Positions 1-64,000 of a DNA stretch of 64,000 bases are shown here, piece after piece. The notes below the pieces were generated by a model. The model was given only the letters and a program-made list of their open reading frames with translations. It was not told where the DNA came from and made no database searches. The DNA comes from Micromonospora sp. R77 (GTDB lineage Bacteria > Actinomycetota > Actinomycetes > Mycobacteriales > Micromonosporaceae). Position 1 is the first letter of the stretch, and every line of letters begins with the position of its first letter. The stretch lies in contig NZ_JALDST010000001.1 in assembly GCF_022747945.1 (NCBI RefSeq), positions 5,084,001 through 5,148,000 on the forward strand, written 5' to 3'. The position numbers and the translations under genes were made by a program.

Positions 1-2497
<2,497 letters not shown>

Positions 2498-2501
<4 letters not shown>

Positions 2502-3538
2502 TCTTCGAGCGGCTGGTACGCCCGCAGCTGTTCCGGATCGGGGGCGGCGACGCCGAGCGGGCGCACGAGTGGACGCTGCACCGGCTGGCGGGCGTGTCCC
2601 GCCGGCCGGTGGCCCTCGCGGCGCTGCGCGCCCGGTACGCGGTCGACGCCCCGCGCACGGTCTTCGGCGTCCGGTTCCCGAACCCGGTGGGGCTGGCGGC
2701 CGGGATGGACAAGGACGGCATGGCGCTGCCGGCCTGGCCGGCGCTGGGCTTCGGCTTCGTCGAGGTCGGCACGGTCACCGCGCACGCCCAGCCGGGCAAC
2801 CCCCGACCACGGCTGTTCCGGCTGCGCGACAGCGAGGCCGTGGTCAACCGGATGGGGTTCAACAACGCCGGCGCGGCGGCCCTCGCCACCCGGCTCGCGG
2901 CGTTGCCGCGACCGATCGGCGTGCCGCTGGGCATCTCGCTCGGCAAGTCCAAGGTGACCCCGCTGGACCAGGCGGTCGAGGACTACCTGGCCTCCTACCG
3001 GGCGCTGAAGGGGCACGGGGACTACTTCGCGGTCAACGTCTCCTCGCCGAACACGCCGGGGCTGCGGTCCCTGCAGGACCGGTCGCACCTGGACGCGCTG
3101 CTCACGGCGCTGGTGGGGGAGAAGCCGGTGCTGGTGAAGATCGCCCCGGACCTGACCGAGCCGGCCATCGCCGAGTTGCTGGAGGTCTGCCTCGACCGGG
3201 GCGCGGCCGGGGTGATCGCGACCAACACCACGCTGTCCCGGAACGGTCTGGCGCCGGCCGACCGGGAGCGGGGCGGGGAGGCCGGCGGCCTCTCCGGGCG
3301 TCCGCTGACCGGACGCGCCCGCGAGGTGGTCTCCTTCGTGCACCGGGAGACCGGGGGGCGACTGCCCGTCGTCGGGGTGGGCGGACTCCTCGACCCGGAC
3401 GACGCGGCGCGGATGTTCGACGCCGGCGCCAGCCTGGTCCAGCTCTACACCGGGTTCATCTACCGGGGTCCGGCGCTGGTCCGGGCCATCGCCCGCGCGG
3501 CGACGGACGCGCCGGCGGTGCCGGCCGGCCGACGGTGA
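2498..3538 (+). CDS. pyrD: Dihydroorotate dehydrogenase, quinone-dependent (class 2)
   Basis: Oxidises dihydroorotate to orotate with FMN and membrane quinone, the fourth step of UMP synthesis. The 346-residue length and the N-terminal helical extension fit class 2. Visible motifs: AGMDKDG near residue 68, [21 protein letters not shown] at 180-190 with the catalytic serine, [14 protein letters not shown], and the FMN-phosphate loop [12 protein letters not shown]. The GTG start overlaps the carB stop by four bases (GTGA), which fixes the start and indicates coupling. It is followed by a 296-bp gap that holds a long nested inverted repeat before bioA. Confidence 0.97.
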
Positions 3539-3607
3539 GCCGCCGCCGGCCGGCGGCGGGTGCGGTCCGGCCGGCGGTGGCTCCGGGTCGGGCGAGGTGG
3601 CGCGGCG

Positions 3608-3693
3608 TGCCTCTGCTCTGACCCACCGACGCAGCACCTGACGTCCGGATGTCGGACGACGGCCGCCGCGTCGGTGTCAGCAGAGCAAAGGCG
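3608..3693. repeat. Nested inverted repeat between pyrD and bioA
   Basis: A long imperfect hairpin can be drawn in the 296-bp gap. A perfect 9-bp helix pairs CACCGACGC (3624-3632) with GCGTCGGTG (3668-3676). Outside it TGCTCTG (3614-3620) pairs with CAGAGCA (3681-3687), then TGCCT/GGC-type pairs continue outward across one mismatch. Inside it GTCCG/CGGAC forms a small top stem. It could be a terminator for pyrD or a structured leader of bioA. No U-run follows it, so function is unknown. Confidence 0.5.
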
Positions 3694-3834
3694 GCGCGCC
3701 GGGGCCGGCCGACCCCGCCGGCTCGCCACCCGGCAGGCCGGGACAGTCCGGCCTCGCCGGCCGCCGGCCGGTCGGCCTCACCGTCCGAGCGGGCCGGCGG
3801 CCGCCGGCCCGCGCGAGGGTACGAGGGGGAGTGC

Positions 3835-5109
3835 ATGACGCCCGAGGAGATCCTGGCCGCCGACCGGGCGCACGTCTGGCACCCGTACGCGGCGCTGCCG
3901 CCGGCCGCCCCGCCGTACGTGGTGGAGAGCGCCGAGGGCGTACGGCTGCGGCTGGCCGACGGTCGGGAGCTGGTGGACGGGATGTCGTCCTGGTGGGCGG
4001 CGATCCACGGCTACCGCCACCCGGTGCTGGACGCGGCCGTCACCGACCAACTCGGCCGGATGAGCCATGTGATGTTCGGCGGGTTGACCCACGAGCCGGC
4101 GGTCCGGCTGGCCCACACCCTGGTCGAGCTGGCCCCCGACGGCCTGGAGCACGTCTTCCTCGCCGACTCCGGCTCGGTGGGCGTCGAGGTCGCGGTGAAG
4201 ATGTGCCTGCAGTACCAGCGGGCCACCGGCCGTCCGGAGCGCCGCCGGCTGGGCACCTGGCGGGGTGGCTACCACGGCGACACCTTCCACCCGATGAGCG
4301 TCTGCGACCCCGAGGGCGGCATGCACCACCTCTGGGGTGACGTGCTGCCCCGGCAGGTCTTCGCCCCGGTGCCCCCGGCCGGCGTCGACACCCCGCCCGA
4401 CCCGGCGTACGAGCGGGCCCTGGTGGACGCGGTGGAGCGGCACGCCGACGAGTTGGCCGCGGTGATCGTGGAACCGGTGGTGCAGGGCGCGGGCGGGATG
4501 CGGTTCCACCACCCGCACTACCTGCGGGTGCTGCGCGAGGTGACCCGGGCGCACGGCGTGCTGCTGGTCTTCGACGAGATCGCCACCGGGTTCGGCCGGA
4601 CCGGCGCGATGTTCGCCGCCGAGCACGCCGGGGTCGCCCCCGACGTGCTCTGTGTGGGCAAGGCACTGACCGGTGGCTACCTGACCCTGGCCGCGACGCT
4701 CTGCACGGCGGAGATCGCCCGCGGCATCTCCGCCGCCGGGGTGCTGGCGCACGGCCCCACCTTCATGGGCAACCCGCTGGCCTGCGCGGTCGCCAACGCC
4801 TCCCTCGGGCTGCTCACCGGCGGCGACTGGGCCGGGCGGGTGGCGACGATCGCGCACGGACTGCGGGCCGGCCTGGAGCCGCTGCGGGGCGCGCCGGGGG
4901 TGGCCGACGTGCGGGTGCTCGGGGCGATCGGCGTGGTGCAGCTCGACCACGAGGTCGACCTCGCCCGGGCCACCGCCGCCGCGGCGGCGCGGGGCGTCTG
5001 GCTGCGCCCCTTCCGGGACCTGATCTACACCATGCCGCCGTACGTGACCGACGAGGACGACGTGGCCCGGATCGCCACCGGGATCGCGGCGGCGGTCGAG
5101 GCCGGCTGA
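3835..5109 (+). CDS. bioA: Adenosylmethionine--8-amino-7-oxononanoate aminotransferase
   Basis: A PLP-dependent class III aminotransferase that makes 7,8-diaminopelargonate from KAPA and S-adenosylmethionine in biotin synthesis. The 424-residue protein shows the BioA signatures [10 protein letters not shown] near the N-terminus and [15 protein letters not shown], the cofactor-binding [22 protein letters not shown], and the PLP lysine in [12 protein letters not shown] (K276). The ATG at 3835 follows a strong ribosome site (GAGGGGGA); the frame is open further upstream to 3649 but that stretch is Pro/Arg-rich and unlike the family. No bioF, bioD or bioB is next to it; it sits between pyrD and pyrF, which is unusual context. 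Confidence 0.93.
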
Positions 5110-5215
5110 GGCGGTCCCGCCGGTCCGGTGCCGGCGCGACCATGACGAGCGGCGGCGTCCACCGCCGTACGACCACCGCGGCGGGGTGCCGCGGGACGGA
5201 AGAGGGAGAGTCGCG

Positions 5216-6052
5216 ATGGAGAGCTTCGGCGTCCGCCTGCACCGGGCCGTGGCCGAGCGGGGTCCGCTCTGCGTGGGGATCGACCCGCATCCGGGCCTGC
5301 TGGCCCGCTGGGGGCTCTCCGACGACGTACGGGGGCTCGACCGGTTCAGCCGGACCGTGGTGGAGGCGCTGGGTGACCGGGTGGCGGTCGTCAAGCCCCA
5401 GTCGGCCTTTTTCGAGCGCTTCGGGTCGCGCGGTGTCGGAATTTTAGAGTCAACTATCCGACAGTTGCGGGATGCCGGCTCGATCGTTCTGCTGGACGTC
5501 AAGCGGGGCGACATCGGTTCGACGGTCGCCGCGTACGCCTCCGCGTACCTCGATCCATCCAGCCCGCTGTATGTGGACGCGGTGACCGCCAGCCCCTACC
5601 TGGGAGTAGGTTCGCTGGCCCCGATGTTCGAGTTGGCCGCCGCGCACGGCGGCGGTGTCTTCGTGCTGGCCCTCACCTCGAACCCCGAGGGCGCGGCCGT
5701 GCAGCGCGCCGTCACGGCCGACGGGCGGACCGTCGCGCAGACCGTGATCGACGAGATTGCCCAGCTCAACAGGGGTGCGGAGCCGCTCGGCAGCTTCGGG
5801 CTGGTGGTCGGCGCGACGATCGGTGACACCGGTCACGACCTCTCCGCGGTGAACGGACCGCTGCTCGCTCCGGGCCTCGGCGCACAGGGCGGGACGGCCG
5901 CCGGGCTGCGGACGGTCTTCGGCTCCAGCCTTCCGTCGGTGCTGCCGTCGTACTCCCGGGAGGTGCTCCACGCGGGCCCGGACGCCGCCGCCCTGCGGGC
6001 CGCCGCGGAGCGGGTCCTGGCGGACTGCCGGGCGGCCCTGGCCGGCGCGTGA
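5216..6052 (+). CDS. pyrF: Orotidine 5'-phosphate decarboxylase (type 2)
   Basis: Last step of UMP synthesis, decarboxylating OMP. The 278-residue length and motifs GIDPHPGLLARWG, VVKPQSAFFERFG and LLDVKRGDIGST (catalytic lysine K96) place it in the larger type 2 PyrF family common in actinobacteria and mycobacteria. ATG 5216 is preceded by AGAGGGAGAG. Codon 77 is TTA (5444-5446), a leucine codon that is very rare in such G+C-rich genomes and in Streptomyces needs the bldA tRNA; it lies in a short stretch of A/T-ending codons (about 5405-5465). The function call is firm; any developmental control through TTA is speculative. Confidence 0.96.
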   Translation: MESFGVRLHRAVAERGPLCVGIDPHPGLLARWGLSDDVRGLDRFSRTVVEALGDRVAVVKPQSAFFERFGSRGVGILESTIRQLRDAGSIVLLDVKRGDIGSTVAAYASAYLDPSSPLYVDAVTASPYLGVGSLAPMFELAAAHGGGVFVLALTSNPEGAAVQRAVTADGRTVAQTVIDEIAQLNRGAEPLGSFGLVVGATIGDTGHDLSAVNGPLLAPGLGAQGGTAAGLRTVFGSSLPSVLPSYSREVLHAGPDAAALRAAAERVLADCRAALAGA

Positions 6053-6098
6053 CTGACTGAAGGATCGGTCACTTTCCGTTGATCATCGCGTGCCCACG

Positions 6099-6127
6099 TT
6101 GCCGAAAGCGCCGTCGACCGCTAGTTT
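6099..6127 (+). promoter_or_regulatory. Candidate sigma-70-type promoter for mihF
   Basis: TTGCCG (6099-6104) and TAGTTT (6122-6127) are separated by exactly 17 bp in the 179-bp gap between pyrF and mihF. The predicted start would lie near 6134, leaving a leader of about 100 nt. Inferred from sequence only. Confidence 0.45.
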
Positions 6128-6231
6128 TCCCCGCGCTGGGAACCACTGACCCCTTTGGTTGTCAGCGATACCACGTTGCACAGAAGCGGCGGTGCGTCCC
6201 GCCCGCCGCGTTAGGGACCTGAGGAGAACTG

Positions 6232-6549
6232 GTGCCGCTCCCGTCACTGACCCCCGAACAGCGTGCTGCCGCGCTGGAGAAGGCCGCGGAGATCCGCAAG
6301 GCCCGTGCTGAGCTGAAGGAGCAGCTCAAGCAGGGCAAGACCACCCTCGCCACCGTCCTCGAGCGGGCCGAGTCCGACGACGTCGTCGGCAAGCTGAAGG
6401 TTTCGGCCGTCCTCCAGGCGATGCCGGGCATCGGCAAGATCCGGGCCACCCAGATCATGGAGAAGCTCAAGATCGCTGACAGCCGTCGGCTGCGTGGTCT
6501 GGGCGAGCAGCAGCGCAAGGCTCTGCTTGGAGAGTTCGCCGCCAACTGA
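6232..6549 (+). CDS. mihF: Integration host factor, actinobacterial type (mIHF)
   Basis: A 105-residue nucleoid-associated DNA-binding protein found in actinobacteria. It matches the mIHF family over its whole length: a helical N-terminus (PLPSLTPEQRAAALEKAAEI), then VLQAMPGIGKIRATQIMEKL, which is the helix-two-turn-helix DNA-binding element, and a basic C-terminus. The GTG start follows GAGGAGAAC at good spacing. Its position between pyrF and gmk is the conserved actinobacterial arrangement. It begins a run continuing through gmk-like, rpoZ and coaBC with short gaps and has its own likely promoter. Confidence 0.95.
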   Translation: MPLPSLTPEQRAAALEKAAEIRKARAELKEQLKQGKTTLATVLERAESDDVVGKLKVSAVLQAMPGIGKIRATQIMEKLKIADSRRLRGLGEQQRKALLGEFAAN

Positions 6550-6574
6550 CCGCGGCAGCGTGTAGAAACAAGCA

Positions 6575-7108
6575 GTGAGCACGGATGACGAGGCGCGCCC
6601 GGCGGCTCGGCTCACTGTCCTGGGGGGACCTTCGGGTGCCGGTCGGGAGAGTGTCGTCGAGCTGGTCCGGGCGCGTTTCGCACGTGCCTGGGTGCCCGTA
6701 CCGGCCATCACCCGGCCGCCCCGGCCGGGCGAGGTCGACGGGGTCCACCGGTGCTTCCTCGACGACGCCGCGTTCGACCGGATGGTCGCCGCCGGCGCGC
6801 TGCTGGAGTGGAGCCGGGCCGGACCGGTGCGGCGCGGCACGCCGCGCGCCGGGGTGCGGGACCGGCTGGCCGCCGGGGTGCCGGTGCTGCTGCCGCTCGA
6901 CGTGCCCGGTGCGCTCGCCGTCAAGACTGTGGCGCCCGATGCCCAGCTGGTGCTCCTCGCCCCGCCGACGTACCGGCCGGACCCGGCGGTCGCGGCCGCC
7001 TTCGCGCACACCGTGCGGCACGACCGTGCCGAGCGGGCGGCCGATGAGCTGGTAGGCTTGCTCGGTTCTTCCTTCCTGGCTCCGGCCCAACCGCGCGGAC
7101 GCGGTTGA
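6575..7108 (+). CDS. Degenerate guanylate-kinase-like protein
   Basis: Occupies the usual gmk position between mihF and rpoZ and keeps clear family sequence ([37 protein letters not shown]) but appears catalytically broken. The P-loop reads [10 protein letters not shown] (17-26) with arginine where GKS/T is required. The GMP-binding tyrosines in DYHF and YGT are replaced (HRCF, RGT). The LID segment between LAPP and the C-terminal helix is shortened to about 20 residues. Length is 177 against roughly 190-210 usual. The frame is intact, so this is not a sequencing artefact at one site. It may be a non-enzymatic relic or have a new role; a true gmk would be expected elsewhere. GTG start chosen; no strong ribosome site. 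Confidence 0.75.
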
Positions 7109-7152
7109 GAGACCACCGCGCTCGCGCGGTGAAGAGACGCAGAGGTTATTTC

Positions 7153-7416
7153 GTGGGATCCATCGCCAACCCCGAAGGCATCACCAACCCGCCGATCGAC
7201 GAGCTGCTCGAGAAGACCACCTCGAAGTACGCGCTCGTGATCTTCGCGGCCAAGCGTGCGCGCCAGGTCAACGCCTACTACAGCCAGCTCGGCGAGGGCC
7301 TGCTGGAATACGTCGGCCCGCTCGTGGAGACCACCCCGCAGGAGAAGCCGCTCTCGATCGCCATGCGTGAGATCAACGCGGGCCTGCTCACCGCCGAGCC
7401 GACCGACCAGCCGTAA
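7153..7416 (+). CDS. rpoZ: DNA-directed RNA polymerase omega subunit
   Basis: An 87-residue small subunit that helps assemble RNA polymerase by holding beta-prime. Conserved features are [34 protein letters not shown], and the C-terminal [15 protein letters not shown]. The start is placed at GTG 7153 (VGSIANPEG) with GAGG upstream; the longer frame from 7105 adds a basic stretch that overlaps the preceding gene and is not family-like. It is followed 14 bases later by coaBC, the standard actinobacterial order. Confidence 0.95.
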
Positions 7417-7430
7417 GCCCGTCCGCGTCG

Positions 7431-8639
7431 ATGTCCGCCGAGATCGTCCTCGGGGTCGGCGGTGGCATCGCCGCCTACAAGGCGTGTGAGCTGCTGCGGC
7501 TCTTCACCGAGTCGGGCCACCGGGTCCGTGTCGTGCCGACCGCGTCGGCGCTCCGGTTCGTCGGGGCGCCGACCTGGGCGGCACTCTCGGGCCGGCCGGT
7601 CGCCGACGACGTCTGGTCCGACGTGCACGAGGTGCCGCACGTCCGGCTCGGCCAGCACGCCGACCTGGTGGTGGTCGCGCCCGCCACGGCCGACCTGCTC
7701 GCCAAGGCCGCCCACGGTCTCGCCGACGACCTGCTCACCAATACGCTGCTGACCGCGCGCTGCCCCGTCCTGCTCGCCCCGGCGATGCACACCGAGATGT
7801 GGGAGCACCCGGCCACCGTCGCCAACGTCGCGACCCTGCGGTCCCGGGGCGTGCGGGTGATCGAACCGGCCGTCGGCCGGCTCACCGGCGCCGACACCGG
7901 CAAGGGCCGGCTGCCCGACCCGGCGGAGATCTTCGCGGTCGCCCGCCGGGCCCTCGCCCGGGGCGTCGCCGCCCCGGCCGACCTCGCCGGCCGGCACGTG
8001 GTGGTCACCGCAGGCGGCACCCGCGAGCCGCTCGACCCGGTCCGGTTCCTCGGCAACCGCTCCTCCGGCAAGCAGGGGTACGCCTTCGCCCGCGCCGCCG
8101 TCGCCCGTGGCGCCCGGGTCACCCTGGTCTCGGCCAACGTGTCGCTGGCCGACCCGGCCGGGGTCGACGTGGTCCGGGTCGGCACCACCGAGGAGCTGCG
8201 CAAGGCCACCCTGGCGGCGGCCGCCGACGCCGACGCCGTGGTGATGGCGGCGGCTCCCGCCGATTTCCGCCCGGCGACGTACGCCACTGGCAAAATCAAG
8301 AAGGCGGACGACGGCAGCGCACCGACGATCGCCCTGGTCACCAACCCGGACATCGCCGCCGAGCTGGGCCGGTGCCGCCGGCCCGAGCAGGTGCTGGTGG
8401 TGTTCGCCGCGGAGACCGGCGACGCCGAGGCCAACGGCCGGGCCAAGCTCGCCCGCAAGCGGGCGGACCTCGTCGTCATCAACGAGGTGGGCGTGGACAA
8501 GGTCTTCGGCGCCGACACCAACGCGGCGACCGTGATCGGCTCCGACGGGTCCGTGCACCGGCTGCCCGAGCGGTCCAAGGAGGACCTCGCCGACGGCGTC
8601 TGGGACCTCGTGGTGACCCGACTGACAGAGCAATCCTGA
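7431..8639 (+). CDS. coaBC: Bifunctional phosphopantothenoylcysteine decarboxylase/phosphopantothenate--cysteine ligase
   Basis: Carries out two steps of coenzyme A synthesis: CTP-dependent ligation of cysteine to phosphopantothenate (C-terminal CoaB) and FMN-dependent decarboxylation (N-terminal CoaC). The 402-residue protein starts with the flavoprotein fold GVGGGIAAYKACELLR, has APATADLLAKAAHGLADDLL and APAMHTEMW (PAMH where many family members have PAMN), then from about residue 185 the CoaB fold TAGGTREPLDPVRFLGN, SSGKQGYAFA and KADLVVINEV-like KRADLVVINEVG. ATG 7431 is 14 bases after rpoZ. A dyad and metK follow. Confidence 0.96.
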   Translation: MSAEIVLGVGGGIAAYKACELLRLFTESGHRVRVVPTASALRFVGAPTWAALSGRPVADDVWSDVHEVPHVRLGQHADLVVVAPATADLLAKAAHGLADDLLTNTLLTARCPVLLAPAMHTEMWEHPATVANVATLRSRGVRVIEPAVGRLTGADTGKGRLPDPAEIFAVARRALARGVAAPADLAGRHVVVTAGGTREPLDPVRFLGNRSSGKQGYAFARAAVARGARVTLVSANVSLADPAGVDVVRVGTTEELRKATLAAAADADAVVMAAAPADFRPATYATGKIKKADDGSAPTIALVTNPDIAAELGRCRRPEQVLVVFAAETGDAEANGRAKLARKRADLVVINEVGVDKVFGADTNAATVIGSDGSVHRLPERSKEDLADGVWDLVVTRLTEQS

Positions 8640-8664
8640 ACGCTGGTCACATTCGTATTCGGTA

Positions 8665-8687
8665 AGTCACCCTAGAAGACGGTGACT
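8665..8687. promoter_or_regulatory. Dyad upstream of metK
   Basis: AGTCACC (8665-8671) and GGTGACT (8681-8687) form a perfect 7-bp inverted repeat with a 9-nt spacer in the 98-bp coaBC-metK gap. It could be an operator or a weak terminator of the mihF-coaBC run. It does not resemble a known SAM riboswitch. Confidence 0.35.
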
Positions 8688-8737
8688 AAACTGCCGCGGA
8701 GCGACCGTTCAAGAGTATTCACACGCTTAGGAGTGCC

Positions 8738-9928
<1,191 letters not shown>

Positions 9929-9942
9929 CCGCCACCAGGCGC

Positions 9943-9978
9943 AGCGACCGGCGACCCGCTGACGGGTCGCCGGTCGCT
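9943..9978 (+). terminator. Strong hairpin after metK
   Basis: AGCGACCGGCGACCCG (9943-9958) pairs perfectly with CGGGTCGCCGGTCGCT (9963-9978) around the loop CTGA. No U-tract follows, as is usual for actinobacterial terminators. It lies just before, and possibly within, the 5' end of priA, whose frame is open back through it. Confidence 0.65.
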
Positions 9979-9987
9979 CGTGTCTGC

Positions 9988-12001
9988 GTGGACGTGCCCC
10001 TGCCGCACCTGGACCGCCCCTTCGACTACCTGGTGCCGGCCGAGCTCGACGCCGAGGCCGTCCCCGGGGTGCGGGTGAAGGTGCGCTTCGCCGGGCAGTT
10101 GGTGGACGGCTGGCTGCTGGCGCGGGCCGAGCGGTCCGACCACCCCCGGCTGGCGTACCTGGAGAAGGTGGTGTCGCCGGAGCCGGTCCTGGCCCCGGAG
10201 GTGGCCCGGCTGGCCCGGGCCGTCGCCGACCGGTACGCCGGCAGCCTCGCCGACGTCCTCCGCCTCGCCGTCCCGCCCCGGCACGCCCGGGTGGAGAAAG
10301 ACCTCGCCGCCCGCCCCGCCGCCACCCCGCCGGCTTTCGACGCTCCGCCGGCACCCGACGCGCGGTCGGGCTGGACGGCCCCGGCGAGGCGTCGCCGGTG
10401 ACCGTGCCGACCGTTGCGGCGCTGCCGACCGTCGGCTCCGCGCCCGGCGGCGACCCGTGGACCCGCGCGGTTGGCGGGACTACCCGGCCGGGCCGGCGCT
10501 GCTGCGCGCACTGGCCGACGGGCGCGCGCCTGGGCCGTCTGGTCCGCCCTCGCCGGAGAGGACTGGGCCGACCGGTACGCCGACGCCGTCGCCGCCACCG
10601 TGCCGGTGGCCGGGGCGCGGTCGTCGTGGTGGCCGACGCCCGCGACCTGGACCGGCTCGACGCCGCGCTCACCGCCACCCTCGGACCGGACCGGCACGTC
10701 TGCCTCTCCGCCGCGCTCGGCCCGGCCCGTCGCTACCGCGCCTTCCTCGCCGCCCGGCGCGGCGACGTGCCGGTGGTGATCGGCACCCGGGCCGCCATGT
10801 TCGCCCCCGTCGACCGGCTCGGCCTGGTGGCGATCTGGGACGACGGCGACGACCTGCATGCCGAACCCCGGTCGCCCTATCCGCACGCCCGGGAGGTGCT
10901 GCTCACCCGGGCCCAGCTCGCCGACGCGGCCGCCCTGGTCGGCGGCTACGCCCGCACCGCCGAGGCGCAGCTGCTGGTGGAGACCGGCTGGGCGCGGAGG
11001 TGGTGGCCGACCGGGCGACCGTGCGGGCGCGCACCCCGGCGATCGCCCCGACCGGCGACGACCCGCAGCTGGCCCGCGACCCGGGCGCGGCGACTGCCCG
11101 GCTGCCCAGCCTGGCCTGGACGACCGCGCGGACACCCTGCGTGCCGACGCCCCGGTGCTGGTGCAGGTGCCCCGCCGCGGCTACCTGCCCTCGGTGGCCT
11201 GCGCGGACTGCCGGACCCCGGCCCGCTGCCCGCACTGCGCGGGCCCGCTCGCGTTGCCGTCGGCCGCGGCACGCCGGCCTGTCGCTGGTGCGGCCGGGTC
11301 GCCGCCGCGTACGCCTGCCCGGAGTGCGGTGGGCGGCGGCTGCGCGCCTCGGTCACCGGTGCCCGGCGGACCGCCGAGGAACTGGGGCGGCCTTCCTCGG
11401 CGTGCCGGTCCGCACGTCCGGCCGGGAGGAGGTGCTCGCCTCGGTGCCCGAGGGCGCCGGCCTGGTGATCGCCACCCCGGGCGCGGAGCCGGTGGCCGAG
11501 GGGGGCTACGGCGCGGTGCTGCTGCTCGACTCCTGGGCCCTGCTCACCCGGGCCGACCTGCGGGCCGGGGAGGAGGCGCTGCGCCGGTGGCTGACCGCCG
11601 CCGCGCTGGCCCGGCCGGCCGGCGCCGGTGGCCGGGTGGTGGTGGTCGCCGACGGCGCGCTCGCGCCGGTGCAGGCGCTGCTGCGCTGGGACGCGGCCTG
11701 GTTCGCCGCCCGGGAGCTGGCCGAACGACGGGAGCTGGGTTTCCCGCCGGCGGTGAAGATGGCCAGCGTCACCGGCATGGCCGAGGCGGTGGCCGACCTG
11801 CTCGCCGGCGCGGCTGCCCGACGACGCCGAGGTGCTCGGCCGGTGCCGGCCGACGAGGGGAAGGAACGGATGCTGGTCCGGGTGCCCCGGGCGCGGGCCG
11901 CCGCCCTGGCCGAGGCGCTGCACGCCGCCGCCGGTCAGCGCAGCGCCCGCAAGGCCGCCGACCCGGTCCGCCTCCAGGTCGACCCACTGAGCCTCTTCTG
12001 A
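9988..12001 (+). pseudogene. priA: Primosomal protein N' (PriA), about ten frameshifts
   Basis: Reading across frames recovers an actinobacterial PriA: VPLPHLDRPFDYLVPAEL at the N-terminus, IGTRAAMFAPVDRLGLVAIW, a zinc-binding region (CADCRTPARCPHC, CRWCGRVAAAYACPECGG), and a C-terminus ending RLQVDPLSLF. The normal helicase P-loop is not evident, as known for actinobacterial PriA. The frame changes near 10370, 10450, 10528, 10612, 10995, 11130, 11265, 11390, 11812 and 11841, nearly all fitting a single missing base in a G/C run. Conserved sequence on both sides of each break argues for sequencing error rather than decay. GTG 9988 is the first usual start; the frame is open upstream to CTG 9925, which overlaps the metK stop. 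Confidence 0.85.
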
Positions 12002-12125
12002 CCGTCCGCCGTCCGTCCGGCAGCGACCGGTTCCCCGGTGACGGGGCGCACCGGGGCCGTCGCCAACCGTGGTGAGCTGGGGTTTGACGGACACGTCGTC
12101 CGGCAATTGGGTGGAAGCTGCGTGA

Positions 12126-12131
12126 TAGCAT
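12126..12131 (+). promoter_or_regulatory. Possible extended -10 element upstream of the kinase/ParB-like gene
   Basis: TGATAGCAT at 12123-12131 resembles an extended -10 (TGN-TAGCAT) in the 269-bp gap after priA. No good -35 box sits at standard spacing; a TTGACG at 12084-12089 is too far upstream. Tentative. Confidence 0.25.
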
Positions 12132-12270
12132 CGCCCGTCATGCCCGGGCGTACGACGGCTCCCGTCACGGCACGGCGTCAGACGCGCCGCGCCGGCGGAG
12201 GACTCCGAACGCGTCGAGCCGAAGCCACATCGATGATGTCAACCAGCCGGTGATCAGGGGTGGACCAGTC

Positions 12271-13254
12271 GTGACCGTTCGTCAATCGATCGTCTTCAAC
12301 GGTGACCTCGGCAGCGGCAAGAGCACCGTCTCCGTCGAGATCGCCGAGCGGCTGGGGCTGCGCCGGGTCAGCGTCGGCGACCTCTACCGGCAGATGGCGC
12401 AGGACCGGCAGATGACCGCGCTCCAGCTCAACCTGCACGCCGAGCTGGACCAGGCGGTCGACGGCTATGTCGACCAGCTCCAGCGCGACATCGCCGCCTC
12501 CGGGGAGAGCCTCGTCATGGACTCCCGGCTGGCCTGGCACTTCTTCACCAACGCGCTCAAGGTGCACATGATCACCGAGCCGACCGAGGCGGCCCGGCGG
12601 GTGCTCGCCCGCCCGTCCGGTCCGGCCGAGAGCTACACCTCCCTGGAGGAGGCGAAGGCCAAGCTCCGGGAGCGCAGCGAGAGCGAGCGCAACCGGTTCA
12701 TCCTCCGCTACGGCGTGGACAAGGCCCGGCTGCGCAACTACGACCTGATCTGCGACACCACCCGGGCGAACCCCGAGCAGGTGATCACGCACATCGTCGA
12801 CGCGTACGAGGGGCGCCTCGGCGCGGACGTGCTGCGGGACGGCCCGCCGCTGCTGCTGCTCGACCCGCGCCGGGTCTATCCGACCGAGGACATCGCCACC
12901 CTGCGTGGCCTCGGGGACTCCGAGTTCGTCGACGAGGTCGCCGGGGCCGGCGACGAGGCCCTGGAGCCGCTGACCATCGGCTACACGGGGGAGTACTTCT
13001 TCGTCGTCGACGGGCACCGCCGGCTCAGCGCGGCGATCTCCAGCGGCTTCCCGATGGTCCCGGCCCGGCTGGTCGCCGAGGTCGACGAGCCGGTCGTCGG
13101 CGGGCTGAGCGCGGTCGACTACTTCGCCGCCCAGGCCCGGCCCGGCCTCATCCACGACTGGGAGGCCGCGCACGGGATCACCCTCCCGCTGCCCGAGCAC
13201 GCCCTGCTCGGCGGGGCCGCGGTGCTCGCCGGGGAGCCGGGCACCGGCGCCTGA
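12271..13254 (+). CDS. Cytidylate-kinase-like P-loop protein with ParB-like C-terminal domain
   Basis: A 327-residue protein of two parts. Residues 1-195 look like a nucleoside monophosphate (CMP-type) kinase: P-loop NGDLGSGKST (10-19), RVSVGDLYRQMA, VMDSRLAWHF, and an arginine-rich lid (LRERSESERNRFI). From about 200 the sequence changes to a ParB/sulfiredoxin-like fold: VYPTEDIATLRGL, then YFFVVDGHRRLSAAISSGFP and PARLV, like the DGHRRL-type motif of ParB nucleotide-binding domains. GTG 12271 is chosen because AGGGGTGGA lies just upstream; GTG 12250 is an in-frame alternative. Substrate is unknown. The combination could couple a nucleotide signal to a kinase; that is inference. Confidence 0.7.
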   Translation: MTVRQSIVFNGDLGSGKSTVSVEIAERLGLRRVSVGDLYRQMAQDRQMTALQLNLHAELDQAVDGYVDQLQRDIAASGESLVMDSRLAWHFFTNALKVHMITEPTEAARRVLARPSGPAESYTSLEEAKAKLRERSESERNRFILRYGVDKARLRNYDLICDTTRANPEQVITHIVDAYEGRLGADVLRDGPPLLLLDPRRVYPTEDIATLRGLGDSEFVDEVAGAGDEALEPLTIGYTGEYFFVVDGHRRLSAAISSGFPMVPARLVAEVDEPVVGGLSAVDYFAAQARPGLIHDWEAAHGITLPLPEHALLGGAAVLAGEPGTGA

Positions 13255-13338
13255 CCGCGACCCGGCGGCGGTCCGGGATCGCGGGAACCGGACGTACGGG
13301 CGCATGATGGAGGCTTCCGACGCCCGGGGAGGCCGATC

Positions 13339-14610
13339 GTGGACGCCGCCGACGCTCTCGCCCTGCTGATGTCGCCGCAGGGCCGGATCGACCCCTATCC
13401 GACGTACGAGCGGCTGCGCGCGCACGGCCCGGTGGCGCAGGCCGGTCCGGTCTTCTACGCGGTCACCGGCTATGCCGAGGCCGACGAGATCCTGCGCGAC
13501 CCCCGGTTCGGGGTGATGGACGACGACCTGCGCGACCAGTTCCTGCCCGGTTGGCGGGACAGCCCGGCGGTGCTGTCGATCTCCCGCTCCATGCTGCGCA
13601 CCAACCCGCCGGACCACAGCCGGATGCGGCGACTCGCGGCCGGCGCGTTCACGCCCCGCCGGATCGCCGGCCTGCGGGACGTGGCGGTGGCGCAGGCCGA
13701 CGAGCTGATCGACCGGATGCGGGACCGGGGCCGCGCCGGGGAGCCGGTCGACTTCATGGCCGACTTCGCGTACCCGCTGCCGGTCGGCGTGATCTGCGCG
13801 CTGCTCGGCGTGCCGGCGGCGGACCGGCCGCTGTTCCGCCGGTGGGCGTCCGACCTGACCGGCGTGCTGGAGCCGGAGATCACGTCCGAGGAGCTGGCGG
13901 TCGCCGACCGCGGTGCCGTCGAGCTGCGCGACTACTTCGTCGAGCTGGTCGAGGCGCGCCGGCGCGCCCCGGCCGACGACCTGACCACCGCCCTGGTGCA
14001 GGTGCACGACGCCGACGGCGAGCGGCTCTCCGGAGACGAGCTGCTGGCCAACCTGGTGGTGCTGCTGGTGGCCGGTTTCGAGACGACCACCAACCTGCTC
14101 GGCAACGGCCTGGTGGTGCTGCTGGAGCATCCCCGGGCGGCCGCCGCGCTGCGCGGTCATCCCGAGTTCGCCCCCGACTACGTCGACGAGCTGCTGCGCT
14201 ACGACTCACCCGTCCAGCTCACCTCGCGGATGAGCACCGCCCCGACCCGGTACGGCGGGCTCGACCTGCCCGCCGGCAGCTGGCTGATCCTCATGCTCGG
14301 GGCCGCCAACCGGGATCCCCGGCGCTATCCGGAGCCGCACCGGTTCGACCCGTGGCGGCCGCAGATCCACCCGCTCTCCTTCGGCGCCGGCCCGCACTAC
14401 TGCCTCGGCGCGGGGCTGGCCCGACTGGAGGCGCAGGTGGCCTTCCCGCAGCTGCTGCGTCGGCTGCCCGGCCTGGCCCTGGCCGGCGAGCCGGAGCGCC
14501 GGGTCCGGCTGACCCTGCGCGGCTACGCCACCCTGCCGGTCACCGTGGGTGAGGAGCCCCCGGTCACCGATCGCGGTACGCCGGCCGGGGCGGCTCCGGG
14601 GACTCCGTAG
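13339..14610 (+). CDS. Cytochrome P450
   Basis: A soluble 423-residue bacterial P450 (CYP107-like by overall pattern). It has the I-helix LLVAGFETTTNLL with the oxygen-activating threonine pair, the K-helix ELLRYDSPVQ (ExxR), and the heme-binding loop SFGAGPHYCLGAGLAR with the proximal cysteine. GTG 13339 starts about 84 bases after the kinase/ParB-like gene. No ferredoxin, reductase or biosynthetic genes are adjacent, so substrate is unknown. The gene lies 42 bases upstream of def and is on the same strand. Confidence 0.9.
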   Translation: MDAADALALLMSPQGRIDPYPTYERLRAHGPVAQAGPVFYAVTGYAEADEILRDPRFGVMDDDLRDQFLPGWRDSPAVLSISRSMLRTNPPDHSRMRRLAAGAFTPRRIAGLRDVAVAQADELIDRMRDRGRAGEPVDFMADFAYPLPVGVICALLGVPAADRPLFRRWASDLTGVLEPEITSEELAVADRGAVELRDYFVELVEARRRAPADDLTTALVQVHDADGERLSGDELLANLVVLLVAGFETTTNLLGNGLVVLLEHPRAAAALRGHPEFAPDYVDELLRYDSPVQLTSRMSTAPTRYGGLDLPAGSWLILMLGAANRDPRRYPEPHRFDPWRPQIHPLSFGAGPHYCLGAGLARLEAQVAFPQLLRRLPGLALAGEPERRVRLTLRGYATLPVTVGEEPPVTDRGTPAGAAPGTP

Positions 14611-14652
14611 ACTGGTACGGCACCACCCGTCCCAGTTAAGGAGCCACCCCGC

Positions 14653-15213
14653 GTGACCGTTCAGCCCATCCGTCTGTTCGGGGATCCGGTGCTGCGCACG
14701 CCGGCCGATCCGGTGGTCGACTTCGACGTCGAGCTGCGCACGTTGATCGCCGATCTCACCGACACGATGCACGAGCAGGGCGGGGCCGGCCTGGCCGCGC
14801 CGCAGCTCGGGGTGGGCCTGCGGGTCTTCACCTTCGACGTCGACGACGTCGTCGGTCACCTGGTCAACCCGGTGCTGGAGTTCCCGGACGCCGAGGAGCA
14901 GGACGGCCCGGAGGGGTGCCTCTCCATCCCGGGCCTCTACTTCGACACCAAGCGCCGGCAGAACGTGATCGCCAAGGGCTTCAACGGCTACGGCGACCCG
15001 ATGCAGATCGTCGGCACCGGGCTGATGGCCCGCTGCGTGCAGCACGAGACCGACCACCTCGACGGGGTGCTCTTCGTCGACCGGCTGGACCCGGCCGGCC
15101 GCAAGGCCGCGATGAAGGCGATCCGCCAGGCCGAGTGGTACGACCCGGCCACGCCGCCCACGGTCAAGCTGAACCCGCACGCCGCGGGGAACCCCTTCGG
15201 TCTGGGGCGGTGA
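14653..15213 (+). CDS. def: Peptide deformylase
   Basis: Removes the formyl group from new N-terminal methionines using a bound metal. All three family motifs are present in the 186-residue protein: [18 protein letters not shown] (metal cysteine) and QHETDHLDG (metal histidines and catalytic glutamate). GTG 14653 follows AAGGAGCC. It overlaps or abuts fmt, the gene for the enzyme that adds the formyl group to initiator tRNA, the usual def-fmt pair. Confidence 0.97.
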
Positions 15214-15218
15214 CCGGT

Positions 15219-16146
15219 ATGCGTCTGGTCTTCGCCGGCACGCCGGCCGTCGCCGTTCCCGCTCTCGAGGCCGTCGCCGCGTCCGGCCACGAGCTGCTGG
15301 CCGTGGTCACCCGCCCCGACGCCCCGGCCGGGCGCGGTCGGGGTCTGGCCCGCTCGCCCGTCGGCGCCTGGGCCGACGCGCACGGCGTCGAGGTGCTCAC
15401 CCCGGCGAAGCCCCGGGAGCCGGAGTTCCTGGACCGGCTCCGCGCGCTCGCCCCGGACTGCGTGCCGGTGGTCGCGTACGGGGCGCTGGTGCCGCCGGTG
15501 GCGCTGGAGATCCCCCGGCACGGCTGGGTCAACCTGCACTTCTCGCTGCTGCCGGCCTGGCGGGGCGCCGCGCCCGTGCAGCACGCCGTCCTGCACGGCG
15601 ACGAGCTGACCGGGGCCAGCGTGTTCCAGCTGGAGGCCGGGCTGGACACCGGCCCGGTGTACGGCACGCTGACCGACGAGATCCGCCCGACCGACACCTC
15701 CGGTGACCTGCTGGAGCGGCTCGCCCACTCCGGGGCGGGGCTGCTGGTGGCCGTCCTCGACGCGATCGGGGCGGGCACCGCCCGCGCCGAGCCGCAGCCC
15801 GCCGACGGGGTGTCCCTGGCGCCGAAGCTGACCGTGGAGGACGCCCGGGTGCGCTGGGGTGATCCGGCCTTCGCCGTCGACCGGCGGATCCGTGCCTGCA
15901 CCCCGGCCCCCGGGCCGTGGACGACCTTCCGGGGCGACCGGGTGAAGCTGGGTCCGGTGACCCCGGTGGCGAACGGCCCCGACCTGAAGCCCGGTGAGCT
16001 GCAGGTCGAGAAGTCCCGGGTGCTGGCGGGTACCGCCACCGTTCCGGTGCAGCTCGGCGAGGTGCGGGCGGCCGGCAAGAAGGCCATGTCGGCGAGCGAC
16101 TGGGCGCGCGGCGTCCGCGTCGCCACCGGCGAGGAACCTCGCGTGA
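15219..16146 (+). CDS. fmt: Methionyl-tRNA formyltransferase, frameshift near the 3' end
   Basis: Transfers a formyl group from 10-formyltetrahydrofolate to Met-tRNA(fMet). The sequence shows [16 protein letters not shown], the catalytic [17 protein letters not shown] region, and [18 protein letters not shown] with the catalytic aspartate, then the C-terminal tRNA-binding domain. As read, the frame runs past its expected end into Arg/Gly/Ser-rich sequence. Removing one G near 16132 gives ...ATGENLA and the stop TGA at 16144-16146, a normal 308 residues, overlapping the rsmB GTG in GTGA. ATG 15219 chosen; GTG 15210 overlapping the def stop is possible. Confidence 0.88.
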
Positions 16147-17719
16147 CGGGGCCGTCGAGCCGCGGCGTGAACGCGTCGCCGACGAGGGGCCGGCGTGGCC
16201 CGGCGCGATCGTCCGACGGGCCGCGGGACGCCGGCCGCGGCGAGCGGTCGCCGAACGCGGCGACCAGTACCCGCGCGGGGACCGCCCGCGCGGCGGGCGG
16301 ACCGGCGGGGACCGCGCGCGCGGCGGGGACCGCCAGGGGTTCGACCGGCGGCCGGTCCGACCGGCTGTCGACCTGCCCCGGCACGTCGCGTACCAGGCCG
16401 TCGCGGCGGTCCACCGGGACGACGCGTACGCCAACCTGGTGCTGCCGGCGATGCTGCGCGAGGAGGGGCTGGCCGGTCGGGACGCCGCCTTCGCCACCGA
16501 GCTGACCTACGGCACGCTGCGGCACACCGGCACCCTGGACGCGATCATCACCGACGCGGCCGGCCGGGACGTGCAGCGGATCGACCCGCCGGTACGCGAC
16601 GCGCTGCGGATCGGGGCGTACCAGCTCCTGCACACCCGGGTGCCGGCGCACGCCGCGGTCTCCTCCACCGTCGACCTGGTCCGCTCGGTGGCCCCGGGGG
16701 CGACCGGGTTCGCCAACGCGGTGCTGCGGGAGATCACCACCCGGGACCACGACGGCTGGGTGGCGAAGCTCGCCCCGGACCGCCAGACCGACCCGGTCGG
16801 CCACCTGGCGCTGGCGTACAGCCACCCACAGTGGATCGTGCGGGCCTTCGCCGAGGCGCTCGGTGGGGACCTCGCCGAGACGGAACGGCTGCTCATCGAG
16901 GACAACGAGCGGCCACCGGTGCACCTGTGCGCGCGGCCCGGCCTGGCCGACCCGGTCGAGCTGGCCGACGAGGTGGGCGGCGCCCCGGGGGCGTTCTCCC
17001 CGTACGCCGTCTATCTGCCCGGCGGCGCGCCGGGCGACCTGCGCGCGGTCGTCGAGGGGCGGGCGCACGTCCAGGACGAGGGCTCCCAGCTGGTGGCGAA
17101 CGCCCTGGCGAGCGCGCCACTGGACGGCCCGGACGGCCGCTGGCTGGACCTGTGCGCCGGCCCGGGCGGCAAGGCCGGTCTGCTCGGTGCGATCGCCGCA
17201 CAACGGGGTGCCCGGCTGACCGCGGTGGAGGTGGCCGAGCACCGGGCCCGGCTGGTCGAGCAGGCCACCCGGGGACTGCCGGTGGCCGTGCTGGCCACCG
17301 ACGGGCGGACGGTGGGCGCGGACCCGAAGCTGCCCGAGGGGCACTTCGACCGGGTCCTGGTCGACGCCCCCTGCACCGGGCTGGGTTCGCTGCGCCGCCG
17401 GCCGGAGTCGCGCTGGCGGCGGCAGCCGTCCGACCTGCCGCCGCTGACCCGGTTGCAGCGGGAGCTGCTGACCGCGGCGCTGAAGGCGGTCCGCCCGGGT
17501 GGTCTGGTCGCCTACGTCACCTGCTCCCCGCACACGGTGGAGACGCACGTGACGGTGACCGAGGCGGCCCGCCGGTGCGGCCTGCCGGTCGACTTCGTCG
17601 ACGCCCGTCCGCTGCTGCCGGCCGGCATGCCGGGGCTGGGTGACGGGCCGACGGTGCAGCTCTGGCCGCACCGGCACGGCACGGACGCGATGTTCCTGGC
17701 GGTGCTGCGCCGGGGCTGA
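16143..17719 (+). CDS. rsmB: 16S rRNA (cytosine-5)-methyltransferase RsmB, one frameshift
   Basis: Methylates C967 of 16S rRNA in the classical family. Starts with a low-complexity Arg/Gly region, then an NusB-like helical domain ([38 protein letters not shown]), then the SAM-dependent domain: [28 protein letters not shown] (motif IV cysteine) and [11 protein letters not shown] with the catalytic TCS cysteine. GTG 16143 has GAGGAA at good spacing and overlaps the corrected fmt stop. The frame must shift once near 16253, where a missing G in CCGGAACGC would join the two frames (ERSPERGDQY). Without the shift the conserved part begins only at ATG 16451 or nearby. Confidence 0.87.
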
Positions 17720-17735
17720 CCCGGCGTCGCTGACC

Positions 17736-17781
17736 GCCCGCGCGGCCGGTGGTGCATACCGGCACCACCGGTCGCGCGGGC
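17736..17781 (+). terminator. Long hairpin after rsmB
   Basis: A 20-bp stem (17736-17755 with 17762-17781, one G-U pair) and a 6-nt loop ATACCG begin 17 bases after the rsmB stop. This marks the end of the def-fmt-rsmB run. Confidence 0.75.
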
Positions 17782-17922
17782 GCGCGCCCGGGCGTCGAGA
17801 CCTGGTGCCCCTGTCCTGCGGCTGCCGAGCCGCCATGCCGGCCGGCGGGAGCGGGCGGTCACCGGCGGAACGGCGATGACCGACCTTGCCGGAGATGGTC
17901 GTGCGGCTCCTCGGGTTAGACT

Positions 17923-17967
17923 GGACACATGTCCGGTTACGATGTCGAGCCCAGCGGACACGTGTCT
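17923..17967 (+). promoter_or_regulatory. Twin palindromes over the TetR gene start, with a -10 box
   Basis: GGACACATGTCC (17923-17934) and GGACACGTGTCT (17956-17967, core GACACGTGTC perfect) share the pattern GGACAC(A/G)TGTC, with centres 33 bp apart, about three helical turns. The first includes the ATG at 17929. A -10-like TAGACT (17917-17922) lies six bases before the ATG, suggesting a leaderless transcript. This is a plausible autoregulatory operator; the cognate protein is presumed to be the TetR encoded here. Confidence 0.5.
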
Positions 17968-18531
17968 GCTTCGGCCCGGGGCGCCGCGGTGGCGCGTGCC
18001 GACGCGCGGCGCAACCGCGAACGGATCCTGCAGGCGGCCCGCGAACTGGTGCACGAGCCCGGTGAGCTGAAGCTCAACGCCGTCGCGAAGGCCTGCGGCA
18101 TCGGGCAGGGCACGCTGTACCGGCACTTCCCCACCCGGGAGGACCTTCTCGTCGAGGTGTACCGCCGCGAGGTGGACGACCTGGTCGACGCGGCCGGCCA
18201 CCTGCTGGCCGCTCGCCCGCCGTTGGCGGCGCTGGCGGCATGGTTCGACCGGGTGGCCGCCTACGCTCGCGTCAAACGCGACGTGTTCGCCGCCGTCGAG
18301 GCGGCGACGGGGCGCGACCTCGCCGCCCACAGCCTCGGTCCGATCGGTGCGGCGGTGGAGATGCTGCTGGCCGCGGGCCGCGCGGACGGCAGCATCCGCG
18401 CTGATGCCGAAGCCCGGGACGTCATCGTGCTCATCGGTTGGCTGACGCGCGTGGACGACGCCGAACTCGACGCCCGAGGGCCGCGACTGCTGTCGATCCT
18501 CGTCGACGGCCTGCGCGTACACCGTCCCTGA
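17929..18531 (+). CDS. TetR-family transcriptional regulator
   Basis: A 200-residue repressor-type protein. After about 20 flexible residues comes the TetR N-terminal domain: RRNRERILQAARELV and the helix-turn-helix LNAVAKACGIGQGTLYRHFP with TREDLL following. The C-terminal ligand/dimer domain (residues 85-195) resembles the group that includes SbtR-like regulators. Ligand and targets are unknown. ATG 17929 is used; it lies inside a palindrome and close behind a -10 box, consistent with leaderless, self-controlled expression. The next gene, a secreted peptidase 263 bp downstream, could be unrelated. Confidence 0.88.
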   Translation: MSGYDVEPSGHVSASARGAAVARADARRNRERILQAARELVHEPGELKLNAVAKACGIGQGTLYRHFPTREDLLVEVYRREVDDLVDAAGHLLAARPPLAALAAWFDRVAAYARVKRDVFAAVEAATGRDLAAHSLGPIGAAVEMLLAAGRADGSIRADAEARDVIVLIGWLTRVDDAELDARGPRLLSILVDGLRVHRP

Positions 18532-18534
18532 CGT

Positions 18535-18555
18535 GAGCGCGCCCGGCGGGCGCTC
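18535..18555 (+). terminator. Hairpin after the TetR gene
   Basis: GAGC-gc-GCCC pairs with GGGC-GCTC around GGC, four bases after the stop. A GC bulge interrupts the stem. Modest support. Confidence 0.35.
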
Positions 18556-18670
18556 GCGACGTCACCGACCGGGCGGTACCGGCCTCCGGGTGGCACCGGA
18601 TCCGGGCGAAGGAGCATCGCCCGGCCATTCACCATCCGCTGCCCGTACCGGCGAATCTGTTACACCACCG

Positions 18671-18698
18671 TTGACTCCGCGATCGATACATGTAACTG
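18671..18698 (+). promoter_or_regulatory. Possible promoter of the M28 peptidase gene
   Basis: TTGACT (18671-18676) and TAACTG (18693-18698) are 16 bp apart, about 97 bases before the start codon. The stretch 18655-18700 is A/T-rich for this genome and includes the palindromes ATCGAT and TACATGTA. The -10 match is weak. Confidence 0.35.
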
Positions 18699-18794
18699 TT
18701 CCGATCACCGGAATCGACGCCGGGGCTCCCACCCCCGGAGCCCACGGGTCGGGCCGCCCCGAAGGCACCCCCGCCGACCCCACGAGGAGTCCCC

Positions 18795-20522
18795 ATGAGA
18801 CGGAGAACGCCGGCCGCCGGCCTCGCGCTCGCCCTCTTCGCCGCCATGACGGCGACCCTGGCCGTCCCGGCCGCCGCCACCGCCCGCCCGGCCGCCGCCC
18901 CCGCCCTGCTCGCCGCCGCCCCGGACGTCTCGGTGACCAACGTCCAGGCGCACCTGACCCAGCTCAACACGATCGCCACCAACAACGGCGGCACCCGGCG
19001 GGCCGGCTCCGCCGGCTACACCGCCTCGGTCAGCTACGTGAAGAGCAAGCTCCAGGCCGCCGGCTACACCGTCACCGAGCAGACCTGCACCACCTGCACC
19101 TACCCGGCCAGCAACCTGATCGCCGAGTGGCCCCAGGGCCCCGCCGACCAGGTGGTCATGTTCGGCGCCCACCTGGACAGCGTCTCCGCCGGCCCGGGCA
19201 TCAACGACAACGGCTCCGGCTCGGCCACCCTGCTGGAGAACGCGCTGGTGCTGGCGAGCCAGAACCCGACGATGACCAAGCGGGTCCGGTTCGCCTGGTG
19301 GAACGGCGAGGAGCAGGGCCTGCAGGGCTCGAAGTTCTACGTCAGCCAGCTCAGCGCCACCCAGAAGAGCTACATCAAGGGCTACTACAACTTCGACATG
19401 GTGGCCTCGCCCAACGGCGGGTACTTCATCAACCGGGTCACCTCCGCCACCGCCGCGCCGCTGAAGGAGTACTGGGACAGCTTCGGCATCCAGCCCGAGG
19501 AGAACGTCGAGGGGCAGGGCCGCTCCGACGACTACTCGTTCGCCAACGCCGGCATCCAGACCTCCGGCTACGCCGCGGGCGCCAGCGCCACCAAGACCTC
19601 CGCGCAGGCCAGCAAGTGGGGCGGCACCGCCGGCGCGGCGTACGACGGCTGCTACCACCGCTCCTGCGACACCACCAGCAACATCAACGCGACCATCCTC
19701 AACCGCAGCGCGGACGGGGTCGCGTACGCCATCTGGCAGCTCGCGGTCGGCGGCACCTCGACCAACGACTTCTCGGTGGCGGTCAGCCCCACCTCCGGCA
19801 GCGTGGCCCGGGGCGGCTCCACCACCGCGACGGTCAGCACCACGACCACCAGCGGCACCGCCCAGACCGTCAACCTCTCCGCCTCCGGCGCGCCGAGCGG
19901 CGTGACCGTGTCGTTCAGCCCGTCGTCGGTGACCTCCGGCGGCTCCGCCACCATGACGGTCAGCGCCTCGTCGACCGCCACCACCGGCACCTTCACCATC
20001 ACGGTCACCGGCACCGGCGCGGTCACCCGCACCGCCACCTACAGCCTCACCGTGACCGGTACGGGTGGCTGCGCGGGCGGCCAACTGATCGGCAACAGCG
20101 GCTTCGAGTCGGGCAGCACGCCGTGGACGGCCTCCTCCGGCGTGATCACCAACTCGACCAGCCAGGCGGCGCACGGCGGGTCGTACAAGGCGTGGCTGGA
20201 CGGGTACGGCAGCAGCCACACCGACACGCTGTCGCAGTCGGTGAGCGTCCCGGCCGGGTGCTCCAGCTACACCCTGGCGTTCTGGCTGCACATCGACACC
20301 GCCGAGACCGGCTCCACGGCGTACGACAAGCTGACCGTCCAGGTCGGCACGACCACCCTGGCGACGTACTCGAACGTCAACGCCGCCAGCGGCTACACCC
20401 AGCGCACCTTCAACCTGGGCGCGTACGCCGGCCAGACGGTGACGCTGAAGTTCACCGGCGTCGAGGACGCCTCGCTGCAGACCAGCTTCGTCATCGACGA
20501 CGTGACGCTGCAGGTCGGCTGA
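18795..20522 (+). CDS. Secreted zinc aminopeptidase, M28 family, with C-terminal binding modules
   Basis: A 575-residue exported enzyme. Residues 1-35 form a signal peptide (MRRRTP, hydrophobic core, AAATARP). The catalytic domain matches the Streptomyces griseus-type M28 aminopeptidase: zinc ligands in FGAHLDS (H126) and GINDNGSG (D138), the general base in [16 protein letters not shown], and YHRSCDT with the last histidine. After residue ~320 comes a Ser/Thr-rich Ig-like domain and then a jelly-roll module like CBM4/9 or P-type ([26 protein letters not shown]). It probably trims peptides outside the cell and anchors through the last domains. A perfect 28-bp palindrome follows. Confidence 0.92.
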
Positions 20523-20533
20523 GTCGCGCAGGG

Positions 20534-20561
20534 GCGGGGTGGGCCGGCCGGCCCACCCCGC
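20534..20561. terminator. Bidirectional terminator between convergent genes
   Basis: A perfect 28-bp palindrome (GCGGGGTGGGCC / GGCCCACCCCGC with GGCC at the centre) fills the 39-bp gap between the M28 peptidase gene (+) and the lipoprotein gene (-). Confidence 0.8.
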
Positions 20562-21452
20562 TCACTGCACCGGCAGGGCCTTGCTGCCGCCGCCGGCGAC
20601 CGAGCGGGTCAGGGTGCGGTCGTCCAGCCACAGGAAGCACTGCACGCCGTGGTTGCCGTTGTTCCACTCCTCCTCGTAGGGGTGGTACATGATCGTGCCG
20701 GCCCGGTACTGCATGTCGCTGTTGTCGGGCACCTTCACGTACTTGGCGATCAGCGACCGGCAGGCCTGGTGGGTGCGCTGCCGGGACTTGGCGAAGGTGG
20801 CGTACGGGACGTCCGGGGCCTGCCAGACGCCGACGAACTCGGCGTGGTGCTTCGCGGTGCAGGCGGCCGGGCGCATCTCGTCGATGTCCTCCTTGACCAC
20901 CTTCGGGTTGAAGCAGCCGTACGCCAGCGGGGACCCGGCGGCCAGCGCGTTGCGCAGGCTGGTGGTACGCGGGCTGACGCCGAAGTCGTCCAGGCTGACG
21001 GTCTCGGAGACGTCGCACCGGAACCAGCGGGCGCCTCCCGACCAGGCCTGCGTCGACGGGAAGATGACGGTGACGTGCAGCCGCCCGGTGCGCCAGTCCG
21101 CCCCGACCGCCCGGCTGACCTGCCGGTCGCACTCGGCCGCGGCCTTCCGCATGCCGGTGGAGGCGGGCCGCGGGGGAGCGCCACGATTGGCGTCCATGCC
21201 GGTCAACGTGCCGACGTGCAGGGTCTCCGCGCGGTGCGGCCCGGTGCAGTCGACCGGGTTGTAACCGGTCAGGTAGCCGATGTCCTGGACGGTCGAGTGG
21301 CAGACGCCGTTCGCCGGCAGGAAGCTCTTCGCCGGGCCGAGGGCCGGCCAGTCGTCGGCCACGTCCCGGTCCACACCGGTCGGTGTGCCGCAGCCGGCGA
21401 GCGCCAGCGCCGCCGTCGTACCCAGGACGACCGCCGTCCACCAGCGCCGCAT
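20562..21452 (-). CDS. Septum formation family lipoprotein
   Basis: A 296-residue predicted lipoprotein: MRRWWTAVVLGTTAALALAGC gives a signal peptide with a lipobox ending in cysteine 21. The mature part has two similar segments with paired cysteines: GVCHSTVQDIGYL...CTGPHRAETLHVGTLTG and YGCFNPK...CTAKHHAEFVGVW, the pattern of the actinobacterial Septum_form domain (C-x-x-PH-E-x-x). Function is poorly defined; the name comes from a link to septation in relatives. ATG 21452 is chosen because the signal peptide begins there; the frame is open upstream. It is about 80 bp downstream of a paralogue on the same strand. Confidence 0.8.
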   Translation of the reverse strand: MRRWWTAVVLGTTAALALAGCGTPTGVDRDVADDWPALGPAKSFLPANGVCHSTVQDIGYLTGYNPVDCTGPHRAETLHVGTLTGMDANRGAPPRPASTGMRKAAAECDRQVSRAVGADWRTGRLHVTVIFPSTQAWSGGARWFRCDVSETVSLDDFGVSPRTTSLRNALAAGSPLAYGCFNPKVVKEDIDEMRPAACTAKHHAEFVGVWQAPDVPYATFAKSRQRTHQACRSLIAKYVKVPDNSDMQYRAGTIMYHPYEEEWNNGNHGVQCFLWLDDRTLTRSVAGGGSKALPVQ

Positions 21453-21533
21453 CGCCTCGACCTCCCCGTCCGCCGTGGGCCCGGCTCCGACCGCCGGGGT
21501 ACGCCACGGCGGTGCAGCATACGGCACCGGGGC

Positions 21534-22421
21534 TCAGATCGCGGGGAGTCCCTTCGGCCCCACGCCGCGCATCGAGCGGGTCAGCCGCCGGTCGTCGCTC
21601 CACAGGAAACAGCGCACCCCGCGGTCGCCCTCCTCCCACTCCCGCTGCGACGGCGGATAGAAGATCGAGCCGGCCCGGTACGGCAGGTCGCTGTTGTTCG
21701 GCACGTCGGCGAAGGCGGCGATCAGTCCCATGCACCGCCGGTGCACCTGCTGGCTGGAGCGGGTGAAGACCGCCCAGCTCATGTCGCGTTCGACATAGAC
21801 ACCGACGAACTCGGCCCGGTGCGGCTCGGTGCAGAGCACCGGGGCCATGTAGTTGAGGTTGTTGCCGATCAGCTTCGGGTCGAAGCAGCGGTGCACCAGC
21901 GGGTTGTCGCTGACCAGCGCGCCGCGCAGGCTGCCCACCCGGTTCACCGGGCGGGTGTTGTCGATGCTGTCGGTCTCGCTCAGGTCGCAGCGGTACCAGC
22001 GGGCGCCGCTGAGCCAGCCGGTCACCGACGGGAGCGCGATGTTGAGGGTGAGCCGGGCGGCGTGCCAGTCGCCGCCGATCGCCTCGCGGGCCCGCTGGTC
22101 GCACTCGGCCCGGGCGGTCCGCAGCGCGGGGGAGCCCGGCTCGGGGCGGGTGCCGCCGGCGGTGGCCCCGGTGAACATGCCGACGTGCACGGCCTCGGCG
22201 AGGTGGCTGCGCGCGCACTCCACCGTCTCGTACGTGCCGGCCTGCACGACCGGCGTGATCCGGGGCAGGCAGGCGTCCGTGGCGGGGACGAACAGGCGGG
22301 GCGCCGACAGTGGGGGCCAGTCGTCGATCAGGTCACCGTCCGCCCGGTGCGGCTGGACGCAACCGCCCAGCGCCACCGTCGCCGTGCCGGCCAGCGCCAG
22401 CGCCACGAGCCACCGTCGCAT
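21534..22421 (-). CDS. Septum formation family lipoprotein, paralogue
   Basis: A 295-residue lipoprotein closely similar in plan to its downstream neighbour: MRRWLVALALAGTATVALGGC (lipobox cysteine 21), DDWPPLSAPRLFVPA, CARSHLAEAVHVGMFTG and HRCFDPKL...CTEPHRAEFVGVY, ending CFLWSDDRRLTRSMRGVG against CFLWLDDRTLTRSVAGGG in the paralogue. The two probably arose by tandem duplication and are co-transcribed. ATG 22421 matches the signal peptide; the longer frame to 22502 adds a basic stretch with no signal. The 262-bp region to the divergent rpe gene should hold both promoters; none is clear. Confidence 0.8.
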   Translation of the reverse strand: MRRWLVALALAGTATVALGGCVQPHRADGDLIDDWPPLSAPRLFVPATDACLPRITPVVQAGTYETVECARSHLAEAVHVGMFTGATAGGTRPEPGSPALRTARAECDQRAREAIGGDWHAARLTLNIALPSVTGWLSGARWYRCDLSETDSIDNTRPVNRVGSLRGALVSDNPLVHRCFDPKLIGNNLNYMAPVLCTEPHRAEFVGVYVERDMSWAVFTRSSQQVHRRCMGLIAAFADVPNNSDLPYRAGSIFYPPSQREWEEGDRGVRCFLWSDDRRLTRSMRGVGPKGLPAI

Positions 22422-22683
22422 CGTCCGCCCTTCCCGGGAGCTGACAGTCGCCTCGCCGCGCACCCGGTGCGGCGTCTTCCCGCCACGGGGCGTGCGGCAC
22501 ATGTGACCGTCCCTGTTGGAGTGTCGCCGTGTTTCCGTCGTTCGGCCAGTCGCAGGTGGCTATTCGTTCGGAATTTCGGCCCGGAGGGTCCGATTCTGCA
22601 CCACTGGTCACGGCTGGGTCACAGCGAGTCTCCGTCGGTGCCGCGCTGCGGGCGGCGGGTGGCCGCGTTCGTACACTGGCCCC

Positions 22684-23364
22684 GTGACCGTACCGCCGCC
22701 GATCGTCGCCCCCAGCATCCTGGCCGCCGATTTCGCCCGTCTCGCCGAAGAGGTCCGCGCCGTCGAGGGCGCCGCCGACTGGCTGCACGTGGACGTGATG
22801 GACAACCACTTCGTGCCGAACCTGACCATCGGGCTGCCCGTGGTGCAGAGCCTGCGCGCGGTGACCGAGATCCCGTTCGACGTGCACCTGATGATCACCG
22901 ATCCGCGCCGCTGGGCGCCCGGGTACGCGGACGCCGGGGCGTACAACGTCACCTTCCACGCCGAGGCGTGCGACGACCCGGTGGCGCTGGCCAAGGACCT
23001 GCGCTCGGCCGGGGCGAAGGCCGGGCTGGCCATCGACCGGGACACCCCGATCGAGCCGTACCTGGAGCTGCTGCCCAGCTTCGACACCCTGCTGATCATG
23101 ACGATCAAGGCCGGGTTCGGCGGGCAGCGGTTCATCCCGCAGCTGCTGGAGAAGGTGCGCGCCGCCCGGCGGCACGTCGACAGCGGCCACCTGGAGCTGC
23201 GCATCGAGGTCGACGGCGGGATCGCCGCCGACACCATCGAGCAGGCCGCCGCGGCCGGTGCGGACGCCTTCGTGGCCGGCACCGCGGTCTACGGCGCCGA
23301 CGATCCGGCCGAGGCGGTACGCCGCCTGCGGGCCCTGGCGGAGCGCGCGGCCACCGGGGCCTGA
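22684..23364 (+). CDS. rpe: Ribulose-phosphate 3-epimerase
   Basis: Interconverts ribulose 5-phosphate and xylulose 5-phosphate in the pentose phosphate pathway, which feeds the riboflavin genes downstream with ribulose 5-phosphate. The 226-residue TIM barrel has [34 protein letters not shown] (metal histidine and catalytic aspartate), [24 protein letters not shown] and [14 protein letters not shown] with the second catalytic aspartate. GTG 22684 gives the typical N-terminus. One base separates its stop from the next start. Confidence 0.96.
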
Positions 23365-23365
23365 G

Positions 23366-24322
23366 GTGGAGCCGGCCGGCGAGCGACCCGACGTCATCCT
23401 GGTCGTCGACGACGACGAGGACATCGCCCGTTTCGTCGAGTTCAACCTCCGGCTGCACGGCTTCGAGGTGCTGCACGCCGGTGACGGCCAGGAGGCGCTG
23501 GAGGTCATCGAGCGGCAGCGCCCCGACCTGGCCGTGGTCGACCTGATGATGCCCCGGGTCGACGGGCTGGAGCTGACCCGCCGGCTGCGCGCCGACCCGA
23601 TGACCTCCGCGCTGCCGGTGATCATGCTGACCGCCAAGGGGATGACCGTCGACAAGGTCAACGGCCTCAGCGTCGGCGCGGACGACTACCTGGTCAAACC
23701 CTTCGACACCCTGGAGCTGATCGCCCGGGTGCACTCCACCCTGCGCCGCAACAAGGAGTTCCGCGAGGTCTCCCCGCTGACCGGGCTGCCCGGCAACAGC
23801 CGGATCCGCCGCGAGATCAGCGACCGGGTCCGCAACGGCGTCGACTACGCCGTCGGCTACATCGACATCGACCGGTTCAAGAGCGTCAACGACCGGTACG
23901 GCTTCGTCCGCGGCGACGAGTTCATCTCCGCGCTGGCCCGCAGCCTGCACCGGGCGGTGGTCTCGATCGGCCTGCCGCCGGCCTTCCTCGGCCACGTCGG
24001 CGGCGACGACTTCGTCATCGTCTGCACGCCCGGCCAGGTGCGCCCGCTGACCAGCCGGGCGGTGGTCGACTTCGAGCAGGCCGCCGACGCGCTCTACGAC
24101 CCGACCGACGCCGAGCGCGGGTTCGTCGAGCTGAAGGACCGCCGGGGCAACATCCGGCGGGCCGCCCTGGTCACCCTCTCCATCGGCGTCTCGCTCTCCG
24201 ACGCGAGCAAGCGGTTCACCGACCCGCTGGAGGCGATCGCGGTCGCCTCCGAGATGAAGACGGTCGCCAAGAGCCAACCCGGGTCGTACGTGGCGGTCGA
24301 CCGCCGCCGCGGCGTTACGTGA
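23366..24322 (+). CDS. Response regulator with degenerate GGDEF-like output domain
   Basis: A 318-residue two-domain protein. Residues 10-125 form a receiver: acidic DDDED, phosphoacceptor aspartate in VVDLMMPRVDG, and the lysine in YLVKPFD. From about 135 follows a diguanylate-cyclase-like domain: SPLTGLPGNSRIRREI, YIDIDRFKSVNDRYGFVRGD, and a signature loop HVGGDDF where GGDEF or GGEEF is usual. The E-to-D change and the insertion after the loop leave activity uncertain. There is no partner kinase nearby. GTG 23366 is one base after rpe, implying co-transcription. c-di-GMP synthesis is possible but unproven. Confidence 0.82.
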   Translation: MEPAGERPDVILVVDDDEDIARFVEFNLRLHGFEVLHAGDGQEALEVIERQRPDLAVVDLMMPRVDGLELTRRLRADPMTSALPVIMLTAKGMTVDKVNGLSVGADDYLVKPFDTLELIARVHSTLRRNKEFREVSPLTGLPGNSRIRREISDRVRNGVDYAVGYIDIDRFKSVNDRYGFVRGDEFISALARSLHRAVVSIGLPPAFLGHVGGDDFVIVCTPGQVRPLTSRAVVDFEQAADALYDPTDAERGFVELKDRRGNIRRAALVTLSIGVSLSDASKRFTDPLEAIAVASEMKTVAKSQPGSYVAVDRRRGVT

Positions 24323-24404
24323 TCGTGCGGACTTCCCTGTGAGGTAGCTCGCCTCTCTGGCGCGACCCCCCGCCCGGCGTGTAAGACTTCCCGTGTACCC
24401 ACCA

Positions 24405-24574
24405 CGCGCTGGCGGGGCTCGGTGAAATTCCGAACCGGCGGTGATCCACGGTCCGACCGTGGTAAGCCCGCGACCCGGACGGCTTCGGCCGCCCGGTGGA
24501 CCTGGTGAGAATCCGGGGCCGACGGTTGGGGACGGCTGGTCCGTTCCCAGAAAGTCCGGATGGGAGACAGCGCG
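24405..24574 (+). ncRNA. FMN riboswitch (RFN element)
   Basis: All conserved RFN segments are visible in order: GGGGCTCGGTGAAATTCCGA, ACCGGCGGT, AAGCCCGCGA, TGGTGAGAATCCGGGGCCGA and AGAAAGTCCGGATGGGAGA. CGCGCT (24405-24410) closes the P1 helix with AGCGCG (24569-24574). It lies 165 nt before ribD, so FMN should shut off the rib operon. The rest of the 416-bp gap (24323-24738) holds the promoter region and an expression platform I cannot resolve. Confidence 0.96.
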
Positions 24575-24738
24575 CGGGACGGGGAGGCCCCTGTCGGCCG
24601 GCTGACACCCTCGGCCGCCGCGTGGGCCCCTCGGGGTCGGCTCCGCCGTCCCCGGATCTCCGCCGCCGCCCGCCCGCGGCATCCTGCCGTCCCTCCCCGC
24701 CGCGCGTGCACCGGCGAGCGAGAGGGCAGGGGCAGGCG

Positions 24739-25799
24739 ATGGCGAGCGTCTCCGTCGACGAGGCGATGCGTCGCGCGATCGCGCTGGCCGCCCGGGGGCT
24801 CGGCACCACCAGCCCCAACCCGGTCGTCGGCTGCGTCCTGCTCGACCCGGACGGCGAGGTCGTCGGCGAGGGCTTCCACGCGTACGCCGGCGGACCGCAC
24901 GCCGAGATCGTCGCACTCGCCCAGGCCGGCCGGCGGGCCCGTGGCGGCACCGCCGTGGTCACCCTCGAACCCTGCGACCACACCGGCCGTACCGGGCCGT
25001 GCAGCCACGCGCTGATCGCCGCCGGCGTCGCCCGCGTGGTGGTCGCCGTGCCCGACCCCAACCCGGTCGCCTCCGGGGGCGCGGCCACCCTGCGCGCCGC
25101 CGGGGTCCAGGTCGAGTTCGGGGTACGCGGGCCGGAGGCCGAGGCCGGAAACGTCGCCTGGCTCACCTCGATGCGCCGCGGCTGGCCGTACGTGATCTGG
25201 AAGTACGCCGCCACCCTCGACGGGCGGTCCGCCGCGGCCGACGGCAGCAGCATGTGGATCACCTCCGAGGCCGCCCGGATCGACGTGCACGCCCTGCGCG
25301 GCACCGTCGACGCGGTCATCGCCGGGGTCGGCACCGTGCTCGCCGACGATCCCCGGCTCACCGCCCGCAACCTGCGCGACGGCACCCTGGCCATCCGGCA
25401 GCCGCTGCGCGTGGTGGTGGACAGCTCGGGGCGTACCCCGGCCGACGCCCGGTCCGCGACGGCGCCGCCCGGACCTGGATCGCCACCGCCGCGGAGGTCG
25501 GCGCCGGCCCGGACGGCCGGGTCGACCTGCCGGCGCTGCTCGCGGAGCTGCACCACCGCGGCGTGCGGGCCGCGCTGCTGGAGGGCGGCCCCCGGCTGGC
25601 CGGCGCGTTCCTCGCCGCCGGCTTGGTCGACAAGGTCGTCGGCTACGTCGCCCCGAAGCTGCTCGGCGCCGGCCCGACCGCGCTGCTGGACGCCGGCGTG
25701 GGCACCATCGCCGACGCCATCGACCTGGAACTCACCGACGTCACGCAGGTCGGCCCCGACCTGCGGATCACCGCGCTGCCCCGCAAGAGGGAGGCCTGA
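24739..25799 (+). CDS. ribD: Bifunctional pyrimidine deaminase/reductase RibD, one frameshift
   Basis: Performs the second and third steps of riboflavin synthesis. The deaminase half has GGPHAEIVAL (zinc histidine and catalytic glutamate) and LEPCDHTGRTGPCSHAL (zinc cysteines); the reductase half begins YVIWKYAATLDGRSAAADGS and continues with AGVGTVLADDPRLTAR. The frame breaks near 25455; adding one G (GCCCGG-GTCCGC) joins ADAR to VRDGAARTW and restores ALLEGGPRLAGAFLAAGLVD to the stop at 25797, giving 353 residues. The break is in a G/C run and is probably a sequencing error. ATG 24739 follows AGGGGCAGG and the FMN riboswitch. Confidence 0.92.
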
Positions 25800-25800
25800 C

Positions 25801-26412
25801 ATGTTCACCGGCATCATCGAGGAGCTGGGCGAGGTCGTCCGCACCACCGAGACCGGGGGTGACTCCGCGCTGGTCGCCATCCGGGGCCCGCTGGTCACCT
25901 CCGACGCCCGGCACGGCGACTCCATCGCGGTCAACGGCGTCTGCCTGACCGTGGTGGACGTCGACGGCGGGACCTTCACCGCCGACGTGATGGGGGAGAC
26001 GCTCCGCCGTTCCGCGCTCGGCGGGCTGCGCCCCGGCGACCCGGTCAACCTGGAGCGGGCCGCCGCGCTCGGCAGCCGGCTCGGCGGGCACCTGGTGCAG
26101 GGGCACGTCGACGGGGTCGGCGAGCTGATCTCCCGGGAGCCGGCCGCGCAGTGGGAGACGGTCCGCTTCCGGCTCCCCGCCGGGCTGGCCCGGTACGTGG
26201 TGGAGAAGGGCTCGATCACCATCGACGGGGTCTCGCTGACCGTCGCCGAGGTGGGCGACGACTGGTTCGCCGTCGGGCTGATCCCGACCACCCTGAAGCT
26301 CACCACGCTCGGCGCGAAGCGCCCCGGCGACCCGGTCAACCTGGAGGTCGACGTGCTGGCCAAGTACGTCGAGCGGCTGCTCGGCGACCGGCTCGCCGGC
26401 GGTGGCCGCTGA
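25801..26412 (+). CDS. ribE: Riboflavin synthase alpha chain
   Basis: Dismutates two molecules of 6,7-dimethyl-8-ribityllumazine to riboflavin. Length is 203 residues with the two internal lumazine-binding repeats: [38 protein letters not shown] in the first, and [25 protein letters not shown] in the second. It starts one base after the ribD stop, and its own stop overlaps the next start (TGATG). A read-through frame linking it to ribD exists only because of the ribD frameshift. Confidence 0.97.
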
Positions 26413-27107
26413 TGGGCCCGCTCGGGTGGCTGCTCGACGCCCAGGTCCAGGTCGCCGGTTCGCCGGTGCTGGTCCGGGAGATCGTCGGCAACGTCTTCGG
26501 GCTGGCCTCCGCGCTGTTCGGGCTGCGCCGGCTGGTCTGGGCCTGGCCGGTCGGCATGATCGGCAACGCCCTGCTGTTCACCGTCTTCCTCGGCGGGGTC
26601 TTCACCACCCCGCAGGCGCACGACCTCTACGGTCAGGCCGGCCGGCAGGTCTTCTTCTTCGCGGTCAGCGTCTACGGCTGGTGGCGCTGGTCGCGCAACC
26701 GCCGCTCCGGCGGCGGCGAGCAGCCGGCGGTGCTGCCGCGCTGGGCCACCGGCCGGGAACGGCTCGTCCTGCTCGCGGTGGCGGTGGCCGGCACCGCCGC
26801 GGCCTACCCGGTGCTGGCCGCGCTCGGCTCCTGGGGGCCGCTGCCGGACGCCTGGATCCTGGTGGGCAGCCTGCTCGCCACCTATGGCATGGCCCGCGGC
26901 TGGGTGGAGTTCTGGCTGGTCTGGATCGCCGTCGACGCGGTCGGCGTGCCGCTGCTGCTGGACGGCGGCTTCTACCCGTCGGCCGCCATGTACCTGGTCT
27001 ACGGCGCCTTCTGCGCCTGGGGCTTCGCCGCCTGGTGGCGTACCTCGCGGGCCAACCCGCCCGCCCGCACCCCCATCCCCCCGACGTACTCGGAGGCTGT
27101 GGCATGA
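26412..27107 (+). CDS. ribM: PnuC/RibM-family transporter, probable riboflavin importer
   Basis: A 231-residue membrane protein with about six or seven hydrophobic segments. PnuC-family marks are [39 protein letters not shown] and [19 protein letters not shown]. PnuC proteins import nicotinamide riboside, but family members inside FMN-riboswitch operons of actinobacteria (RibM of Corynebacterium and Streptomyces) take up riboflavin. Its position inside the rib operon, overlapping ribE by one base and ribBA by ATGA, makes riboflavin or roseoflavin-like flavins the likely substrate. The symbol is by context. Confidence 0.85.
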
Positions 27108-28369
27108 CCAGTTTCGGCAGCATTGAGCAGGCGGTGGCGGACATCGCCGCCGGCCGGCCCGTCGTCGTGGTCGACGACGAGGACCGGGAGAACGAGGGTG
27201 ACCTGATCTTCGCGGCCGAGCTGGCCACCCCGGAACTGGTCGCGTTCATGGTCCGCTACACCTCCGGCTACATCTGCGTGCCGCTGACCGAGAGCGAGTG
27301 CGACCGGCTGGACCTGCCGCCGATGCACCACACCAACCAGGACCGGCGCGGCACCGCCTACACGGTGACCGTGGACGCCCGGGAGGGGATCAGCACCGGC
27401 ATCTCGGCGGCCGACCGGGCGCACACCATCCGGTTGCTCGCCAGTGCCGACACCGATCCGACCGACCTGGCCCGCCCCGGGCACGTGGTGCCGCTGCGGG
27501 CCCGCGAGGGCGGGGTGCTGCGCCGGTCCGGGCACACCGAGGCGGCCGTCGACCTGACCCGGATGGCGGGCCTGCGGCCGGCCGGCGTGCTCTGCGAGAT
27601 GGTCAACGACGACGGCACCATGATGCGCCTGCCGGACCTGGAGAAGTTCTGCGCCGAGCACGGGCTGACGCTGATCACCATCGCCGACCTGATCGCGCAC
27701 CGGCGGCGTACCGAGAAGCAGGTCGAGCAGGTCGCCGACGCGCGGATGCCCACCCCGTACGGGGTGTTCCGGGCGCTGGGCTACCGCAGCGAGCACGACT
27801 CGGCCGAGCACGTCGCGCTGGTCATGGGCGACCTCGGGGACGGGCGGGACGTGCTGGTCCGGGTGCACTCCGAGTGCCTCACCGGGGACGTGTTCGGCTC
27901 GCTGCGCTGCGACTGCGGGCCGCAGTTGCAGGCCGCCCTGGCCCGGGTGGCGCAGGAGGGGCGCGGCGTGGTGCTCTACGTACGCGGCCACGAGGGGCGC
28001 GGGATCGGCCTGCTGCACAAGCTCCGGGCGTATCAGCTCCAGGACCAGGGCCGGGACACCGTCGACGCGAACCTCGACCTGGGGCTGCCCGCCGACGCCC
28101 GGGACTACGGCACCGGTGCCCAGATCCTCTACGACCTCGGTGTCCGGTCGATGCGGCTGCTCACCAACAACCCGGCCAAGCGGGCCGGGCTGGAGGGCTA
28201 CGGCCTGACCGTGAGCGGCCGGGAGGGCCTGCCCATCCGGTCGAACCCGGAGAACGTGCGCTACCTGCGCACCAAGCGGGACCGGATGGGGCACCTGCTG
28301 GACGAGTTCGACGAGGTGACCGAGGCGCCGATGGGCCGCCCGGTCGACGGCGACGAGATCGGAGCGTAG
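27104..28369 (+). CDS. ribBA: Bifunctional DHBP synthase/GTP cyclohydrolase II
   Basis: A 421-residue fusion. The N-terminal half (RibB, to about 205) makes dihydroxybutanone phosphate from ribulose 5-phosphate: [21 protein letters not shown]-type active-site region GHTEAAVDL, and [12 protein letters not shown]. The C-terminal half (RibA) opens [23 protein letters not shown] with the zinc cysteines, [10 protein letters not shown], and LTNNP. Both committed precursors of riboflavin are thus made by one protein. ATG 27104 overlaps the transporter stop (ATGA). The stop is two bases before the ribH start. Confidence 0.97.
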
Positions 28370-28371
28370 AC

Positions 28372-28869
28372 ATGGCGGGTTTCGGCGAACCGGGCGTGGA
28401 CGCCGTCGACGCGGCGGGCCTCACCGTCGGCGTGGTGGCCGCCCGCTGGCACGGTGACCTCACCGACCACATGGTCGACCGGGCGGTCGCGGCGGCCGAG
28501 GCGTGCGGCGCGCGGGCGGTGGTGGCCCGGGTGGCCGGCTCGGTCGAGCTGCCCGTGGTGGCCCAGGCGATGGCCCGCCGGTACGACGTGGTGGTCGCCC
28601 TCGGCGTGGTGGTCCGGGGCGCCACCGCCCACTTCGACTACGTCTGCCGTTCGGTGACCGACGGGCTGACCCGGGTCGCGCTGGACGAGGGGAAGCCCGT
28701 CGCGCACGGGGTGCTCACCGTGGAGACGATCGAGCAGGCCCGCGACCGGGCCGGGCTGCCCGGCTCCGCCGAGGACAAGGGCTGGGCGGCGACCGTGGCC
28801 GCCCTGGACGCCGCGCTGGCGGTCCGCGCCCTCGCCACGAACGCCGCCCAGCGCGTCGGCTTCGCCTGA
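28372..28869 (+). CDS. ribH: 6,7-dimethyl-8-ribityllumazine synthase
   Basis: Condenses dihydroxybutanone phosphate with the pyrimidine intermediate; normally a large icosahedral or pentameric assembly. The 165-residue sequence has [47 protein letters not shown] and [17 protein letters not shown] few positions are less typical (HGVLT for [17 protein letters not shown] in the last helix) but the catalytic histidine region is kept. Last gene of the riboflavin operon. About 160 bp without an evident gene follow before hisE. Confidence 0.95.
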
Positions 28870-29030
28870 GCACGTTCACCGGGCGCGGGAGTGAGCGGGC
28901 GGGTGGGTGTCGCGCGGGGCGGCCCGCGGACGTGCGGTCACCGGACGGGTGGCCGGTGCGGCGCGTGAGGAAGGCGACGGGGGTGGACCCGGTGGGCGGG
29001 GTGACCCCGGGTGGCTGGAAGAATCGCGGC

Positions 29031-29294
29031 GTGAAGACGTTCGAGGAGTTGTTCGCCGAGCTGCAGGCCAAGGCCGCCGCCGGCACCCCGGGCTCCGGCA
29101 CGGTCGCCGCGCTGGAGAAGGGCGTGCACTTCATCGGCAAGAAGGTCGTCGAGGAGGCGGCCGAGTCGTGGATGGCCGCCGAGCACGAGGGCCCGGAGCG
29201 GGCCGCCGAGGAGATCTCCCAGCTGCTCTACCAGGCCCAGGTGCTGATGCTCGCCACCGGTCTCGAGCTCAAGGACGTCTACCGACATCTGTGA
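29031..29294 (+). CDS. hisE: Phosphoribosyl-ATP pyrophosphatase
   Basis: Second enzyme of histidine synthesis, converting phosphoribosyl-ATP to phosphoribosyl-AMP. The 87-residue all-helical protein shows [33 protein letters not shown] and [15 protein letters not shown], the glutamate-rich metal-binding motif of the MazG-like HisE fold. GTG 29031 gives the usual N-terminus with GGAAG upstream. hisG follows after 45 bases, the common actinobacterial hisE-hisG pair. Confidence 0.95.
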
Positions 29295-29339
29295 GTGCCT
29301 CCACCCGTTGATCAGACCCGATCGAAGGAGCACTCCGTC

Positions 29340-30185
29340 ATGCTGCGTGTCGCCGTACCCAACAAGGGCGCCCTGGCCGAGAAGGCCGCCGAGATGCTGC
29401 GCGAGGCGGGCTACCGCCAGCGCACCGACCCGAAGGACCTGGTCTGCCGGGACGAGCCCAACGACATCGAGTTCTTCTACCTGCGCCCCAAGGACATCGC
29501 CACCTATGTCGGCTCCGGTGACCTCGACGTCGGGATCACCGGCCGGGACCTGCTGATCGACTCCGGCGCGCCGGCCGAGGAGGTGGTGGACCTGGCCTTC
29601 GGCCGGGCCACCTTCCGGTTCGCCGCCCGCCCCGACGACGTGCACTCGGTGCAGGAGCTCGGCGGGCACCGGATCGCCACCGCGTACCCCGGACTGGTCC
29701 AGCGCTACCTCGCCGAGGTGGGCGTCGAGGCCGACGTGATCCGGCTGGACGGCGCGGTGGAGAACGCCATCCGGCTGGGCGTCGCCGACGTGGTCGCGGA
29801 CGTGGTGGAGACCGGCGCCACGCTCCGCCAGGCCGGTCTGGTGGTCTTCGGTGAGCCGCTGCTGCGCTCGGCGGCGGTGCTGGTCCGTCGGGCCGGCGCG
29901 CCCGCCTGCGCCCAGGCCGAGCAGCTGCTGCGCCGGCTGCACGGGGTGCTGGTCGCCCGCCGGTACGTGATGCTCGCCTACGACGTGCCGGCCGGCCTGC
30001 TGGAGCGGGCCAGCTCGCTGACCCCGGGCATCGAGTCGCCGACCGTCTCCCCGCTGCACCGGGAGGGCTGGGTCGCGGTGCAGGCGATGGTGAAGCGCGA
30101 CGACGTGCACCGGATCATGGACGAGCTCTACGAGCTGGGCGCCCGGGCGATCCTGGTCACCAACATCCACGCCTGCCGGCTGTGA
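29340..30185 (+). CDS. hisG: ATP phosphoribosyltransferase (long form)
   Basis: First and feedback-controlled step of histidine synthesis. At 281 residues it is the long form, with a C-terminal regulatory ACT-like domain and no need for HisZ. Visible: LRVAVPNKGALAEKAAEML, DVGITGRDLLIDSG, RIATAYPGLVQRYLAE, DVVETGATLRQAGL, and the regulatory end ILVTNIHACRL. ATG 29340 is nine bases after AAGGAG. The stop overlaps the next gene in GTGA. Confidence 0.96.
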   Translation: MLRVAVPNKGALAEKAAEMLREAGYRQRTDPKDLVCRDEPNDIEFFYLRPKDIATYVGSGDLDVGITGRDLLIDSGAPAEEVVDLAFGRATFRFAARPDDVHSVQELGGHRIATAYPGLVQRYLAEVGVEADVIRLDGAVENAIRLGVADVVADVVETGATLRQAGLVVFGEPLLRSAAVLVRRAGAPACAQAEQLLRRLHGVLVARRYVMLAYDVPAGLLERASSLTPGIESPTVSPLHREGWVAVQAMVKRDDVHRIMDELYELGARAILVTNIHACRL

Positions 30186-31144
30186 GACCGCTGCCGCCGT
30201 CGGCCGCCCTCGCCCTGGTCGTGCTGGGCGGGGCGGCCTCGGCGGCGCAGGGTGTGGTCAACGCCGGGCTGGGCGAGCGGGCCGGCAACCCGGTGCTCGG
30301 CGCGGTGGTCAACAACCTCGGCGGCAGCCTGCTGGTGGCGGTGGGGCTGCTCGCCGTACCGTCGATGCGCGTCGGGCTGGGCGCGCTGCGCCGCTCCGGA
30401 CTGCCCTGGTGGTCCTACCTGGGCGGGCTCGGGGGCGCGGCGATCGTGGTGATCGCCACCTACGTCGTGCCGGTGCTCGGGGTGGCCGTCTTCACCATCG
30501 CCCAGGTTGCCGGCGGTAGCCTCGGCGGGCTGGCCGCCGACCGGGTCGGGCTGGCCCCGGTGGGGCGGCTGCCGCTCACCGTGCCCCGGGTGGCCGGGGC
30601 GCTGCTCGGCATCGCGGCGGTCACCCTGGCCCAGTTCGGCCGGCCGGTCGGTGAGCTGGCGGTCGGCACGGTCCTGATCGCGGTGGCCGGCGGGCTGGCG
30701 GTCGCCCTCCAGTCCGCGCTGAACGGGCGGGTCTCCGCCGCCGGCACCACCGCCGCCGGGATCGCGGTCAACTTCGCCGTCGGCACCCCGGTGATCCTGG
30801 CGGTCGCCGCGCTGGTCGGGGCGTTCGCCGCCCGCCCGAGCTGGCCCGCCCAGTGGTGGTGGTACGGCGGTGGCCTGCTCGGCGTCGGCATCGTGCTCTC
30901 CCTGCTGGTCGGCGTGCGCGCGGTCGGCGTGCTGCGGACCGGCCTGGCGCTGGTCGCCGGGCAGCTCGGCGGGGCCCTGCTGCTGGACGTGCTGCTGCCC
31001 GACGGGGCCGGCGTACGGCTGCCGGTGCTGGCCGGCGCGGCGCTCACCCTGGTCGCGGTCCTGGTGGCCGGCGTCCGGCGGCGGCCGGCGATCCGTGTGG
31101 CGCCGGACCGCAGCGCCGAGCCGGATGGCAGACTGGTCGGGTGA
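30182..31144 (+). CDS. DMT-superfamily membrane protein, DUF606/YdcZ type
   Basis: A 320-residue integral membrane protein with about ten hydrophobic helices arranged as two repeats. Each repeat begins with a similar motif: AAQGVVNAGLGERAGNPVLG in the first and ALQSALNGRVSAAGTTAAGI in the second, typical of the DUF606 group of drug/metabolite transporters. Substrate is unknown. It overlaps hisG by GTGA and the next gene by GTGA, so it is expressed with histidine genes, but no functional link is evident. Confidence 0.82.
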   Translation: MRPLPPSAALALVVLGGAASAAQGVVNAGLGERAGNPVLGAVVNNLGGSLLVAVGLLAVPSMRVGLGALRRSGLPWWSYLGGLGGAAIVVIATYVVPVLGVAVFTIAQVAGGSLGGLAADRVGLAPVGRLPLTVPRVAGALLGIAAVTLAQFGRPVGELAVGTVLIAVAGGLAVALQSALNGRVSAAGTTAAGIAVNFAVGTPVILAVAALVGAFAARPSWPAQWWWYGGGLLGVGIVLSLLVGVRAVGVLRTGLALVAGQLGGALLLDVLLPDGAGVRLPVLAGAALTLVAVLVAGVRRRPAIRVAPDRSAEPDGRLVG

Positions 31145-31611
31145 GCGAAGCACAGGTGACCGTGCGGCCGCGCCGGACCCGGCTGGTCTGCTGGGTGTCG
31201 GCGGCCGCCCTGCTGGTGGTGTTCAGCCTGGTGGCGACGTCGCTGACCGGGCGCACCGGGGACGGCTACGGCACCTTCCAGCGCGGCGACCAGCTGGCCA
31301 TGGTCGGCCTGGGGGTCTTCGGCGCGCTCGGCATCCTGCTCTTCACCCGGCCCCGCGTGGTGGCCGACGCGCGGGGCGTCCGGGTGCGCAACGTGCTCGG
31401 CTCGTACGACCTGCCCTGGGAGGTCGTGCGCGGGGTGCGGTTCGACCGGGGTGCCCCGTGGGCCAGCCTGGAGCTGCACGACGACGACCTGCTGCCGATG
31501 GTCGCCCTGCAGGCGGCCGACAAGGAGCTGGCCGTCGAGGGGGTCCAGGCGCTGCGCCGGCTGCACGCGGCGCACCTGGCCGCGCTCGCCGGCGACGCCG
31601 CCACCCGCTGA
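31141..31611 (+). CDS. PH-domain membrane protein
   Basis: A 156-residue protein with two N-terminal membrane segments (CWVSAAALLVVFSLVATSL and AMVGLGVFGALGILLF) followed by a small bacterial PH-like domain: RVVADARGVRVRNVLGSYDL, LPWEVVRGVRF, ASLELHDDDLLPMVALQAAD. Proteins of this type are common in actinobacteria next to hisE/hisG and have no assigned role. The GTG start overlaps the transporter stop (GTGA). Confidence 0.8.
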   Translation: MSEAQVTVRPRRTRLVCWVSAAALLVVFSLVATSLTGRTGDGYGTFQRGDQLAMVGLGVFGALGILLFTRPRVVADARGVRVRNVLGSYDLPWEVVRGVRFDRGAPWASLELHDDDLLPMVALQAADKELAVEGVQALRRLHAAHLAALAGDAATR

Positions 31612-31616
31612 ACCCG

Positions 31617-31636
31617 GGCCCGGCCCGACCCGGGCC
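31617..31636 (+). terminator. Possible hairpin after the PH-domain gene
   Basis: GGCCCG (31617-31622) and CGGGCC (31631-31636) form a 6-bp stem with an 8-nt loop just after the stop. Short; modest support. Confidence 0.3.
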
Positions 31637-31720
31637 GCCCACGGCCCCCGCCGAGCCCCGCCCGGTCCGCCTCGGCCGCCCGTGGCCACTGCTGCCGCCG
31701 CGCCGACCGGCGGCCCTGGT

Positions 31721-31750
31721 TTGGGGCTGGTCGGGCGAGGGGTGTAGTGT
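31721..31750 (+). promoter_or_regulatory. Candidate promoter of the infC-rpmI-rplT operon
   Basis: TTGGGG (31721-31726) and TAGTGT (31745-31750) are 18 bp apart. A start near 31757 would give a leader of about 255 nt before infC. The 401-bp gap 31612-32012 holds this promoter and the structured leader; no gene is seen in it. Confidence 0.45.
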
Positions 31751-31763
31751 TGCGGAGTCGACC

Positions 31764-31945
31764 AGACTGCCCCCGTTCCGACGTGCGGGCGGTCTTGAAG
31801 CGGAGCGCCTGCTCCCACCCGAGTCGCCCTGACGGCGGCCGGGTCCGGTCCCCGGTTCCGGGCACGTCCCGGTCCCGGATGCGCGATCATGTGATCGTGC
31901 CGACCGGTCGAGCGGGCCCTGGCATGCGCCGGGGCCTTCTGCTTT
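31764..31945 (+). promoter_or_regulatory. Structured infC leader with terminator-like hairpin
   Basis: Three structures are visible. AGACTGCCC (31764-31772) pairs with GGGCGGTCT (31787-31795). A palindrome CGATCATGTGATCG lies near 31884. GGCCCTGGC (31915-31923) pairs with GCCGGGGCC (31928-31936) around ATGC and is followed by TTCTGCTTT, a terminator-like arrangement about 75 nt before the infC start. This suggests attenuation of the operon, as known for infC-rpmI-rplT leaders controlled by L20 in Firmicutes; the mechanism here is inferred. Confidence 0.5.
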
Positions 31946-32012
31946 CCGGGTTGGCTCCCGCCCGGGAGTCCGCGGAGTCGGCACCGCAGGAGACTCGACT
32001 CGAGGAGGCCAC

Positions 32013-32678
32013 ATCAGCGTCGAACCACGCGTGAACGAGCAGATCCGGGCACGTGAGGTCCGACTGGTCGGCCCTGAGGGTGAGCAGGTGGGCATCGTCC
32101 CGCTGGAGCGCGCCCTGCAGCTGGCCGCGGACGTCGACCTGGACCTGGTCGAGGTTGCGCCGATGGCGCGCCCGCCGGTGTGCAAGCTCATGGACTTCGG
32201 CAAGTTCAAGTACGAGAGCGCACTCAAGGCGCGCGAAGCGCGGCGTAACCAGCAGCAGACCGTCATCAAGGAGATGAAGCTCCGGCCGAAGATCGACCCG
32301 CACGACTACGAGACCAAGAAGGGTCACGTGGTGCGGTTCCTCAAGGCGGGCGACAAGGTCAAGGTGACGATCATGTTCCGCGGTCGCGAGCAGAGCCGCC
32401 CGGAGTTGGGTTACCGGCTCCTGCGCCGGCTCGAGTCGGAGATCACGGACCTGGGATACGTCGAGGCCGCTCCGAAGCAGGACGGTCGAAACATGATCAT
32501 GGTGCTCGCTCCGCACCGGGCCGTGAAGGCCTCCGCGGTCGCCGCGACGGCGTCCCGTGGTGGGCCTCGGGAACGGGCGGAGGAGACCGGTGCTCCGGAG
32601 GCCGGCGAGACCCCGGCGGCCGGTGAGACCGCAGCAGCCGGCGAGACCGGCCCGACCGCTGACACCAGCGGCCAGTAA
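32013..32678 (+). CDS. infC: Translation initiation factor IF-3, probable AUC start
   Basis: Binds the 30S subunit and checks initiator tRNA and start codons. The core has [41 protein letters not shown], the linker [19 protein letters not shown] and the C-terminal domain [20 protein letters not shown]. The strong ribosome site GAGGAGG (32002-32008) fits an ATC codon at 32013 ([12 protein letters not shown]) and is too far from GTG 32031, the first conventional start. Rare AUU/AUC starts on infC are known and let IF-3 limit its own synthesis. The C-terminus is an acidic tail with repeated AGET units (from about residue 190). Confidence 0.93.
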
Positions 32679-32697
32679 CAGGGAGAAGACGTTCCAC

Positions 32698-32892
32698 ATG
32701 CCGAAGATGAAGAGCCACACGGGTATGGGCAAGCGGGTCAAGGTGACCGGCAAGGGCAAGATCGTCGCCCAGCAGGCCGGCCTTCGCCACAACCTGGAGA
32801 AGAAGGCGTCCACCCAGACCCGGCGGCTGACCGGCACGGTCGAGCTGGCCAAGGTCGACACCAAGCGCATCAAGAAGCTGCTCGGCCGCTGA
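32698..32892 (+). CDS. rpmI: 50S ribosomal protein L35
   Basis: A 64-residue basic ribosomal protein: MPKMKSHTGMGKRVKVTGKG, then LRHNLEKKASTQTRRLTG. Second gene of the conserved infC-rpmI-rplT operon, 19 bases after infC with AGGGAGAAG upstream of the ATG. Confidence 0.97.
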   Translation: MPKMKSHTGMGKRVKVTGKGKIVAQQAGLRHNLEKKASTQTRRLTGTVELAKVDTKRIKKLLGR

Positions 32893-32924
32893 CGCGCGCC
32901 ACCTGAACCGAAGAAGGAGTTGAG

Positions 32925-33317
32925 ATGGCACGCGTCAAGCGGGCTGTTAACGCCCAGAAGAAGCGTCGTACCCTGCTGGAGACCGCGAGCGGTTACCGCG
33001 GTCAGCGCTCCCGCCTGTACCGCAAGGCCAAGGAGCAGGTGCTGCACTCGATGCAGTACGCCTACCGGGACCGTCGCGACCGCAAGGGCGACTTCCGGCA
33101 GCTCTGGATCCAGCGCATCAATGCTGGCGCCCGGGCCAACGGCATGACCTACAACCGGCTGATCCAGGGCCTGCGCCTGGCCGGCATCGAGGTCGACCGC
33201 AAGATCCTGGCCGACCTGGCCGTCAACGACGCCGCGGCGTTCGCCGCGATCGTCGAGCTGGCCCGCGCCGCCGTGGCGGCCGAGGGCACCGGTGGCGCCG
33301 CGGCCCAGGCCGCCTGA
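32925..33317 (+). CDS. rplT: 50S ribosomal protein L20
   Basis: A 130-residue ribosomal protein essential for early 50S assembly. Motifs: [54 protein letters not shown] and [17 protein letters not shown]. The last ~12 residues are Ala/Gly-rich. ATG follows AAGAAGGAGTTGAG. In other bacteria L20 represses its own operon through the leader; the structured infC leader here may serve that role. Confidence 0.97.
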
Positions 33318-33349
33318 TCCACCCGCAGCAGCAGATCGAGGCGTCTCCC

Positions 33350-34189
33350 ATGCAGTCACCATCGCCCGGGAGGCGCCTCGACGCTGTCTCCGGCCCGTTC
33401 ACCCCGCGTACCCCGAGAGTGGTCGCCGCCCGTCGGCTGCAGCGCCGCCGGGACCGCGAGGCCGCCGGCCGGTTCCTGGCCGAGGGCCCACAGGCGGTCC
33501 GCGAGGCCCTGGCCCGCGCCGGGACCGTCACCGAACTGTTCGGTACGCCGGCCGCCCTCGACCGGTACGCCGACCTCGCGGCGCAGGCCGCCCACGCCGA
33601 CGTACCCGTCTCCGAGGTGACCGACGAGGGCCTCGCGGCACTCGCCGAGACCGTCGCCCCGCAGGGCCTGGTCGCCGTCTGCCGGCACCTCGACGTGCCG
33701 CTGGTCGAGGCGCTGGCCCACGGGCCGCGCCTGGTCGCCGTGCTCGCCGAGATCCGTGACCCGGGCAACGCCGGCACCGTGCTGCGCACCGCCGACGCGG
33801 CCGGCGCGGGCGCGGTGGTCTTCGCCGGCGAGGCGGTCGACCCGTACAACGGCAAGTGCGTGCGGGCGTCGGCCGGCAGCCTCTTCCACGTCGACGTGGT
33901 CCGGGCACCGGATCCGCTGGACGTGGTCGCCGCGCTGCGCGCCGCCGGGCTCACCGTGCTCGCCACGACCGGGTACGGCGACAGCGACCTCGACGACCTG
34001 ATCGACTACGGCCGGCTCGCCGCCCCGACCGCCTGGCTCTTCGGCTCGGAGGCGCACGGGTTGCCCGAGGAACTGACCGCCGCCGCCGACGCCCGGGTCC
34101 GGGTGCCGCTGCACGGGCGCGCCGAGAGCCTGAACCTGGCTGCGGCCGCCGCCGTCTGCCTGTACGCTTCAGCCAGAGCGCTGCGCTGA
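33350..34189 (+). CDS. SpoU/TrmH-family RNA 2'-O-methyltransferase
   Basis: A 279-residue SAM-dependent methyltransferase with a deep trefoil knot. N-terminal substrate-binding part: RVVAARRLQRRRDREAAGRF and LAEGPQAVREAL. The three SpoU motifs are clear: IRDPGNAGTVLRTADAAG, WLFGSEAHGLPEE and VPLHGRAESLNLAAAAAV. Its place after rplT and before pheST is common in actinobacteria, where such genes are usually called rRNA methyltransferases; the exact nucleotide is not known. Confidence 0.9.
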   Translation: MQSPSPGRRLDAVSGPFTPRTPRVVAARRLQRRRDREAAGRFLAEGPQAVREALARAGTVTELFGTPAALDRYADLAAQAAHADVPVSEVTDEGLAALAETVAPQGLVAVCRHLDVPLVEALAHGPRLVAVLAEIRDPGNAGTVLRTADAAGAGAVVFAGEAVDPYNGKCVRASAGSLFHVDVVRAPDPLDVVAALRAAGLTVLATTGYGDSDLDDLIDYGRLAAPTAWLFGSEAHGLPEELTAAADARVRVPLHGRAESLNLAAAAAVCLYASARALR

Positions 34190-34236
34190 CCGGCACCCGG
34201 TCGCGCGGTCCACACAGCAGGGGAGTCGGCCACGTG

Positions 34237-34296
34237 ATGAACGCGTCTCGGCGTTCGTTTATCCAGCCCGCCGGTGTCGGCGGGCGGCGGGCCTGA
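34237..34296 (+). CDS. Putative leader peptide upstream of pheST
   Basis: A 19-codon ORF (MNASRRSFIQPAGVGGRRA) with AGGGGAG about 12 bases before its ATG (a GTG at 34234 is also possible). Its only phenylalanine codon is TTT, which is very rare in this genome. The ORF contains the hairpin CCCGCCG-GTGT-CGGCGGG, and the same CCCGCCGGTG segment can pair instead with CACCGGCGGG further on, giving two exclusive folds. It could make pheST sensitive to charged Phe-tRNA. Only one Phe codon is present, so support is moderate. Confidence 0.4.
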   Translation: MNASRRSFIQPAGVGGRRA

Positions 34297-34329
34297 TCCT
34301 TCCTCCTGCGCGTAACTCCCACCGGCGGG
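34267..34329 (+). promoter_or_regulatory. Candidate attenuator with alternative pairings before pheS
   Basis: CCCGCCGGTG (34267-34276) can form a local hairpin with CGGCGGG (34278-34284) or a perfect 10-bp helix with CACCGGCGGG (34320-34329). A further small hairpin GCGGC-GCA-GCCGC follows near 34332-34344. No U-run is present. Mutually exclusive folds are the mark of attenuation but this is not proof. Confidence 0.4.
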
Positions 34330-34364
34330 CAGCGGCGCAGCCGCGCGTCCGTAGACTCGCCTAG

Positions 34365-35483
<1,119 letters not shown>

Positions 35484-35520
35484 GCGGCGCCACGAGCTAC
35501 GGAGACGGTGGTAAAGAGTC

Positions 35521-38067
35521 ATGCGAGTTTCTGTCAGTTGGCTGCGGGAGTACGTCGACCTCCCCGCCGACCTGCCCACCGGCGACCTGGAGCAGGCGCT
35601 GGTCGACCTCGGCATCGAGGTCGAGTCGATGGTGGACCTGCGGGAGACCGTCACCGGTCCGCTGGTCGTCGGTGAGGTCCTGGAGATCGAGGAGCTGACC
35701 GGCTTCAAGAAGCCGATCCGGTTCTGCCGGGTCGACGTGGGCGCCGCCAACGGCACCGGCGAGCCGCAGGAGATCGTCTGCGGGGCGCGCAACTTCGCCC
35801 CCGGCGACCGGGTGGTGGTGATCCTCCCCGGCGGCGTGCTGCCCGGTGACTTCCGCATCGGTGCGCGCAAGACGTACGGGCGCAACTCCCACGGCATGAT
35901 CTGCTCCGCGAAGGAGCTGGGCCTGGGCGACGACCACTCGGGCATCATCGTGCTGCCGGCGGACACCACAGCCAAGCCCGGCGACGACGCGCGGCCCGTG
36001 GTGGGGCTCGACGACGTGGTGGTCGAGCTGGAGATCACCCCGGACCGGGGGTACGCGCTGAGCCTGCGCGGCCTGGCCCGGGAACTGGCCCACGCCCTGG
36101 CCGTCGAGTTCCGCGACCCGGGTCTGGTCGCCGCGCCGGGCGGCACCGCCGAGCCGGCGTACCCGGTCGAGGTGCGCGACACCGTGGGGTGCGACCGGTT
36201 CTCGGCCCGGCTGGTGCGCGGCGTGGACCCGACCGCGCCGACCCCCGGCTGGATGGCCCGGCGGCTCACCGTGGCCGGGATCCGCAGCATCTCCCTGCCG
36301 GTCGACATCACCAACTACGTGATGCTCGAACTCGGTCAGCCGATGCACGCCTTCGACGCCGACCGGATCAGCGGGCCGCTGGTGGTCCGCCGCGCCGAGC
36401 CGGGGGAGAAGCTGACCACCCTGGACGGCGTGAAGCGCACCCTGGCCGCCGAGGACATGGTCATCTGCGACGACACCGGGCCCATCTCGCTCGCCGCGGT
36501 GATGGGCGGCGAGACCAGTGAGGTCGTCGCGTCCACCACCGACGTGCTCTTCGAGGCGGCGCACTGGGATCCGGCCATGGTGGGCCGGACCGCGCGCCGG
36601 CACAAGCTGTTCAGCGAGGCGGCGAAGCGCTGGGAGCGGGGCGTCGACCCGGCCCTGTCGCTGGTCGCCCTGGAGCGGGCGGTGCGGCTGCTCACCGAGC
36701 ACGCCGGGGGCACGGTCGCCGACGAGATCCTCGACCTCGACCACGTCCGGCCGCGTACCCCGGTGGTGCTGCCGGCCGACCTGCCGTCCCGGCGGGTCGG
36801 GGTCGGCTATTCGCCGCAGCGGGTGGTCGAGCTGCTGGAGCTGGTCGGCTGCACGGTCACCCGGGGCGCCGACCGGCTCGGCGAGGACCCGGGCGAGGTC
36901 GGCGTGCCCGCCGGCACCGGCGACGTGCTCACCGTGACCCCGCCGACCTGGCGGCCCGACCTGACCGACCCGGCCGACCTGGTCGAGGAGGTGGTCCGCC
37001 TCGACGGGTACGACCGGGTGCCGTCGGTGCTGCCGACCGCGCCCGCCGGCCGTGGCCTGACCTGGCAGCAGCAGCGCCGCCGGGCGGTGGCCCGGTCGCT
37101 GGCCGAGCGCGGGTACGTCGAGGTGCTCGCGCACCCGTTCGTCGCCGCCGGCCTCGCCGACCAGCTCGGCCTGCCGGCCGACGACCCGCGCCGCCCGGCG
37201 GTGCGGGTGGCGAACCCGCTGTCGGAGGAGGAGCCGCTGCTGCGGACCACGCTGCTCGGCCCGCTGCTCGGCATCGCGAAGCGCAACATCGGCCGGGGCC
37301 TGCGCGACGTGGCGATCTACGAGATCGGTGCGGTCTTCCACCCGCGCGCCGGTGTCGGCGCCCCGCCCGCCATGGGCGTGGACCGGCGACCCACCGACGC
37401 CGAGTTCGCCGCCGCCGACGCGGTGGTGCCGGACCAGCCCCGGCACGTCGCCGCGGTGCTAGCCGGGGAGCTCGAGCCGGCCGGCTGGTGGGGCGCGGGT
37501 CGCGCCGCCGGCTGGGCGGACGCGGTCGAGGCCGCCCGGACGGTGCTCGCCGCCGCCGGCATCCCCGCCGACCGGGTCACCGTCCGGTCCGCCGAGCACG
37601 CCCCCTGGCACCCCGGCCGCTGCGCCGAGCTGCTGGTGGACGACGCGGTGGTCGGGTACGCCGGTGAGCTGCACCCGACCGTGGTGGCGACGCTGGAGCT
37701 GCCCCGCCGCACCAGCGCCATGGAGCTGAACCTGGACGCGGTGCCCGCCGCGCCGACGGTGACCGGGCCGGCCATCTCCACCTTCCCGCCGGCGCTGATC
37801 GACGTGGCGCTGGTGGTGGACGAGTCGGTCCCGGCCGCCGAGGTGCAGCGTGCCCTCACCGAGGGCGCCGGTGACCTGCTGGAAGCCGTCCGGCTCTTCG
37901 ACGTGTACGCCTCCGACCAGCTCGGCGCGGGGCGCAAGTCGCTCGCGTACAAGCTGACCTTCCGGGCCCCGGACCGGACGCTGACCGTCGAGGAGGCGGT
38001 GGCGGCCCGCGACGCCGCCGTCGCCGAGGCCGCCCGCCGCGTCGACGCCACCCTCCGCGGCGCCTGA
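35521..38067 (+). CDS. pheT: Phenylalanine--tRNA ligase beta subunit
   Basis: The 848-residue partner of PheS, forming the alpha2-beta2 enzyme. Domains in order: N-terminal wing, tRNA-binding OB fold (about 40-155, FCRVDVG, IVCGARNFAPGD), B3/B4 editing region (about 200-390, SLPVDITNYVMLELGQPMHA, which contains the site that hydrolyses Tyr-tRNA), B5 (about 410-490), a class II-like core, and the C-terminal FDX-ACB domain (from about 755, ISTFPPALIDVALVV). ATG 35521 follows GGAGACGGTGG. The gene ends in a convergent arrangement with a strong terminator. Confidence 0.97.
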   Translation: MRVSVSWLREYVDLPADLPTGDLEQALVDLGIEVESMVDLRETVTGPLVVGEVLEIEELTGFKKPIRFCRVDVGAANGTGEPQEIVCGARNFAPGDRVVVILPGGVLPGDFRIGARKTYGRNSHGMICSAKELGLGDDHSGIIVLPADTTAKPGDDARPVVGLDDVVVELEITPDRGYALSLRGLARELAHALAVEFRDPGLVAAPGGTAEPAYPVEVRDTVGCDRFSARLVRGVDPTAPTPGWMARRLTVAGIRSISLPVDITNYVMLELGQPMHAFDADRISGPLVVRRAEPGEKLTTLDGVKRTLAAEDMVICDDTGPISLAAVMGGETSEVVASTTDVLFEAAHWDPAMVGRTARRHKLFSEAAKRWERGVDPALSLVALERAVRLLTEHAGGTVADEILDLDHVRPRTPVVLPADLPSRRVGVGYSPQRVVELLELVGCTVTRGADRLGEDPGEVGVPAGTGDVLTVTPPTWRPDLTDPADLVEEVVRLDGYDRVPSVLPTAPAGRGLTWQQQRRRAVARSLAERGYVEVLAHPFVAAGLADQLGLPADDPRRPAVRVANPLSEEEPLLRTTLLGPLLGIAKRNIGRGLRDVAIYEIGAVFHPRAGVGAPPAMGVDRRPTDAEFAAADAVVPDQPRHVAAVLAGELEPAGWWGAGRAAGWADAVEAARTVLAAAGIPADRVTVRSAEHAPWHPGRCAELLVDDAVVGYAGELHPTVVATLELPRRTSAMELNLDAVPAAPTVTGPAISTFPPALIDVALVVDESVPAAEVQRALTEGAGDLLEAVRLFDVYASDQLGAGRKSLAYKLTFRAPDRTLTVEEAVAARDAAVAEAARRVDATLRGA

Positions 38068-38071
38068 GCGG

Positions 38072-38106
38072 GGCCGGCAGGGGCCCGGTCAGGGCCCCTG
38101 CCGGCC
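38072..38106. terminator. Bidirectional terminator between pheT and the glucanase gene
   Basis: A perfect 15-bp stem (GGCCGGCAGGGGCCC, 38072-38086, with 38092-38106) and loop GGTCA fill the 41-bp gap between two convergent genes. Confidence 0.85.
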
Positions 38107-38108
38107 GG

Positions 38109-40424
38109 TCAGGCCGTGTACGGCAGGGCGATGCTGGACTGGTCGCCAACGGCAAGGCTGGTCGACGCCGACCCGATGGCGTTCCAGACCTCCACCTGCA
38201 CGAGGCCACCTCGCAGGTTGCCGAGGGTGCCGGTGGCCGACATGTGGCCCTGGTTCTGGGTGTAGGTCTCCCAGCCGACGACCGGGTCGGTGGCGTAGTA
38301 GTTGTAGGTCTCCACCCGGTCCCAGGTGCCGTCGCCGGTCAGGTCGTACGACACCCGCACCTGGGTGCCGTTGCCGACCGCAGTGCCGGCGTCCAGGAGT
38401 AGGCGGAACGAGGTCGTGCCCCCGGTGTACGTCGCGGTCAGGTTGCCCGACCGGTAGACCCGGGGCGTGTGCGGGGTGCCCACCCAGCTGCCGTTGGCCG
38501 CCGCGATCGTGGCCTGCGCGGTGCCCGCCGGGCGCTGCCAGAGCAGGTTCGGCTCCTCCAGGTAGAGCTGCGGCCCGAACGGGCTCATCGTCGGGTCCGG
38601 CGACGGGCTGTCGGACACCGACACCGACGCCGACGGAGTGGGGCTCGGCGGGGGCGGGGTGTCACCGCTGTGCGGCAGGGTGATGGTCGAGCCGTTGCCG
38701 ACGCCGAGGGTGGTCGCCGTGCCGCCGATGGCGTTCCAGACCTCGACGCGTACGGTGCCGTTGCGCAGGTCGCCGAGGGTCCCGGTGGCGGAGGCCAGGC
38801 CCTGCGTCTGGCGGTAGTGCTCCACGCCCGTGACCGGGTCGGTGGCGAAGTAGCGGTAGGTCTCCACCCGGTCGAACGTGCCGTCGCCGGTCAGGTCGTA
38901 CGAGACCCGGGCCTGGACCCCGTCGCCGGCCGCGGTGCCGGCGTCGACGAGCAGGTCGAAGCCGGTGCTTCCGCCGGCGTACCGGCCGTTGAGGCCGCAG
39001 GCGGTGAAGACCTCGGCGTTGGTGGGGGTGCCGTCGTGGTTGCCGGCGGCGGCCGGCAGCGACACGGTGGTGGCCGGTCGGGGCAGGAACGTCAGCGAGC
39101 CGTTGGCCTGCAGCATCCGGCTCATGGCGCCGCTGCCGTCGTCGCAGGCCGGTGGCGGGCTGCTGGTCACGGTCGGCGAGGGGCTGGCGCTGGTCGGGGT
39201 GGGGCTCGGCGGCGGGCTGGTCGGTCCACCGCCGGGGCCGAACGGGCTGAGCGTGATGCCGGCGGCGCGCGGGTCGCCGTCGTGCACCAGGGACTCCTGG
39301 TTCTGCACGTCGTCGAAGGCGAACCCGTACGCCTTTCCGTCGACCATGTTGGCGTGCACGATCCGGGAGTAGTGGTTGGTGAGCGTGCCCTGGTAGAAGT
39401 CGGCCGGCCCGCCGGAGGGCTGCACGTCCCGGCCGGCGAGGGTGGAGCGGTGCAGCGCGGCGCAGAGGGTACGGGCGATCGGTCCGACCACGAGGTCGTT
39501 GGGGGCGGCGAGCGCCCCGTCGCAGTCCCACACGTCGGAGCTGGACGGCTTGGTGAACGAGGCGACCCGCTGGCCGGCGCCGTCGGTGAAGGTCATGGTG
39601 TCGCCGCTGGTGCGCCCGAAGTACTTCACGGTCGGCTGTTCGGCGAAGGGCGCCACGGTCAGCGTCCTCGTCGCGTAGGTGTTCCAGGCGGCCGTGACGT
39701 ACGGGTCGAGGTAGGTGGCGCTGAACAGGCCGGCGTCGGCGGCCTTGCCGGGGGAGAGCACCCGCAGCACGGTGCCGTCGGCGCGGGTCTGCACCGAGTT
39801 GCCCCAGCCGGGCTGGGCCCGGACCGCGTCGATCACCTTGTTCCGGCCGTCGTCGACGAGGGCGCCGGTGCTCCGGGTGGCGCCGTCGGCGCCGGTCACG
39901 CTCACCACGTGGGGTACGGCGAACATGTCCACCTGTGAGCTGTTGAGCCAGAGCCCGGAGTCGTTGTAGGTGAACTCCGACCAGTCGAAGAGGATGTCCC
40001 GGTTGGGGTCACCGGCCGCCCAGGGGGCGGGCTGGACCAGGCCGTCCGGGGTGAGGAAGAACTTCAGCTTCTCGCCGAAGGAGAAGTAGACCCGGCCGGA
40101 CAGGTTGCGCGGGATCTTCAACACGGTGCTCGCACCGAGGGCCGGGCCGGGGATGGACACGTCCGGGGCGGGGGTGGGCGGCAGGCCGCCGGCCGGCCAC
40201 GGCGTGAAGGCGCCGTCGGAGTTGACGTAGCCCAGGCGGCCGGAGGTGAGGTCGACGCCGAGCACGTAGAGGTGCACGGCGTCGGCGCGTCCGGTGCTGT
40301 TGGTGACGGTGAAGGGCAGCAGGTTCGGGCCGACGGCCCGGGCCAGCGTGGCCGCTCCGATGGATGTGGCGGTGGCCAGGACGAGCGCCGCCAGGATTCC
40401 GACGAATCTCCTCGTGATGCGCAA
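38109..40424 (-). CDS. Secreted GH64 beta-1,3-glucanase with two CBM56-like modules
   Basis: A 771-residue exported enzyme predicted to cut beta-1,3-glucan (fungal walls, laminarin). A signal peptide (MRITRRFVGILAALVLATA, cleavage after ARA) is followed by a thaumatin-like GH64 domain to about residue 375: LLPFTVTNSTGRADAVHLYV, and DWSEFTYNDSGLWLNSSQVD with the catalytic glutamate and aspartate positions. Pro/Ser/Thr linkers then join two ~135-residue repeats, each with VSYDLTGDGTxDRVETY, YATDPV and VEVWNAIG, which resemble beta-1,3-glucan-binding CBM56. The start is TTG 40424, because GAAGGAG sits six bases before it and it yields the signal peptide; a longer frame to 40502 is open. Confidence 0.88.
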   Translation of the reverse strand: MRITRRFVGILAALVLATATSIGAATLARAVGPNLLPFTVTNSTGRADAVHLYVLGVDLTSGRLGYVNSDGAFTPWPAGGLPPTPAPDVSIPGPALGASTVLKIPRNLSGRVYFSFGEKLKFFLTPDGLVQPAPWAAGDPNRDILFDWSEFTYNDSGLWLNSSQVDMFAVPHVVSVTGADGATRSTGALVDDGRNKVIDAVRAQPGWGNSVQTRADGTVLRVLSPGKAADAGLFSATYLDPYVTAAWNTYATRTLTVAPFAEQPTVKYFGRTSGDTMTFTDGAGQRVASFTKPSSSDVWDCDGALAAPNDLVVGPIARTLCAALHRSTLAGRDVQPSGGPADFYQGTLTNHYSRIVHANMVDGKAYGFAFDDVQNQESLVHDGDPRAAGITLSPFGPGGGPTSPPPSPTPTSASPSPTVTSSPPPACDDGSGAMSRMLQANGSLTFLPRPATTVSLPAAAGNHDGTPTNAEVFTACGLNGRYAGGSTGFDLLVDAGTAAGDGVQARVSYDLTGDGTFDRVETYRYFATDPVTGVEHYRQTQGLASATGTLGDLRNGTVRVEVWNAIGGTATTLGVGNGSTITLPHSGDTPPPPSPTPSASVSVSDSPSPDPTMSPFGPQLYLEEPNLLWQRPAGTAQATIAAANGSWVGTPHTPRVYRSGNLTATYTGGTTSFRLLLDAGTAVGNGTQVRVSYDLTGDGTWDRVETYNYYATDPVVGWETYTQNQGHMSATGTLGNLRGGLVQVEVWNAIGSASTSLAVGDQSSIALPYTA

Positions 40425-40513
40425 CGACGACTCCTTCGACGCGGTCGGGTCGACCGCGGAGCGGGTGGGGAAACGGGTGTGGTTGGTGGGGTACGTCCTC
40501 ACTTGTCATCTGT

Positions 40514-40525
40514 GAGAGCGCTCTC
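40514..40525. promoter_or_regulatory. GAGAGCGCTCTC operator of the glucanase gene
   Basis: A perfect 12-bp palindrome typical of LacI-family sugar regulators (CebR/BglR-like sites GGGAGCGCTCCC) lies 90 bases upstream of the glucanase start, directly downstream of its promoter. It suggests repression relieved by beta-glucan oligosaccharides. The regulator is not in the window. Confidence 0.6.
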
Positions 40526-40527
40526 TG

Positions 40528-40557
40528 AGCATCCCGGTCCGCATCCCGTTCTGTCAA
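40528..40557 (-). promoter_or_regulatory. Candidate promoter of the glucanase gene
   Basis: On the minus strand TTGACA (40557-40552) is a perfect -35, with GATGCT (40533-40528) 18 bp on as a weak -10. The palindromic operator follows at once, placing it over the transcription start. Confidence 0.5.
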
Positions 40558-40586
40558 TGTGGTGACCGCCGTCACCGCCACATTTC

Positions 40587-40654
40587 CATGCAGTGGAGTG
40601 CATGAACTTGCAGTGGCAGCCGAGGCGGCACTACGCTTCACTGCATAGTCATGC
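40587..40654 (+). promoter_or_regulatory. argC promoter flanked by ArgR-like boxes
   Basis: TTGCAG (40608-40613) and TACGCT (40632-40637), 18 bp apart, form a promoter. Upstream lies CATGCA-N6-TGCATG (40587-40604) and downstream GCAT-AGTC-ATGC (40643-40654), which covers the predicted start and abuts the ribosome site. Both resemble ArgR-type boxes built from TGCAT half-sites. ArgR is encoded in the operon. Confidence 0.5.
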
Positions 40655-40664
40655 GGAGGTGGGT

Positions 40665-41666
40665 ATGGGCATCCGAGTAGCGGTCGCCGGAGCGAGCGGT
40701 TACGCCGGCGGCGAACTGCTGCGCCTGGTCGCCGGCCACCCGGAGTTCGACCTGGTCGCCGCCACCGCGCACAGCCAGGCCGGCCAGCCCGTCACCGCCG
40801 TACACCCGCAGCTCGCCGGGCTGGACCTGGTGCTCACCGCGACCGACCCGACCACCCTGGCCGACGCGGACCTGGTCTTCCTGGCGCTGCCGCACGGTGA
40901 GTCGGCGGCCCTGGCCGCGGCCCTGCCCGAGACGGTCCGGGTGGTCGACCTCGGCGCCGACCACCGGCTGCACGACGCCGACGCCTGGGCCGGCTGGTAC
41001 GGCGGCCCGCACGCCGGCGCCTGGACCTACGGCCTGCCGGAGCTGCCCGGTCAGCGCGCCGCCATCGCCGCCGCGAACCGGGTCGCCAGCACCGGCTGCT
41101 ATGCCGTCGCCACCACCCTGGCCCTCGCGCCGCTGATCGCCGCCGGCGCGGTCTTCCCCGCCGACGTGGTGGTGGTCGCCGCGTCCGGCACCTCCGGCGC
41201 CGGCCGGTCCGCCAAGGCGCACCTGCTCGGCAGCGAGGTGATGGGCGACCTGTCGCCCTACAAGGTCGGCGCCCACCAGCACGTACCGGAGATCAAGCAG
41301 GCCACCGGCGCGACCAGCCTCTCCTTCACCCCGGTGCTGGCACCCATGCCGCGCGGCATCCTCGCCACCGTCACCGCCGTCCCGACCGGCGACGGCGACC
41401 CGCGTGAGGTGCTGGCGCAGGCGTACGCGGACGAGCCGTTCGTGCAAGTCCTGCCCGCCGGGGCCTGGCCGCACACCGCCGCCACCGCCGGCTCCAACTC
41501 CTGCCACCTCCAGGCCACGGTCGACGTCGACTCCGGCCGGGTGATCGTGGTCAGCGCCGTCGACAACCTCGGCAAGGGCGCGGCCGGCCAGGCCGTGCAG
41601 AACGCCAACATCATGCTCGGCCTCCCCGAGACCACCGGGCTTTCCGTGTTCGGAGTAGCACCATGA
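40665..41666 (+). CDS. argC: N-acetyl-gamma-glutamyl-phosphate reductase
   Basis: Third step of arginine synthesis, NADPH-dependent. The 333-residue protein shows the nucleotide fold AVAGASGYAGGELLRL, FLALPHGES, the active-site cysteine in STGCYA and GAHQHVPEI with the catalytic histidine. ATG 40665 follows GGAGG at ideal spacing; the frame is open back to 40593 but that stretch overlaps the ArgR-like box and promoter. First gene of the argCJBDFRGH operon. Confidence 0.96.
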   Translation: MGIRVAVAGASGYAGGELLRLVAGHPEFDLVAATAHSQAGQPVTAVHPQLAGLDLVLTATDPTTLADADLVFLALPHGESAALAAALPETVRVVDLGADHRLHDADAWAGWYGGPHAGAWTYGLPELPGQRAAIAAANRVASTGCYAVATTLALAPLIAAGAVFPADVVVVAASGTSGAGRSAKAHLLGSEVMGDLSPYKVGAHQHVPEIKQATGATSLSFTPVLAPMPRGILATVTAVPTGDGDPREVLAQAYADEPFVQVLPAGAWPHTAATAGSNSCHLQATVDVDSGRVIVVSAVDNLGKGAAGQAVQNANIMLGLPETTGLSVFGVAP

Positions 41667-42835
41667 CCGTCACCACCCCCCGCGGCTTCCGGGCCGCCGG
41701 CGTCGCCGCCGGGCTCAAGGCCGGCGGCGCGGCCGACATCGCCCTCGTCGTCAACGACGGCCCCGACGCCACCGTCGCCGGCGTCTTCACCGCCAACCGG
41801 GTCAAGGCCGCACCGGTGCTCTGGACCCAGCAGGTCGTCCGGGGCGGCGTGGTGCGCGCCGTGGTGCTCAACTCCGGCGGCGCGAACGCCTGCACCGGCC
41901 CGGCCGGTTTCCAGGACACCCACGCCACCGCCGAGCACACCGCCGCGGCGCTCACCGCCAGCAGCCCCCGGCGGCGGCTCGGCGCCGGCGAGGTGGCGGT
42001 CTGCTCCACCGGGCTGATCGGTGAGCGGCTGCCGATGCAGAAGCTGCTGCCCGGGGTGCGCGGGGCGATCCGCGAGCTGGCCCGGGACGGTGGGGCCGCG
42101 GCGGCCGAGGCGATCATGACCACCGACACCCGGCCCAAGACCACCGTCGCGAAGGGCAGCGGCTGGACCGTGGGCGGCATGGCCAAGGGCGCCGGCATGC
42201 TCGCCCCCGCCATGGCCACCATGCTCTGCGTCCTCACCACCGACGCGGTGGCCGGGCCGGACACCCTGGACGCCGCGCTGCGCGCCGCCACCCGGGTCAC
42301 CTTCGACCGGATCGACTCCGACGGCTGCATGTCCACCAACGACACGGTGCTGCTGCTGGCCAGCGGCGCGTCCGGCGTCGAGCCGACCGAGGCCGAGCTG
42401 ACCGCCACGGTCACCGCGGCCTGTCACGACCTGGCCCAGCAGTTGATCGCCGACGCCGAGGGTGCCACCAAGCAGATCGCCATCGAGGTGGCCGGCGCGG
42501 CCACCGAGGACGACGCGGTCGAGGTCGGTCGGTCGATCGCCCGCAACAACCTGGTCAAGACCGCGCTGTTCGGCAACGACCCGAACTGGGGTCGGATCCT
42601 CGCCGCCGTCGGCACCACGTCGGCCGCGTTCGAGCCGGACGGCGTGGACGTCGCGGTCAACGGGGTCTGGGTGTGCCGGGGCGGCGCCGCCGCCGAGGAC
42701 CGGTCCAAGGTCGACCTGAGCGGGCGGGACGTCACCATCCGGGTCGACCTGCACGCCGGTGGCACCGCGGCCACCGTCTGGACCAACGACCTGTCGCACG
42801 CGTACGTCCACGAGAACTCGGCGTACTCATCGTGA
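41663..42835 (+). CDS. argJ: Bifunctional glutamate N-acetyltransferase/amino-acid acetyltransferase
   Basis: Recycles the acetyl group from acetylornithine to glutamate, making the cyclic pathway. The 390-residue precursor cleaves itself before the threonine in [21 protein letters not shown] (the conserved ATML). Other marks: [22 protein letters not shown], and [10 protein letters not shown]. It overlaps argC by ATGA. Its stop overlaps the first copy of a 60-bp repeat (GTGA) instead of argB directly. Confidence 0.96.
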
Positions 42836-42950
42836 GCGCGAGGAACGCAGCGCAGCGGAGTCCCGTAGTCGCGAACGGAAGGCCAGCACCGGTGAGCGCG
42901 AGGAACGCAGCGCAGCGGAGTCCCGCAGTCGCGAACGGAAGGCCAGCACA
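42832..42950 (+). repeat. Tandem 60-bp repeat between argJ and argB
   Basis: Copies at 42832-42891 and 42892-42950 differ at two or three positions only. Each begins GTGAGCGCGAGGAACGCAGC and ends with the ribosome-site-like GGAAGGCC about 8 bases before a GTGAG. A third, divergent copy ends argB. Confidence 0.9.
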
Positions 42951-42954
42951 GTGA
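42832..42954 (+). CDS. 40-codon ORF made of two 60-bp repeats between argJ and argB
   Basis: Starts with GTG overlapping the argJ stop and ends with TGA overlapping the argB start, both in GTGA. It encodes two nearly identical 20-residue units, [20 protein letters not shown] and [20 protein letters not shown]. It would let ribosomes pass from argJ to argB without a break. Whether the peptide has any role is unknown; the repeat DNA may simply keep translation coupled. Confidence 0.4.
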
Positions 42955-43888
42955 GTCTCTCCGCGGACCTCACCCGGGCGCAGGCCAAGGCCGAGACGCT
43001 GATCGAGGCGCTGCCCTGGCTGGCCGACTTCTCCGGTGCGACCGTCGTCGTCAAGTACGGCGGCAACGCGATGGTCGACCCCGAGCTCCAGCGGGCCTTC
43101 ACCGCCGACATGGTCTTCCTGCGCTACGCCGGCCTCAAGCCGGTCGTGGTGCACGGCGGCGGGCCGCAGATCTCCGCCATGCTGGGCCGGCTCGGCATCG
43201 CCAGCGAGTTCAAGGGCGGCCTGCGGGTCACCACCCCCGAGGCGATGGACGTCGTCCGGATGGTGCTGGTCGGCCAGGTCGGGCGGGAACTGGTCGGGCT
43301 GATCAACGCGTACGGCCCGTTCGCCGTCGGCCTCTCCGGCGAGGACGGCGGGCTGTTCACCGCGGTGCGCCGCCCGGCGTACGTGGACGGGGAGCCGGTC
43401 GACGTCGGTCAGGTGGGCGACGTCGAGTCGGTCGACGTCTCCGCGGTGGCGGACCTCATCGCGGCGGGCCGGATCCCGGTGATCTCCACGGTCGCGCCGG
43501 ACGTCGACGGGGTGCTGCACAACCTCAACGCGGACACCGCCGCCGCCGCGCTGGCGGTCGCCCTCGACGCCCGCAAGCTGGTCGTCCTCACCGACGTGCC
43601 CGGCCTCTACGCGGACTGGCCGGACACGTCCAGCCTGGTCAGCGAGATCACCACCGACGACCTGGCGAAGCTGCTGCCCTCCCTGGAGTCCGGGATGGTC
43701 CCCAAGATGGAGGCCTGCCTGCGGGCGGTGCGTCAGGGAGTGCCCGCCGCGCACGTCGTCGACGGCCGGGTCGCCCACTCCACCCTGCTCGAAGTGTTCA
43801 CCTCGGAAGGATTCGGCACGATGGTCGTGAGCGCGAGGAGTGAGCCTGCGAGCCCCGCAGCCGCGAACAACGAAGGCTCGGTCGGGTC

Positions 43889-43892
<4 letters not shown>
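42951..43892 (+). CDS. argB: Acetylglutamate kinase
   Basis: Phosphorylates N-acetylglutamate, the usual feedback-controlled step. The 313-residue protein has [36 protein letters not shown] and [13 protein letters not shown] plus [17 protein letters not shown] 42951 gives the family N-terminus with GGAAGG eight bases upstream, supplied by the repeat. The last ~21 residues ([21 protein letters not shown]) are not family-like and are encoded by a third, divergent copy of the repeat. The stop overlaps argD (ATGA). Confidence 0.95.
43826..43888 (+). repeat. Divergent third copy of the 60-bp repeat at the argB-argD junction
   Basis: GTGAGCGCGAGGA, CCCCGCAG, CGCGAAC and GAAGG match the tandem copies upstream in order. 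Here the element is in frame with argB and extends it up to the ATGA overlap with argD. Confidence 0.65.
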
Positions 43893-46522
<2,630 letters not shown>

Positions 46523-46526
<4 letters not shown>

Positions 46527-47728
46527 CCGAGCGGGTCGTCCTTGCCTACTCCGGAGGTCTCGACACCTCCGTCGCCATTCCCTACCTCGCCGAGCAGACC
46601 GGCGCCGAGGTGATCGCGGTCGCGGTCGACGTCGGGCAGGGCGGCGAGGACCTGAACGCCATCCGGCAACGCGCCCTGGACTGCGGTGCCGTCGAGTCCG
46701 AGGTGGTCGACGCGCGCGACGAGTTCGCCGCCGAGTACTGCCTGCCGGCGATCCGGGCCAACGCCCTCTACATGGACCGCTACCCGCTGGTCTCCGCGCT
46801 GTCCCGGCCGCTGATCGTCAAGCACCTGGTCGCGGCGGCCCGCAAGCACCACGGCACCATCGTGTCGCACGGCTGCACCGGCAAGGGCAACGACCAGGTC
46901 CGCTTCGAGGTCGGCCTGGGTGCGCTCGCCCCCGACCTGAAGATCGTCGCGCCGGCCCGGGACTTCGCCTGGACCCGGGACAAGGCCATCGCCTTCGCCG
47001 AGGAGAAGGGCCTGCCGATCGACGTGTCGGCCAAGTCGCCGTACTCCATCGACCAGAACCTGTGGGGTCGCGCGGTGGAGACCGGCTTCCTGGAGGACAT
47101 CTGGAACGGCCCGATCGAGGACCTGTACTCGTACACCTCGGACCCGGCCCAGGAGCGCGACGCCGACGAGGTCGTGATCACCTTCGACGCCGGCGTACCG
47201 GTCGCGGTGGACGGCGAGACCGTCACCCCGTACCAGGCGATCCTGGAATTGAATCGTCGCGCAGGACAGCAGGGTGTTGGCCGGCTCGACATGGTCGAGG
47301 ACCGCCTCGTCGGCATCAAGAGCCGTGAGGTGTACGAGGCTCCCGGCGCGATCGCCCTGATCACCGCCCATCAGGAGCTGGAGGCGGTCACCGTCGAGCG
47401 GGACCTGGCCCGGTTCAAGCGCGGCGTCGACCAGCGCTGGGGCGAGCTGGTCTACGACGGCCTCTGGTTCTCGCCGCTGAAGGACAGCCTGGACGCGTTC
47501 ATCGACGACGCCCAGCGGCACGTCTCCGGCGAGGTGCGCCTCACCCTGCACGGCGGCCGGGCCACCGTCACCGGCCGGCGCTCCGAGGCCAGCCTGTACG
47601 ACTTCGGCATGGCCACCTACGACACCGGAGACACCTTCGACCAGTCGCTGGCCAAGGGCTTCGTGCAGCTGTGGGGCCTGCCCAGCAAGATGGCCGCCGC
47701 TCGGGACGCCCGGTTGGGTGGCCACTGA
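46523..47728 (+). CDS. argG: Argininosuccinate synthase
   Basis: Joins citrulline and aspartate with ATP. The 401-residue protein has the PP-loop [31 protein letters not shown], and [12 protein letters not shown] 46523 overlaps argR (ATGA). Two bases separate its stop from argH. Confidence 0.97.
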
Positions 47729-47730
47729 CC

Positions 47731-49206
47731 ATGGGCACCACAATGGGCGGGGTGGACGACAAGAGCCTGACCGAGAACAGTGCCGCCGCCAACCGGACGA
47801 GCCTCTGGGGCGGCCGGTTCGCCGGCGGCCCCGCCGAGGCCCTCGCGCGGCTGTCGGTGAGCGTGCAGTTCGACTGGCGCCTCGCCCCGTACGACATCGC
47901 CGGCTCCCGGGCGCACGCCCGGGTGCTCGCGGGCGCCGGCCTGCTCGACCCCGAGGAGTTGGGGCGGATCCTGGCCGCGCTGGACGACCTGGAGGCGGCC
48001 TGCGCCTCCGGGCAGTTCCGGCCGACCATCGACGACGAGGACGTGCACACCGCCCTGGAGCGGGGCCTGCTGGAGCGGCTCGGCAGCCTCGGCGGCAAGC
48101 TGCGCGCCGGCCGGTCCCGCAACGACCAGGTCGCCACCGACCTGCGGCTCTATCTGCGGGACCACGCCCGGGGGGTGGCCGTCCGGCTGGTCGAGCTGGC
48201 CGAGGCGCTGGTCGAGCAGGCCGAACGGCACGTGGACACCGCCGCGCCCGGCATGACCCACCTGCAGCACGCCCAGCCGGTCACCTTCGGGCACTGGCTG
48301 CTGGCCCACGTGCAGCCGTTGCTGCGTGACCTGGAGCGGCTGCGGGACTGGGACGAGCGGGCGGCGGTCAGCCCGCTCGGTGCGGGCGCGCTGGCCGGTT
48401 CCGGGCTGCCGCTCGACCCGGTGGCGGTGGCCCGGGAGCTGGGCTTCCGCACCTCCTTCGCCAACTCGATGGACGCGGTGGCCGACCGGGACTTCGTCGC
48501 GGAGTTCCTCTTCGCCACCGCGCTGATCGGGGTGCACCTGTCCCGCCTCGGCGAGGAGGTGGTGCTCTGGACGTCGCACGAGTTCGGCTGGGTCGAGCTG
48601 GACGACGCCTTCGCCACCGGCTCGTCGATCATGCCGCAGAAGAAGAACGCGGACATCGCCGAGCTGGCCCGGGGCAAGTCCGGCCGCCTCGTGGGCGGAC
48701 TGATGAGCGTGCTCACCATGCTCAAGGGCCTGCCGATGACCTACGACCGGGACATGCAGGAGGACAAGGAGCCGGCCTTCGACGCGGTCGACACCCTGGA
48801 GCTGCTGCTGCCGGCCCTGGCCGGGATGATCTCCACGATGACCGTCCGGGTGGACCGGCTCGTCGCCGCCGCGCCGGTCGGCTTCTCGCTCGCCACCGAG
48901 GTCGCCGACTGGCTGGTCCGCCGGGGGGTGCCGTTCCGCGACGCGCACGAGATCACCGGCAAGCTGGTCGCGCTCTGCGTGGCCCGCGACTGCGCCCTGG
49001 ACGAGGTCTCCGACGCCGACCTGGCCACGGTGAGCGAGCACCTCGACCCGTCGGTGCGGGACGTGCTCTCGGTCCGCTCGGCGCTCGCCGCCCGGACCAC
49101 GCCCGGCTCCACCGGGCCCGGCCCGGTCGCCGACCAGCTCGCGGCCGCCGCGGACCGGCTGGCCGGCTGGCGGGACTGGGCCACCGAGCGGGTCGTCCCG
49201 CGCTGA
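47731..49206 (+). CDS. argH: Argininosuccinate lyase
   Basis: Last step: cleaves argininosuccinate to arginine and fumarate. The 491-residue protein has LWGGRFAGGPAEALARLSVS, the substrate-binding AGRSRNDQVATDLRL, TPGMTHLQHAQPVTFGH-like segment, and the fumarase/lyase signature GSSIMPQKKNADIAELARGK with the catalytic serine. ATG 47731 is two bases after the argG stop; ATG 47743 is an alternative and the family match begins near 47800. Ends the operon before a strong hairpin. Confidence 0.96.
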   Translation: MGTTMGGVDDKSLTENSAAANRTSLWGGRFAGGPAEALARLSVSVQFDWRLAPYDIAGSRAHARVLAGAGLLDPEELGRILAALDDLEAACASGQFRPTIDDEDVHTALERGLLERLGSLGGKLRAGRSRNDQVATDLRLYLRDHARGVAVRLVELAEALVEQAERHVDTAAPGMTHLQHAQPVTFGHWLLAHVQPLLRDLERLRDWDERAAVSPLGAGALAGSGLPLDPVAVARELGFRTSFANSMDAVADRDFVAEFLFATALIGVHLSRLGEEVVLWTSHEFGWVELDDAFATGSSIMPQKKNADIAELARGKSGRLVGGLMSVLTMLKGLPMTYDRDMQEDKEPAFDAVDTLELLLPALAGMISTMTVRVDRLVAAAPVGFSLATEVADWLVRRGVPFRDAHEITGKLVALCVARDCALDEVSDADLATVSEHLDPSVRDVLSVRSALAARTTPGSTGPGPVADQLAAAADRLAGWRDWATERVVPR

Positions 49207-49213
49207 GCGCGTC

Positions 49214-49248
49214 GGGCCGGCGCGGGGGAGAGCCATCCGCGCCGGCCC
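49214..49248. terminator. Bidirectional terminator after argH
   Basis: GGGCCGGCGCGG (49214-49225) pairs perfectly with CCGCGCCGGCCC (49237-49248) around an 11-nt loop, between argH (+) and the convergent MmcQ-type gene. Confidence 0.75.
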
Positions 49249-49602
49249 TCAGGCCGTCGGCCGCTCGCGTTTCGGCAGCTTCGCCACCACCGCGTCGTAC
49301 GACCCGTCGACGGCGTCGATCAGCTCGTCGTCGTCGATCGCGCCGTCGAGCCGCAGCGAGTTCCAGCCGGACCGGCCGAGGTACGCCAACGGCTTCGCGT
49401 CGGCCGGGAACCGGTGCAGCCACTCGTCGGCGACGTCCCGGTTCGGGCCGCACTTGACGCCCACCCGTGGCTCACCGTCGAGGGAGCCGAGGAACGCGAA
49501 GATCCGGCTGCCCACCTTCACCACCTCGTCGCCCTCCCAGGGCCGGTCCAGCCACGCCCCCGGCTTGTCCAGGCAGTACGCCCGCACCTCCGCCCGCCGC
49601 AC
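49249..49602 (-). CDS. MmcQ/YjbR family protein
   Basis: A 117-residue protein with the fold once linked to DNA-binding: RAYCLDKPGAWLDRPWEGDE, VVKVGSRIFAFLGSLDGE, RVGVKCGPN and GWNSLRLDGAIDDDELIDAV. The family has no settled function. GTG 49602 is chosen because GGAGG lies five bases before it; the frame extends to 49695 but that part is not family-like. Confidence 0.82.
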   Translation of the reverse strand: MRRAEVRAYCLDKPGAWLDRPWEGDEVVKVGSRIFAFLGSLDGEPRVGVKCGPNRDVADEWLHRFPADAKPLAYLGRSGWNSLRLDGAIDDDELIDAVDGSYDAVVAKLPKRERPTA

Positions 49603-49723
49603 AACCGCCTCCCCACCCCGCCGGCAGCCCCACGGCCTCGCCGATCTTGGACTTGTGGTGCCAGTTTCGTCAGTGATGTCCGCTTCGCGCGGCACCGCAA
49701 CTCCTTGATCGCCGCGGGCTCGA

Positions 49724-49755
49724 GGGTCGCGGGGTCGCGGGGTCGCGGGGTCGCG
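49724..49755. repeat. Four tandem copies of an 8-bp unit
   Basis: GGGTCGCG is repeated four times without change just past the stop of the minus-strand HTH gene. Likely replication slippage. Nothing else is evident in the 156-bp gap 49603-49758. Confidence 0.85.
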
Positions 49756-49758
49756 CGG

Positions 49759-50193
49759 TCAGTCGGCGGTGCCGGTGCGGACGGCGAGGCGTTCGTAGCG
49801 CTGGCGGGCCGCCTGGGCGCTGCCCAGGCCCAGGCCGAAGGCGATCGCCTGCCAGGTCATGCCGCGCCCCCGTGCCGCCTGCAGCAGCCCCGCCTCCAGC
49901 GCGTCCACCTCGGCGCGGACGTGCGGGATCAGGGTCAGTGCGGCCATCAGGTCCGCCTGGTCGACCGGCTCCTCGCCGGGCGCCAGCTCCGCGCCGCCGG
50001 CCAGCGCCATCACCAGCGTCGCCGACTCGTACGCGTCCGGCACGTCCGGGTGCGCGTAACGGCGGCGTCGGGCGTCGCTGCCCGCGTGCCGTTCGGCGAT
50101 CCGCAGCAGCGCCGCGTAGTTGCGGTGCGCCCGCGCCTGGGCAGCATCCGGAGCGGTGAACGGGTCGTTGTCCAAGGTGACCATGCGCTCCAT
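49759..50193 (-). CDS. Small helix-turn-helix protein
   Basis: A 144-residue protein with no enzyme motifs. The C-terminal 40 residues (GLLQAARGRGMTWQAIAFGL, then GSAQAARQRYERLA) look like a helix-turn-helix of the kind found in small actinobacterial DNA-binding proteins. The N-terminal part is helical with charged residues. ATG 50193 is the first start; ATG 50184 (MVTLDNDP) is possible and would fit a leaderless transcript. Upstream lies an A/T-rich region with TTGACA on the minus strand. Role unknown; a regulator is inferred. Confidence 0.65.
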   Translation of the reverse strand: MERMVTLDNDPFTAPDAAQARAHRNYAALLRIAERHAGSDARRRRYAHPDVPDAYESATLVMALAGGAELAPGEEPVDQADLMAALTLIPHVRAEVDALEAGLLQAARGRGMTWQAIAFGLGLGSAQAARQRYERLAVRTGTAD

Positions 50194-50201
50194 CAGAACG
50201 C

Positions 50202-50245
50202 TTTGAACGACATTTTGTCAACACCCCGTTGAAAGCAAATCCTGC
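50202..50245 (-). promoter_or_regulatory. A/T-rich promoter region of the HTH gene
   Basis: On the minus strand TTGACA (50221-50216) is followed by AAATGTC; the GACA-AAA-TGTC dyad overlaps it. This is among the few A/T-rich stretches in the window. The -10 box is unclear. Confidence 0.35.
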
Positions 50246-50276
50246 TCGTGCTCCGGCCGCCGGTTAGGGTCGGACC

Positions 50277-50923
50277 ATGACCACCGTCGACCCGGCCACC
50301 GACGCCGAACTGGCCGACCTGCTCGCCGGCCAGGTGGTGCCCGCCGCGCGGGGCCTGCTCGGCTGCACCCTGACCGCCAACGACGTGACCGTCCGGATCA
50401 CCGAGACCGAGGCGTACGCGGGCACGGCCGGTGACCCGGCCTCGCACGCCCACCGGGGGCGCACGCCCCGCAACGCGGTGATGTTCGGGCCGGCCGGGCA
50501 CGCCTACGTCTACTTCACCTACGGCATGCACTGGTGCGTGAACGTGGTGACCGGCCCCGACGGCGAGGCGTCGGCGGTGCTGCTGCGCGCCGGTGCGGTG
50601 GTCGACGGGCTCGACGTCGCGCGGGCCCGGCGCCCGCCGTACGCCGGGACGTGGACCTGGCGCGCGGCCCGGCCCGGCTCTGCGCCACGCTCGGCATCGA
50701 CCGCGCGGCCTACGGTGCCGACCTGCTGGCGGACGGTCCGGTACGGCTGCGCCCCGCTCCCGCCCCGGTGCCCAACCCGGCGGTCGAGGCCGGCCCCCGG
50801 GTGGGCGTGACCGGCGCGCACGACGTGCCGTGGCGGTTCTGGATCGCCGGCGACCCCACGGTGAGCGCCTACCGCCGGCACGTGCCCCGCACCCGGCGCC
50901 GACCGACCGCCCCGACGGAATAG
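50277..50923 (+). CDS. 3-methyladenine DNA glycosylase (AAG/MPG family), one frameshift
   Basis: Excises alkylated purines in base-excision repair. The sequence has the catalytic glutamate in [39 protein letters not shown] and [10 protein letters not shown]. The frame breaks near 50640; one added base (CCCG-C-CCGTAC) joins VARARRP to [15 protein letters not shown] and continues [12 protein letters not shown] and [15 protein letters not shown] to TAG at 50921, giving 215 residues. The break is in a G/C run, so an error is likely. ATG 50277 is divergent from the HTH gene. Confidence 0.88.
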
Positions 50924-50938
50924 TTGACTCGTCAAGTA
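50921..50938 (+). promoter_or_regulatory. Palindromic operator before the luciferase-like gene
   Basis: TAGTTGACTCGTCAAGTA is an 18-bp dyad (TTGAC-TC-GTCAA with matching TA ends, one mismatch) 57 bases upstream of the monooxygenase start. It overlaps the glycosylase stop and contains a -35-like TTGACT. The spacing suits a MarR- or PadR-type dimer; no such regulator is adjacent. Confidence 0.45.
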
Positions 50939-50994
50939 TGTTGTGGCGGGCGACCCGGACGCACCGGTCCGGGGAGTCACCCGAGGAGCGCGTC

Positions 50995-52098
50995 ATGCAG
51001 TTCGGAGTCTTCACCGTCGGCGACGTCACGGTCGACCCGACCACCGGTCGGGCACCGACCGAGCATGAGCGGATCAAGGCCACGGTGGCCATCGCGCTCA
51101 AGGCCGAGGAGGTCGGCCTCGACGTGTTCGCCACCGGCGAGCACCACAACCCGCCCTTCGTGCCCTCGTCGCCCACCACGCTGCTCGGTCACCTCGCCGC
51201 GCGGACCGAGCGGCTGCTGCTGTCCACCTCGACCACGCTGATCACCACCAACGACCCGGTGAAGATCGCCGAGGACTACGCGACGCTCCAGCACCTGGCC
51301 GACGGCCGGGTCGACCTGATGCTGGGTCGCGGCAACACCGGGCCGGTCTACCCGTGGTTCGGCCAGGACATCCGCACCGGCATCCCGCTCGCCATCGAGA
51401 ACTACGACCTGCTGCACCGGCTGTGGCGCGAGGACGTGGTGGACTGGAAGGGGCGCTTCCGCACCCCGCTGCAGTCGTTCACCTCGACGCCGCGACCGCT
51501 CGACGGCGTGCCCCCGTTCGTCTGGCACGGCTCCATCCGCAGCCCGGAGATCGCCGAGCAGGCCGCCTACTACGGCGACGGCTTCTTCGCCAACCACATC
51601 TTCTGGCCCAAGGAGCACACCGAGCGGATGGTCGGCCTCTACCGGGAGCGCTTCGCCCACTACGGGCACGGCACGCCGGAGCAGGCCATCGTCGGGCTCG
51701 GCGGGCAGGTCTTCGTCCGGCGCAACTCGCAGGACGCGGTCCGCGAGTTCCGGCCGTACTTCGACAACGCCCCGGTCTACGGGCACGGGCCGTCGCTGGA
51801 GGAGTTCAGCCGGGAGACCCCGCTGACCGTCGGCAGCCCGCAGCAGGTCATCGACCGCACGCTCGGCTTCCGCGAGTACGTCGGTGACTACCAGCGCCAG
51901 CTGTTCCTCGTGGACCACGCGGGCCTGCCGCTGAAGACCGTGCTGGAGCAGCTCGACCTGCTCGGCGAGGAGGTGATCCCGGTGCTGCGCAAGGAGTTCG
52001 ACGCGAGACGACCGGCCGACGTGCCGGTGGCACCGACCCACGCGTCGCTGGTCGCCGCCCGGGAGGCGAGCCTGACCGGCGCGAAGGAGGAGCGATGA
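50995..52098 (+). CDS. LLM-class flavin-dependent monooxygenase (CE1758-like)
   Basis: A 367-residue bacterial-luciferase-like TIM barrel that uses reduced FMN and oxygen. Visible are MQFGVFTVGDVT, GLDVFATGEHHNPPFVPSSP, TTLITTNDPVKIAEDYATLQ and ADGRVDLMLGRGNTGPVYPW. It overlaps by ATGA a flavin reductase gene, the arrangement known as the CE1758/CE1759 pair, which implies a two-component monooxygenase. Substrate unknown. ATG 50995 follows GAGGAGCG. A palindromic operator lies upstream. Confidence 0.85.
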   Translation: MQFGVFTVGDVTVDPTTGRAPTEHERIKATVAIALKAEEVGLDVFATGEHHNPPFVPSSPTTLLGHLAARTERLLLSTSTTLITTNDPVKIAEDYATLQHLADGRVDLMLGRGNTGPVYPWFGQDIRTGIPLAIENYDLLHRLWREDVVDWKGRFRTPLQSFTSTPRPLDGVPPFVWHGSIRSPEIAEQAAYYGDGFFANHIFWPKEHTERMVGLYRERFAHYGHGTPEQAIVGLGGQVFVRRNSQDAVREFRPYFDNAPVYGHGPSLEEFSRETPLTVGSPQQVIDRTLGFREYVGDYQRQLFLVDHAGLPLKTVLEQLDLLGEEVIPVLRKEFDARRPADVPVAPTHASLVAAREASLTGAKEER

Positions 52099-52721
52099 CC
52101 CGCCGTACCCTCGCCGTGGTCTCGGCCGGTCTCGGCCAGCCCTCGTCGACCCGGCTGCTGGCCGACCGGCTCGCCGCGGCCACCCGCGACGAGCTGGTCC
52201 GGCGCGGCGCCGAGGTGGAGATCCGCCCGGTGGAGCTACGCGAGCACGCCCACGACGTGGTGAACCACCTGCTGACCGGATTCCCGTCGGCGGCGCTGCG
52301 GGAGGCGCTGGACACGGTGGCCGGCGCGGACGGCGTCATCGCCGTCACGCCGATCTTCAACGCCTCCTACAACGGCCTGTTCAAGTCCTTCTTCGACGTG
52401 CTGGACCCGGGTGCCCTCGGCGACCGGCCGGTGCTCATCGGCGCGACCGGCGGCACCGCCCGGCACTCCCTGGCGCTGGACCACGCGCTCCGGCCGATGT
52501 TCGGCTACCTGCGGGCGGTGGTCGTGCCCACGGCGGTGTTCGCCGCGCCGGAGGACTGGTCCGGCGAGGGCGCCGACGGCGCGCTGCGGGCCCGCATCCG
52601 CCGGGCCGGCGTCGAGCTGGCCGACCAGGTGGACCGGCGTCCGGCCGCCACCGGCCCGGCCGACCCGTTCGCCCTCACCACCACCTTCACCGACCTGCTC
52701 GCCGGTCGCGACCCGGCCTGA
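52095..52721 (+). CDS. NAD(P)H-dependent FMN reductase (CE1759-like)
   Basis: A 208-residue flavodoxin-like reductase expected to supply FMNH2 to the upstream monooxygenase. Features: VVSAGLGQPSSTRLLADRL (phosphate loop), ADGVIAVTPIFNASYNGLFK, FFDVLDPGAL and GATGGTARHSLALDH. ATG 52095 overlaps the monooxygenase stop (ATGA), so both are made together. A strong hairpin follows. Confidence 0.87.
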   Translation: MTRRTLAVVSAGLGQPSSTRLLADRLAAATRDELVRRGAEVEIRPVELREHAHDVVNHLLTGFPSAALREALDTVAGADGVIAVTPIFNASYNGLFKSFFDVLDPGALGDRPVLIGATGGTARHSLALDHALRPMFGYLRAVVVPTAVFAAPEDWSGEGADGALRARIRRAGVELADQVDRRPAATGPADPFALTTTFTDLLAGRDPA

Positions 52722-52744
52722 CCGGGCCGCCCCGACACCCCGGC

Positions 52745-52777
52745 CCGCCGGCCGTTCCGCACCGGAGCGGCCGGCGG
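52745..52777. terminator. Bidirectional terminator after the FMN reductase gene
   Basis: A 15-bp stem (52745-52759 with 52763-52777, one T-G pair) and 3-nt loop lie between this gene (+) and the convergent universal stress gene. Confidence 0.7.
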
Positions 52778-52853
52778 ACCGCGCTCCGGCCCCGACCACC
52801 GATCCGGTACGCCCGGCGCCGCCGGCGGCCCGTGCTCGGTCGCCGGACGGTGC

Positions 52854-53734
52854 TCAGCCGGCCGGCTCGTGCGGGTGGGCGACCAGCACCGGGCAGTGCG
52901 CGTGCTGCACCACGGCCTGGCTGACCGAGCCGAGCAGCAGCCCGGCGAAGCCGCCCGGCCCCGCGAGCCGATCACCACCAGCGCCGCCTGCCCGCTCGCG
53001 GAGATCAGCTCCTGTTCCGGCTTCGCCGCCCGAGCCGTCCGTTCCTCGACGGCCAGCCCCGGGTGGTCGGAGCGGATCCGGGACGCCGTGCCGGCGAGCA
53101 GGTCGGCCGCCTCGGCGTGCCCGGCCGCCCCGGACTCGGCCACCTCGTCGGGCACCCCGTGCCCGTCCTCGGTGGGCAGGACGTGCACCAGCACCAGGGG
53201 AGTGCCGCGGCGGACCGCCTCGTCGGCGGCGAGCCGCGCGGCGAGCGCCGCCGACTCCGAACCGTCCACCCCGGCCAGCACCGGGCCGCCGACCGGGATC
53301 GGCTGCTCGGCGGGGCGGACCACCAGCGCCGGACAGTGCGCGTGCAGCGCCACCTGGGTGCTGACCGAGCCGAGCAGCAGCCCGGCGAAGCCGCCCACCC
53401 CCCGGCTGCCCACCACCACCAGGTCGGCCCGGCGGGACTCCTCCACCAGGGCGGCACCCGGGCCGCCGGCCACCTGACGCACCTGGACGGTCAGCCCGGG
53501 ATGCCGCTCCACCAGGTCGGCGGCGGTCTGTTCGAGCATCTTCTGCGCCTCCTCGGTGGGCGCCGGCACCCCGAGGTCGTACGGGTTGAGCGGCACGCCG
53601 TAGCCGAGCGGGTGCAGGTAGCCGTGCACCAGGTGCAGCGGGCGGGAGCGCCGGTGCGCCGCCTGTGCCGCGTGCTCCGCGGCGACCAGGCTGGCCGGCG
53701 ATCCGTCGACGCCCACCACGACAGGTCGGTTCAT
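52854..53734 (-). CDS. Tandem universal stress protein, one frameshift
   Basis: A 293-residue protein of two UspA domains. Each has VVVGVDGSPASL/AGVDGSESAA at its start and the ATP-binding loop G-x2-G-x9-GS at its end: SRGVGGFAGLLLGSVSTQV and, after correction, PGGFAGLLLGSVSQAV. The second loop is out of frame: one base is missing near 52965 (GGC-CGGGCGG), after which it ends HPHEPAG. Such tandem Usp proteins are typical of actinobacterial DosR-type dormancy regulons. ATG 53734 starts MNRPVVVGVDGS. Confidence 0.88.
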
Positions 53735-53900
53735 CAGACAACTCCCAGAGGTCGGTCAGGTCATTGTGGACGCCACCGCCGCCTCCGCCCCGCATTTGCG
53801 CCGCCACCGCCCGCCGGCCGCCTCCGCGAACTCCGGACACGGCCGTCCGCGTCGGCCTTCGGGCAGGTGGCCGACGCGGACGGGTGGGCAGGGGCAACGG

Positions 53901-54795
53901 TCAGGAGTCGCCGCCGTCCTTGCGGTGCCGGACGATGACCAGCGGGCTGCGGGCGTGGTGCAGGACCGCGTGGCTCACCGAGCCGAGCAGCAACCCGCCG
54001 AGGGCGCCCCGGCCGTGCGCGCCGACCACGGTCAGCTGCGCGTCGGTGGACTCCTCGACCAGCACCCGGGCCGGCGCGCCGGGCACCAGCCGGTGCCGTA
54101 CGGGTACCTCGGGGTAGCGCTCGGACCAGCCGGAGAGGGACTCGACGAGCACCCGCTCCTCCTCGCCGCGCAGTTCCGCCACGTCGTACACCAGGGGCAC
54201 GATGTCGCCGGGGCCGACCGGCGCCGGATAGAGCCAGGCGTGCACCGCGACCAGGGTGGTGCCGCGCTGTGCGGCCTCGGCGAAGGCGAACCCGATCGCC
54301 TCGTGCGACAGTGGCGAGCCGTCCACGCCCACCACCACCGGGCCGTCGGCGCGTGCCTCACCGCGTACCACCAGCACCGGGCAGTCGGCCCGGGCGGTCA
54401 CCTGGATCGCCACCGAACCCACCAGCAGGTCGGCGAAGCCACCCAGTCCCCGGTGCCCGAGCACCAGCAGGGCGGCGTCCCGGCTCTCCCGGCGCAGCAC
54501 GGCGGCCGGGGCGCCGTCGACCAGCTCACCGGTCACCGCCAGCTCGGCGGAGACCTTGCGGGCCTCGTCGACCGCCTCGTCGAGCAGGCTCTCGGCCTGC
54601 GGCCGGAGGCCGGAGTCGGGCAGGCCGCCGGGCACCGGCCCGAGCGGCGTGCCGAGCAACGGCCAGCTGAAGGCGTGCACCACCCGCAGCGGCCGGTGCC
54701 GGGCCGCCGCCTCCGCGCGGCCACCCGCACCGCGTCCAGAGCTGAGGGGGAACCGTCCACGCCCACCACGACGGGGCACCGGATCTGCTGGTCAT
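53901..54795 (-). CDS. Tandem universal stress protein, two frameshifts near the start
   Basis: A second two-domain UspA protein, about 298 residues after correction. The first domain begins IRCPVVVGVDGSPSALDAV, continues AAARHRPLRVVHAF, and has GHRGLGGFADLLVGSVAIQV; the second has GPVVVGVDGSPLSHEAIGFA and GAHGRGALGGLLLGSVSHAV. Both ATP loops are intact. Single-base losses near 54789 (after ATGAC) and 54724 (GCGCG-GAGG) put the first 25 codons in other frames. ATG 54795 follows GGAGGACGTC. A DosR-like box lies 79 bases upstream. Confidence 0.87.
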
Positions 54796-54873
54796 GACGT
54801 CCTCCTTCTGGTTCCGTCTCCAGCCTGCGCCGGGGCCGCCGAACCGGGCAGGGCCGGCGGTCCCGGCGGTGCC

Positions 54874-54887
54874 GGGACCATCGTCCC
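54874..54887. promoter_or_regulatory. DosR-like box upstream of the second stress protein gene
   Basis: GGGACCATCGTCCC is a palindrome (GGGAC-CATC-GTCCC) that matches the GGGAC-N4-GTCCC core of the mycobacterial DosR/DevR box. It sits 79 bp before the start of the Usp gene, in the gap after the ATPase gene. Confidence 0.5.
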
Positions 54888-54891
54888 GTCC

Positions 54892-57463
54892 TCAGCGCCA
54901 CCGCCGGGTCAGTCGCAGCACGAGCCCGGGCAGCGCCGCGACGACCGCGCAGGCCAGCAGCTCCACCGCGCCGAGCGGGGCGGTGCCGAGCAGTGCCCGC
55001 AGCGGGCCGACGAGCACCCCGCCGACCTGGAGCAGCGCGGAGAGCGCCACCGCCACCAGCAGACCGGGGTTGCCCCGGCAGGCGTTCGCGGGGCGGCGGG
55101 CGCGGACCGCCAGGGCCACCCCGAGCTGGGCCAGCCCGAGCACCAGGAAGACCACCGACTGCCACGGCCGGTCGGCGTGCGCGGCGACCACCCCGGCGCC
55201 GAGCGTCACCGCGGCGATCAGGCCGCCGGTGAGCAGCACGTCCCGCCCCAGACCCGCGCCGAGCACCGACTCCTGCGGGGAGCGGGGCGGGCGGCGCAAC
55301 GTGCCCGGCTCCGCCGGTTCCGCGCCGAGTGCCACCCCGGGCACTCCGTGGGTGAGCAGGTTGATCCAGAGGATCTGCGCCGGCAGCAGCGGCAGCGCCA
55401 GCCCGAACAGCGGGCCGGCCAGCATCACCACGATCTCCGCGACCCCACCGGCCAGGGCGTAACGCAGGAACCGGCGGATGTTGTCGTAGATCCGCCGCCC
55501 CTCGCCGATCGCGGCGGCCACCACGGCCAGGTCGTCGTCGACCAGCACCAGGTCGGCGGCCTGCCGGGCCACCTCGGTGCCGCCGCCCATCGCCACCCCG
55601 ATGTCGGCGCGGCGCAGGGCCGGGGCGTCGTTGACGCCGTCGCCGGTCATCGCCACCACGTGCCCCCGGGCCTGGAGCCCGGCGACGATGTCCAGCTTCT
55701 GGTCCGGCTGGGTGCGGGCGAACACCCGGGCCGCCGGGTCCGCGCCGGCCGGGTCGCCGTCGTCGCCCCGGACCACCGGGTCGCCGTCGCGCCACAGGCC
55801 GAGCTGGCCGCCGATCGCGGCGGCGGTGGCCAGGTGGTCACCGGTGACCAGGAGCAGGCGTACGCCGGCCCGGTCGAAGCTGTCGGCGAGCTCGGCGGCC
55901 CCGGCGCGCAGCGGGTCGCCCACCGCGACCAGGCCCACCGGGCGCAGCCCCACCGGCGCGGCCGGGTCGGGTGCGGTGCCCACCAGCCCACCGGCCACGG
56001 CGAGCACCCGCAGCCCTTCCGCCGCCAGCCAGTGCGCCGGCTCGGTCAGCTCCGCCAGTTCCACGGCGGGCGCGTCGACCAGCGGTGCGACCAGCACGTT
56101 CTCCGGCGCGCCCTTGCAGACCACCAGCCAGCCCTGGTCGCAGCCGCGGTGCACCGTGGTCATCCGTCGGGTGTCCTGGTCGAACAGGGTGCTCGGCGAC
56201 CCGGGGCCAGGCCGCGCGGGTGGCGTCCGGGTCCAGGCCGCACCGGGCCGCGAAGGCCACCAACGCCGCCTCCAGCGGGTCGCCGACGGCGGTCCACTCC
56301 GGCCGCCGGTCGTCCGGCGGCGCCAGCGCGGCGTCGTTGCAGAGCAGTCCGGCCCGCGCCAGGCGGCGCAGCTCGTCGGGTACGACGACCCGCTCGCCCC
56401 GCTGCCGCACCACGCCCTCGGGGGCGTAGCCGGTGCCGGTGACCGTGTAGCCGGCGCCGTCGACGGTGACCGCCCGCTGCACCGCCATCCGCCCCTGGGT
56501 GAGGGTGCCGGTCTTGTCCGACGCGATCACCGTCACCGAGCCGAGCGTCTCCACCGCGTGCAGCCGGCGGGGGATGGCCCGGGACCGGGCCATCCGCCGG
56601 GCGCCCAGCGCCAGGGCCAGGGTCACCACGGCGGGCAGCGACTCGGGCACCGCCGCCACCACCAGGCTGACCGCGGTGACCGCCATCTGCACCACCGGCC
56701 GCCCGCCGGCCACCCCGACGACGAAGACCAGCCCGGACAGCAGCACCGCCGCCAGCCCGAGGACCCGACCGAGGCCGGCCAGCCGGCGCTGCAGCGGGGT
56801 GGGGCCGGGCCGGGTCCCGGCGACCAGGCCGCTGATCCGGCCCAGCGCGCTGGCCGGACCGGTGCGCAGCACCACCCCGGTGCCCCGGCCGATGGCGACC
56901 ACCGTGCCGGCGGAGAGTTCCTCGCCGGCGTCCCCTGCCACCGGCACCGCCTCGCCGGTCAGCGCCGACTCGTCCAGCCGCAGCCGGTTGGCCTCCGTCA
57001 GCAGCAGGTCCGCCGGTACGACGTCGCCCGCCTCGACCCGGACCAGGTCGTCGCGGACCACCTCGGCGGCGGGCAGGATCACGTCCTGTCCGTCGCGGAC
57101 CACCCGGGCGGTCGGCGCGGCGAGCTGGTCCAGCGCCGCGATCGCCCGGTCGGCGCGCAGCTCCTGCACCACCCCGATGGCGGTGTTCACGGCGACCACC
57201 AGCAGGATCACCGCGGTGTCCGGATGGTCGCCGAGCACCGTGGTGACCACGGCGGCGGCGAGCAGCAGCGCGACCAGCGGGTCGGTGAGCTGGTGCAGGA
57301 CCCGGACGGCCAGGTGCCGGCGGGGCGGCGCGGCGACCTGGTTCGGCCCCTCGGTACGCAGGCGCGCCTGCGCGGTGGCCGTGCTGAGGCCGGTCGCCGG
57401 TACCTCGACCACCCGGTCGGCGGTGTCCCCGGGGCGGCCGATCGTCGTACCGACTGTGCCCAC
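54892..57463 (-). CDS. Cation-transporting P-type ATPase (type II-like), one frameshift
   Basis: About 856 residues after correction. N-terminal cation-ATPase domain (TAQARLRTEGPNQVAAPPRR), A-domain DESALTGEAVP, TM4 AAVPESLPAVVTLALALG, phosphorylation site SDKTGTLTQG (D316), KGAPE, and MTGDGVNDAPALRRADIGVA. The plan is that of SERCA/PMA-type pumps such as mycobacterial CtpF. TM6 reads WINLLTHGVPG where calcium pumps have N-L-x-T-D-G, so the ion is uncertain. The frame shifts near 56195 (HP-FDQDTRRM), probably one extra base. GTG 57463 has GGAGG six bases upstream. Divergent from hsp20. Confidence 0.87.
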
Positions 57464-57565
57464 CGCTGGCCTCCGTCCTGCGGGCGCGCGCCCGACGCGC
57501 ACCGTCCCGCTCCACCGTCGTCCCCGGGAAGGCCAGGTGGCAGAGGCGTTGCGCCCGCGCGGCCC

Positions 57566-57579
57566 GGGACCATCGGCCC
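57566..57579. promoter_or_regulatory. DosR-like box between the ATPase and hsp20 genes
   Basis: GGGACCATCGGCCC differs by one base from the box at 54874. It lies 103 bp from the ATPase start and 62 bp from the hsp20 start, so it could serve both divergent genes. Confidence 0.45.
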
Positions 57580-57640
57580 TGACGCCGGCGGCGGATCGGG
57601 AGTCGGATGGGACTCAGGACGATCGACAAGGAGGTCGGAG

Positions 57641-58147
57641 ATGTCCACTTCCACCAAGTTCCGCGGCGGTGCCCTGGCGCCGTTCGACTGGACGAACCTG
57701 TCCTGGCTGCCGATGCTGGCGCCCACCATCCGGGTCGAGGACTACCTCGACGGCGACCGGTACGTCGTCCGCGCCGAACTGCCCGGCATCGACCCGACGA
57801 AGGACGTGCGGATCACCCGTACCGGCGACACCCTGCGGCTGGACGTGGTCCGCCGGGAGAGCCACACCGACAAGGTCCACTCCGAGTTCCACTACGGCTC
57901 CTTCTCCCGGCTGGTCCCGCTGCCGGCGGGAGTCCGGGAGGAGACCATCACCGCCCGGTACGCGAACGGCATCCTCGAGATCACCGCGACCGTCGGCCAG
58001 ACCGAGCCGACCGCCCGCGAGATCCCGATCACCGTCGCGCCCGCCGTCAAGCCGGAACCGACTGCCAAGCCGGAACCGACTGCCAAGCCGGAACCGGCCG
58101 CCAAGCCGGAACCGACCGTCAAGGCGGCGCACGCCGGCCGGCGGTGA
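57641..58147 (+). CDS. Hsp20/alpha-crystallin family small heat-shock protein
   Basis: A 168-residue ATP-independent holdase chaperone. The alpha-crystallin domain (about 35-130) has IRVEDYLDGDRYVVRAELPG, DTLRLDVVRRE, FHYGSFSRLVPLPAGV and ARYANGILEITA. The C-terminal IxI-type anchor may be EIPITVAP. After it come four KPEPT/A repeats (KPEPTAKPEPTAKPEPAAKP) and a basic end. ATG 57641 follows GGAGGTCGGAG. Resembles the hypoxia-induced Acr/HspX proteins. Confidence 0.93.
   Translation: MSTSTKFRGGALAPFDWTNLSWLPMLAPTIRVEDYLDGDRYVVRAELPGIDPTKDVRITRTGDTLRLDVVRRESHTDKVHSEFHYGSFSRLVPLPAGVREETITARYANGILEITATVGQTEPTAREIPITVAPAVKPEPTAKPEPTAKPEPAAKPEPTVKAAHAGRR
58049..58120 (+). repeat. Four 18-bp tandem repeats in the 3' end of hsp20
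   Basis: AAGCCGGAACCGACTGCC and close variants, four copies, encoding KPEPTA units. In frame; copy number may vary between strains. Confidence 0.85.
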
Positions 58148-58209
58148 CCCGACCCGAGGGGCCCGGCGGTACGCCGGGTCCCTCACCCGAGCACGGAGGC
58201 GCGAGTGCG

Positions 58210-58686
58210 ATGACCCCGCTGGAGATGCTCCGCGTACATCCCTTCCTCGCCGGCCTGCCGCAGGAGTGGCTGCCCCGGCTGACCGGCTACGCCCGCCCGG
58301 TGGTCTGGCACCCCGGGCACCGGTTGTTCCGGGCCGGGCAGCCCGCGGAACGGTTCTGGCTGGTCCGCGGTGGCCAGGTGGCCCTCGATTTCCCGGTGCC
58401 CGGCCGGGGCGACGTGGGGATCGAGACGATCGGTGCGGGCGGCGTGCTCGGCTGGTCCTGGCTCTTCCCGCCGTACCGCTGGCAGTTCGGGGCGGTGGCC
58501 GTGCAGCGCAGCACCGCGGTGGAGTTCACCGCCGAGGGCGTACGCCGGATGATGGAGGCCGACGACCGGCTCGGCCGGCAGCTCACCACCCGGTTCATGA
58601 GCGTGGTGGTGGACCGGCTCCAGTCCTCCCGGGTCCGCCTGCTCGACCTGTACGGCTACCCGACCGCGCTGCCGCCGACCGGCTGA
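58210..58686 (+). CDS. Cyclic-nucleotide-binding-domain protein without HTH
   Basis: A 158-residue Crp-like sensor domain alone: HPGHRLFRAGQPAERFWLVR, GQVALDFPVPG, and the phosphate-binding region ETIGAGGVLGWSWLFPPYRW, followed by a helix (RRMMEADDRLGRQLTTRFM). There is no C-terminal DNA-binding domain. It may bind cAMP or another ligand and act on a partner. ATG 58210 is 62 bases after hsp20 and has GGAGGCGAG upstream; probably co-transcribed with hsp20. Confidence 0.83.
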   Translation: MTPLEMLRVHPFLAGLPQEWLPRLTGYARPVVWHPGHRLFRAGQPAERFWLVRGGQVALDFPVPGRGDVGIETIGAGGVLGWSWLFPPYRWQFGAVAVQRSTAVEFTAEGVRRMMEADDRLGRQLTTRFMSVVVDRLQSSRVRLLDLYGYPTALPPTG

Positions 58687-58697
58687 CCGCCCGCCGC

Positions 58698-58734
58698 ACC
58701 GCCGCCGGAGACCACCCCGGTCACCGGCGGCGGT
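58698..58734. terminator. Bidirectional terminator before the pflA 3' end
   Basis: ACCGCCGCCGG (58698-58708) pairs perfectly with CCGGCGGCGGT (58724-58734) around a 15-nt loop between convergent genes. Confidence 0.65.
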
Positions 58735-59514
58735 TCAGTAGACGGTCAGTCCCCGTGCGGCGAACTGCCCGCGGACCCGGTCCAGCAGCTCGGCGCCCGG
58801 CGGCTCGGTCTCCGCCAGCGGGAACGTGATGCCCAACTCGGCGTACTTGTGTGCGCCCAACCGGTGGAACGGCAGCACCTCCACCCGTTGGACGGTGGCC
58901 AGCTCGGCGGCGAAGTCCGCCACCCCGGCCACGTTCGCCGCGTCGTCGGTGAGCCCGGGCACCAGCACGAACCGGATCCAGATCGGGACGCCCCGGTCGG
59001 CCAGCCGCCGGCCGAAGCGCAGCGTCGGGGCGACCTCGCCGGTCCGGGTCACCCGCCGGTACGTCGCCGGGTCCCGCGACTTGACGTCCAGCAGCACCAG
59101 GTCGGTGGCGTCCAGCAGCGCGTCGTCGGCGCGGACGCCGAGGAAGCCGGACGTGTCCAGCGCGGTGTGCAGCCCGAGGTCGTGGCAGCGGCGCAGCACC
59201 TCGCCGGTGAAGCGCGGTTGCAGCAGCGGTTCGCCCCCGCTGATCGTGACCCCGCCGCCGGCCACCGTGATGAACCGGCGGTACTTCGCCACCTCCGCCA
59301 TCAGCTCGTCCACCGTACGGTGCCGGCCGCTGCGCCGGTACCAGGTGTCCGGGCTGTGGCAGAAGCGGCAGCGCAGCGGGCAGCCGGCGAGGAACGCCAC
59401 GAACCGGGTGCCGGGCCCGTCCACCCCGACCGACAGGTCGTACGAGTGGACGGCCCCGGTCAGCGGCGTGCCGGTGCGCCCGGGCCGGACCGGCCCGGGC
59501 GTCGGCGTGTTCAC
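58735..59514 (-). CDS. pflA: Pyruvate formate-lyase-activating enzyme
   Basis: A radical-SAM enzyme that makes the glycyl radical on pyruvate formate-lyase. The 259-residue protein has the iron-sulfur motif [15 protein letters not shown] (C-x3-C-x2-C), [23 protein letters not shown] and [18 protein letters not shown] 59514 overlaps the pflB stop (GTGA); the longest frame runs back into pflB and is not used. Works only without oxygen. Confidence 0.93.
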
Positions 59515-61757
59515 AGCGACCCGTGGAACGTCCGGGACACCACGTCCCGCTGCTGTTCCGGGGTGAGGCGGACGAAGTTCACCGCGTACCCGGAGACCCG
59601 GACGGTGAGCTGCGGGTAGCGCTCCGGGTGGGCCATCGCGTCGACCAGGGTGGCCCGGTCGAGCACGTTGACGTTGAGGTGGAAACCGCCGGCGTCGGTG
59701 TAGCCGTCGAGCACCCCGGCCAGGTTGTCGATCCGCTCCTGCCGGGTGCGCCCCAGCCCGTCGGGGGTGACCGTGCCGGTCAGCGAGATGCCGTCCCGGG
59801 CGGCGGCGTACGGCAGCTTCGCCACCGACAGCGCGGCGGCGACCAGCCCGTGGGTGTCCCGGCCGTTCATCGGGTTCGCCCCGGGCGCGAAGGGCTCGCC
59901 GGCCCGCCGGCCGTCCGGGGTGTTGCCGGTGTGCCGGCCGTAGACCACGTTGGAGGTGATGGTCAGCACCGACATGGTCAGCTCGGCGCCGCGGTAGGTG
60001 GGCTGCCGGCGCAGCTTCGCGGCGAACGTCCCGGTCAGCCACACCGCGATCTCATCGGCCCGGTCGTCGTTGTTGCCGTACCTCGGAGGTTCCCCGTCGA
60101 CCAGGTAGTCCACCGCCAGCCCGGTCTCGTCGCGCAGCACCTTGACGGTGCCGTAGCGGATCGCGGCGAGGCTGTCCACGGCGACGGAGAGCCCGGCGAC
60201 GCCGGTGGCCATGAACCGGTGCACCGGGTGGTCGTGCAGCGCCATCTCCAGCCGCTCGTACGCGTACCGGTCGTGCTGGTGGTGGATCACGTTCAGCGCG
60301 TCCACGTACGTCTCGGCCAACCAGTCCAGCGTCCGGTCGTACGCGGCCAGCACCTGGTCGTAGTCGAGGACCTCGCCGTCGACGGGCGGGGTCGCCGGGG
60401 CGACCTGCTCGCCGGTCAGCTCGTCCCGTCCGCCGTTGACGGCGTAGAGCAGCGCCTTGGCCAGGTTCGCCCGCGCCCCGAAGAACTGCATGTCCTTGCC
60501 GACCCGCATGGCCGACACGCAGCAGGCGATCGCGGTGTCGTCGTCGTACGCGGGGCGGATCAGGTCGTCGTTCTCGTACTGGATGGCGCTGGTGTCCAGG
60601 GACACCTGGGCGCAGAACTTCTTGAACCCGTCGGGCAGCCGCGGCGACCAGAGCACGGTCAGGTTCGGCTCCGGCGCGGGGCCGAGGTTGTAGAGGGTCT
60701 GCAGGTAGCGGAAGCTGGTCCGGGTGACCAGCGGCCGGCCGTCCGCGCCGATGCCGCCGAGCGCCTCGGTGACCCAGGTCGGGTCGCCGGAGAAGAGCTG
60801 GTCGTACTCGGGGGTGCGGAGGAACCGGATGATCCGCAGCTTGATCACGAAGTCGTCGACCAGTTCCTGGGCGGTCATCTCGGTCAGCCGTCCCTCGGCG
60901 AGGTCCCGCCGCAGATAGACGTCGACGAAGTTCGCGGTGCGGCCGAGCGACATGGCCGCGCCGTTCTGTTCCTTGGTGGCGGCCAGGTAGGCGAAGTAGA
61001 GCCACTGGATGGCCTGCTGGCCGGTGGCGGCGGGGCGGGAGATGTCGTACCCGTACGAGGCGGCCATCTGCTTAAGCTCGCCCAGCGCGCGGATCTGCTC
61101 GGCCAACTCCTCCCGGTCCCGGATCACGTCGTCGGTGGACGGCCGGTCGTTTAGCGCGGCCTTGTGCGCCTTCCGCTCGGCGACCAGCCGGTCCACGCCG
61201 TAGAGCGCGACCCGCCGGTAGTCGCCGATGATCCGGCCCCGCCCGTACGCGTCGGGCAGCCCGGTGATGACGTGCGAGCGCCGCGCGGCGAGCACGTCGG
61301 CCGGGTACGCGTCGAAGACCGCGTCGTTGTGCGTCTTCCGGTAGCTGGTGAAGATCCGGTGCACGGTCGGGTCGGGGGTGTAGCCGTACGCCGCGAGCGA
61401 GGTCTCCACCATCCGCAGCCCGCCGGCCGGCATGATCGCCCGGCGCAGCGGCGCGTCGGTCTGCAGGCCGACGATCAGCTCCCGCTCCCGGTCGAGGTAG
61501 CCGGGGGCGTGCACGGTGATGGTGGACGGGGTGGCCGCGTCCACGTCGTACACGCCCTTGCGGCGTTCCTCGACGAACATCGCCCCCAACCGCCCCCACA
61601 CCTCGAGGGTGCGGCAGGTCGGCCCGGTCAGGAACGCGGCGTCGCCGGTGTACGGCTCGTGGTGGCGCCGCAGGAAGTCGGCCACGTCGATCGTCTCGCG
61701 CCAGGGACCGTCGGTGAAGCCTCGCCACGGGTCCAGGACGTGCTGGTTGCCGGTCAT
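59511..61757 (-). CDS. pflB: Pyruvate formate-lyase (formate C-acetyltransferase)
   Basis: Splits pyruvate to acetyl-CoA and formate by a radical mechanism in anaerobic conditions. The 748-residue protein carries the active-site cysteine pair in AIACCVSAM (C412-C413) and the glycyl-radical loop RVSGYAVNF (G723) near the C-terminus, plus [14 protein letters not shown] at the start. ATG 61757 follows GGAG; the frame is open to 61790. It is unusual in a mainly aerobic actinomycete and is coupled to pflA by GTGA. A DosR-like box lies 90 bases upstream. Confidence 0.95.
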
Positions 61758-61846
61758 GATCTGCTCCTGTCGAGCCGGTTCACCTTCCACCCCGAGCCTT
61801 CCGCGCCGCCGGGTGGCCGGGCAGAGCCGCAGGGACCGACGGGGCC

Positions 61847-61860
61847 GGGACTTCCGCCCC
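61847..61860. promoter_or_regulatory. DosR-like box upstream of pflB
   Basis: GGGACTTCCGCCCC fits the GGGACTTNNGNCCC pattern of DosR boxes and lies 90 bp before the pflB start. Third such site in the cluster. Confidence 0.45.
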
Positions 61861-61944
61861 TGTCGACGGGCCGGTCGGCCCGCGCCCAGGACGGCTACCG
61901 GGCGCCGACCCCGGTGCAGGGGTCGACGCCCGGGGCGCGGCGGG

Positions 61945-62401
61945 TCAGCGTGCGGCGACCAGCCGCCGGGCCCGCAGCAGCCGCGCCCACCAGGGCCGGT
62001 CGGCGGGCCGCAGGGTCGGCGGGCGTACGCCGCGCAGGCTCACCCAGCCGCCCGGTCCCATGGTCACCGCGCCGATCGCCGGCGGCCGGCGGCGGGCCGT
62101 CACCGCGACGGCGGCGGTGAGCACGGCCACCGCGAACGCCCCGGCGGCCGCCGCGACGAGCTGGTCGGGGTCGACCACCCGCCGGTAGCGGACCCCCCTG
62201 CGAGAGGACGAACGCGCCGATCGGCCGGCCGGCGTGGGTCACCGGCACCAGCGCGGCGGGTGGCGTGCCGGGCAGTTCCAGCACCGGTCCGATCGGGGCG
62301 ACCGGCTCGGCTGCGGTCGGGGCGGGGGCCGGCGCGGACGCCGGTCGGGGCAGGGGTGGGCCGACCGGGGCGAGTCCGGTGGGGTTGAAGATCGCGGTCA
62401 T
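61945..62401 (-). CDS. Small membrane protein between ppdK and pflB, one frameshift
   Basis: After removal of one G from a G-run at 62193-62198 the frame gives a 151-residue protein: a Pro/Ala-rich N-terminus ([18 protein letters not shown]), a [15 protein letters not shown] segment, one membrane helix ([19 protein letters not shown]), and a basic C-terminus with [14 protein letters not shown]. No known family is recognised. The indel is in a homopolymer, typical of sequencing error. Position between ppdK and pflB on the same strand suggests an anaerobic role; inferred only. Confidence 0.55.
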
Positions 62402-62414
62402 CGCAACTGCCCTC

Positions 62415-64000
62415 CTAACGGGAGTCGGACGTGCCGGTGGTGGAAGCGACGGCGGCCCGCCCGGCGGCCAGCCGGGCGATCGGCACCCGGTACGGCGAGC
62501 AGGAGACGTAGTCCAGGCCGGCATCGGCGAAGAACGCCACCGAGTCCGGGTCGCCGCCGTGTTCCCCGCACACCCCGACGGTCAGCCCGGGGCGGGTGGC
62601 CCGGCCCTCCTGGACGGCCAGCCGGATCAACCGGCCGACGCCCCGCGCGTCGATCGTCTCGAACGGCGACACCGGGAAGATGCCGCGCTCCAGGTAGGTG
62701 CTGAAGAACGAGCCCTCCACGTCGTCGCGGGAGAACGCCCACGCGGTCTGGGTGAGGTCGTTGGTGCCGAACGAGAAGAAGTGCGCCTCGGCGGCGATCT
62801 CCCCGGCGGTCAGCGCCGCCCGGGGCACCTCGATCATCGTGCCGATCGGGATCTCCGGCGCCCCGTCGACGGTGGCGAGGACGCGTTCCGCCTCGTCCCG
62901 CACCGCAACCAGTTCCCGCACGTCACCGACGAGCGGGACCATGATCTCCGGTCGGGGGTCGCCGCCGGCCCGGATCCGCTGCGCCGCCGCCTCGGCGACC
63001 GCCCGGACCTGCATGGCGAACAGTCCGGGCACCACCAGGCCGAGCCGCACCCCGCGCAGCCCCAGCATCGGGTTGGCCTCGTGCATCCGGCGCACCGCCG
63101 CCAGCAGCGTCGCGTCCCGGCCGGGGTCCTGACCGAGCGCCTCGGCGCGGGCCACCCGGGCGGTCAGCTCCTCAAGCGGCGGCAGGAACTCGTGCAGCGG
63201 CGGGTCGAGCAGCCGAATCGTCACCGGCAGCCCGTCCATCGCGGCGAGGATGCCGACGAAGTCGGTCCGCTGCAACGGCAGCAGCGCGTCCAGCGCGGCG
63301 GTCAGCTCGTCCGGACCGTCGGCCAGGATCAGCCGCTCCACCAGCTCCCGCCGTTCGCCGAGGAACATGTGCTCGGTGCGGCACAGCCCGATGCCGGTGG
63401 CACCGAACCGGTACGCCCGCCGGGCGTCGTCGGGGGTGTCCGCGTTCGCCCGGACCCCCAGCTTGCGCACCTGGTCGGCGTGACCGAGCAGCCGGTGCAC
63501 GGCGGCGACCAGCGGGTCCGCCTCTCCGCTCAGCTCGCCGGCCAGGTAGCGGGCCACCGGGGAGGGCTGCACCGGCACCTCGCCGGGATAGATCCGGCCG
63601 GTGGTCCCGTCGATCGAGATGACGTCGCCGGCCCGGACCACCCGGTCGCCGACGGTGAACTCGCCGCGGTCGGGGTCGATGTCGAGCGCGTCCGCGCCGC
63701 AGACGCAGGTCCGGCCCATGCCCCGGGCCACCACGGCGGCGTGCGAGGTCTTCCCGCCGCGCGAGGTGAGCACCCCCTGCGCGGCGATCATGCCGGGCAG
63801 GTCGTCCGGGTTGGTCTCCCGGCGGACCAGGATCACCGGGTCGGTGGCCGCCGCGGCGGCGGCCGAGTCGAAGACCACCCGCCCGACGGCGGCACCCGGC
63901 GAGGCGGCGACCCCGACCGCGAGCGGCGCCGGCGCGGCGGCCGGGTCGAAGGCGGGGAACATCAGCTGCGCGAGCTGCCCGCCGGTGACCCGCAGCAGCG
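62415..64000 (-). CDS. ppdK: Pyruvate, phosphate dikinase, C-terminal part
   Basis: Interconverts pyruvate and phosphoenolpyruvate. The gene runs off the window end on the minus strand; about 528 C-terminal residues are seen. They contain the end of the nucleotide domain (VTGGQLAQLMFPAFDP), the swivelling phosphohistidine domain LTSRGGKTSHAAVVARGMGR, and the PEP-binding barrel with GLCRTEHMFLGERR, RLLDPPLHEFLP, MIEVPRAALTAGEIA, FFSFGTNDLTQTAWAFSRDD and VCGEHGGDPDSVAFF with the catalytic cysteine. It is 13 bases from the small membrane protein gene. PPDK is also in mycobacterial hypoxia regulons. Confidence 0.96.
   Translation of the reverse strand, partial: LLRVTGGQLAQLMFPAFDPAAAPAPLAVGVAASPGAAVGRVVFDSAAAAAATDPVILVRRETNPDDLPGMIAAQGVLTSRGGKTSHAAVVARGMGRTCVCGADALDIDPDRGEFTVGDRVVRAGDVISIDGTTGRIYPGEVPVQPSPVARYLAGELSGEADPLVAAVHRLLGHADQVRKLGVRANADTPDDARRAYRFGATGIGLCRTEHMFLGERRELVERLILADGPDELTAALDALLPLQRTDFVGILAAMDGLPVTIRLLDPPLHEFLPPLEELTARVARAEALGQDPGRDATLLAAVRRMHEANPMLGLRGVRLGLVVPGLFAMQVRAVAEAAAQRIRAGGDPRPEIMVPLVGDVRELVAVRDEAERVLATVDGAPEIPIGTMIEVPRAALTAGEIAAEAHFFSFGTNDLTQTAWAFSRDDVEGSFFSTYLERGIFPVSPFETIDARGVGRLIRLAVQEGRATRPGLTVGVCGEHGGDPDSVAFFADAGLDYVSCSPYRVPIARLAAGRAAVASTTGTSDSR

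Follow-up and report, generated by a model that had tools for sequence, protein, structure and literature searches.

Gene Content of the Island

The genes listed in Table 1 lie at the end of the 64-kb stretch of Micromonospora sp. R77 DNA analyzed in this work (the window). As proposed in a preliminary description of this DNA, two universal stress proteins, a P-type ATPase, Hsp20, a lone cyclic-nucleotide-binding-type domain, pyruvate formate-lyase (PFL) with its activase, and pyruvate phosphate dikinase (PPDK) are clustered here, and Pfam searches bear this out. A usp2 match lies behind ctpF in all of the best 30 ctpF loci (own genome counted), the C-terminal tail of Hsp20, as read from the translation, is a KPEPT-type repeat, and a Pfam search found no HTH family in the cyclic-nucleotide-binding-type protein. 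Both PflA (290.5 bits, above the TIGR02493 cut-off of 231.75) and PFL (1108.6 bits, above the TIGR01255 cut-off of 994.2) score as equivalogs of their respective families, and PFL matches E. coli PFL (1h16, E 5.1e-299) in an alignment that covers the Cys-Cys and RVSGYAV stretches. Judged by its sequence, the pfl product is thus a pyruvate formate-lyase rather than another glycyl radical enzyme. The small membrane-type protein matched no Pfam or NCBIfam family, and the N-terminal part of ppdk (L043:2-1075; Pfam PPDK_N, 8.7e-50) lies past the end of the window.

Table 1. Genes and predicted DevR-type boxes of the island (positions in the 64-kb window)
Feature	Position	Strand	Evidence
usp1 (tandem universal stress protein)	52854..53734	-	Pfam Usp on 52967-53734
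usp2 (tandem universal stress protein)	53901..54795	-	Pfam Usp, 2.6e-46 on 53901-54701
Box before usp2, second of tandem pair	54850..54865		devR-promoter matrix 13.5, rank 3
Box before usp2 (proposed site 54874)	54873..54888		devR-promoter matrix 14.5, rank 2
ctpF-like type II P-type ATPase	54892..57502	-	Pfam E1-E2_ATPase, Cation_ATPase_N/_C on two pieces
Box common to divergent ctpF and hsp20 (proposed site 57566)	57565..57580		devR-promoter matrix 16.0, rank 1
hsp20 (Hsp20 family small heat-shock protein)	57641..58147	+	Pfam HSP20, 3.1e-14
Lone cyclic-nucleotide-binding-type domain	58210..58686	+	Pfam cNMP_binding, 2e-09, sole family
pflA (PFL activating enzyme, radical-SAM)	58735..59514	-	NCBIfam TIGR02493
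pfl (pyruvate formate-lyase)	59511..61757	-	NCBIfam TIGR01255
Weaker box before pfl (proposed site 61847)	61846..61861		devR-promoter matrix 9.1, rank 8
Stronger box before pfl	61867..61882		OsdR matrix 13.5, rank 2; devR-promoter matrix 12.7, rank 4
Small membrane-type protein gene	61895..62401	-	Between ppdk and pfl; relatives matched as two frames
ppdk (pyruvate phosphate dikinase), C-terminal part	62415..64000	-	Pfam PEP-utilizers_C, 3.8e-74

Four of these genes have split frames: usp1 near its 3' end, at about 52,960 (family-search pieces C1:5136952-5137284 and 5136878-5136958); usp2 near its 5' end, where reading from 54794/54795 meets stops; ctpF near 56,160-56,190, its match being one open frame in most close relatives (about 870-1370 aa vs 544 here); and the small membrane-type protein gene, which is intact in relatives (L054:869-1336, L143:14597-14962).

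Predicted DevR-Type Boxes in the Window and the Genome

The three sites proposed in the preliminary description are all present at the positions given there, and 62-103 bp ahead of the usp2, hsp20 and pfl starts as claimed. The pfl site is, however, a weak one (similar boxes occur in L054 and L055) and a stronger box accompanies it, while usp2 has a second box, so that tandem boxes 21 bp apart precede pfl and tandem boxes 23 bp apart precede usp2. Sites in the window were ranked with two matrices, one built only from devR promoters and one from S. coelicolor OsdR. With the former, the top four sites of the window all fall in the usp2, ctpF/hsp20 and pfl promoters; with the latter, the usp2 boxes come no higher than ranks 5 and 7. 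A ppdk box, CGGGCCAGAGGTCCCG (matrix score 11.6), lies about 100 bp ahead of the ppdk start. Since reversed matrices reach about equal scores elsewhere in the window (14.0 and 16.3), we do not accept window score alone as evidence.

The loose motif GGGAC-N4-GNCCC, with which a genome scan had been suggested, is not enriched, either in the window (6 vs 5.29 expected, a count reached or exceeded in 43 of 100 shuffles) or genome-wide (145 matches, against 177 to the reversed pattern). The tighter forms GGGACCNNNGKCCC (30, against 52 for its reverse) and GGGCCGNNCGKCCC (78, against 155) are not enriched genome-wide either, and GGGACCTTCGGCCC with up to one mismatch is found 19 times, vs 10 for its reverse; some exact boxes turn up inside coding regions or ahead of unrelated genes (C1:451860, C1:5563307). 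The preliminary description held that a motif as common as chance predicts would speak against its proposal, and this is literally what is found, but a motif this loose cannot put the proposal to the test: what exceeds chance is the position and conservation of the boxes, and not the loose-motif count.

Conservation of the Boxes in Relatives

In the best 30 ctpF loci, which come from related and hence non-independent genomes, as do all counts in relatives given here, the box before ctpF is found 29 times (reversed control, 1) and the motif at usp2, behind ctpF, 24 times (reversed control, 1), own genome counted; ctpF itself was found in 51 of the 101 genomes searched. A box precedes hsp20 in 7 of 8 loci, own genome counted, in what is an uncontrolled count. 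In the case of pfl, the motif is present in 35 of 65 upstreams (own genome counted), compared with 3 for the reversed motif and a mean of 1.6 and maximum of 5 over 200 shuffles. The motif of the preliminary description is absent from 30 of the 65, including L052, L053 and L056, in which another gene seems to precede pfl. The pfl sample comprised 70 match rows in 65 genomes, from which 65 upstreams of 64 genomes were used, with both G102 copies retained; excluded were G155, which lacks the N-terminus, the second copy in G095, a partial one in G176 and, for G120 and G167, the second piece; the pfl loci named here are the best 80 of a longer list. Beyond these relatives, a matrix score of at least 11 is reached before pfl in 18 of 42 other actinobacteria and in 0 of 34 non-actinobacterial upstreams, after L195 (Streptomyces) was moved by hand to the actinobacteria (17/41 and 1/35 before the move, with 0 and 1 for the reversed matrix).

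Regulator Pair and Wider Predicted Regulon

A devR/dosR homologue, for which the preliminary description had suggested looking, is present in the same genome (L041:9454-10083) and encodes a NarL-type response regulator, the best solved match being DevR (3c3w, E 1.2e-70) and the next VraR (3e-42). It adjoins a sensor kinase (L041:10124-11794), and the pair lies about 0.5 Mb from the island. The kinase has the Pfam architecture GAF-GAF-HisKA_3, and the best matches of its GAF domain are the GAF chains of DosT and DevS (E values from 9e-54 to 1e-48), which points to a DosS/DosT-type kinase with a predicted haem GAF. The same kind of box occurs in the promoter of devR and the kinase, and 26 of 30 devR promoters score at least 9 with the S. 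coelicolor OsdR matrix, again in an uncontrolled count. It also occurs before narG, a hemerythrin gene and, behind the nar genes, a gene for an MFS transporter. Typical DevR/OsdR targets with boxes nearby include usp, hsp20, nitrate reductase, nitroreductase and hemerythrin, and the predicted regulon is spread over at least three separate islands in this genome. At the thresholds used, no DevR box was listed before a formate dehydrogenase gene.

Across Micromonosporaceae, pfl and devR are at most 20 kb apart in at least 19 of 65 pfl-bearing genomes, by a hand count (binomial 4e-25 for this lower bound, at a chosen 0.75% chance per genome and with kinship ignored). Among the matches listed, these neighbors fall into genera g29 (10), g34 (7), g24 (1) and g21 (1), and none belongs to Micromonospora. 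Furthermore, DevR is found in 64 of the 65 pfl-bearing genomes vs 106 of 135 others (Fisher 8e-5, kinship ignored), G081 being the pfl-bearing genome with no DevR match among those listed.

Alternative Explanations

The boxes could in principle be GC-rich palindromes that arose by chance, the genome having 74% GC, and the clustered genes only loosely related to stress, as the chance-level counts of the loose motif and the high window scores of the reversed matrices would allow. The position of the boxes and the conservation counts before ctpF, usp2 and pfl, set against their reversed controls, argue in the other direction, the counts for ctpF and usp2 already opposing such a reading, and we consider it extremely improbable. 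If instead genuine boxes were recognized by some other NarL/LuxR-type response regulator, candidates would be at hand: the DevR query gives 114 first-look candidates in the genome (not all of them regulators), and a LuxR-type regulator (L265:5519-6127) lies about 8 kb from narG. Against this, a box of this kind is present in the promoter of devR, M. tuberculosis DevR is matched over the stretch MFLAEKTVKNYVS, and it is devR itself to which pfl is linked in other genera, making another reader of the boxes improbable.

The four split frames raise the separate question of whether the island is a decaying remnant. We find this unlikely, if slightly less so, as split frames also occur elsewhere in the window and at other loci of the assembly (by a home-made coding score), at least one frame break coincides with a C homopolymer (about 62,190), and pfl, pflA, hsp20 and ppdk are open and the boxes intact. 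We therefore judged pseudogene decay the lesser candidate, with assembly indels fitting better, and the frameshifts are probably assembly errors.

Proposed Mechanism

Very probably, this Micromonospora locus is an island of the DevR (DosR/OsdR) regulon; the sequence shows its genes, the boxes and their conservation, the regulator pair, and the pfl-devR linkage in other genera. The DosR/DevR-type reading of the sites in the preliminary description thus gains support from the regulator pair, the box in the devR promoter, and the conserved boxes before usp2, ctpF/hsp20 and pfl. In the mechanism we propose, for which we infer both DNA binding and oxygen response, the haem-GAF-type kinase would sense low oxygen or NO and phosphorylate the DevR orthologue, which would then bind palindromic boxes (near CGGGACCWWCGGCCCT), some of them in tandem 21-23 bp apart. 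Its targets would be usp2-usp1, the divergent ctpF/hsp20, pfl-pflA and probably ppdk, together with devR itself, narGH, the hemerythrin gene and the MFS transporter gene. The output would be survival without oxygen by means of stress proteins, respiration with nitrate, and ATP made from PEP at the substrate level, with PPDK yielding ATP from PPi and AMP, and PFL yielding acetyl-CoA plus formate; the direction of PPDK flux and the fate of formate are likewise what we infer.

A broader proposal, which we hold to be evenly balanced between right and wrong, is that DevR directly controls a fermentation module (PPDK, the small membrane protein as a dedicated part, PFL and PflA) and nitrate reductase in Micromonosporaceae, and partly across Actinomycetota. 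In organisms held to be strict aerobes, a regulator of hypoxia and dormancy would then turn on mixed fermentation and formate/nitrate metabolism. The present findings make it possible to test how ATP is generated without oxygen in mycelial actinomycetes, which are usually called aerobic.

Comparison with Known Systems

The putative switch sites of this cluster of stress and fermentation genes agree with those of DevR/OsdR, the low-oxygen regulator described in Mycobacterium and Streptomyces. The island therefore has the appearance of a further instance of a survival programme already known, with a fermentation enzyme as a firm part of it. In the open-licence literature, we found no earlier description of DosR/DevR hypoxia control or of pyruvate formate-lyase in Micromonospora(ceae), and no papers joining pyruvate formate with DosR/universal stress in actinobacteria, or with SCO0206. 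On evidence of conservation, our analysis adds Micromonospora, a genus that produces antibiotics, to the range of the DevR/OsdR regulon.

In M. tuberculosis, ctpF is a target of the DosR/DevR regulon, while to our knowledge PFL and PPDK are not part of it. The M. tuberculosis DosR/DevR-DosS/DosT system has, as predicted here from sequence, an orthologous regulator and a haem-GAF-type kinase, and its targets include usp, heat-shock and nitrate genes (PMC5069765); the box is more GC-rich in Micromonospora.

The kind of system is already known from Streptomyces, where OsdR controls usp and PPDK: an OsdR site and OsdR binding were reported between SCO0207 and the PPDK gene SCO0208, and the OsdR regulon (Table 1 of the same paper) contains usp, PPDK SCO0208, nitrate reductase, hemerythrin and Crp-like genes (PMC5069765). 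In S. lividans, PFL SCO0206 is reported to be co-expressed with OsdR (PMC6302529, Table 2, entry '0206'). The implication of the preliminary description that a tie of PFL and PPDK to such a regulon is unusual is weakened by these reports, and our data suggest that the pfl link, seen in one Streptomyces transcriptome, is widespread. The OsdKR regulon of S. coelicolor/lividans (SCO0198-SCO0219 and others) resembles the present one in its DevR-type regulator, usp, PPDK, nitrate reductase, hemerythrin, Crp-like genes and PFL, and its boxes, such as AGGGACCTTCGGCCCC (consensus AGGGCCGATCGGCCCT), are of the same kind (PMC5069765). Unlike OsdKR, the Micromonospora regulon is predicted to be divided among at least three islands, ctpF and hsp20 have one box in common, and PPDK and PFL are separated by a small membrane-type protein that is conserved.

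Predicted DevR-Type Boxes in a Stress and Fermentation Gene Cluster

The stress and fermentation genes that the preliminary description grouped together are present as a cluster in the window, C1:5084001-5148000 of a 7.14 Mb genome of Micromonospora, family Micromonosporaceae, with predicted DevR-type palindromic sites (boxes) in three of its gaps. A genome-wide scan with the loose pattern GGGAC-N4-GNCCC, noticed in that description upstream of usp2, hsp20 and pfl, yielded no excess (145 matches vs 177 for the same pattern reversed; 6 vs 5.29 expected in the window), so that its count is uninformative.

Features of the cluster and of related loci (positions in the window unless a locus, L, or contig, C1, is named)
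Feature	Coordinates	Strand	Remarks
usp1, usp2, ctpF-like ATPase		minus	
hsp20		plus	
lone cNMP-type domain	58210-58686	plus	
pflA, pfl		minus	
small membrane-type protein gene	61895-62401; L054:869-1336; L143:14597-14962	minus (window)	between PPDK and PFL
ppdk	runs beyond window end; rest at L043:2-1075	minus	
box before usp2	start 54850		OsdR matrix rank 5; devR-promoter matrix rank 3 (13.5)
box before usp2	start 54873		OsdR matrix rank 7; devR-promoter matrix rank 2 (14.5)
box between ctpF and hsp20	start 57565		OsdR matrix rank 1; devR-promoter matrix rank 1 (16.0)
box before pfl	start 61867		OsdR matrix rank 2; devR-promoter matrix rank 4 (12.7)
phosphoketolase and adjoining Usp gene	L041:15570-18868		devR island
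tRNA-Sec locus	C1 ~6.469-6.478 Mb (L320:9163-12465, L044:2906-2998, L044:3387-6075)		formate dehydrogenase-type genes
genes ending before stop	6692-7051, 9988-10988, 13339-14568, 50277-50645, elsewhere		by coding score

We scored the 64 kb with two matrices built without the window's own sites, one from 26 S. coelicolor OsdR sites published in Table 1 of PMC5069765 and the other from 10 distinct sites taken from the devR promoters in 30 Micromonospora genomes, this genome among them. With the latter, the four best sites all fall in the three gaps, which together span 371 of 64,000 bases, and the fifth scores 9.8. When reversed, the two matrices give scores of up to 14.0 and 16.3 at other places in the window, and a matrix score alone is thus weak evidence.

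Conservation between relatives supports the proposed boxes ahead of usp2, ctpF, hsp20 and pfl, in counts that each include the window's own genome and are not independent trials, since the compared genomes share descent. In a set of 65 upstream regions of pfl, 300 bp each and drawn from 64 Micromonosporaceae genomes, 35 carry the loose motif and 3 its reverse, while dinucleotide shuffles gave a mean of 1.6 and a maximum of 5 in 200. The motif also lies upstream of ctpF in 29 of 30 loci (reversed, 1); behind ctpF a usp2 match is found in 30/30 loci, with the motif upstream in 24 (reversed, 1). A box at -67 or -68 precedes hsp20 in 7 of 8 cases, six with the motif (a bare count, without reversed control), and some loci again show tandem boxes with a spacing of 21-23 bp. 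Beyond the Micromonosporaceae, a score of at least 11 is reached by 17 of 41 actinobacterial pfl upstreams (reversed, 0) vs 1 of 35 among others (reversed, 1), that one being a Streptomyces wrongly filed there.

Frameshifts interrupt usp1, usp2, ctpF and the membrane protein gene. As ctpF is open in most relatives read, the membrane protein gene is open in two, and a home-made coding score places frame breaks at many points across this assembly, we read the four as probable assembly errors; the breaks across the window likewise suggest indel errors.

The small protein appears to have one membrane helix and carries an 18-residue stretch followed by ..RPWWARxLRAxRLV. It has 361 relatives, mostly Micromonospora among the 120 listed, with no Pfam match above cut-off and no NCBIfam match; over its entire length, the copy in genome G045 is identical with an M. 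sediminicola protein. The lone cNMP-type domain matches Pfam cNMP_binding and, weakly, an NCBIfam family of family 2B encapsulin shells (E 3.4e-05, 23 bits, cut-off 400), with no further match.

The Regulator Pair and Its Association with pfl

The search for a devR/dosR homologue was successful: a response regulator gene lies ~0.5 Mb from the cluster (L041), its closest solved relative being M. tuberculosis DevR (E 1.2e-70; VraR next, 3e-42), with which it shares the stretch MFLAEKTVKNYVS. An adjoining, convergent gene encodes a GAF-GAF-HisKA_3 kinase; the best matches to its first GAF are the GAF chains of DosT and DevS. The promoter separating devR from a divergently oriented nitroreductase gene has boxes at -53 and -110, and within the genus 26 of 30 devR promoters score at least 9 with the OsdR matrix (a count without control), the remainder scoring 6.3 to 7.2, one with just 64 bp readable. 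This devR island also encodes a second nitroreductase, a P-ATPase containing a hemerythrin domain, two Usp proteins and a phosphoketolase; the phosphoketolase gene, adjoined by a Usp gene, hints that the programme may include a further means of making ATP at substrate level.

PFL occurs in 65 and DevR in 170 of 200 Micromonosporaceae genomes, DevR accompanying PFL in 64/65 vs 106/135 without it (Fisher 8e-5, kinship ignored). Among the family genomes with pfl, only G081, an assembly of about 230 contigs, gave no DevR match at E 1e-50 (15 of 241 candidates scored). At least 19 of the 65 PFL genomes have pfl and devR within 20 kb, four of these within 1 kb (hand count); they belong to four other genera and none to Micromonospora, and in the window's genome pfl is distant from devR. 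At one linked locus (L143), PPDK, small membrane protein, alcohol dehydrogenase, PFL and PflA run in one direction with DevR facing, and a devR match is also close to pfl in several Streptomyces, Sphaerisporangium melleum and a Frankiaceae MAG.

In a third island, boxes lie upstream of narG (TIGR01580 above cut-off), of a hemerythrin gene and of a gene for an MFS transporter located behind the nar genes; narH is backed by Pfam, and narJ and narI are assigned from gene position alone. Separately, genes assigned by eye around a tRNA-Sec (formate dehydrogenase alpha with in-frame TGA, beta subunit, SelA-like, SelB-like) may encode a selenoprotein formate dehydrogenase for which PFL could supply the formate; the DevR boxes listed include none upstream of it.

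Proposed Programme and Comparison with Known Systems

Around these sequence features we infer a programme in which low oxygen would activate the kinase and DevR-P would bind the boxes and raise transcription; PPDK would then form ATP from PEP, AMP and PPi, PFL would yield acetyl-CoA and formate, and electrons would pass to nitrate reductase.

Such a regulon is of a kind already known, since target sites of OsdR and PFL/PPDK co-expression are published for Streptomyces. In PMC5069765, OsdR of S. coelicolor is a DevR orthologue whose predicted sites precede usp genes, the PPDK gene SCO0208, nitrate reductase and Crp-like genes, with gel shifts at a subset including SCO0207-SCO0208; for S. lividans, PMC6302529 lists PFL SCO0206 and PPDK SCO0208 among the genes co-expressed with OsdR. 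No earlier description for Micromonospora turned up in the open-licence literature searched, and what is new here relative to the Streptomyces system is that membership of PFL in the regulon is backed by conservation across a family.
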